Source of the DNA: Nitrospirota bacterium
GTDB taxonomy: Bacteria; Nitrospirota; Thermodesulfovibrionia; Thermodesulfovibrionales; UBA6898
Assembly: GCA_003252075.1 (NCBI GenBank)
Contig: QKDO01000122.1
Location: forward strand, 1-34,040
Direction of reading: 5' to 3'
DNA: 34,040 bases
Made by a program: the position numbers and the translations under genes. Positions 1-34,040 of this stretch are shown piece by piece (positions within the stretch are counted from its first letter, which is position 1; each line of letters opens with the position of its first letter). The notes under the pieces are model-generated. The model had not been told where the DNA came from. It saw nothing but the letters and a program-made list of their open reading frames with translations, and ran no database searches.

Positions 1-1
1 C

Positions 2-244
2 CTGTATGTCGTTGATGCCATGGGTATCCATACGGCAAACCCCATATCAGGGGATTTCTCCATAGGCGTTTCCGGTCTCTGGATCGAAAATGGCGAGGTC
101 GCGTTTCCGGTAAAAGAGGCGGTGATCTCTGGCAATCTGCTGGAGTTCTTCACCAAGGTCTCCGCAGTCGGAGATGACATGAGGTTCTATGGCCCCGTTG
201 GTTCACCGAGTCTGATCATATCAGATATCGATATAAGCGCGTAG
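2..244 (+). CDS. pmbA: TldD/PmbA family protein, C-terminal fragment (5' end outside window)
   Basis: The open frame enters from the left edge and ends at TAG 242-244, giving about 80 C-terminal residues. They match the conserved end of the TldD/PmbA (TldE) metalloprotease family: a TANP.SGDFS.GVSG segment, WIENGE, a GNLLEFF stretch and AVGDDMRFYGP followed by GSPSLII. In the family, TldD and PmbA form a heterodimeric protease that degrades unfolded peptides and matures some modified peptides. The GDFS and ENGE pattern is closer to PmbA/TldE than to TldD. The metal-binding HExxxH of TldD would lie upstream, so the subtype is not certain. The dehydrogenase gene starts 22 nt downstream on the same strand and may be co-transcribed. 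Confidence 0.8.
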   Translation: MYVVDAMGIHTANPISGDFSIGVSGLWIENGEVAFPVKEAVISGNLLEFFTKVSAVGDDMRFYGPVGSPSLIISDIDISA

Positions 245-266
245 TTACCCTACGTTAAAGGATGGT

Positions 267-1295
267 ATGAACATGCAGACTGCACGATATTTTGGGGCTC
301 ATGATATCAGGATCGAGGAAATGCCTGTACCTGAGCCAAGTGATGGTGAAGTTCTCATGAGGATCAAGGCAAGCGGCATATGCGGAAGCGATGTCATGCA
401 CTGGTACAGAGCCGGAAGAGGCCCCGTCGTACTGGGTCATGAAGTGGCGGGCGAAGTTGCGGCTATGGGCAATGGGGTCTCAGGTCTGAGGCTTGGCGAC
501 AGGATCGCAGCTGCCCATCATGTCCCCTGCAACACGTGCCACTACTGCCGCAATGGACACCATACGGTCTGTGATACGCTGCGGAGTACTAATTTCTTCC
601 CCGGTGGATTTGCGGAGTATGTACTGCTGCCTGCCATCAATGTAGAAAGAGGCCTGTTCATCCTGCCCGATACTCTGTCATTCGAGGAGGCGACGTTTAT
701 AGAACCTCTTGCCTGCGTCCTCCGAGGTCAGCGCATTGCAGGCACCTCGATCGGTCACAGTGTTCTTGTCATCGGCAGCGGCATCTCAGGACTGCTCCAT
801 ATACAGATGGCACGTGCCCTTGTCGCATCGGTCGTGGCGGCTACCGATATCAGTGATTACAGACTTGAGACGGCGAAGAGTTTCGGCGCTGACCTTGCCA
901 TACATGCAGGCGATGATGTTCCGGAGCTCTTCCGGAAGGCAAACCGGGGCAGAGGAGCTGATATCATTATCCTCACTTCAGGAGCCGAAAGGGCCATTGA
1001 TCACGCATTTCGAACGATCGACAGAGGAGGCACCATCCTCTTCTTTGCTCCTGCAGCAAAGGATACTGCGGTTCCACTGCCGGTTAACGACCTGTTCTGG
1101 CGCAATGAAATTACACTCACGTCATCATACGCTGCGAACTATAATGAACATATCATTGCTATGGAATATATCAGACAGGGAAGAATAAATGTGCGCAGCA
1201 TGATAACCCACAGACTGCCTCTGGCCGAGACGGCCAAGGGATTTCAACTTGTGGAAGACGCAGGAAATTCACTTAAGGTTATAATAGAACCCTGA
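267..1295 (+). CDS. Zinc-dependent medium-chain dehydrogenase (sorbitol/threonine dehydrogenase-like)
   Basis: This 342-residue protein has the full length and layout of the zinc MDR family. The N-terminal GroES-like domain carries the catalytic zinc ligands Cys39 (in GICGSD) and His58-Glu59 (in GHE). The structural zinc cysteines are Cys88, Cys91, Cys94 and Cys102. A Rossmann dinucleotide fold follows (VLVIGSGISGLLHIQ). The enzyme should oxidise a secondary alcohol or polyol with NAD(P); the substrate cannot be read from sequence. An AAAGGATGG ribosome site precedes ATG 267, with an alternative ATG two codons later. The LsrF-like aldolase gene starts 34 nt downstream on the same strand, so the two probably act in one sugar or sugar-phosphate pathway. 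Confidence 0.88.
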   Translation: MNMQTARYFGAHDIRIEEMPVPEPSDGEVLMRIKASGICGSDVMHWYRAGRGPVVLGHEVAGEVAAMGNGVSGLRLGDRIAAAHHVPCNTCHYCRNGHHTVCDTLRSTNFFPGGFAEYVLLPAINVERGLFILPDTLSFEEATFIEPLACVLRGQRIAGTSIGHSVLVIGSGISGLLHIQMARALVASVVAATDISDYRLETAKSFGADLAIHAGDDVPELFRKANRGRGADIIILTSGAERAIDHAFRTIDRGGTILFFAPAAKDTAVPLPVNDLFWRNEITLTSSYAANYNEHIIAMEYIRQGRINVRSMITHRLPLAETAKGFQLVEDAGNSLKVIIEP

Positions 1296-1329
1296 GAAAA
1301 TCACTACATCCAGGCAAGGAGGTCATACT

Positions 1330-2178
1330 ATGGATTGGGGATTGAAAAACAGACTTTCGAGAGTGATCAAATCTGATGGCAAGACCGTTATGCTTGCGGT
1401 CGACCACGGATATTTCCTCGGTCCCACAAGCGGGCTGGAAGATGCAGGAAGAACCATTGGGCCTCTCCTTCCTCATGCCGACGCACTTATGCCGGCAAGG
1501 GGTATACTGAGGACCTCGGTGGACGCTTCGACAGACACACCTATTGTGCTTAGAGTCTCCGGAGGCAACAGCGTCCTTGACGAGGATCTCTCTTTTGAGG
1601 GCATTACGGTATCCATGGAGGATGCTGTACGAATGAATGTGGCTGCAGTCGCCCTTTCGATCTATGTCGGGTCACCCAATCAGAAGGAGACCCTGCTCAA
1701 TCTGGCGAAGCTTGTCGATGAAGGACAGCGATACGGTATCCCGGTGCTCGCAGTCACCGCCGTCGGCAAGAGCATGGGAAGAGATGCCCGCTATCTCTCA
1801 CTTGCCTGTCGCATAGCAGCCGAGTTGGGAGCTCATTTTGTAAAAACATACTATTGTGACGGATTCGAAAAAGTTGTGCGAACATGCCCTGTTCCGATCG
1901 TTATGGCAGGAGGCAAGAAACTGCCTGAGGCAGAGGCATTGGAACTTACTTACAATGCAATCAAACGGGGAGCTGCAGGGGTTGATATGGGGCGCAATAT
2001 CTTCCAGGCTGAATCTCCTGTAGCCATGATTCAGGCCGTCAAAGCAGTAGTCCATGACAAAAGCAGCCCGAAGCAGGCTTTTCATCTATACCAAAGCCTC
2101 AAGGCGGCTGAAAAGAGCCCTAAAAGACCGCGACTCAAAGGTGTTACCGCAAGTCGGGCAGAACTCAACAGGCATTGA
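1330..2178 (+). CDS. LsrF/DhnA-type class I aldolase or thiolase
   Basis: A 282-residue TIM-barrel protein of the DeoC/DhnA aldolase superfamily. It resembles E. coli LsrF, the 3-hydroxy-2,4-pentadione-5-phosphate thiolase of AI-2 breakdown, over its full length: DWGLKNRLSR, TVMLAVDHGYFLGPTSGLE, ARGILR, VTAVGKSM, FVKTYY, PIVMAGGKKLPE and GVDMGRNIFQ. The Schiff-base lysine is about Lys172 (AHFVKTYY). A near-perfect AAGGAGG precedes ATG 1330. No lsrK, lsrG, lsrR or transporter genes are nearby and the partner is an MDR dehydrogenase, so a role in AI-2 processing is not supported here. Cleavage of another phosphorylated keto sugar is equally likely. Confidence 0.85.
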   Translation: MDWGLKNRLSRVIKSDGKTVMLAVDHGYFLGPTSGLEDAGRTIGPLLPHADALMPARGILRTSVDASTDTPIVLRVSGGNSVLDEDLSFEGITVSMEDAVRMNVAAVALSIYVGSPNQKETLLNLAKLVDEGQRYGIPVLAVTAVGKSMGRDARYLSLACRIAAELGAHFVKTYYCDGFEKVVRTCPVPIVMAGGKKLPEAEALELTYNAIKRGAAGVDMGRNIFQAESPVAMIQAVKAVVHDKSSPKQAFHLYQSLKAAEKSPKRPRLKGVTASRAELNRH

Positions 2179-2362
2179 TCGGTATCTGCCGAACTCCAGA
2201 AAGACATTGGTCAAACATGTGGCAGCATTCGTTTTTTATACCGGCATTCACCATGTCAGAGGACTTCTTTTCTTCCCTAATTTATGATAATTCTGTTAAA
2301 ATGTCAGCCGTCTCAAGGGAATATGTTCCTGACGGAGCTATTGAATACCCGGAGGGTTACTA

Positions 2363-3523
2363 ATGGACTATTTTTTGACTGAAGAGCAGGTTATGATACG
2401 GGATCTTGCTAGACAGATCGCCGAAGAGAAGATCGTTCCGGTAAGGGGTGAACTGGACGAGAACGGCGAGTTCCCCTGGGAGATTATGAAGGTGCTTGCT
2501 CAGTCCGATCTCTTCGGCCTTTTCATCCCCGAGGAATACGGGGGTCTCGGCAAGGGATGCCTGGAACTCTGTATCGCAGTTGAGGAACTGTCCCGCGCCT
2601 GTGTGGGTGTGTCCACCTCCTATGCCGCAAATGCCCTCGGAACATACCCGCTTCTGCTCTTCGGTACCGATGCCCAGAAGCAGAAATTCCTTCCCGAAAT
2701 CGCCACCGGCAAAAAGCTCGTTGCATTCGGTCTCACCGAGGCAAATGCCGGCAGTGACGCCAGCGGCATCCAGACGACTGCCAAACTCGACAAGAATGAA
2801 TATGTCCTGAACGGCACCAAGCAGTGGATCACGAACGGCAGCGTTGCCGATGTGTATACCATCATAGCAATCACGGACAGGGCAAAGGGGCCTCGCGGTG
2901 CCTCTGCTTTTGTCGTGGAAAAAGGGACCCCCGGCTTCACCTTCGGCAAGAAAGAGAACAAGATGGGCATTCGCGCATCCATTACCACGGAACTCGTCTT
3001 TGACAATTGCCGCATCCCCAAAGAGAATGTTATCGGCAAAGAGGGCATGGGCTTTATCGTTGCCATGAAAACCCTTGACAGCTCGCGTACCGGCGTTGGC
3101 GCGCAGGGTCTGGGTATTGCCCAGGGTGCATACGAAGAGGCAGTAAAGTTCGCCCGCAAGAGGGTTCAGTTCGGCCATCCGGTCATCAGCTTTCAGGCAA
3201 TTCAGCACATGCTTGCCGACATGGCAACAGGGATTGAGGCAGCCCGTGCGCTGATCTATTCCGTGGCACGATATATCGACAGCGGCGCAAAAGAAGTTTC
3301 CAAGGTCTCTGCCATGGCAAAGTGCTTTGCCACTGACCTGGGTATGAAGGTCACCACGGATGCCGTACAGATTATGGGTGGCTCCGGTTATATGAAGGAA
3401 TACCCGGTTGAAAAAATGATGCGTGATGCCAAAATCCTGCAGATCTACGAAGGTACAAACCAGATTCAGCGGAACGTCATCGGTCAGGAGATCATCAAGG
3501 AGTTCGCGCGAAACAGTAAGTAA
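2363..3523 (+). CDS. Acyl-CoA dehydrogenase (short/medium-chain type)
   Basis: At 386 residues this has the standard length of a soluble FAD acyl-CoA dehydrogenase, which introduces the alpha-beta double bond of acyl-CoAs and passes electrons to ETF. Family signatures are present in order: FGLTEANAGSDASG (flavin/substrate site), KQWITNG, the mid-domain beta barrel, the helical C-terminal domain with RVQFGHPV, and IYEGTNQIQR. The last contains the expected catalytic glutamate, Glu363, in the position used by short/medium-chain enzymes. A GGAGG sits just before ATG 2363. It stands alone: 184 nt separate it from the aldolase gene and no ETF or enoyl-CoA hydratase gene is adjacent. Chain-length preference cannot be read from sequence. 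Confidence 0.93.
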   Translation: MDYFLTEEQVMIRDLARQIAEEKIVPVRGELDENGEFPWEIMKVLAQSDLFGLFIPEEYGGLGKGCLELCIAVEELSRACVGVSTSYAANALGTYPLLLFGTDAQKQKFLPEIATGKKLVAFGLTEANAGSDASGIQTTAKLDKNEYVLNGTKQWITNGSVADVYTIIAITDRAKGPRGASAFVVEKGTPGFTFGKKENKMGIRASITTELVFDNCRIPKENVIGKEGMGFIVAMKTLDSSRTGVGAQGLGIAQGAYEEAVKFARKRVQFGHPVISFQAIQHMLADMATGIEAARALIYSVARYIDSGAKEVSKVSAMAKCFATDLGMKVTTDAVQIMGGSGYMKEYPVEKMMRDAKILQIYEGTNQIQRNVIGQEIIKEFARNSK

Positions 3524-3818
3524 ACATGGCCTTCACCTCATAAGACCCGTTATTCTTCATCAGGACGCCTTTTGGGTTATTTCCGGGCATGCATCCGCTT
3601 TCCAAGGATACAAAAAAGAGTTTCACGGGTGCTGTCTTTCGCCGTGATGTTACTCCGGGCTAGAGATCACCGCTCGCAGGGTCACCCGGCCTTCCATCGT
3701 GCTGATCTGAGAACGCACACAGGACAAAGAGAGCGGTTTGATCCCCTGCTCAGCGGCTTGACCATCTTAGTCTTTACCTCCCTGAGAATGCTATACTATA
3801 TAAAATTTTTTGTGATAT

Positions 3819-3998
3819 ATGGAAGGCATTCTGATCAGAGAACTGAAGCAGTTTCATGACGATCGCAGATGGCTTGTGGAGATCTTTGGGGAAGACGAGA
3901 TCAACTATGACCCCTTCATGTCATATGTCTTGATGGCCAAGCCGGCAGGTGAGGTCCGGCATGAGGATGATCCGCCCTCACTCTACGGGATGGACTGA
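3819..3998 (+). pseudogene. rfbC: rfbC remnant: internally deleted dTDP-4-dehydrorhamnose 3,5-epimerase-like ORF
   Basis: This 59-codon ORF opens with MEGILIRELKQFHDDRRWLV, typical of the N-terminus of cupin-type dTDP-sugar 3,5-epimerases, and continues to MSYVLMAKPAG. It then jumps to VRHEDDPPSLYGMD, which resembles the C-terminal tail of the same family. The cupin core of roughly 100 residues, including the catalytic His and Tyr region, is missing, although the frame is kept. Family members are about 150-180 residues. The stop TGA 3996-3998 overlaps the rfbB start in a TGATG arrangement, as for an intact operon. Either an in-frame deletion has destroyed the epimerase, or the consensus dropped sequence here. 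The N-terminal match is seen directly; assigning the tail to the same family is from memory of related sequences. Confidence 0.65.
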
Positions 3999-5023
3999 TG
4001 AAGATCCTGGTCACCGGCGGCGCCGGCTTTATCGGATCCAACTTTGTCCGGCATCTCCTTTTAGCACATCCCGAACACAGCATTGTCAACCTCGACAAGC
4101 TGACCTATGCGGGCAATCTTGAAAACCTTACGGATGTCGAGCATCTTCCGGGATATACCTTCATCAGGGGAGACATATGCGACCGGGATCTGATCGGCTC
4201 CCTCGACTTCGATGCGATCGTGCATTTTGCTGCTGAAAGCCATGTCGACCGCTCCATTCTCGATTCCTCCCCTTTTTTGCGGACCAATGTGATCGGTACG
4301 GCAACCCTGCTTGAGGCGGCACGGGAGCGCCGCTGCAGAATGCTCCATGTCTCGACAGATGAAGTGTATGGTTCTCTCCCGCAGGGTCTTTTTACCGAGG
4401 CATCCCCGATCAGCCCGAACAGTCCCTATGCCGCAAGCAAGGCTTCGTCCGACCTCCTTGTCCGTGCCTATCACGAGACCTACGGGATGGACCTTCTGAT
4501 CACCCGCTGTTCGAACAATTATGGCCCCTACCAGTTTCCGGAGAAGCTCATCCCCCTGGTCATATCCCATGCACTTCAGGGCAAGACGATCCCCGTGTAC
4601 GGTGACGGCCAGAATGTGCGTGACTGGATCCATGTAGCCGACCACAACAGGGCTGTTGATCTGGTATTTCACCATGCAAAGGCGGGCGATGTCTATAACA
4701 TCGGCGCACGGAACGAGCAGAAGAATATAGACATCATTAAGACCCTCCTCGCGGTGATTGCCGAAATGACCGGCAGGGACAGGGAGGGCCTTTTCCGGCT
4801 CATCACCTTTGTAAAGGACAGGCCGGGTCATGACAGGAGATATGCGATCGACCCGGCAAAGATAGAGAAAGACCTCTCATGGAAACCGGAGATCCCCTAT
4901 GACCAGGGCCTTTCCGATACGGTTGCATGGTATCTTGAGAACAAGACATGGTGGGAACGTGTCATCTCCGGTGCATATCTCGAATATTACCGGCTTCAGT
5001 ACGGGGAGAGGTTCGGCGGATGA
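3998..5023 (+). CDS. rfbB: dTDP-glucose 4,6-dehydratase
   Basis: A 341-residue extended short-chain dehydrogenase that converts dTDP-D-glucose to dTDP-4-keto-6-deoxy-D-glucose, the second step of dTDP-L-rhamnose synthesis. The NAD-binding GGAGFIGSNF is at residues 7-16. The catalytic Thr-Asp-Glu is in STDEVYG, and Tyr144/Lys148 form YAASK. RDWIHVADH and the RPGHDRRYAIDP segment are also typical of RmlB. Its start overlaps the rfbC remnant stop, and its own stop overlaps the rfbD start by 4 nt, so translation is coupled. No rfbA (thymidylyltransferase) lies in the cluster, so that enzyme must be encoded elsewhere. Confidence 0.96.
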   Translation: MKILVTGGAGFIGSNFVRHLLLAHPEHSIVNLDKLTYAGNLENLTDVEHLPGYTFIRGDICDRDLIGSLDFDAIVHFAAESHVDRSILDSSPFLRTNVIGTATLLEAARERRCRMLHVSTDEVYGSLPQGLFTEASPISPNSPYAASKASSDLLVRAYHETYGMDLLITRCSNNYGPYQFPEKLIPLVISHALQGKTIPVYGDGQNVRDWIHVADHNRAVDLVFHHAKAGDVYNIGARNEQKNIDIIKTLLAVIAEMTGRDREGLFRLITFVKDRPGHDRRYAIDPAKIEKDLSWKPEIPYDQGLSDTVAWYLENKTWWERVISGAYLEYYRLQYGERFGG

Positions 5024-5853
5024 AAGTGGCGCTCACGGGCGCAGGAGGCATGCTCGGCCATGCCGTCGGGAAGGTCTTTTCTGATCTTGATCTCGTCCCC
5101 TTTTCCCGCGCTGAACTTGATATAGCCAGCCTTGACGATGCGGTGAGGAAGATACGGGATGCCCGGCCGGACTTTCTCATCCATGCCGCGGCTTTTACGA
5201 ATGTGGATGGCTGTGAGACAGAACCGGAAAAAGCGTACCTGGTGAACGGCATCGGTGCACGGAACGTTGCCATTGCCTGTGAAGAGATCCGCTGTCCTGT
5301 TGTCCTTATCAGCTCCGACTACGTCTTCGACGGATCGAAACCCGCCCCGTACGATGAATGGGACACGCCAAACCCCGTCAGCCGGTACGGCGTGTCAAAG
5401 TTCATGGCAGAAAGGTTCGTCTCATCCCTGACGAACCGCTACTATATCGTTCGCACGTCCTGGCTCTTCGGAAGCAACGGAAAGAACTTTGTCGATACCA
5501 TCATCCGACTCCTCACGGAACAGGACCACCTCCGGGTGGTAAATGATCAGTTCGGCTCCCCTACCTATACGGAGGATCTCGCCCGTGCGCTGAAGGAACT
5601 GTTAGGCCGTGGTTACGGGATCTATCATATGACGAACGCCGGCATCTGCACCTGGTATGAGTTCGCCGTTGAGATCGCCGAGAAACGCGGGATACAAAAA
5701 CAGATCATGCCGGTCACCTCCGAAGAGTTCGTGCGACCGGCCAGACGGCCGGCCAACTCAGCGCTCAATGACACCATGCTGCGACTGGAAGGCATCACCC
5801 CCCTCCGGCATTGGGAAGATGCTCTTGACGATTACCTTTCGCGCGATTCATGA
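5020..5853 (+). CDS. rfbD: dTDP-4-dehydrorhamnose reductase
   Basis: A 277-residue RmlD-family reductase that makes dTDP-L-rhamnose from the 4-keto intermediate. The start ATG 5020, overlapping the rfbB stop (ATGA), gives MKVALTGAGGMLGHAVG, a correct N-terminal Rossmann motif. A longer frame reaching back to 4948 would overlap rfbB by 76 nt and add residues foreign to the family. Further signatures are AAFTNVDGCE, SSDYVFDG, YGVSKFMAE (catalytic YxxxK), RTSWLFG and DQFGSPTYTEDLA. It is the last gene of the rhamnose block. Because rfbC is broken in this window, the pathway needs an epimerase from another locus to be complete. Confidence 0.95.
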   Translation: MKVALTGAGGMLGHAVGKVFSDLDLVPFSRAELDIASLDDAVRKIRDARPDFLIHAAAFTNVDGCETEPEKAYLVNGIGARNVAIACEEIRCPVVLISSDYVFDGSKPAPYDEWDTPNPVSRYGVSKFMAERFVSSLTNRYYIVRTSWLFGSNGKNFVDTIIRLLTEQDHLRVVNDQFGSPTYTEDLARALKELLGRGYGIYHMTNAGICTWYEFAVEIAEKRGIQKQIMPVTSEEFVRPARRPANSALNDTMLRLEGITPLRHWEDALDDYLSRDS

Positions 5854-5951
5854 CCTGCCCCGCTACCCCTCCCGTCTCTGTCATCGCTCGCACTTACAAC
5901 ACCACGCGTCCGCGGGATTTAACGTGATACCATGGTGTTTTCGGAGGTAAA

Positions 5952-6560
5952 ATGTTCAGACTGCTGAAGCTTATTCTCACGATAGCGCTGACTGCCGGTG
6001 TACTTTTCCTTTCCCATGCTCCACTTCTTACACAGGCAGGCAAGATGATCATCAGGCAGGACGAAATGAAGCCTGCTGACGCCATTGTCGTCCTTGCCGG
6101 AGAGGAGACCGAACGCGTCGAGTACGGAGTAAAGCTCTTCAAGAACGGCTGGGCCAGAAAGGATATGATCATCATGGCCGGCGGCCCGCTCGTCTGGAAA
6201 TACACCTGGGCCGGTCTGATGAAAGCTCATGCCGAATCCCTCAATGTACCCGCCGGGAAGATCCTGATTGAGGACAAGTCCCGCTCAACCGAAGAGGATG
6301 CTATCTACACAAAGGAAATTCTGCAGAAGAATCATATCGCATCAATCATTCTTGTCACGTCACCCTATCACAGCCGGAGGGCATCGATCATCTTTGAGCG
6401 GGTGCTGGGAAAAGATATCAGCATTATCAATGCACCGGCAGAAAACAGCTGGTTAGAGATCCGTGACTGGTGGAAAAGAAGGCGCGAACGTACAATGGTC
6501 CTGAATGAGTTCTCAAAGTATATCTGGCTCTGGGTCTTCGGCGTGAAGGAAAAGGCATAG
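5952..6560 (+). CDS. YdcF/SanA-like DUF218 membrane-anchored protein
   Basis: A 202-residue protein with one N-terminal hydrophobic helix (about residues 5-25), probably anchoring the rest outside the inner membrane. A DUF218 (YdcF/ElyC/SanA) domain follows: PADAIVVLAGEETERVEYGVKLFKNGWA, MAGG, the EDKSRSTEEDA motif, VTSPYHSRRA and the C-terminal NEFSKYIW. Members of this family are linked to envelope and peptidoglycan homeostasis, but the reaction is unsettled. A GGAGG element precedes ATG 5952. The gene sits 98 nt after rfbD and 13 nt before the ABC exporter ATPase, consistent with a role in envelope polysaccharide or lipid metabolism. That link is inferred from position only. Confidence 0.85.
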   Translation: MFRLLKLILTIALTAGVLFLSHAPLLTQAGKMIIRQDEMKPADAIVVLAGEETERVEYGVKLFKNGWARKDMIIMAGGPLVWKYTWAGLMKAHAESLNVPAGKILIEDKSRSTEEDAIYTKEILQKNHIASIILVTSPYHSRRASIIFERVLGKDISIINAPAENSWLEIRDWWKRRRERTMVLNEFSKYIWLWVFGVKEKA

Positions 6561-6573
6561 GGTTCCGGGCCAA

Positions 6574-7314
6574 ATGGTAATCGTCAGGGTAGAACATCTA
6601 GTCAAGCACTACGGGAACCTTTGCGCTGTTGATGACATCTCCTTCGAGATCATGAAGGGTGAATGCTTCGGTTTTCTGGGGCCGAACGGTGCAGGCAAGA
6701 CAACTGCCATGGGCATTATTTACTGCTTCATGCCGCCTACCTCAGGCCGTGTGACGGTATTCGGTCTTGATGTCACCCTGCAACCGAGCATGATAAAAGC
6801 TCGTATCGGCGTCATGCCCCAGGACGACAATATCGATCCCGACCTTTCGGTGCTGCAGAACCTCATTGTCTATGCACGGTATTTCGATATACCGAAAAAA
6901 GCCTCCTCTCCGCGTGCATGGGAACTCCTCGATTTCGTTGAATTACGGGACAAGGCGAACGTGAACATTAAAAGCCTTTCCGGAGGTATGAAAAGACGCC
7001 TCCTCCTTGCACGAGCTCTTATGAATGACCCCGAATTGCTGATCATGGATGAGCCTACCGTGGGTCTCGACCCGCACAGCAGGCATGCCGTCTGGGACAA
7101 TCTTGCACATCTCAAGGTTAGGGATACTACTATTATTCTCACTACCCACTATATAGAAGAAGCAGAAAGGATCTGCGACAGGGTCGCGATCATGGACAAC
7201 GGCAAGATCATCGAAGCAGGCACGCCTGCGCACCTCATGGCCCGGTACGGCGGCAATCTCGAGGATGTCTATCTCAGGCTCACGGGCAAGAAACTCCGCG
7301 AGGAGATCGCATGA
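6574..7314 (+). CDS. ABC-2 exporter ATPase, NodI-like
   Basis: A 246-residue ABC ATPase with Walker A GPNGAGKTT (residues 36-44), the Q-loop segment GVMPQDDNIDPDLSV, the signature LSGGMKRR, Walker B LLIMDEPTVGLD and the switch histidine in TTHYIEEA. The PQDDNIDPDL.V..N Q-loop region is characteristic of the NodI/DrrA branch, which energises ABC-2 permeases exporting lipid-linked or oligosaccharide-type substrates. Its stop overlaps the start of the permease gene by 4 nt (ATGA), so the two form one transporter. The substrate is unknown. Proximity to rhamnose and DUF218 genes hints at an envelope glycolipid, which is inference only. Confidence 0.92.
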   Translation: MVIVRVEHLVKHYGNLCAVDDISFEIMKGECFGFLGPNGAGKTTAMGIIYCFMPPTSGRVTVFGLDVTLQPSMIKARIGVMPQDDNIDPDLSVLQNLIVYARYFDIPKKASSPRAWELLDFVELRDKANVNIKSLSGGMKRRLLLARALMNDPELLIMDEPTVGLDPHSRHAVWDNLAHLKVRDTTIILTTHYIEEAERICDRVAIMDNGKIIEAGTPAHLMARYGGNLEDVYLRLTGKKLREEIA

Positions 7315-8066
7315 ACCTGCGGCGGGCGTTCCGGGTCTTCCAGCGCAACCTTACGGTCTTCAGCAAACTGTACAAATCGAGCCTTGCGCTTAATTTTGCA
7401 GAGCCGGCCCTCTACCTCTGGGCACTCGGACTGGGGCTCGGCGCCTATGTAAAGGAGATCAACGGCGTGCCGTACATCAACTTCATCGCTCCCGGCATGA
7501 TTGCCTCATCAGCCATGTTCGCCGCGGTCTATGAAACAACCTACGGCACCTACGTACGCATGACCTATCAAAAGACCTTCGACGCGATCCTTGCCACACC
7601 CGTAAACATCTACGATCTTGTCGCAGGAGAACTCATGTGGGGTGCGGCAAAAAGCGTGCTGTACGGGACGATCATTATGCTGGTCATCTCGATCTTCGGG
7701 CTAGTGGACTCGGCAGCGGTCATTGCTGCCCTTCCCTTGATCTTTATCAGCGGCATCATCTTTTCGGAGATATCCATGGTCTTCGTCGCCATCGTTCCGG
7801 GCATCGACTCTTTCAACTACTTCTACACCCTCTTCATGACGCCCATGTTTCTCTTTTCGGGCATCTTCTTCCCCCTCGACAATCTTCCTCCGCTCGTGGC
7901 AAATATAGCCTTCTTCACCCCGCTCTATCACATGGTGAATGTCTGCAGGTCCTTTGCGCAGGGACATATGGCAGGCGTGTGGCTGGACGTCCTCTGGCTG
8001 CTCGCAGCGGCAGCCATTCTCGCTCCCTTCCCCTTCAGGCTCATGAAGAAAAGGATCGTAAGGTAA
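7311..8066 (+). CDS. ABC-2 type permease, NodJ-like
   Basis: A 251-residue membrane protein with about six hydrophobic segments and the ABC-2 (NodJ/DrrB) pattern. Notable segments are NFAEPALYLWALGLGLGAYV, INFIAPGMIASSAMFAA, TYGTYVRMTYQKTFDAILATP and a C-terminal FSGIFFPLDNLPP followed by TPLYHMVNVCRSF. It overlaps the upstream ATPase gene by 4 nt and should form the membrane half of that exporter. NodIJ in rhizobia exports lipo-chitooligosaccharides; similar pairs are common in non-symbiotic bacteria, where the cargo is usually unknown. The gene ends 114 nt before the convergent aminotransferase pseudogene, and no clear intrinsic terminator is visible between them. Confidence 0.92.
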   Translation: MNLRRAFRVFQRNLTVFSKLYKSSLALNFAEPALYLWALGLGLGAYVKEINGVPYINFIAPGMIASSAMFAAVYETTYGTYVRMTYQKTFDAILATPVNIYDLVAGELMWGAAKSVLYGTIIMLVISIFGLVDSAAVIAALPLIFISGIIFSEISMVFVAIVPGIDSFNYFYTLFMTPMFLFSGIFFPLDNLPPLVANIAFFTPLYHMVNVCRSFAQGHMAGVWLDVLWLLAAAAILAPFPFRLMKKRIVR

Positions 8067-8180
8067 CGTTGCGATGAGCCGCCGGGGCGACTCTATACTG
8101 ATATGGCCCTCTTCATTTCCACGGTAGCAATTGTCGGATCCATTGCCATGTCGGCCGTCACTTTCTTGTTCCCATGAGCT

Positions 8181-9538
8181 TCACTGGTGCAGCATACTCC
8201 CGATAGCCGTTTTTCCGAAGGACAATACGATCGCCCTTTTTCCCATTGACAACACCTTGTCCAAAGCATCGACGGCTTCATCAATTTGCTCAGTTGTCAC
8301 GATCAGGGGTGGCTCAAACCTGATCACGGTCGGACTAAAGTCAAAGTAGGATGTGAGGATGTTATGCTTATGTAGCAATTCGCTGATAACCATGATTGAC
8401 AGATTCTGCTCCATCGTCCTGCTAAACAGACCTGCGGTCTCGAGTTCGATTCCAAGCAATAATCCTCTTCCTCGGATTTCCTTGATCAGTTCGTGCTTTG
8501 TCTTTAGGCCCTGCAGTTTCTCTCTTGCGTAATCTCCTAACGCCCGGGCGCGGTCGGGAATGCCGTCCCGCTGCATGATTTCAGTTGTCCTGAGGGCAGC
8601 AGCACAGGCTGCCGGATTTCCCGCGAATGTTGATATCGTGAGATCGAACTTGTCACGTGAACCAAAAGCCTTCTTCCACACTTCTTCGCTTGTGACTGCG
8701 ACGCTGACAGGAACTACTCCGGAGCCGAGAGACTTCGAAAGAGTGACGATGTCTGGAACCACCGCGTCGTGCTCCATGGCGAACATCTTCCCGGTTCTTC
8801 CAAACCCGGTCTGAATCTCATCGAAGATCAGCAAGGTACCGTACTTTCTACACAATTCTGCCGCGCCCTGCAGATAGCCTCTCGGCGGAACAACAGCTCC
8901 ACCCTCTCCCTGTACGGGTTCCACGATGAAAGCAGCGATGCCCTTGCCCTGCAAGCTCCGTTCGAGCGCTTCCAGGTCACCGAAAGGGATCAATTCACAA
9001 TGTCCCAGCAAAGGGGCTACCGTCATGCGAAACCTTTCAGAGCCGCACACGGAAAGTGCGCCGAAGGAAAGACCGTGGTATCCGTTCACGCACGATATAA
9101 ACTTCTGCCGGCCGGTGCTGGCACGAGCGGTCTTCATTGCGTTTTCGACAGCTTCGGCACCGCCGCTCCCGAAGACTGCGACTGAAAGGTCGCCAGGAAG
9201 AATGGATGCCAACGTCTTCCCCAAGGCACCCATGAGCGGATTGAAGCCAACGAGCAGTACTGCAGGGAGTTTCTGTGCTTGGTGAACAGCTTCGATAACC
9301 TCTTTCGGATTATGACCTAGATTGAGGGCACCGTATCCGGCAGTGAAATCCATGTAGGGCCGGTCCCTTCGTCATAGAAGTATATTCCTTCGGCCCTGGA
9401 AAACCTCATGTCGCCATTTGCCAGCTTGAGAAGGCTGGCCAGCTGATGATTGACATGCCTTCCGAACAATTCTGTAGACTCATTCCTTGTCAGTTTCATA
9501 GCACGATCAAATGCCATGATCTCCTTCTCGGGCTTCAT
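8181..9538 (-). pseudogene. Class-III PLP aminotransferase, frameshifted near its N-terminus
   Basis: Two overlapping minus-strand frames make one aminotransferase. The first (from ATG at 9538, preceded by AAAGAGGTGAG) gives MKPEKEIMAFDRAMKLTRNE to GIYFYDEGTG. The second resumes at YMDFTAGYGALNLGHNP and runs to 8181. One base seems missing at about 9358-9364, beside a CCC run, and a single insertion joins them to about 452 residues. Class-III features are present: GSGGAEAVENAMK, CVNGYHGLSFGALS, FDEIQTGFGRTG and the PLP lysine in TLSKSLGSG. The family includes ornithine, putrescine and HpnO-like transaminases, and the substrate cannot be chosen. Sequence downstream of the shift is well preserved, so the lesion is either recent or a consensus error. 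Confidence 0.8.
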
Positions 9539-9966
9539 AATCTCACCTCTTTCGTCTGCGGTTCCCCTTCCGTTCTATGGCCAATGCAGGGGCACTGAGC
9601 CCTGGCTTGAGGCTGCGGAGGAAGTCATGCAGCCGGACCGCCACGGAGTTCAAGTGCCTTGTTCAGCGTCGGGGCCATGCCATATGGTTTGATATATTTA
9701 TTATTATGTGCTTTCACTTTCGTATGCATTCATTAATTTTCCGACCGGTGACGGACAGGCGCCTGGGCTCTGCACACCGCAGCCGCATTCGGCGGGGACG
9801 GTCTCATCGTTCCCGCTGAACATTGTCTCTTATGTCGCATGAGCCTTTTTCGTAATTATATTGTATGGGCACGTGAGGGAAGCGTCAATGAAATCATGAA
9901 AATAATGGGAGTCTATCTGCCCGAAAAGAAAATAAGTTTCTCTTGAAGATTATATCTCAGCGAAGA
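9539..9966. other. Non-coding gap, nothing recognised
   Basis: This 428-bp stretch upstream of the frameshifted aminotransferase holds no convincing gene on either strand. Short open frames here lack ribosome sites and family resemblance. It begins GC-rich and becomes AT-rich after about 9690. No tRNA, clear promoter pair or strong terminator was found. Confidence 0.5.
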
Positions 9967-10728
9967 TTATGAATGCCGCAAACACTTGGCGAGGATCGCG
10001 GCCCCGAGGTCAAGATTGGTCTCCGGGTTCTGGGCAGGGCCCAGCAGCCGGATCTGGCCCGCCAAGGTAAGGAGACGATCATCATAGACAGCGTTCGGGC
10101 TGAGCCTTCGCAGCTCAGCTATAAGGTGAGCGAAGTTCTGCTCCCGGGAAGGCTTCAGGGCGGGACCGAGTTTATTATATGTTATGCCGTCTTGGCTAAA
10201 GATGGCCGGTACGCGGTCGGCCGAATAGAGGTAGAGGAATTTTTCACGAGCCTCGGTCGTCATATCTTCCTGATGCGAGACCTTTTTAGTCATCGGGATC
10301 CCGCCCGAAAGAAGCGTCTTGCCCAGACTCAGCTTGCGCTCAGTGACAGTTCTCGTCGCGGCCGAGCCACGCATACTCATGCCGGATATGAGAAGAGTGA
10401 TCTCATCATATGGGATCACGACAGATCGCCCGTCTCCTGAGTCGACACGCAGCGACTCCCCAGCGATTTCAAAGCGGCGAACAACGAAATGACCGGCGCT
10501 GCCACAAACTAACGCTGCATCCAGGACCAGCGTCTTGATTCCGCGCTCATCAAGCTTCGCGGCCGCTGCCATGGCACCTTGCCGGTCAGCGAAACGCCCC
10601 GCAACCGCCGGTCCGCCGCCGACCATCCGCTGCCGTGACTCAAAAACCGTTATACCGAGGGCTTCGGCTAAAGATCTGACCAGATCAGGCGTCTCTTCCT
10701 TCCACCCAAAGATTACTACGACATGCAT
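9967..10728 (-). CDS. Uncharacterised 253-residue soluble protein
   Basis: I do not recognise a named family. The start at 10728 is well supported by AGGAGG five bases before ATG. The first ~75 residues (MHVVVIFGWKEETPDLVRSL, then a GG.AVAGRFADRQGAMAAAAKLDERG stretch) look like a small alpha/beta domain. The middle (HFVVRRFEIAGESLRVDSGD, then VVIPYDEITLLISG) looks like a beta-rich domain similar in style to PH-like bacterial domains. The C-terminal part is helical with an LTLAGQIRLLGP segment. There is no signal peptide and no membrane helix. It begins 60 nt after copA on the same strand and may be the third gene of that operon; a role in metal handling is only positional inference. Confidence 0.7.
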   Translation of the reverse strand: MHVVVIFGWKEETPDLVRSLAEALGITVFESRQRMVGGGPAVAGRFADRQGAMAAAAKLDERGIKTLVLDAALVCGSAGHFVVRRFEIAGESLRVDSGDGRSVVIPYDEITLLISGMSMRGSAATRTVTERKLSLGKTLLSGGIPMTKKVSHQEDMTTEAREKFLYLYSADRVPAIFSQDGITYNKLGPALKPSREQNFAHLIAELRRLSPNAVYDDRLLTLAGQIRLLGPAQNPETNLDLGAAILAKCLRHS

Positions 10729-10788
10729 GGGGTCCTCCTATAGTGCCTGTCCTCGTAGTAAGCGGGAAAACAGGGCTGCCTCTCCCGG

Positions 10789-13257
10789 TCAGGCAGGTCT
10801 GAACTTCCTGAGTCGCAGGGCATTGGTGACAACGGTAACGGATGAAAAGCCCATGGCCCCGGCAGCGAGCATGGGGTTCAGGAGGATGCCGAAGAAGGGA
10901 AAGAGCACACCGGCAGCAACCGGGATGAGGATAACGTTATAAGCGAAGGCCCAGAAGAGGTTCTGTTTAATGTTCCTCATGGTAGCTTTTGAAAGTGCAA
11001 TCGCGGTCACGACCCCCTTAATATTGCCGGATATAAGCGTGATATCAGACGCCTCCATGGCAACGTCCGTGCCGGTGCCTATGGCAATGCCGACATCAGC
11101 CTGGGCAAGCGCAGGAGCATCATTAATGCCGTCACCGACCATGGCAACGACCTTGCCCTCTGCCTGGAGCTTCTTCACCTGGTCTGCCTTTTCCTGCGGA
11201 AGCACTTCGGCAAGGACCCTGTCTATGCCTGCCTGTCTTCCTATTGCCTCACCGGTGCGCCTGTTGTCTCCGGTGATCATTACAACCTCGATGCCGAGTT
11301 CATGAAGCTGCCGAACTGCCTGCACGGACTCGTCCCTGAGCGTATCTGCCACGGCAATGATTCCTGCTGCCGATCCGTCGACACTAATGAACATAGGTGT
11401 CTTTCCCTGCGTTGACAGGACTTCTGCTTCATCGATCAGTTCACCAATAGCTATCCCTTCGTCCTGCATGAGCTTCCCGTTGCCGAGCAGGACCTTTTTC
11501 CCCTGGATCACCGCCCTGATACCGTGCCCGGGTATCGCCCGGAACTCTTCGGGGTCAATGATCTTCAGATCGCCTTCCCCGGCCTTTCGAATGATCGCCT
11601 CACCGAGCGGATGTTCAGATCCTTTCTCGGCCGATGCTGCATAGAACGTCAGCTTCTCTGCATCAATTCCCCGTGGGAACACATCTGTCACCTCCGGCAT
11701 TCCCTTGGTGAGCGTCCCGGTTTTGTCAAAGACCACGGCGGTTATGGTATGCGCCTTTTCCAGTGCCTCGCCGCTCCTGATAAGAATGCCGTTCTCCGCA
11801 CCCTTGCCGGTGCCGACCATGATCGAGGTAGGCGTGGCAAGTCCCAGTGAGCATGGGCAGGCGATGATGAGTACGGCAATAAAGTTCAGGACCGCATAGG
11901 TAAATGCAGGAGTCGGACCGAAAAGATACCAAATAAGAAAGGTTATCGTCGCAATGCCAATGACCGCAGGGACAAAAAAGGATGCGATTACGTCAGCAAG
12001 CCGGGCAATGGGGGGCTTTGAGCCCTGTGCCGTCTGGACCATTTCGATGATATGCGAAAGCATGGTCTCTTTCCCGACCTTCGCCGCCTCAAACCGGAAA
12101 GTGCCCGTCTTGTTGATCGTGCCGCCGATAACGCTGTCGCCCTTATTCTTCTCTGCAGGGATCGATTCCCCTGTGACCATGGACTCATCAACAGCTGAAT
12201 ATCCTTCCATGATCACACCGTCTACCGGAACCTTTTCTCCCGGACGCACCAGAACAATATCGCCCATCTCCACGTCTTCAATCGGCACATCCATTTCCCT
12301 GTTATCCTTTATGATACGGGCCGTCTTTGCCTGGAGTCCTATCAATTTCTTGATCGCCTCCGAGGTCCTGCCCTTTGCCCGCGCCTCGAAGAGCCTCCCG
12401 AGCAGTATGAGAACAATGATCGTTGCCGATGTATCAAAGTAGACTTCTGCCGAATAGCCCGTAATCTCAAAGACCGCGGGGAAGAAGGTGGCCACGATGC
12501 TATATCCGTAGGCTGAGGAGGTTCCGAGTGCGATCAGCGTATTCATGTTGGTTGTCCTGTGGCGCGCAGCAGAGATGGCGCCGGAATAGAACTGCCTGCC
12601 GATCCAGAACTGGACCGGCGTGGCAAGAATAAGCTGCAGCAGGTGGTTCGTCTGCAGCGGAAGTTGAAGCCATCCGCCGAAGATATGATTCCACTGCATG
12701 AGCACCATGAGTGAAACCGCAAGAACAGCGCCGATAAGCACTTTTATGCGGAGTTCTTTATAGGCCTTTTCCCGTTCGCGATGCTCCTTCTCGACAATAT
12801 CCTCTCCTTGTTCTGCTTCAACCACTTCATATCCGGCTTCCCTGACCGCTCTTTTGAACTCCCTGATGCCGACCTGCGAGGGAAAGTAATCGATTGCCGC
12901 CTTCTCGGTCGCAAAGTTCACCGAAACAGCAACTACGCCGTCGAGTCCCCTCAACGCTATTTCTACGGCAGAGACGCAGGCTGCGCAGGTCATACCCTTG
13001 ACCGGCAGGTTGATGCGCGAAACAGGGACACCATATCCCTGGTCAATAACAGTCTTAATGAGGTCTGTAACAGATACCATCGACGGGTCGTAGACAACGG
13101 CGGCCTTCTCGGCAGCAAAATTCACCGATGCTTCCGCCACGCCGTTCATTTCAGAGAGCGCATTCTGCACATGGCTCACACAGGAGGCGCAGGACATCCC
13201 GCTCACGGGCAGATCAATGTGTATGGTTTTTCGAGCGGTCTCTTTGTTCATGCTCAT
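10789..13257 (-). CDS. copA: Copper-translocating P1B-type ATPase with two HMA domains
   Basis: This 822-residue pump exports Cu(I) across the inner membrane. Two N-terminal heavy-metal-associated domains carry GMSCASC (Cys23, Cys26) and GMTCAAC. Membrane helices follow, with actuator TGES, the ion-site CPC ([14 protein letters not shown]), phosphorylation loop [16 protein letters not shown] and the hinge [18 protein letters not shown]. The CPC motif and the final [14 protein letters not shown] segment, rich in Asn/Ser in the last helix, fit the CopA (P1B-1) class. The frame stays open to 13314, but the start at 13257, overlapping the stop of the upstream redoxin in ATGA, fits the HMA alignment. 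It therefore appears translationally coupled to the glutaredoxin-like selenoprotein gene. Confidence 0.95.
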
Positions 13258-13502
13258 TTCTTCTTTGTTCTTACAAGTTCTTCGATCTCGGGTCGATTCC
13301 GGGTAAAGCCCCAAAACGTTCGTCCGCCGATCACCGCAAGAGGTGTTGCCATGCGGCCGAACTTCTCGATCATCTCATCGCGAACGTCCTTGTCCGCAAC
13401 GTTCTTCTCCGCAAAGCCGATGCCCCGTTCCGAGAGAAAATCCCTCAGTGCATGGCAGTCATGTCATTTCGGCGCTGTGTAAATAACAATCCCGCTGTCC
13501 AT
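13254..13502 (-). CDS. Glutaredoxin/NrdH-like selenoprotein with in-frame TGA (UxxC)
   Basis: The minus strand from ATG 13502 encodes 82 residues of thioredoxin fold if TGA at 13464-13466 is read as selenocysteine: [13 protein letters not shown]13, then [14 protein letters not shown]. The motif is U13-H-D-C16, exactly where glutaredoxins have CxxC. The remainder carries the cis-proline segment [11 protein letters not shown] and the closing [13 protein letters not shown] typical of the fold. AAGGAGGTG is well placed before ATG, and the final TGA overlaps the copA start. The frame stays open across the TGA for a further 69 codons, and a hairpin lies just downstream. Known selenoproteins include glutaredoxin-like ones; pairing with copA suggests thiol or copper redox work, which is inferred. 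Confidence 0.85.
13430..13448 (-). promoter_or_regulatory. Candidate bacterial SECIS hairpin of the glutaredoxin-like selenoprotein
   Basis: On the minus strand, 15 nt after the TGA, CTGAGGG (13448-13442) pairs with CTCTCGG (13436-13430) around ATTTT. This makes seven pairs, two of them G-U. The loop starts 22 nt after the TGA, within the usual 16-37 nt window for bacterial SECIS elements. If the top pair opens, a G comes first in the loop, as the consensus prefers. Confidence 0.55.
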
Positions 13503-13542
13503 GCACACCTCCTTCAGAGTTAAAGAGTTCTGCACTTTTTTA

Positions 13543-13551
13543 ATTATACCA
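13543..13551 (-). promoter_or_regulatory. Extended -10 promoter for the redoxin-copA operon
   Basis: The minus strand reads TGGTATAAT here: a perfect TATAAT (13548-13543) with an upstream TGn. It lies about 41 nt before the redoxin ATG. The -35 region is weak, as is common for extended -10 promoters. No copper-responsive operator was recognised. Confidence 0.6.
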
Positions 13552-13689
13552 CGTGCAATGATACCGGAACATTACACCTACTCTGCGGGAAGCTTCGAGG
13601 ATGATGAAATTCTGTAGAGACAGAAGCGTCAGCAGGAAATAATCAGCGGTCCTTCACTTCGATACTCGTTTTTTTACAGGCAAAGTGTC

Positions 13690-15420
13690 TCAGGTTCCCG
13701 TTATAGTCTCCGACGGACATCTCCACAATACCATTACGCATATAGGCAGCAGGGCAGCAGGAGAACTGTGGTTATTCACCTGGATGCCGTTAAAGAGCGC
13801 ATCTTTCTGAAACAGCATTGTCTTGCCCATCTGAGCGGTGTAGAGGTCCATGCTGCCATCCTGTCCGCCCACGAAGAGATGGATCTGCTCACCATCCCTG
13901 ATCAGCGCCGGTGAGGCATAACGATCGGTCTTCACCCGGGTAAAAACATGTTCAATCTTCTTCCACACAGGCCTCTCCGCATTGCGGTCATCAACCCGAT
14001 ATCCTTGTATTTTGCCGTCCACATCGCCGACGATCAGCTCCCAGGAACCGTCGCCATCAAGATCGAACACCGTAGGGGAGGCATGAAACGTCTTGGGCAC
14101 TCCCCGGAAAAAGTCCTTCTGCTCCTTCCAGACCGGCCGCTCCGGAGTCCCGGAATCCAGAAATGCCCGTATATACCCGTCCTGCTGTCCGGTTATGAGA
14201 AGTTTTTTCCCCTGCCAGACCGCCAGGACGCCCCGCGAGAAGCCCGAAAGCTTTATCCCCTGGAAAAAGTCCGGGCGTTCGACCCAGGGAAGGATCTCTG
14301 CATAGGGCTGGAATTCAAAGAGCTTCAGCTCCCCATTGATATTGCCGGTGACCATGCAGGGCTTGCCGCCAACGTCCGATACCGAAGGCGTACAGGCCGG
14401 CCCCGGCATGATCCTTCCGGAGAAGAAGGTATAGCGTTCTTCCCAGTTCCGGTAATCCGCTCCTATATTTTTGAAATAATGGATCTGGCCGTTTCCGTCA
14501 GAAATAACGAGGCCGGGAACAGCACCGCCGCTGTCCGGCAAAAAGGCCGGTGCGGCAAAGCTGCTGCAGGCGATCTTCAGCGTGCTCTTCTGCCATCCTG
14601 ATTTTCCGTTCTGCGGCCGTTCCAGCAGGTACAGCTTGCCCATGCTGTTGCCGGCAATGATCAGAACCTTCCCGTTGGCTGACGTTGCCGCCGGCATGCC
14701 GTACATGCCGACAGAAATGCCCCGGAAATACTCCGGGTCCTTCGCAAAAGAGATACTGCCGTCTTTCGACGTGTTCCGGTAAAGAAACAGACTCCCCGTA
14801 GAGTTCCCGATGACTAGATCGGGCCTGCCGTCACCATTGACATCGATCAGGGCAGGCACAGCATCATCGCCAACATCGATGCCGGCCAGGCCTTCTTCCT
14901 TCCAGCGCGGCTTCTGCGGGGTACCCGTGTTCCGGTAAACAATTATCCTGCCTGATTCTGACGAGAACCCGCCGGTACCCACGATCAGCTCCGCTCTGCC
15001 GTCCCTGTCGATATCGCCAACAGCAGGAGAGGCAAAGGCGCCGACCCTGACCCCGTCAAAATATCCTCTTACCGCCTCCCACGTGCGGTATGTCTCTGAA
15101 ACCGTCCTTTTGTAGAGCCTCAGCGTGCCGTCCTTGCTCCCTGCGACAAGTTCCTGCTGTCCATCATTGTCTACATCGAAAAAAGCAAGCCGTACAAAGG
15201 GAAGCACCTCGATGCCGCTTTTGTTGAAGACTTTTGCCGTGTCTTCTTCACAGGCAAAGGTCTGGAGGTATCTCTTCGGCGCAGGCTTGACCTCAGGGAC
15301 AGAAACAGCAGGAGGAGGAGGCACAGGTATTTTTGTCTCTTTGGGAGGCGGCTGCACTTCCGGCTGAGGCACGCAGGAAGCAAGCAGCATGAGCATAAGA
15401 AGTAATGATAGCTTTTTCAT
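13690..15420 (-). CDS. FG-GAP/VCBS-repeat lipoprotein, frameshifted at its very C-terminus
   Basis: A 576-residue exported protein. The N-terminus is a lipoprotein signal (MKKLSLLLMLMLLASC, lipobox LASC), followed by a Pro-rich linker. The remainder is a chain of about seven FG-GAP/VCBS-like blades, each with a D.D.DG...L.VG..DG.L calcium-type loop, such as FFDVDNDGQQELVAGSKDG and LIDVNGDGRPDLVIGNSTG. Such repeats build a beta-propeller, here probably on a membrane outer face. The frame ends in ALLPICVMVLWRC, unlike the repeats. Inserting one base near 13744 restores MRNGIVEMSVGDYNGNLRHF and moves the stop to 13643, completing the last blade. So the native gene is probably 13643-15420 with a single-base deletion, real or artefactual. 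Binding partner unknown. Confidence 0.82.
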   Translation of the reverse strand: MKKLSLLLMLMLLASCVPQPEVQPPPKETKIPVPPPPAVSVPEVKPAPKRYLQTFACEEDTAKVFNKSGIEVLPFVRLAFFDVDNDGQQELVAGSKDGTLRLYKRTVSETYRTWEAVRGYFDGVRVGAFASPAVGDIDRDGRAELIVGTGGFSSESGRIIVYRNTGTPQKPRWKEEGLAGIDVGDDAVPALIDVNGDGRPDLVIGNSTGSLFLYRNTSKDGSISFAKDPEYFRGISVGMYGMPAATSANGKVLIIAGNSMGKLYLLERPQNGKSGWQKSTLKIACSSFAAPAFLPDSGGAVPGLVISDGNGQIHYFKNIGADYRNWEERYTFFSGRIMPGPACTPSVSDVGGKPCMVTGNINGELKLFEFQPYAEILPWVERPDFFQGIKLSGFSRGVLAVWQGKKLLITGQQDGYIRAFLDSGTPERPVWKEQKDFFRGVPKTFHASPTVFDLDGDGSWELIVGDVDGKIQGYRVDDRNAERPVWKKIEHVFTRVKTDRYASPALIRDGEQIHLFVGGQDGSMDLYTAQMGKTMLFQKDALFNGIQVNNHSSPAALLPICVMVLWRCPSETITGT

Positions 15421-15483
15421 GCAATGTGTTTTCTAAGAATAAAGAGATTCAAATGCAAACGCTGTGAGCGTAATCACCTAAAC

Positions 15484-15525
15484 AATAAAAAGCCCCCTGA
15501 CTGCCGTCATGACAGCCAGGGGACT
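15484..15525 (-). terminator. Intrinsic terminator of the OmpA-like lipoprotein gene
   Basis: On the minus strand, a 15-nt arm (15525-15511, beginning AGTCCCCTGG) pairs with 15505-15491 (ending AGGGGGCT) with three G-U pairs and a five-base loop. A T-rich tail (TTTTATT) follows. It starts just after the stop at 15534 and separates this gene from the FG-GAP lipoprotein. Confidence 0.88.
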
Positions 15526-15533
15526 TCAGTGAT

Positions 15534-16307
15534 TTACTTTACGATGACTTCAAAGTGAACGCGTCTGTTCGCTTTTGCTTCTGTGGAGTTCTTGTTCTTG
15601 GGTGTAGGCGTCTCCGGCATTGCAAGCCTGGTCTCGCCATAGCTGATCGTAGAGAGTCTGTCTGCGTCAATACCCTCTTTTACCAGATACTCCTTAACAG
15701 CATTCGCCCTTCTTTCACCCAACGCCATGTTATAGTCTTCCTTGCCGTGCGCACAGGTGTGCCCCTCGATCTGCACCTTGATCCCCGGGTTCTCCTTGAT
15801 GGTCATGACATCCCGTGCGAGCATCTCCTGTGCTTCTTTGGTCAGCGTCGCCTTGTCGAAGTCGAAATGCACGTCTTCGAGCACGATCTTCTTCGCCTCC
15901 GGAGCAGGCGGCGGTGGCGGTGGCGGTGGCGGCGGCGGTGGCGGCGGCGGCGGTGGCGGCGGTGGCGGCGGCGGTGGCGGCGGCGGTGGTGGCGGACAGA
16001 GTGCCTTCGTCATCTTTGTCGCTTCCAGGGCCTTCTCTATAGCGTCTTTATCCCTGCAGGCCCAGTACAGACGGTACGCCTCTTCTTTCGTCTCATTGGC
16101 TGCATTAAATTCAGCAGGACATTCTTTGTCCTTGCCGGCCTTCCGGGCATCCTCCACTGCGCGGTCTGCCTCAGGCAGCTCAGCTGGGTAATACCAAATG
16201 ATACTTGGCTCCTTCGGGGCATACACCTTGCCGGCGCAGCCGATCAGGGAGCTCAGTGATACGAGCACCAGCAAAATCAGCACAGCTATTCCCATTCTTC
16301 TTTGCAT
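15534..16307 (-). CDS. OmpA-family lipoprotein with polyproline linker
   Basis: The start ATG 16307 follows GGGGGAAG and gives a 257-residue protein. It opens with a lipoprotein signal (MQRRMGIAVLILLVLVSLSS then LIGCAG). A helical region of about 100 residues contains the Cys pair KDKECPAEF and YWACRDKD. A run of about 29 consecutive prolines follows, then the OmpA C-terminal domain: DVHFDFDKATL, VQIEGHTCAHG and NMALGERRANAVKEYLVKEGI. The last is the peptidoglycan-binding helix with its conserved Asn and Arg. It should tether the outer membrane to the cell wall like Pal, with the proline run acting as a stiff spacer. A frame open to 16451 adds residues before the lipobox and is less likely. 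Confidence 0.93.
   Translation of the reverse strand: MQRRMGIAVLILLVLVSLSSLIGCAGKVYAPKEPSIIWYYPAELPEADRAVEDARKAGKDKECPAEFNAANETKEEAYRLYWACRDKDAIEKALEATKMTKALCPPPPPPPPPPPPPPPPPPPPPPPPPPPPPPAPEAKKIVLEDVHFDFDKATLTKEAQEMLARDVMTIKENPGIKVQIEGHTCAHGKEDYNMALGERRANAVKEYLVKEGIDADRLSTISYGETRLAMPETPTPKNKNSTEAKANRRVHFEVIVK
15906..15992 (-). repeat. Polyproline codon microsatellite (about 29 CCN codons)
   Basis: An uninterrupted 87-bp run of CCG/CCA/CCT/CCC codons inside the OmpA-like gene. The other strand shows it as GGC/GGT triplets. Mixed synonymous codons interrupt perfect repetition but leave many short tandem units. Confidence 0.95.
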
Positions 16308-16619
16308 ACAGCTTCCCCCTTTATTTGATATTATGTATAAAAAAAAACTCTCGAGCAGTCTCACTCCCTTGTCTGCAGGGTACCGCCCTACTATCGAAAA
16401 GTCTAGCAGATTATACTTTATTGTCAATAGTTTTTCAAAGAAAAAGTGCATGCAGCAATATATCTCCTCTTAATTTTCAGAGGCCGTTGAATATGATGGA
16501 GTCTTGTGCGTGATGGGGGCAAATACCCGAAGAAAGGTGGGATAATGAACGGGGTGGCCTGTTTCCGCGCGAAACCTGTGAGATAGCTCATGGCATTGCA
16601 CGGTGAGGCGTTCAGCCGT

Positions 16620-16697
16620 AAGCGGATTGCCGTCCCCCTGTCCGACACACGGATGGATTCACGCGAATGCGCCAGTGAAGGCCAAGGCAATCCGCTT
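16620..16697. repeat. 12-bp inverted repeat, 54 bp apart
   Basis: AAGCGGATTGCC (16620-16631) is exactly complementary to GGCAATCCGCTT (16686-16697). The intervening sequence holds smaller GC-rich dyads. No gene is recognised here; it may be a REP-like element or the base of a folded RNA. Confidence 0.7.
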
Positions 16698-16794
16698 CTC
16701 GCATTTTCGCGTCTCTCTGCTCTGCGTTTCGGACCCGTTTAACTCATGTGGGACCGTCGCTGTTTACTGCCACCCCGATATATCAGGTAATCAC

Positions 16795-16823
16795 GCAGGG
16801 TCACTCGAGTGCAGTGACCCTGC
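16795..16823. repeat. 11-bp perfect stem-loop downstream of the small secreted-peptide ORF
   Basis: GCAGGGTCACT (16795-16805) and AGTGACCCTGC (16813-16823) flank a seven-base loop. It lies 12 bp past the stop of the minus-strand small ORF. No T-run follows on either strand, so it is not a classic terminator. Confidence 0.75.
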
Positions 16824-16834
16824 TGCTCCACGCT

Positions 16835-16978
16835 TTAGGGCACTATGAGGCCAGCGGCGTTGACTCTGGCATTGGTCTCTCCCTTCGTCGCCGCATAAGA
16901 GCCTGTGACAAAAAGAACAAATGCGACCGCAAGACATACGACCAGCGCTAATACCTTAGCAATGTTACGCGTCTGCAT
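16835..16978 (-). CDS. Putative 47-residue secreted peptide
   Basis: An ORF on the minus strand from ATG 16978 with GGAGGG nine bases upstream. It reads MQTRNIAKVLALVVCLAVAF and continues VLFVTGSYA, a good signal peptide: positive N-region, about 18 hydrophobic residues, and an AxA-like end at GSYA-A. Only about 18 residues would remain after cleavage, ending in GLIVP before TAA. The good ribosome site, strong signal-peptide pattern and strong downstream hairpin argue for a real gene. It could equally be the start of a longer exported protein truncated by a frameshift. No family is recognised. Confidence 0.5.
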   Translation of the reverse strand: MQTRNIAKVLALVVCLAVAFVLFVTGSYAATKGETNARVNAAGLIVP

Positions 16979-17607
16979 ACTTATTGACCCTCCATATTCT
17001 TATGGTACTGGCATTGATCATAACCCTGAAAACCACCTCAGACTCCATACCTCCTTTCCCCACTCTGTAAATCCGACGTACCCGCAGCCGTATGGTTGAG
17101 TAAGATCTTGATGCTTGCAAAAAACATCCGGTGCCGTCACATTAATCTAAAAGTGAAATAATGGCAGGCATGTACACGTAACTCCCATAACAAATTCCCC
17201 GGTATGTTACCCGCTTCATTTTTTACTCGCTCACCCTCCATAAAACCCAAAGCTATGGGTACATTTCCCCCTTTCTCACAACCCAAATAATGATGTCCTA
17301 AACTGCTGGTAAAAAGAAAAAGCCTCGATTAATTTATTAAACCGTAAATACCGGAAAGAGAGTAAACCGATGCCTATGAAACGCATATCACCCCGTGTGA
17401 CGATACGCAAGGGGATAAAAATGACACGCCACGAAGAACTGTGACGGCAAAAACCGTAGGTATTTTCAGCTTTATACAGCCTTTGCATTTCTTCCTGAAC
17501 GCTTGCTATCAAGCGTAGACTTTCGGGGTTAAGTAGCGACAGTCCTCTATACGGACCCGTCAGGTGGTATTTGACAGAAGTCCGGAAAATCTTTTAAAGT
17601 CGAGGAG
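16979..17607. other. Long intergenic stretch with one clear small hairpin
   Basis: About 630 bp between the small peptide ORF and tRNA-Leu with no supported gene. A 7-bp hairpin, ACGCTTG (17499-17505) and CAAGCGT (17510-17516), lies 90 bp before the tRNA. A weak minus-strand stem with a short T-tail occurs at about 17246-17262. I compared the region by eye with common riboswitch cores and saw no firm match. Confidence 0.5.
17571..17598 (+). promoter_or_regulatory. Promoter of tRNA-Leu(CAA)
   Basis: TTGACA (17571-17576) is a perfect -35. After 16 bp comes TTTAAA (17593-17598), a fair -10. The tRNA starts ten bases later, so the mature 5' end lies very near the transcription start. Confidence 0.6.
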
Positions 17608-17694
17608 GCCGGTGTGGTGGAACTGGCAGACGCGCCGGACTCAAAATCCGGTTGGGGCAACCCAGTGGGAGTTCGATTCTCCCCACCGGCACCA
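17608..17694 (+). tRNA. tRNA-Leu (anticodon CAA)
   Basis: An 87-nt class-II tRNA. The acceptor stem GCCGGTG pairs with CACCGGC, followed by an A discriminator and an encoded CCA. The anticodon stem CCGGA/TCCGG encloses loop CTCAAAA, giving CAA. A long variable arm and a T-arm (GGGAG, TTCGATT, CTCCC) complete it. Five T's follow directly. Confidence 0.97.
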
Positions 17695-17887
17695 TTTTTG
17701 GGTTCTCATCACGGCATACACGACAAAATATCGCCTGCGGCAGAGTTGAAGAGAAAAGGTCGCCTGTCAGGTCATGTGTCTTTTTTGTGATCACATCTCC
17801 GCAGAACTAACGGAAACTTTACCGAAGCAGAACTCATGCCTTAAGCACGACATGCCCGCGCAGCCGCATATGTGCTGATACCTGAAA

Positions 17888-17905
17888 GAAGATCGGCCGA
17901 TCTTC
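17888..17905. promoter_or_regulatory. 18-bp perfect palindrome (operator candidate)
   Basis: GAAGATCGG is followed directly by CCGATCTTC, a gapless palindrome. It lies 136 bp before the ACT-protein start, in otherwise gene-free DNA. A dimeric regulator could bind it; no family is suggested by the sequence. Confidence 0.45.
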
Positions 17906-18041
17906 GCAACTGCTTACGAAGTGCTTGTACCGCAACCATGTGATATAGTAAATCATATAGTGCCTTTTGATGGAAAACATGAGTCACCTGCCATCTGCGG
18001 GAGCCGGGAGTATATTTTACGGAGATAGGGGAGGCAAAAGC

Positions 18042-18744
18042 ATGGCTAACGCAGCGACGAAAGACCCCCGCAGCAAAGAAATCTGCGGGACCAGTCTTTA
18101 CTGCTAAGACTGGGAAAGAGATCATGGCAACCTTTGATGATACGGAGGGATTGACCGCAAAAGTAGCTGTCGCCTTCGCTGCGGGGAATGTGAACATCCT
18201 TGCCGGGACCGCGTACTCCGCCAGCGGCATGCGGCGTAAGGCAACCTTTATCCTCATCTTAGATGATTTTGTCAAGGCAGAGAAAGCGCTCGAAAAGATC
18301 GACGCGGATGATGTCCGGGATTCGTCAGTCATCACGGTAGAGATGGCAAACAAAGTGGGAGCGCTGGAGAGGATATCCACGGTCATTGCAAATGCCGGCA
18401 TAAACATCTTCGATTTTTACTCCACGACCAGCTCCGGAAATACTGCAGCCTGCGTGATAAAAACGGAGGATGACAAGAAGACGATCAAGGTTCTGAGCCA
18501 GTCATTACCGCAACTGCGTCACCCGAAATCCTCCCGTTTATGGCGGAGGGGTCTCACGGCAGGCGGACCGAGGCAGTTGACCCGAGTGCCTTATGGTAAC
18601 TATCTCAGTCTCGCGCAGTCTGCGGGGCCAGAACAAGAAAAGAATATTTACTGCATTGGAGCGAGCCTCTTTCCTCTGTCTGATGAGAGAATGCAGCCTT
18701 CCGCCAGCGCCGGAGAAGGCTCGCTATCCTGTCCGCTTGGTTGA
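18042..18744 (+). pseudogene. ACT-domain protein, frameshifted after its start
   Basis: ATG 18042 follows a strong GGGGAGG site and reads MANAATKDP, then hits a stop. The neighbouring frame carries the main protein, open from AAKKSAGPVFTAKTGKEI through ATG 18124. Removing one C from the C5 run at 18066-18070 joins them smoothly. The product has two ACT-like domains in tandem (FDDTEGLTAKVAVAFAAGNV and ANKVGALERISTVIANAGIN). ACT pairs usually sense small ligands such as amino acids; here they occur with no enzyme domain. After about 18490 the sequence loses ACT character and reads as low-quality coding DNA up to TGA 18742-18744, so a second lesion near the C-terminus is possible. An in-frame internal start at 18124 could still yield a shortened product. 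Confidence 0.6.
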
Positions 18745-18788
18745 GATGCATAACCCCGTAACCCGTAATATGAGGAGGAACGATAGTC

Positions 18789-19430
18789 ATGGAGACAATC
18801 TCGAAAAAAGAATTCATTGAGACCTTTCCGATATTTTCAAACGCAGCGGACAAACTTATCTCAGATCTCATTTCTGTTTCCCTGTTCCAAAAATTCCCGA
18901 AAAACCTGAGGGTATACACCGAGGGGGACGCCTGCAACGGGATAGCCTTTCTTCTTTCCGGCGAAATCAGGGTCTTTAAATCAGGAGAGGCCGGAAGGGA
19001 AATCACGCTTTACGAAATAGGGAAAGGGGAGACCTGCATCCTGAATGCCTCCTGCATCCTTTCAAGCCTTACCTATCCTGCCAACGCCGTTTCTACAGAG
19101 CCCGGTGACATGCTCCTCATCCTCGCGCGTGATTTCAGAAGGCTGGTGGCGACATACGAGGATATGCGGAACTTCGTCTTCTCCGTCCTGAGCCAGCGGC
19201 TTGCAGAAGTTATGGCGCTCGTAGAGGAAATTGCATTCGGTCGCATGGACATGCGTCTGCTGGACTATCTTGTTGAAAAAGCCGACCACAACCAGCTCGC
19301 GGCTACCCACCAGAGAATAGCCGATGATCTCGGCACGTCTCGTGAGGTCGTGAGCAGGCTGCTAAAAGATTACGAGCGAAAAGGAAAGATTTCCCTTTCG
19401 CGAAATCTGATTGAACTCAAGACGGCCTGA
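18789..19430 (+). CDS. Crp/Fnr family transcriptional regulator
   Basis: A 213-residue regulator with a GAGGAGG ribosome site. An N-terminal cyclic-nucleotide-type beta-barrel (FQKFPKNLRVYTEGDACNGIAFLLSGEIRV) is followed by the dimer helix (RNFVFSVLSQRLAEVMALVEE) and a winged helix-turn-helix (QRIADDLGTSREVVSRLLKDYERKG). The recognition helix has E-V-V-S-R, the ExxSR pattern FNR uses for TTGAT half-sites. The N-terminal four-cysteine iron-sulfur motif of true FNR is absent. Two cysteines occur in GETCILNASCILSS, a pattern seen in some ligand- or redox-sensing relatives. The signal is unknown. It stands 58 nt upstream of the envelope operon but need not control it. Confidence 0.92.
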   Translation: METISKKEFIETFPIFSNAADKLISDLISVSLFQKFPKNLRVYTEGDACNGIAFLLSGEIRVFKSGEAGREITLYEIGKGETCILNASCILSSLTYPANAVSTEPGDMLLILARDFRRLVATYEDMRNFVFSVLSQRLAEVMALVEEIAFGRMDMRLLDYLVEKADHNQLAATHQRIADDLGTSREVVSRLLKDYERKGKISLSRNLIELKTA

Positions 19431-19488
19431 CACATACAGCTGCCCCGATTTTCCCTCCACCCCGGAAAAATGGTAGAGTAGTGATACC

Positions 19489-19833
19489 ATGTCCCGCAAA
19501 ATCCTTGTTGTCGATGACGAAATCCTGATCCTTCATGCGGTCAAAAAAGCACTCACAAAAGTGGGATACCGTGTCACCGTTGCCCAGAACAGGCAGGAGC
19601 TTGAGACCGCGCTCAGGAATGCACCCTATGATCTCATGATATCTGACCTGCACATGGAAGACGACTCGGCAGAGGATATCATCCGCCGGGTGAAGCAGAC
19701 CTCACCCTCGATCAAAGTGCTCCTTATGAGCGGTACCGCCAACCAGACCGATACTGATAATTTCATCGAGAAGCCTTTCAAACTTGTTGAGCTGAGAGAA
19801 AAAGTCAGGTCTTTTTTGCATGAGCCTTCCTGA
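19489..19833 (+). CDS. Stand-alone response-regulator receiver protein
   Basis: A 114-residue CheY-like receiver domain without an output domain. The acidic pocket is VVDDE (Asp9, Asp10), the phosphoacceptor is Asp53 in MISDLHM, the switch Ser is in LLMSGTA and the conserved lysine is in FIEKPF. It would relay a phosphate from an unlinked histidine kinase to a protein partner. Its 3' end overlaps the start of the PAP2-GT39 gene by 14 nt, so the two are co-translated. That makes the membrane-lipid operon a candidate target, though by position only. The ribosome site is weak. Confidence 0.92.
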   Translation: MSRKILVVDDEILILHAVKKALTKVGYRVTVAQNRQELETALRNAPYDLMISDLHMEDDSAEDIIRRVKQTSPSIKVLLMSGTANQTDTDNFIEKPFKLVELREKVRSFLHEPS

Positions 19834-21832
19834 GACAGACGTTGCGCTGTTTTTTTTCGTAAACCGTGACCTGCAGAATACGCTCTTTGACAGGCTCATG
19901 CCCTTTGTCACTTCCCATACGTTCCTTGCCTTCCTTCCTTTTCTCCTGCTTCTGATCTGGGAAGAAAAAAAGAGGGCCATACCTGTTCTGCTTGCGGCAC
20001 TCTTCGCCGTCACCCTCACCGATGCAACCAGCCATGCGCTGAAAGAGGTATTCATGCGGCCGCGGCCGTGCGCCACCTTCAGCAATGTCCATCTTCTTGT
20101 AGGCTGCGGAAAGTCATACGCCATGCCCTCGAACCATGCAGCAAATGCCTTTGCCTTTGCCTTGACCATATGGTTCATGCTGAAAAAGAAAGCATATATG
20201 GTGTTCGTCGCAATGGCCGCATTGATCGGTCTTTCCCGGATATCCGTGGGCGTCCATTACCCCTCTGACGTGATTGCCGGGGCCCTTATCGGTACCGTCA
20301 TCGCCTATGTCACGGTAATGCTGTACCTCCGGGTTACGAAGATAGCAGAAAACAGATGGCACGAACAGGGACTCTTTCTGATCCTCCTCCTTCTCAGTGT
20401 CTTTCGCATATTATTCATCATGACCGGCCCCTTTGACCTTTCACCGGATGAAGCGCACTACTGGGAATGGTCCCGCCGTCTTGACTGGAGTTACTATTCT
20501 AAAGGACCTATGATCGCCTTTCTTATACGCATCGGAACCGGGATCTTCGGCAATACGGTACTGGGTGTCAGGGCGTTCGCGGTGGTCTTTTCCGCTTTCA
20601 GCAGTCTTCTGCTCTTCAGGCTCGGCAGAGAACTCTACGATGAAAAAACGGGATCTGCAGCGGCCCTTCTCCTCCAGATTGTCCCGCTCTTTTCGGTCTT
20701 TGGCATAGTTCTGACCATTGACTCCCCCTTCATCTTCTTCTGGATACTCTCGCTCTATCTGTTCCACCATAGCATCCGAAAGGATGGTCAGACATCTCTG
20801 CTGCCCTGGTCGCTCCTCGGGATATCCATTGGCCTCGGGTTGCTCACGAAATACACCATGGCGTTCTTTCCCCTTTCCGCATTTCTCCTTATGCTCATCC
20901 GGAAGGATTGCCGGAAGTTCCTGAAAACAGCCGGCCCGTATCTCGGTCTCATTATCAGCTTGCTGGTCTTCAGCCCCGTACTCTTCTGGAACGCGGCCCA
21001 CGGCTGGATTACGCTGAAGCATACGGCCGGGCAGGCACATGTCGCTGAGGGGTTTGTTTTTTCTTTCAGAACGTTTGGGGAGTTTCTCGGCTCCCAGGCC
21101 GGTGTTCTCACTCCCCTGCTCTTTGTCATGCTCTTTACGGCACTCGGCAAGCTCAGGGACTCACGGGAAGGTTCTTTCCTCATCTGGTTCTCGATGCCAA
21201 TCATCGCTTTCTTCACGTTGAAGAGCCTCCAGGGAAAAGTCCAGGCGAACTGGGCATTGACCGGCTATATCACAACCCTTATTGCCTTCTCAGCGGTCTA
21301 TGTCGGTCGATGGAATAGTCTGCGCAGACCTACCCGTTTGGCAACAGCTGCTGCCCTTCTTCTTGCCCTGATCGCATCAGTTGCTGTCCATTTCCCTTCA
21401 GCCCTCAGGCTCCCTGACAAGCTTGATCCTTCCCTGCGTCTTGTGGGCTGGCGGGAGCTCGGCAACGAGGCAAGCATCTTCTACCGCGGGCTGTCGGCGC
21501 TGGGACCTGCCTTTGTTTTTTCCGACAGCTACCAGGTCGCCAGTGAACTGGCATTCTATATGGAAGGCAACCCGGTCACCTACTGCGCAAATACCGGACG
21601 GCGCATGAACCAGTACGACCTCTGGCCGGGATTTGGACATCTCATCGGGCAGAATGCCCTTTTTATCAGAACAAAAGAAAAAGGTCTTCCCGAAGAGGTG
21701 GGCAGCGCTTTCGACCGCTGTAGCCGGCAGGTGATCACACTGACCGCCAGGAACAGGAAGTCCATGAAATTTACATTATTTACGTGTTATGATTTCCGTG
21801 GCTTCAAATCTCATGCGATAGAGAGTTTTTAA
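19820..21832 (+). CDS. PAP2 phosphatase fused to a GT39/ArnT-like glycosyltransferase
   Basis: A 670-residue polytopic membrane protein made of two enzymes. Residues 1-175 form a PAP2 lipid phosphatase with all three signature pieces: KEVFMRPRP, MPSNHAANA and SRISVGVHYPSD. From about residue 180 a GT39 (PMT_2/ArnT) domain starts, with the loop SPDEAHYWEWSRRLDWSYYSKGPMI holding the Asp-Glu typical of polyprenyl-phosphate sugar transferases. Many further membrane helices follow. The C-terminal part (RLVGWRELG, ending CYDFRG) is periplasmic-domain-like. It may dephosphorylate a polyprenyl or lipid phosphate and transfer a lipid-linked sugar in one polypeptide. The downstream GT2 could supply the lipid-linked donor. 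Confidence 0.88.
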   Translation: MSLPETDVALFFFVNRDLQNTLFDRLMPFVTSHTFLAFLPFLLLLIWEEKKRAIPVLLAALFAVTLTDATSHALKEVFMRPRPCATFSNVHLLVGCGKSYAMPSNHAANAFAFALTIWFMLKKKAYMVFVAMAALIGLSRISVGVHYPSDVIAGALIGTVIAYVTVMLYLRVTKIAENRWHEQGLFLILLLLSVFRILFIMTGPFDLSPDEAHYWEWSRRLDWSYYSKGPMIAFLIRIGTGIFGNTVLGVRAFAVVFSAFSSLLLFRLGRELYDEKTGSAAALLLQIVPLFSVFGIVLTIDSPFIFFWILSLYLFHHSIRKDGQTSLLPWSLLGISIGLGLLTKYTMAFFPLSAFLLMLIRKDCRKFLKTAGPYLGLIISLLVFSPVLFWNAAHGWITLKHTAGQAHVAEGFVFSFRTFGEFLGSQAGVLTPLLFVMLFTALGKLRDSREGSFLIWFSMPIIAFFTLKSLQGKVQANWALTGYITTLIAFSAVYVGRWNSLRRPTRLATAAALLLALIASVAVHFPSALRLPDKLDPSLRLVGWRELGNEASIFYRGLSALGPAFVFSDSYQVASELAFYMEGNPVTYCANTGRRMNQYDLWPGFGHLIGQNALFIRTKEKGLPEEVGSAFDRCSRQVITLTARNRKSMKFTLFTCYDFRGFKSHAIESF

Positions 21833-21834
21833 TA

Positions 21835-22782
21835 ATGACCGTATCCGTTGTAATACCGCTCTATAATGAAGAAGAAAACGTCCGGGAGCTGCATGGCCGC
21901 CTCAAGGCAGTGCTTGACGCCATCGGGACAGATTATGAGGTCCTCTTTATCGATGACGGCAGCACAGACAGCACGCTTACGCTCCTCCAGGACATCCAGG
22001 CTCGGGATAACAGGATCATCGTACTGAGCCTGAGAAGGAATTTCGGCCAGACAGCAGCATTTGCCGCGGGTTTTGACTATTCGCGGGGCGACATTATCGT
22101 TACGATGGACGGGGATCTGCAGAATGACCCGAATGACATCCCGAAGCTCATCGAGATGATGAAGGACAATGACCTGGTAAGCGGCTGGAGAAAAAAACGC
22201 AAAGACCCCTTTCTTTCTCGGCGGCTTCCCTCCATCATGGCGAACTGGCTTATCAGCAAGGTGACAGGCGTGAACCTTCATGACTACGGATGCTCCCTCA
22301 AGGCGTACAAGCGCGACGTAATCAAGAACCTCAAGCTCTATGGCGAGATGCACCGCTTCATCCCTGCCGTCGCCAGCTGGTACGGCGTCCGGATCGCAGA
22401 AGTGGAGACAACACATCACCCGCGACTGCGGGGCAAATCAAAATATGGAATATCGCGGACCGTCAGGGTCGTGCTCGATCTTATCACGGTAAAGTTCCTC
22501 CAGAGCTTTTCTACCAAGCCCCTTCAATTTTTCGGCCCTGTCGGCCTGTTCAGCGGTGCGCTGGGATTCTTCATCTCGCTATATCTGGCACTCGGAAAAA
22601 TTTTCACGGGCAGGGAGATCGGCGGCAGGCCGCTTCTTCTGCTCGGCGCACTCCTGATCATTGTCGGTATCCAGTTCATCGGCATGGGTCTTCTCGGCGA
22701 AATGATGGTGCGTGTATACCACGAGACGCAGAAAAAACCCATCTACGTTATCAAAAAAGTCATTGGCCCGGGCAAGCAATAA
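21835..22782 (+). CDS. GT2 polyprenyl-phosphate glycosyltransferase (DPM1/ArnC/GtrB-like)
   Basis: A 315-residue protein. The cytosolic catalytic domain starts SVVIPLYNEEENVRELHGRL and carries DDGSTDST, the metal-binding MDGDLQNDP and a GCSLKAYKR segment. It ends with two membrane helices (FGPVGLFSGALGFFISLYLA and PLLLLGALLIIVGIQFIGMG), the ArnC/GtrB layout. Such enzymes attach a sugar from a nucleotide donor to undecaprenyl phosphate on the inner face. The gene begins 2 nt after the PAP2-GT39 stop, and its product may be the donor used by that GT39 domain. Sugar identity is unknown. Confidence 0.93.
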   Translation: MTVSVVIPLYNEEENVRELHGRLKAVLDAIGTDYEVLFIDDGSTDSTLTLLQDIQARDNRIIVLSLRRNFGQTAAFAAGFDYSRGDIIVTMDGDLQNDPNDIPKLIEMMKDNDLVSGWRKKRKDPFLSRRLPSIMANWLISKVTGVNLHDYGCSLKAYKRDVIKNLKLYGEMHRFIPAVASWYGVRIAEVETTHHPRLRGKSKYGISRTVRVVLDLITVKFLQSFSTKPLQFFGPVGLFSGALGFFISLYLALGKIFTGREIGGRPLLLLGALLIIVGIQFIGMGLLGEMMVRVYHETQKKPIYVIKKVIGPGKQ

Positions 22783-23677
22783 GATCTATATCTTTGCCCT
22801 GAAGCTGGCTGTCAGCGGCGCTTCATTATTCCTCATCTTCAGGAAGACGGACATTGCTCATGTGGCATATATCCTGAGGAGCATCGGCATGACTTCTTTC
22901 CTTGCGGTCTCTGCCGTCTATATCTTTTCCCAGCTCCTTTCGACTATACGGTGGAGAATGCTCATGACGGACAGATTTCCGGTCAGGAAACTCTTCTCCC
23001 TCTATATGATCGGCGCGTTCTTCAGCACTTTCCTGCCGGGGCTGATCGGAGGCGATGCGATACGGGCCTATTACCTCAACAAGGATGCCCGGAAGATCAG
23101 CGCTACCCTGGCCTCGGTATTCATGGACAGGTATGTCGGCTTTGTGAGCCTTATGACCATAGGCATTGCAGCCTTCCCGTTCAGCCTCGGATCCTTTGCC
23201 GGTTCTCCGTACACCTGGCTCATGCCGGTCATCTTTGTGTCCTTTGTTGTGGCGAGCATATTGTTCTTCAGCCTGAAGCTTGGGAAACGGTTCAGGATAA
23301 TGACCGAGTTCTACGACTATTTTTCCCTCCTCTGGAAACGGAAGGGAACTATAGCATCAGCATTTGCCTTCTCCGTAGTCATACAGTCTATGAACTTCTT
23401 CATGGTTATCCTGCTTGCTTGGCGCATGGGACTGCCCGTCTCACTGCTGCAGCTCGCTGTCTTCCTGCCGATCGTCATCACGATATCGTCCCTTCCCATC
23501 TCTATCTCCGGGATCGGCGTCAGGGAAGGTGCCTTTGTCATCCTGCTCGGCCTGATCAGTGTCAGTCCTGAGGCTGCCACGTCCCTCTCCCTTTCCTGGT
23601 TCTTTTCCGTGGTGATCGGGAGCCTGCCCGGTCTTGCATTCTATGTTCTTCATGACCGGGAACGGAAAAAAGAGTAA
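22763..23677 (+). CDS. Lysylphosphatidylglycerol synthase-type (UPF0104) membrane protein
   Basis: A membrane protein of about 304 residues with roughly eight helices and the UPF0104/AglD pattern. The key segments are IRWRMLM, GAFFSTFLPGLIGGDAIRAYYL, ASVFMDRYVGF and the C-terminal ISSLPISISGIGVREGAF. The family includes the flippase half of MprF and proteins involved in lipid-linked sugar processes. The start is uncertain: TTG 22763 lies just before the conserved part, while an ATG at 22712 would overlap the GT2 gene by 71 nt with residues that look like readthrough. It follows the GT2 tightly and precedes bioA by 2 nt. Confidence 0.82.
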   Translation: MARASNKIYIFALKLAVSGASLFLIFRKTDIAHVAYILRSIGMTSFLAVSAVYIFSQLLSTIRWRMLMTDRFPVRKLFSLYMIGAFFSTFLPGLIGGDAIRAYYLNKDARKISATLASVFMDRYVGFVSLMTIGIAAFPFSLGSFAGSPYTWLMPVIFVSFVVASILFFSLKLGKRFRIMTEFYDYFSLLWKRKGTIASAFAFSVVIQSMNFFMVILLAWRMGLPVSLLQLAVFLPIVITISSLPISISGIGVREGAFVILLGLISVSPEAATSLSLSWFFSVVIGSLPGLAFYVLHDRERKKE

Positions 23678-23679
23678 GC

Positions 23680-25083
23680 ATGGATCTTCAGGAAGATCAT
23701 AAGCATCTCGAAGACAGCGACAGACATTATCTGTGGCACCCCTTCACCCAGATGAAGGAATGGGAAAAGGAGACCCCGGTCATTATTGCAGGCGGTCGCG
23801 ATTGCTTCATCAGGGATATCCGTGGGAGGTGGTATCTGGACGGTGTTTCATCACTCTGGGTAAACATCTTCGGCCATAGAAAAGAAGAGATAGACGAAGC
23901 AATAAAAGCACAGGTCGAAAAGATCAGCCACAGCACCCTGCTTGGCCTGAGCAATATCCCGGCGATACGACTGGCAGAGAAGCTTATCGGCCTGACAAAC
24001 AGCGGGTATGGAGAAAAACAGGCAGCCGGGGGGGCAGGACAGGACCGTGCCCTCAGCCGCGTCTTCTACTCAGACAATGGGTCAACAGCTGTCGAAGTAG
24101 CGCTCAAGATGGCATTCCAGTACTGGCAGCACCTCGGTGAACAGAACAGAACGACCTTTCTTTCGTTGCATCATGCCTATCACGGTGATACGCTCGGCGC
24201 AGTCAGCGTGGGCGGTATTGATATATTTCATAAGACATTCGGACCGCTCCTGTTCCGGACATTCAAGGCTCCTGCTCCTTATTGCTACCGGTGTCAACTC
24301 AAGAAAACATATCCGGATTGCGGCCTTGCCTGCGCAGAGCAGATGGGGGAGATCCTCCGCGCACATCACGGGGAGATAGCTGCGGTGATCATCGAGCCCC
24401 TGGTACAGGCGGCAGGCGGCATGATCGTTTCGCCTCCGGGATATCTGGGACGGGTGCGCACGCTCTGTAGGGAATTCAATGTCCTGTGCATTGCCGATGA
24501 GGTGGCAACAGGATTCGGCCGTACCGGCAGAATGTTCGCCTGCCAGCACGAAGATGCAAAGCCGGACATCCTGTGTCTGTCAAAGGGTATTACCGGCGGG
24601 TATATGCCGCTTGCAGCGACCCTCGCAACAGAAGAGATCTACCGGGCGTTTCTCGGAGATTTCAGGGAACTGAAAACTTTTTTCCATGGTCATTCGTATA
24701 CGGGTAATCCTCTGGCATGCGCAGCAGCCCTTGCCTGTCTCGAAATCTTTGAAAAAGAAGACACGATCAGGAGCCTGGGGCCGAAGATCGCTCTGATCGA
24801 GGACTGGCTCAGGGAAATGGATGATCTGCCGCATGTCGGAAACGTCAGGAACAAAGGACTCATGGCAGGACTGGAGCTTGTCAGAGACAAAACGACAAAA
24901 GAAGCATATCCATGGGAAGATAAAATCGGATGGAAGGTGGCACACCAGGCAAGGGACAACGGCGTGATAATCCGCCCTCTTGGTAACGTGATCGTGATCA
25001 TGCCGCCCCTCTGCATCAGCATCGACAATCTCCGGCAGCTGCTGAGGGTCCTGCGGCATGCGGTGATCTCGGCGGTATCATGA
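23680..25083 (+). CDS. bioA: Adenosylmethionine-8-amino-7-oxononanoate aminotransferase
   Basis: A 467-residue class-III aminotransferase that makes 7,8-diaminononanoate in biotin synthesis using S-adenosylmethionine as amino donor. BioA signatures are YLWHPFTQMKEWE near the N-terminus, RWYLDGVSSLWVN.FGH, FYSDNGSTAVEVALKMA, the HHAYHGDTLGAVSVGG loop, ADEVATGFGRTG, the PLP lysine in CLSKGITGGYMPLAA, and FHGHSYTGNPLACAAAL. There is a longer than usual, Gly-rich insertion at NSGYGEKQAAGGAGQ. No bioB, bioD or bioF is nearby. It is embedded in a membrane-glycolipid operon, 2 nt after the flippase-like gene and overlapping the next gene by 4 nt. Confidence 0.95.
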   Translation: MDLQEDHKHLEDSDRHYLWHPFTQMKEWEKETPVIIAGGRDCFIRDIRGRWYLDGVSSLWVNIFGHRKEEIDEAIKAQVEKISHSTLLGLSNIPAIRLAEKLIGLTNSGYGEKQAAGGAGQDRALSRVFYSDNGSTAVEVALKMAFQYWQHLGEQNRTTFLSLHHAYHGDTLGAVSVGGIDIFHKTFGPLLFRTFKAPAPYCYRCQLKKTYPDCGLACAEQMGEILRAHHGEIAAVIIEPLVQAAGGMIVSPPGYLGRVRTLCREFNVLCIADEVATGFGRTGRMFACQHEDAKPDILCLSKGITGGYMPLAATLATEEIYRAFLGDFRELKTFFHGHSYTGNPLACAAALACLEIFEKEDTIRSLGPKIALIEDWLREMDDLPHVGNVRNKGLMAGLELVRDKTTKEAYPWEDKIGWKVAHQARDNGVIIRPLGNVIVIMPPLCISIDNLRQLLRVLRHAVISAVS

Positions 25084-25532
25084 GCAGGAAATGGCTCATC
25101 ACCCTCGCCCTGCTCATTATCACACCGGTCATCGTCTATTTCCTCTGGCCGTCTGACGAGAGCAGGATCAGGAAGCTCTTCAGAGATGGTGCGAAGGCGG
25201 TCGAACAGGAAAAGATCGATACGGTCATGGCAGCGGTATCGTTCAACTACACCGACGAATATGGTCTCAATTATCTGTATATCAAGGAAGGCATGACGCG
25301 CGTCTTTCAGCGCATGGAGGGCATCACGGTGGAATATGAGATCACCCGGCTGGAGATCAAGGATGCCGCTGCTGCTGCTGAACTCGATATCAGGGTCATC
25401 GCCCGTGCAGGCAATGATACGGGATATGCGGTCGGAGATGCTGCCCGCCCGGCGCACATGAAGTTCACCCTTGAAAAACAACGGACAACCTGGCTCGTTA
25501 CCGGAACAGAAGGCTTGCCGCTGAACTTCTAA
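25080..25532 (+). CDS. Membrane-anchored NTF2/SnoaL-like small protein
   Basis: A 150-residue protein whose start overlaps the bioA stop (ATGA). One N-terminal helix (WLITLALLIITPVIVYFLW) anchors it. The remainder, from SRIRKLFRDGAKAVEQEKID through GMTRVFQRMEGITVEYEITR to LEKQRTTWLVTGTEG, has the helix-then-strands rhythm of an NTF2/SnoaL-like cone fold. No catalytic residues can be assigned. It is probably exposed on the periplasmic side and is the last gene of the operon that begins with the receiver protein. A few hundred bases without a gene follow (25533-25824). Confidence 0.75.
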   Translation: MSRKWLITLALLIITPVIVYFLWPSDESRIRKLFRDGAKAVEQEKIDTVMAAVSFNYTDEYGLNYLYIKEGMTRVFQRMEGITVEYEITRLEIKDAAAAAELDIRVIARAGNDTGYAVGDAARPAHMKFTLEKQRTTWLVTGTEGLPLNF

Positions 25533-25824
25533 ACAGGCAATGCCTAACGGTTTGGCGGTGTTCAGACCTCACCGATTTCTGCGATCAGACATGCACTGTC
25601 ACGGCCTGTCTTATTCAAACTACCTTATCGGTTGTCTTTCGACCAGCGCATAGCCGACTTCCGGATAAACACATGCCGTCTCTGAATTCCTTCAACCATA
25701 GCATGAGAAGGGAGCATAATGTTTATCATCAGCTGCACCTTCTTAATGAAAGGGACGCTCCATGTCTTGGCTTCATACGCTTTGCGTGGTATCCCTGTCT
25801 TTTTTCATCCCATACTGCTCAGAT

Positions 25825-26904
25825 CTATTGAAACAGCTTCTTCAGTGCTGAACCACCGAGGTCGAAAACGCTCTTGCCGATGGACCCGATAGGCATGCCA
25901 AGGGATTGTGCAAGGGAAAGGGACAATTTCTTCACTAGGCTCTGGGTGATGCTGAACTTCGGATTGTCAAGATCACCCTCAAGGGTAAAATCGAGCGTGA
26001 TCTGATCATGATTGTCCTTGAGCATCTTCGTCACCCCGAGAAGCGGCATACCGAGAAAAGTACCTCCGGAAGTCTTGAACTCCAGACCCTTGATGATGAT
26101 CGTTCCTACAGATTGGATCCTTCTGTTCCGAACCGTGATGCCGGCGTCAAGGGAAAGAAGTCCCTGCGTCACCTCCACATCACCCTTTTTCTCGTAGTAG
26201 GGCCGCAGCTGGGTTATATCCAGATCCCTGATCAAGAGCTTCGCCTTCGTATCCTTCGTCCTCAGGTTTATCGAGCCTTTCGACGTCAGCTTACCCTTCC
26301 CGGCATTGCCGGGTATCGCGGCACCAACTTCATAGTCTGATACCCTGCTGTCAGGCGGCACGGAAAAATTCTTCAGCTCCGCCTTGATCTCCCTCATCCT
26401 GGTAAGCGCGGGAGAAGGGGATACTTTTCTGTCAAGATAGTCGAGTGATCCATCCTCAATCGTCAATTTCTTTATAAGAAATGGAGCGGTACCCTTACCT
26501 GGAGACTTCTTCCTGTTCTCTGTCTTTACCGGCGCCTTATTGCGTGCAGGCAAGAACGGGACAATCTCTCCTTTTTTATCGACCTCAAGAAAAAGATAGG
26601 GCGAATCAAGTTCAACATTAGAGATGATATTTTCTTTCTTCAGCAGTCCTATGACGTTTGCACGGACCCCGAGGTTCTTTGTCGTAAGGATCTCTTTGCT
26701 GTCAGGTCTGACCAGTCTGATGTCCGTTGCCCTGACCTTTCCCCACCGGAGCGAGATATCCTCAACGGAAAAACCACTACCGAGGACCTGTTGCAACTGG
26801 TACTGGATGATCTTGTTCGCGTTATGAAGGAGGAGTCCTGCACCGGCACCCAGCAAGACAAGAATGAACAGGAAGCCATATTTGAGGTTCTTTCTGCGCA
26901 TCAT
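25825..26904 (-). CDS. AsmA/DUF748-like envelope protein
   Basis: From ATG 26904 (AAGGA before it) this gives about 359 residues. An N-terminal membrane helix (KYGFLFILVLLGAGAGLLL) is followed by a repeated beta-strand pattern of the AsmA/TamB-like DUF748 type: LGSGFSVEDISLRWGKVRAT, LLKKENIISNVELDSPYLFL, IKKLTIEDGSLDYLDRK and FTLEGDLDNPKFSI. Relatives bridge the periplasm and are tied to outer-membrane lipid traffic or assembly. An upstream ATG at 26934 is open but lacks a ribosome site. It is divergent from the DsbC-like selenoprotein gene, and the shared 66-bp spacer must contain both promoters. Confidence 0.82.
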   Translation of the reverse strand: MMRRKNLKYGFLFILVLLGAGAGLLLHNANKIIQYQLQQVLGSGFSVEDISLRWGKVRATDIRLVRPDSKEILTTKNLGVRANVIGLLKKENIISNVELDSPYLFLEVDKKGEIVPFLPARNKAPVKTENRKKSPGKGTAPFLIKKLTIEDGSLDYLDRKVSPSPALTRMREIKAELKNFSVPPDSRVSDYEVGAAIPGNAGKGKLTSKGSINLRTKDTKAKLLIRDLDITQLRPYYEKKGDVEVTQGLLSLDAGITVRNRRIQSVGTIIIKGLEFKTSGGTFLGMPLLGVTKMLKDNHDQITLDFTLEGDLDNPKFSITQSLVKKLSLSLAQSLGMPIGSIGKSVFDLGGSALKKLFQ

Positions 26905-26970
26905 CGATATCCTTGGCCCGGACCATTTTACCATATCATGATCTCTTGCATCTGTGCTATACTGTTTTCC

Positions 26971-27753
26971 ATGCGGAAGTCATGGATATACATGATACTG
27001 GTATTTCTCGTGCTTTCATTCCCGGGAAAAGCTTCGCCCTTTGCAAAGAGCGATCAGGATTGCTCGACCTGTCATACCCTCAATGCCGAGCAGGCAAGAA
27101 CCATTCTGAATGACCTCATCCCCAATGTAAAGGTGATCCTTGTTCAGCCGGCACCGATCACCGGTCTCTGGGAGATCGGCATTGACATGGGTGGGAGAAA
27201 GGCCATCGTATATCTTGACTATGCCAAGAAGAATATCATATCCCCTGCAACCCGCGGCGAAGTGATAAGCATCAAGACAAGAACGAGCCTTACCCAGGAA
27301 AGCTTTCAGAAAATCAACAAGGTAGACCCGTCTCAGGTGGAGCTGAAAAATGCCCTCCTCTTCGGGGACAAGACCGCCAAACATAAGGTCATTGTCTTCG
27401 ACGACCCTGATTGACCATACTGCGCAAAACTTCATCAGTCGATGAAGAAGGTGATCACAGAGAGAAGGGACATAGCCTTTTATATCATACTCTATCCCTT
27501 GCCCATGCATAAGGATGCCTACGATAAGGCAAAGACCATCCTCTGTGAGAAGTCTCTTGATCTTCTCGACGCGGCATTTGAGAAGAAACCTCTCCCCAAG
27601 CCGAGCTGCGACACCAAGGCAGTGGATGAGAACATCAAACTGGCAGAAAAGTTAGGCATCTCCGGAACACCGGCCGTCATCTTCCCGGACGGGACCCTCA
27701 TCCCCGGCGCGGTGGAAGCCGACGCCATAATCCAGCAGATAGACAAGAAGTAA
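26971..27753 (+). CDS. DsbC-like periplasmic selenoprotein (UPYC) with an N-terminal CxxCH
   Basis: Reading TGA 27412-27414 as selenocysteine gives one 260-residue protein. A signal helix (IYMILVFLVLSFPG) is followed by DQDCSTCHTL (Cys31, Cys34, His35), a CxxCH that could bind heme c. A DsbC-like dimerisation domain comes next (VKVILVQPAPITGLWEIGID, KNALLFGD), then the thioredoxin fold: VIVFDDPD, U148, PYC151, AKLH. DsbC relatives have CPYC in exactly this place. The cis-proline is in GISGTPAVIFPDG, and two further cysteines (ILCEKS, KPSCDTK) fit a DsbC disulfide. TATACT lies just upstream of ATG, so the mRNA may be nearly leaderless; an in-frame ATG at 26938 is possible. Confidence 0.85.
27430..27447 (+). 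promoter_or_regulatory. Candidate bacterial SECIS hairpin of the DsbC-like selenoprotein
   Basis: Fifteen nt after the TGA, CTTCATC (27430-27436) and GATGAAG (27441-27447) form a perfect 7-bp stem with loop AGTC. The loop starts 22 nt after the TGA and has G at position two. Both agree with the bacterial SECIS consensus (G in the first two loop bases, 16-37 nt from UGA). Confidence 0.7.
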
Positions 27754-27795
27754 CTCCTCTTCTCCGCTTCGTTTCCGTGCTTGCCGACACCTGTA

Positions 27796-27827
27796 TTGAC
27801 AAGTTCTGCAGCTGAGATTAATATAAT
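27796..27827 (+). promoter_or_regulatory. Promoter of tRNA-Leu(CAG)
   Basis: A perfect TTGACA -35 (27796-27801) is followed by TAATAT (27819-27824, 17-bp spacer), overlapping a perfect TATAAT (27822-27827, 20-bp spacer). The tRNA starts ten bases after the TATAAT. Confidence 0.75.
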
Positions 27828-27836
27828 AACCTTATT

Positions 27837-27923
27837 GCCGAAGTGGCGGAACTGGCAGACGCGCTAGGTTCAGGGTCTAGTGGTGGAAACGCCGTGGGGG
27901 TTCGAGTCCCCCCTTCGGCACCA
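27837..27923 (+). tRNA. tRNA-Leu (anticodon CAG)
   Basis: An 87-nt class-II tRNA. The acceptor stem GCCGAAG pairs with CTTCGGC, followed by discriminator A and an encoded CCA. The anticodon stem CTAGG/TCTAG has loop TTCAGGG, giving CAG. The variable arm is long. The T-arm is GGGGG, TTCGAGT, CCCCC. Confidence 0.97.
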
Positions 27924-28384
27924 ATGAACATATTGTAGTTAACGTAATTTGCCTCTTGTTATTTGGGGCACAAATGGTGCCTAAACTAAATTCCTCATTT
28001 TTTCTCAGGTGGCATTTTATCGGAACCTCATAGACTTTCGACACTGTGCAATCCTTCCTGTATTCGTTGAAAAGGCTATTTCTCAGACCGTGAAAGTTTC
28101 ATTTGGTTATCAGCGCGTCTGAATGATCAGACCGACGTGAAGCCCAACTAAGTACTACCGTAGAGAATATTCATAGCATTATTATTGATGAATAATTATT
28201 TCTTATTAGACAGCCCGCGCACAATGTGATATCCGTTAAAATATGCAGTGAAATTTCCGACACAGCCAATCCATCCGCAAGGGTTGGAGGGGAAGCGACA
28301 GGTTGTAGCATTAGGATGGCGGAGTTGCCGAAGGTGAGAAACCAGTGGTAAACTCGGCCTTTTTGTATATTGTGAGGATACTGA
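27924..28384. other. Gene-free leader before the inverted Crp/Fnr locus, with a terminator-like stem
   Basis: No gene is supported in these 461 bp. At 28327-28358, GCCGA pairs with TCGGC around an internal GGT/ACC hairpin, and five T's follow (28360-28364). This resembles an attenuator or terminator 20 nt before the regulator start. The 120 bp before it is rich in small dyads, but no known riboswitch core could be matched. Confidence 0.45.
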
Positions 28385-29056
28385 ATGCAAAACCTGATAG
28401 AAAGTAGCCCTCCGCAGGTATACCCCGCTGATACCGAGATATATGCTCAGGACACCCCAGCAGTAGCTGTCTATTTCATTGAGCATGGAATCGTGAAACT
28501 TTCGTGGATAGACCGCGCAGGCAGACAGCTGAGATTAACCGAGTTCTTTGCATGCGTGGAGATTTCCTCGCAGAGCATGGCGAGTATCTGGCGGTTGAAG
28601 TCTTTATTTGTCTCTACAAGATTCATGAAGCCCTCTGCAGATATGCACCTCAGAGTACATTTAGTCAGTGTTGTGCATGTGAAGGAGTGCAATCTGCGGA
28701 GAAGGACAGAGGGAGCACCAATTATCCAGTGGCTGCGGCGAAGACCGGCTATAACTTCATGACCTGCGCGGGACCGGCTGGAAAGGCTTATTCTTGATCT
28801 TATCTCCGAAATGGAGCAACCCCCAGACCTTGAATGTGAGATTAAATATCAGTTACCTTTGAAACGCAAGGAACTCTCACGGATGATTGCATTGACCCCT
28901 GAGCACCTAAGCCGTCTGCTTAAAGCTTTAGAACATGATGGATTGATACAAAGAAATGAAAACTGGCTGGAGATTAAAGATTACCGTAGACTCATAACTG
29001 AATGTGGGATGCAAGGTAGCGCAGCCTTTTGTTCTATGCCTCAGAAAATCTTTTAG
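28385..29056 (+). pseudogene. Crp/Fnr family regulator split by an internal inverted segment (off orientation)
   Basis: The plus strand carries both ends of a Crp/Fnr protein. The N-terminal part runs from MQNLIESSPPQVYPADTEIY through AVAVYFIEHGIVKLSWIDRAG. The C-terminal part runs from DRLERLILDLISEMEQPPD to the helix-turn-helix LKRKELSRMIALTPEHLSRL. The middle, 28513-28771, reads correctly only on the minus strand (RRSHWIIGAPSVLL, CTLRCISAEGFMNLVETNKD, CEEISTHAKNSVNLSCLPAR). Reversing it gives one open frame of 223 residues with normal Crp domain order. As written, the product stops at 28762 after 125 residues and has no DNA-binding domain. The recognition helix has E-H-L-S-R, the FNR-type ExxSR pattern, matching the boxes at 29092 and 29114. 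The ribosome site is GAGG, nine bases before ATG. Confidence 0.85.
28513..28771. repeat. 259-bp inverted (possibly invertible) segment bounded by 9-bp inverted repeats
   Basis: CCGCGCAGG (28513-28521) and CCTGCGCGG (28763-28771) are perfect inverted repeats at the exact points where the Crp/Fnr coding sense changes strand. Swapping the interior restores the frame at both junctions (IDRAG-HEVIAGL and CLPAR-DRLERL). Repeat length and segment size are similar to the E. coli fimS switch (9-bp repeats, 314 bp). No recombinase gene was seen in this window. Confidence 0.8.
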
Positions 29057-29091
29057 AATTTTTCATCGCTATTATATGGGTCCCGAAAGTC

Positions 29092-29105
29092 TTGATAAAT
29101 ATCAA
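29092..29105. promoter_or_regulatory. FNR-type box 1 (perfect TTGAT-N4-ATCAA)
   Basis: TTGATAAATATCAA matches the FNR/DNR consensus exactly. It lies 36 bp after the split Crp/Fnr gene and 127 bp before the next ATG, with its centre 22 bp (two helical turns) from box 2. Confidence 0.8.
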
Positions 29106-29113
29106 GCAGAGAA

Positions 29114-29127
29114 TTGATATTTATCAA
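29114..29127. promoter_or_regulatory. FNR-type box 2 (perfect TTGAT-N4-ATCAA)
   Basis: TTGATATTTATCAA is a second exact FNR/DNR consensus match on the same helical face as box 1. It probably controls the 91-codon membrane-protein gene at 29232, whose leader would start about 40 bp downstream of this box. Confidence 0.8.
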
Positions 29128-29231
29128 TGACAAATCCTCGAAATTCTGAGAGTCTGTTAGAAACAACGAGGGGTTGCTTTCACTTCTCCCTCGGGAAAAA
29201 ACTAGGGAAGACAAAAAAGAAGGGGGGACTT

Positions 29232-29507
29232 ATGAAAACGATAAAAAAATCAATGATGCTTGTGGGGATGACACTGCTGTCTTTACCGCCTCTCCAAGGT
29301 CACCTGTCAGATGCAGGAATAACAGATGAACTGGTCCTTGCCTATGCAGTTGTGCTGCCATTTATCGTAGTGCTCGCGGCGATTGCCGGAATCATGGCTG
29401 CATCACTCGGTGACATCACAAGCTACTTCCATGGTTTTCATACATTCGGATGGCGGCCAGGGAAAGCTCATTTTATGGGCAGAGACAGAAAAAAGAAACG
29501 GACATAA
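29232..29507 (+). CDS. Small membrane protein (91 residues), probable FNR-controlled gene
   Basis: The start ATG 29232 follows AGGGGGG. The protein begins MKTIKKSMMLVGMTLLSLPP, a signal-peptide or membrane segment, and then has a second strong hydrophobic helix (LVLAYAVVLPFIVVLAAIAGIMAAS). It ends in a basic, His-containing tail (SYFHGFHTFGWRPGKAHFMG then RDRKKKRT). No family is recognised. A frame open upstream to 29127 is not used, because it would begin inside the second FNR box. The two boxes upstream suggest expression under oxygen limitation or nitrosative stress, if the regulator is active. A gene-free stretch (29508-29931) follows. Confidence 0.7.
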   Translation: MKTIKKSMMLVGMTLLSLPPLQGHLSDAGITDELVLAYAVVLPFIVVLAAIAGIMAASLGDITSYFHGFHTFGWRPGKAHFMGRDRKKKRT

Positions 29508-29931
29508 GCATAGTTTGTCTTGTGAGTCCTTCCGGGTGTAGGGAGTATGTAGTTTCTGCATACTTCATGCAGCAAGTGTTTTATGCCGTATCGAAGCTGC
29601 TAAGATATCTTTATTGTCTACGTAGAGACACAGTTTCAATTTGTCAATAACTCTCGGTAAGTAGGTGAAGTTGAGAGGCAGGCTTCCTTCCTGTGACACG
29701 CTGCAGTAAGCGACGCCAAGAGAGCGAGAATTACAACAGCCAATAAACAGATAAAGCAAAGTCACGCGTCATCTGGCGTCGGAAAGCCTTGCTATTGTTG
29801 CTCGATTGACGACTGGTCTGTTCTGTGGTAATAAATAAGTAACGTAGGAAGCCGCTTGGGGAAGGCCGCGTTCGTTTTGAACAAGGCAATGCTTAATCGC
29901 AACGACAGTAAAGACAAAGGAGGGGGAAAAG
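29508..29931. other. Gene-free stretch, nothing recognised
   Basis: 424 bp between the small membrane protein and the GYD gene. Short open frames on both strands lack ribosome sites and family resemblance. No repeat, tRNA or clear promoter was found. Confidence 0.5.
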
Positions 29932-30255
29932 ATGAAGTATTTAGCACAGGCGTCTTATACAGCCGAGGCTGTCTCAGGTTTGATCAAGAACCCACAGAAT
30001 CGCGGTGAGGCGGTTCGGCAGGTTATTGAAAAACTCGGCGGCCGTCTCGAAGGTTTTTGGTTCTCATTCGGCGACTATGATGTAACACTTGTTTTTGAGA
30101 TGCCGGACAATGTAAGCGCAGCTGCCTTTTCTTTGGCCGTCTCCGCAGGGGGTGCCCTCAAGTCTATCAAGACTACGCAGCTGATAACGGTCGAGGAAGC
30201 AATGTCAGCCTTGAAGAAGGCGGCAAAATCAGGCTACAAGCCTCCCAAAAAATAG
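29932..30255 (+). CDS. GYD-domain protein
   Basis: A 107-residue protein with AGGAGGGGG before ATG 29932. It matches the GYD family by its overall pattern: KYLAQASYTAEAVSGLIKNP at the start, IEKLGGRLEGFWFSFGDYD with the GDYD version of the name motif, then VTLVFEMPDNVSAAAFSLAV and LITVEEA. GYD proteins are small ferredoxin-like folds of uncertain function, often found alone. The Lys-rich tail (ALKKAAKSGYKPPKK) may be disordered. It appears monocistronic, with a stem-loop 37 bp after its stop. Confidence 0.85.
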   Translation: MKYLAQASYTAEAVSGLIKNPQNRGEAVRQVIEKLGGRLEGFWFSFGDYDVTLVFEMPDNVSAAAFSLAVSAGGALKSIKTTQLITVEEAMSALKKAAKSGYKPPKK

Positions 30256-30292
30256 CTGGCCCATTGAACTGCCAACAACGATGATTTAAGCG

Positions 30293-30330
30293 GGGCACCG
30301 ATCATTTATCTTCTGAGGTGTCGGTGTCCC
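30293..30330 (+). terminator. Stem-loop after the GYD gene
   Basis: GGGCACCGA (30293-30301) pairs with TCGGTGTCCC (30321-30330), with one bulged T. The T-rich tail is poor (GACAAGATTT), so termination would be weak or Rho-assisted. About 180 bp with no recognised gene follow. Confidence 0.4.
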
Positions 30331-30514
30331 GACAAGATTTCTCCGTGCTCATGTCTTCCTGAAACAGTTATCTGTATTACTCTTGCTATGACTGAAGGTT
30401 TCAAGCAGGATTCAGTAGGATAATGACGCTTGTTCCGCTTTCTGATTAGCTATCAGATTTCCTCAGTCATTTCACAGAGACCTAGATGTGGCTATCTTAC
30501 TATCGATATAAGTT

Positions 30515-30877
30515 TTACGGGTTTTTAACAATAGAGATCAGGGTATCACTATTCATCTTGCCAGTCTTCATATCCATCCATGGGGTCTGGACGGTTATAT
30601 CTATCTTTCCTTTTTTAAACATGGCGTTCTTTTCGTCTGCAACGAAGGACTTTAATCCCTCCTGTCTTTTATAGAATGCCGCTACCTTCTGTACGCCGTC
30701 ATTTGTCCTATAACAGGCAGCCTCACTGTTCATCATCTGCTTGACTGCCTTCGACGTTGTCTCGTCATACGTTGCGCCAGGATACACCGGTATGCCGAAG
30801 TTGTCTGGTCCGGCAACAACGGTTCCAGACAAAATAACTACAACAAACATCAGCATTAATAATCCAGCTCTCTTCAT
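30515..30877 (-). CDS. Exported protein of unknown function (120 residues)
   Basis: The start ATG 30877 follows AAGGAAGAG and gives MKRAGLLMLMFVVVILSGTV ending VVAG, a clear signal peptide. Residues before it in the longer frame are charged and unlikely to precede a signal. The mature part begins PDNFGIPVYPGATYDETTSK, contains one cysteine (EAACYRTNDGVQKVAAFYKR) and ends DTLISIVKNP. The PVYPGA opening followed by a YR..DG...V..FYK pattern recurs in small periplasmic proteins that I cannot name as a family. It lies 82 bp downstream of another small exported protein on the same strand. Confidence 0.75.
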   Translation of the reverse strand: MKRAGLLMLMFVVVILSGTVVAGPDNFGIPVYPGATYDETTSKAVKQMMNSEAACYRTNDGVQKVAAFYKRQEGLKSFVADEKNAMFKKGKIDITVQTPWMDMKTGKMNSDTLISIVKNP

Positions 30878-30959
30878 TTTGTTATTCTCTTCCTTCTCTT
30901 CGATTATTTTCTTTGATGCCGCATCAAACATAATGCATTCAAACTTTTCACCGTTTCCA

Positions 30960-31436
30960 CTACTGCTTATTGTAAATTAGCTTCATTTTCTTAACGCTGC
31001 CGTTAGGTGTCTTCATGGTTGTATCTATCGCCATGACCTTACCGTCGGCACTAAGGGACCGCATAAAGGTTGACTCTGCAGTTCCCGCTTCCATTGACAT
31101 GACGCTTTTTGTGACCAAGGTCGAACCCACCCATTGGCTAGTATTCTTAATATCATGGCCGCTTGGGGACTTATTGATACTCTCGCTGCCGTCCAGCTTG
31201 TCAGTGGCGGTTTCGGAGCGGTCGCCTACCTTGCGCGTGGTGGTGAGGACAGATGAGGTCTGCTTAATAATAAGAGTGACTTTCTGCTTCGACGTAGATG
31301 CAGAGCGAGCTTGCCCCATATCACTCTTGGTCGTGTCCAGATTCCATGTTCCAGAGAAGTCGGGTTTGCCTAAAGCGAAGGCTGATCCAGAAAAAGCCAA
31401 AGTGATAAAAATCATGAGAATAGCCGCACGTTTCAT
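30960..31436 (-). CDS. Exported lipocalin-like protein (158 residues)
   Basis: The start ATG 31436 has GGAGG five bases upstream. The product begins MKRAAILMIFITLAFSGSAF, a signal peptide, followed by ALGKPDFSGTWNLDTTKSDM. The FSGTW opening and the alternating Thr/Ser/Val-rich strands (KVTLIIKQTSSVLTTTRKVG, TLVTKSVMSM) suggest a small lipocalin-like beta-barrel, probably periplasmic. No ligand residues can be assigned. It is the upstream partner of the 120-residue exported protein and may share its transcript. Confidence 0.75.
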   Translation of the reverse strand: MKRAAILMIFITLAFSGSAFALGKPDFSGTWNLDTTKSDMGQARSASTSKQKVTLIIKQTSSVLTTTRKVGDRSETATDKLDGSESINKSPSGHDIKNTSQWVGSTLVTKSVMSMEAGTAESTFMRSLSADGKVMAIDTTMKTPNGSVKKMKLIYNKQ

Positions 31437-31696
31437 TGAAGCCTCCAAATCGAAGTGATTGGAAAATATAGTCGATGGAAGTATTCATGTCAACAGTTAT
31501 GTTAATAACCCATCTATAAAAAGAGCCTTGGCACTGCTGATAATATTCATCAGTGCATTTTTCCAGAAGCAAGATTAAGTTGTTGGCGGAGTCTAGAGAA
31601 AAGAGTACTTCCTGAACTCCGCACTTTTCAAAAGCTTCAAAATGGTGTAAGTTATTATTCGTAATCAACTATGGGGGAATGTCGAGGTTTAGCCGA

Positions 31697-31793
31697 TTAA
31701 TGTTACAAATCCGGTATTATCTAGATGGCTAATATCACAATTCAGATATTAGTCTTGTTGATTGGCTGACTAACATTACAAAAAGAGTATTAG
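31697..31793. repeat. Three 24-bp repeats with dyad ends (operator-like array)
   Basis: Copies lie at 31697-31720, 31729-31752 and 31770-31793. Each has YTAAYRTYACAA, four variable bases, then RRTATTAK. The ends are complementary in the second and third copies (CTAA to TTAG), so each is a direct repeat and a dyad. The array sits 131-227 bp before the MOSC gene. A regulator may bind it cooperatively. Confidence 0.65.
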
Positions 31794-31824
31794 AGAGAAA
31801 CTATCTAATAACTGGTTCCCATCC

Positions 31825-31909
31825 GGCGCTGCGCGCCTGATAGGAACCCCGGCGGTAAGCGGCTGACTGCTGTTTCTCTCGGCGCGCAAAGCGCAAAGGC
31901 CGTATCAGG
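31825..31909 (+). promoter_or_regulatory. Structured leader of the MOSC gene (riboswitch-like, unassigned)
   Basis: A GGCGC-TGC-GCGCC hairpin (31825-31837) is followed by CCTGATA (31836-31842), pairing with TATCAGG (31903-31909) to close a domain. Inside are further small stems, including CGC-GCAAA-GCG. The domain ends 14 bp before the MOSC start, over the ribosome-site region. A molybdenum-cofactor sensing RNA is an attractive idea given the gene, but the known Moco motif was not matched. Confidence 0.45.
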
Positions 31910-31923
31910 AAAGGACGGACCCG

Positions 31924-32574
31924 ATGTCCATGCGGCTGATCTCACTCAATGTTGGACTACCCAGAAAAGTGACCTGGAAAGGCAGGACGGTCTTGACCGG
32001 GATCGTCAAGGAACCTGTTATCGGTCGCGTCCAGGTGCACCGGCATAACCTGGATGGCGACGGCCAGGCAGATCGTTCCGTCCATGGCGGTCCCTACAAA
32101 GCAGTGTACCTGTATCCCTCGGAGCACTATACCGCCTGGCGTCAGGAATTTCCTGACCTTGAACTGCCGTGGGGGGCGTTTGGCGAAAACTTCACTACTG
32201 AAGGGCTTGTAGAGATCGCCATGCACATTGGCGACAAGCTGCGCATCGGCACCGCGGTGGTGCGCGTGACGGAACCGAGAATGCCCTGCTACAAGCTGGG
32301 CCTGCGGTTGGGCCGCGATGATTTACTTGAGAGGTTTTTGGCGAGCGGCCGGACCGGCATATACCTTGCGGTCGAAAAGGAAGGCGAGGTCGGCGCCGGG
32401 GATACCTTCACGCTGCTCAACCGTCCCGGCCATGGGATGACCATAGCGGATATTACACGGGTCTTTGCGATTGAGAAGAACGACGTCGACACGCTACGGC
32501 GTCTGGCCATGCTGCCCGAGCTGTCTGACTCCTGGCGGGAATATTTCCGGAAGCAGCTACACAAGCGCAGGTAG
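31924..32574 (+). CDS. MOSC-domain protein (YiiM-like)
   Basis: A 216-residue protein of the MOSC (molybdenum cofactor sulfurase C-terminal) family, close in layout to YiiM. Key segments are VGLPRKVTWKGRTVLTGIVK, DGDGQADRSVHGGPYKAVYL, the WGAFGENFTTEGL box, a TEPRMPCYKLGLRLGR stretch with the conserved cysteine, and SGRTGIYLAV. In the family the cysteine handles molybdenum cofactor or its sulfur, and YiiM reduces N-hydroxylated compounds. The alternative start is an ATG two codons later. It precedes mug by 23 nt, so the two probably form a small operon that handles modified bases or hydroxylated analogues. The shared function is inferred. Confidence 0.92.
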   Translation: MSMRLISLNVGLPRKVTWKGRTVLTGIVKEPVIGRVQVHRHNLDGDGQADRSVHGGPYKAVYLYPSEHYTAWRQEFPDLELPWGAFGENFTTEGLVEIAMHIGDKLRIGTAVVRVTEPRMPCYKLGLRLGRDDLLERFLASGRTGIYLAVEKEGEVGAGDTFTLLNRPGHGMTIADITRVFAIEKNDVDTLRRLAMLPELSDSWREYFRKQLHKRR

Positions 32575-32597
32575 CCGGCAAGAAAAGCGCTGATCCC

Positions 32598-33185
32598 ATG
32601 AAAAAGAACCTGTCGACAGAGCTGTCATCGGTCAACAGCTGGAAACCTACGAAAGCCCAGCTTCGTGCGGCAGACGGAAAGCGCCTGCCCGACTTGATCG
32701 CACCGCAGTTGAAAGTCCTGTTCGTAGGGATCAATCCCGGTCTCTATTCCGGCGCTGTGGGCCATCACTTCGCCCGGCCGGGAAACCGCTTCTGGCCGGT
32801 CCTGCACAAGGCGGGCTTCACGGAACGGCAGTTCTCACCGTTCGAGGAACGGGAACTGCTGAAGCATGGGTACGGCATCACGAACATCGTGAGCAGAACC
32901 ACGGCTGCAGCGTCGGAACTGAGCCGCGACGAACTGGAAAAGGGCGGTCGCGGCATCAAGGCCAAGATCCGTCGCTACCGTCCCCGCGTGGTCGCAGTGC
33001 TCGGGCTTGAGGCTTTCCGCATTGCCTTTGGACAACCGAAAGCCCGTTTCGGTCCCCAGGATGAGCGAATCGGCCTGTCAAAACTCTGGGTTCTGCCGAA
33101 CCCCAGCGGCCTGAACGCAAGCTACCAGGTCCCCGCCCTGAGCAGATTGTTCCGAAAGGTCCGGCAGGCAAGTAACGTGGAATAG
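32598..33185 (+). CDS. mug: G/U mismatch-specific DNA glycosylase (Mug/TDG-like)
   Basis: A 195-residue uracil-DNA-glycosylase superfamily member that excises uracil or ethenocytosine opposite guanine. The catalytic-site motif is VGINPGLYSGAVGHHFARPGN, with the Asn of GINPG that defines the MUG/TDG group. NIVSRTTAAASELSRDEL and the strand VVAVLGLEAFRIAFG follow. The second motif NPSGLNASY contains the residues that insert into the DNA. About 25 residues precede the usual Mug start, so a later start is possible. It follows the MOSC gene closely. A 12-bp bulged stem-loop lies 17 bp downstream. Confidence 0.94.
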   Translation: MKKNLSTELSSVNSWKPTKAQLRAADGKRLPDLIAPQLKVLFVGINPGLYSGAVGHHFARPGNRFWPVLHKAGFTERQFSPFEERELLKHGYGITNIVSRTTAAASELSRDELEKGGRGIKAKIRRYRPRVVAVLGLEAFRIAFGQPKARFGPQDERIGLSKLWVLPNPSGLNASYQVPALSRLFRKVRQASNVE

Positions 33186-33202
33186 TTAACATGATCCAAC
33201 GA

Positions 33203-33235
33203 GAAGATCGAGCCCCGTAGATCGGGCTCATCTTC
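33203..33235 (+). terminator. Stem-loop downstream of mug
   Basis: GAAGAT plus GAGCCC (33203-33215, one bulged C between them) pair with GGGCTC plus ATCTTC (33224-33235) around an eight-base loop. The stem is strong, but no T-run follows. It is likely a transcript-end structure. Confidence 0.5.
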
Positions 33236-34040
33236 GCGTTGATTTCAGCAAAAATAGGGTTAAGGAGCTTGAAAGCCTAAATCAACCCGATTCGGCTTCG
33301 CCTCCCGGGTTACTTCGGTCGTTGAACATTTCTTCTGGTATTCCTCACTTGTTGAGTGCCATCGATTTTGAATAATTGTAGGTGTTAGTCGCTTCCTGCC
33401 TGCACGTACATTTCTTTTGGTATCCCTCATAGTTTCATCTTTTTGAATCGCGTTTGTTCGGAGGTGGAAGTTGCATCTCAGTTCTCTCATCTAAAATGCG
33501 GAGTATCAGGTGAACAGCAGAGTCTACAATCCTAACAGAAATGTGCATCAGTCATATCACTTGATAACTGAACAATCCCCCTTGTACTAAACACCCGTGA
33601 TATAATTTGAAACAGGTGTATAACGGATGGTATTCAATGGAAACGGTAGGAGGGAAAAAACCTGTTCCTTCCTGAAACCAATAGTTAAGCGTTAACGCAA
33701 CAACTGCAGGGTTTCTCTCGGAATTAAATGGCAAGCTGAATCGAGCGAAACAACGATCAAACTGACAAGACTGTTCAGATTCAAGGGAAGATCTTGCAGG
33801 TCAAGGAGGCGATATCTTTATTATCAGCCCCTTAGAGGACGGAAAGTTTTTGTTTTTTTAGATTTTGAGTTGAATTACTCCCTTTTCTCTATTAGACCAA
33901 AAAAAGAGAGAAGTCGCATTTTCAGAGAATATTGAGATAGAACATAGCACCTAAAGGGGGAAAAGGTAGATATATCATGACGCAGAAATCCAACGGGATT
34001 GCATAGCGTCAACGCAAGCACTCAGTATAACCGTCATGGC
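33236..34040. other. Gene-free AT-rich end of the window
   Basis: About 800 bp without a supported gene. Short frames on both strands lack ribosome sites and family likeness. A homopurine/homopyrimidine dyad (TTTTCTCT near 33883 and AGAGAGAA near 33904) is visible. A GGGGGAAAAGG before ATG 33977 leads only to a nine-codon frame. A gene fragment may continue beyond the edge. Confidence 0.4.

Follow-up and report, generated by a model that had tools for sequence, protein, structure and literature searches.

The gene at positions 26971-27753 of the window, that is, of the whole 34,040-nucleotide stretch of Nitrospirota DNA analysed here, very probably encodes a DsbC-like enzyme with selenocysteine (Sec) in its active site. 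This prediction from sequence is very strong because the codon in question is only ever TGA or Cys among homologues, a hairpin downstream of it tracks the Sec or Cys state, dN/dS beyond it is low, selA, selB and selD are present in the genome and selC is present in genomes of the same genus. The only in-frame TGA in the translation of the gene is codon 148, in the context FDDPD-U-PYC (Table 1), so that a preliminary description of this DNA was right to place a TGA at the first active-site cysteine of a DsbC-type protein. It had also counted 113 codons downstream; the frame does continue, but with 112 sense codons, the figure of 113 including the stop. The cis-proline and the extra disulfide cysteines that it reported are borne out by alignment, in which C192 and C213 correspond to the second disulfide of DsbC and P234 (in GTP) to the Thr-cis-Pro loop of DsbC.

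Table 1. Features of the predicted selenoprotein gene (positions are those of the window)
Feature	Position	Strand	Basis or remark
Predicted Sec-containing DsbC-like gene, full	26971..27753	+	260 aa with U148, stop TAA; 130 homologues align end to end
Putative secretion signal, MRKSWIYMILVFLVLSFPGKASPFA	26971..27045	+	Basic start and hydrophobic stretch, from sequence
CxxCH motif C31 S T C34 H35 (DQDCSTCH), candidate c-type heme site	27061..27075	+	In 112/130 homologues
DsbC_N dimerisation-type domain, residues 39-109	27085..27297	+	PF10411, 28.7 bits, cut-off 25
Thioredoxin-fold catalytic domain, residues 134-255	27370..27735	+	PF13098 (Thioredoxin_2), 77.3 bits, cut-off 27
UGA codon of predicted U148, UPYC active site	27412..27414	+	TGA in 73/130, Cys in 57/130 homologues at aligned codon
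C151 codon	27421-27423	+	Second Cys-position residue of UPYC
Predicted bSECIS hairpin, 7-bp stem, loop AGUC at 27437-27440	27430..27447	+	Perfect in 73/73 TGA genes

For the Pfam matches to PF13098 and PF10411 codon 148 was translated as Cys, and PF10411 (DsbC_N) was matched by all 28 of the aligned family members. The nearest solved relatives of the 260-residue protein are DsbC chains. Its AlphaFold2 model has a pLDDT of 89, with residues 18-26, in the putative signal region, at low confidence; DsbC is the best Foldseek match, and the catalytic domains of DsbC and ScsC match the fold of the model with Z of about 18. The protein shares with E. coli DsbC (1eej) and DsbG (1v57) the two-domain fold, the second disulfide, the Thr-cis-Pro and a dimerisation-type N domain, while it differs from both in that Sec replaces the first Cys and that it has an additional N-terminal CxxCH. 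The active site of DsbG is CPYC, from which UPYC differs only by Sec. Identity with DsbC is 23%, and because the score against the NCBIfam DsbC equivalog is 66 bits, below the cut-off of 215, we regard the protein as a DsbC-like relative rather than as an ortholog of the enterobacterial DsbC.

The homologue set comprised 130 distinct proteins from 121 genomes, namely the window's own and 120 relatives from the same order. At the position that aligns with U148, 73 of the 130 have TGA and 57 have TGC or TGT, and no other codon occurs. Alignment with Cys-containing homologues was the check that the preliminary description had proposed, with a sense codon other than Cys at residue 148 as the result that would speak against Sec, and none was found among the homologues. 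The best 80 records of a further search, nearly all from Nitrospirota MAGs and many of them overlapping with the set of 130, are likewise without exception at this codon, as are 30 more distant loci; the best match among the 80 is to UBA6898, with 95% identity. The relatives found in viral, phage and plasmid collections were all distant and of the ordinary DsbC kind. The family tree shows 18 changes between Sec and Cys, at least 10 of them on well-supported branches, and Sec and Cys paralogues occur together in single genomes.

The perfect 7-bp hairpin with loop AGTC noted in the preliminary description was confirmed. It reads CTTCATC-AGTC-GATGAAG and starts 15 nt past the TGA, so that its loop starts 22 nt past the UGA; folding of 27412-27460 gives -10.2 kcal/mol. 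The hairpin pattern has this sole match in the window, with 0 expected by chance, and its stem length, loop, spacing and folding energy meet the published bSECIS constraints (PMC13188914). An Rfam scan of the window returned two tRNA-Leu only and no SECIS family. The CTTCATC/GATGAAG stem with an NGNN loop is complete in 73/73 TGA genes as against 2/57 Cys genes (Fisher p 8e-35), and the hairpin follows the Sec/Cys state in, on average, 9.6 of 10 tree-independent pairs (p 0.002). With this pattern across the homologues, a chance arrangement can be dismissed. Comparison with synonymous shuffles points the same way: the region is more stable than the shuffles in Sec genes (mean z -1.49) but not in Cys genes (-0.05; p 4e-11). 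The segment encoded by the hairpin, LHQEMK, is similar in the Sec and Cys groups, whereas its codons are fixed only together with TGA: CTT encodes the Leu in 73/73 of the Sec genes but in 12/57 of the Cys genes, and AAG encodes the lysine of codon +11 in 73/73 and 29/57, respectively. Covariation in the stem is slight, a single pair changing from T-A to C-G in three genes, because the stem sequence is nearly invariant.

Two loci combine a Cys codon with a complete 7-bp SECIS hairpin (L016, G080:C32; L025, G036:C39). Both seem to have changed from Sec to Cys recently and to retain a fossil SECIS; remnant SECIS elements in Cys genes have been described before (PMC1794560).

In the window's genome selA and selB adjoin each other on contig C9. 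The selD gene is also present (L138, G000:C5:2696-3616), with an in-frame TGA in the motif CAGU (SCAGUAAKF) and a strong hairpin after it, and is itself a predicted, independent Sec gene of the same genome. A tRNA-Sec reaches the Rfam cut-off in 110 of the 121 genomes, same-genus genomes among them. In the window's genome, a MAG of 146 contigs that is 96% complete, an intact selC had no match at the Rfam level, and we infer from this contig number and completeness that its absence is an assembly gap. The preliminary description had named the absence of selB and selC as evidence that would count against a selenoprotein; selB is there, along with selA and selD, and an intact selC, though not found in this incomplete assembly, is seen in same-genus genomes. 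Contig C71 of the window's genome carries a 65-bp 3' piece of tRNA-Sec (L235, G000:C71:29653-29717), which looks like an attachment-site copy left by an element integrating at selC. In the same-genus genome G005 an intact tRNA-Sec adjoins a tyrosine integrase (L140, G005:C9). The fragment and this integrase suggest that mobile elements integrate at selC in these genomes as well.

The second feature of interest is the N-terminal CxxCH, which the preliminary description called a c-type heme motif, proposing that its conservation and the presence of cytochrome c maturation genes be checked. Both checks had a positive outcome: the motif is conserved in 112 of 130 homologues, in Sec members (60/73) as well as Cys members (52/57), and three cytochrome c assembly proteins (PF01578) are encoded in the window's genome. 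It is dispensable in 18 of 130 members, and where the motif is lost it disappears as a block. On the strength of its conservation and of the assembly proteins a c-type heme is plausible, and we lean towards covalent attachment of heme c at this site; the motif named in the preliminary description stands, and the heme itself is put no higher than plausible.

The competing explanation that retains most weight accepts Sec but takes the CxxCH to be a second redox disulfide or a metal site in the N-terminal arm, which would exchange with the UPYC centre or stabilise the dimer; we judge it the less likely of the two, though a serious candidate. No His or Met column that could provide the sixth heme ligand is specific to the CxxCH-bearing rows of the homologue alignment, which counts in its favour. 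A third Cys lies shortly upstream in 58 of the 112 CxxCH rows, for example in CEEDCxKCH (L118, L063, L040 and others), and Cys forms have it more often than Sec forms do (p 0.02, without correction for the tree). The motif also precedes the folded DsbC_N domain, outside any cytochrome fold, and Pfam cytochrome models matched only 2 of 28 members, with insignificant E-values. However, the His after the CxxC is kept in 112 of the 113 members with a CxxC even though both x positions of the motif are variable, and a plain disulfide needs no His; a secreted CxxCH is, moreover, a natural substrate of the cytochrome c assembly proteins that this genome encodes. In the open-licence papers that we searched, no DsbC with a heme was described.

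The CxxCH is also found in Cys-type homologues of another family of the phylum (f25), was not found in the ordinary DsbC relatives of a further family (f29) and occurs with both codon types. This suggests that it probably predates the Sec codon or is independent of it. The presence of Sec and that of CxxCH are uncorrelated (Fisher p 0.2), and independent pairs are without signal. In three same-genus species a Sec copy without CxxCH stands in tandem with a Cys copy that has CxxxCxxCH (L120 in G002, L121 in G003, L122 in G004); a division of labour between these tandem copies, or a heterodimer, is possible. The preliminary description had gone further and proposed that selenium and heme link disulfide chemistry to electron transfer. 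This proposal gained no support, given that Sec and CxxCH are uncorrelated on the tree and that Sec copies lack CxxCH in the three same-genus species. A periplasmic isomerase in which Sec is combined with a covalently bound heme c, and in which the heme exchanges electrons with the Sec-Cys centre, seems to us improbable. If it were true, disulfide exchange would be fed by the cytochrome network, or would sense it, rather than depending on DsbD/CcdA only.

Two other explanations concern the UGA itself. One is conditional decoding, in which low selenium would lead to a stop at UGA-148 and to a secreted protein of 147 residues, consisting of the CxxCH and DsbC_N, with a role of its own. The part 5' of the UGA is indeed a complete secreted domain with a conserved CxxCH. 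Purifying selection is, however, stronger downstream than upstream of the UGA: 3' of the TGA, dN/dS is 0.02-0.04 against three same-genus genes, below the upstream value, and 0.07 against a fourth. In addition, the Cys homologues are continuous through codon 148, and termination at a Sec UGA when selenium is low is a general phenomenon that requires no special function, so we regard a dedicated short product as very unlikely. That the TGA is an ordinary stop, in a pseudogene or between two genes, is hardly credible and was rejected, since despite a 103-aa ORF from ATG 27442 on its 3' side, 73 homologues have TGA at this exact codon together with a perfect hairpin, downstream purifying selection is strong and the Cys homologues are unbroken. 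Reassignment of TGA in the genetic code was also rejected, TGA being the normal stop in 11 of the 26 genes of the window.

The mechanism that we propose for the Sec enzyme draws on analogy with DsbC and DsbG. SelB, acting at the 7-bp hairpin 3' of UGA-148, would have this codon read as selenocysteine. The product would be a secreted, probably homodimeric DsbC/DsbG-like disulfide isomerase or reductase; we infer both its secretion and the direction of its reaction. Sec148 would act as the nucleophile on substrate disulfides and Cys151 as the resolving thiol, with the Thr-cis-Pro loop beside them. A membrane partner of the DsbD/CcdA type would presumably re-reduce the enzyme, and two DsbD_TM proteins are encoded in the window's genome. 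Oxidising power would be supplied elsewhere, presumably by the VKOR-like protein that is also encoded. In most members the N-terminal CxxCH probably carries covalent heme c, as an older and separable addition.

Selenoproteins with a UxxC motif in PF13098, and DsbG-like ones, have been catalogued since 2005-2006 and again in a 2026 review (PMC1794560, PMC13188914). The UxxC family named 'Thiol:disulfide interchange protein', for example WP_011366075.1, belongs here, and members have been predicted in selenium-using anaerobes, in Geobacter and Syntrophus (PMC1794560, PMC13188914). The present gene has the same catalytic domain, the UxxC and a predicted thiol oxidoreductase function in common with that family, WP_011366075.1 having been compared by its description; unlike the catalogue entries, it belongs to a family of Nitrospirota (MAGs of the Thermodesulfovibrionales type) with repeated Sec/Cys switching. 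The combination of Sec and heme in one protein, which the preliminary description considered uncommon, has a precedent: the multiheme cytochrome ExtKL and the octaheme tetrathionate reductase family are predicted to contain both (PMC13188914). As in the present gene, selenium and heme c motifs are predicted in a single protein, but those are multiheme cytochromes whereas here a single CxxCH is placed on a disulfide isomerase. In our literature search we did not find a description of a full-length DsbC with Sec and an N-terminal CxxCH, or of such dense Sec/Cys switching in this order.

With about 18 Sec/Cys switches within one order and a hairpin that changes in step, this family offers an unusually clean natural experiment on how selenium is used. 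It also raises the question of why a heme-type motif has been retained before the dimerisation domain in most members of a family of disulfide isomerases. Should a heme be bound there, a single protein would connect the Dsb system of these bacteria with their cytochrome network.

Across the order the gene neighbourhood gave no conserved partner or clue to a substrate. Release factor 1-like proteins lie near the gene in nine loci, apparently incidentally. Elsewhere in the window, the ORF translation of 15534-16451 suggests a possible OmpA-like lipoprotein whose linker contains about 30 prolines in a row.
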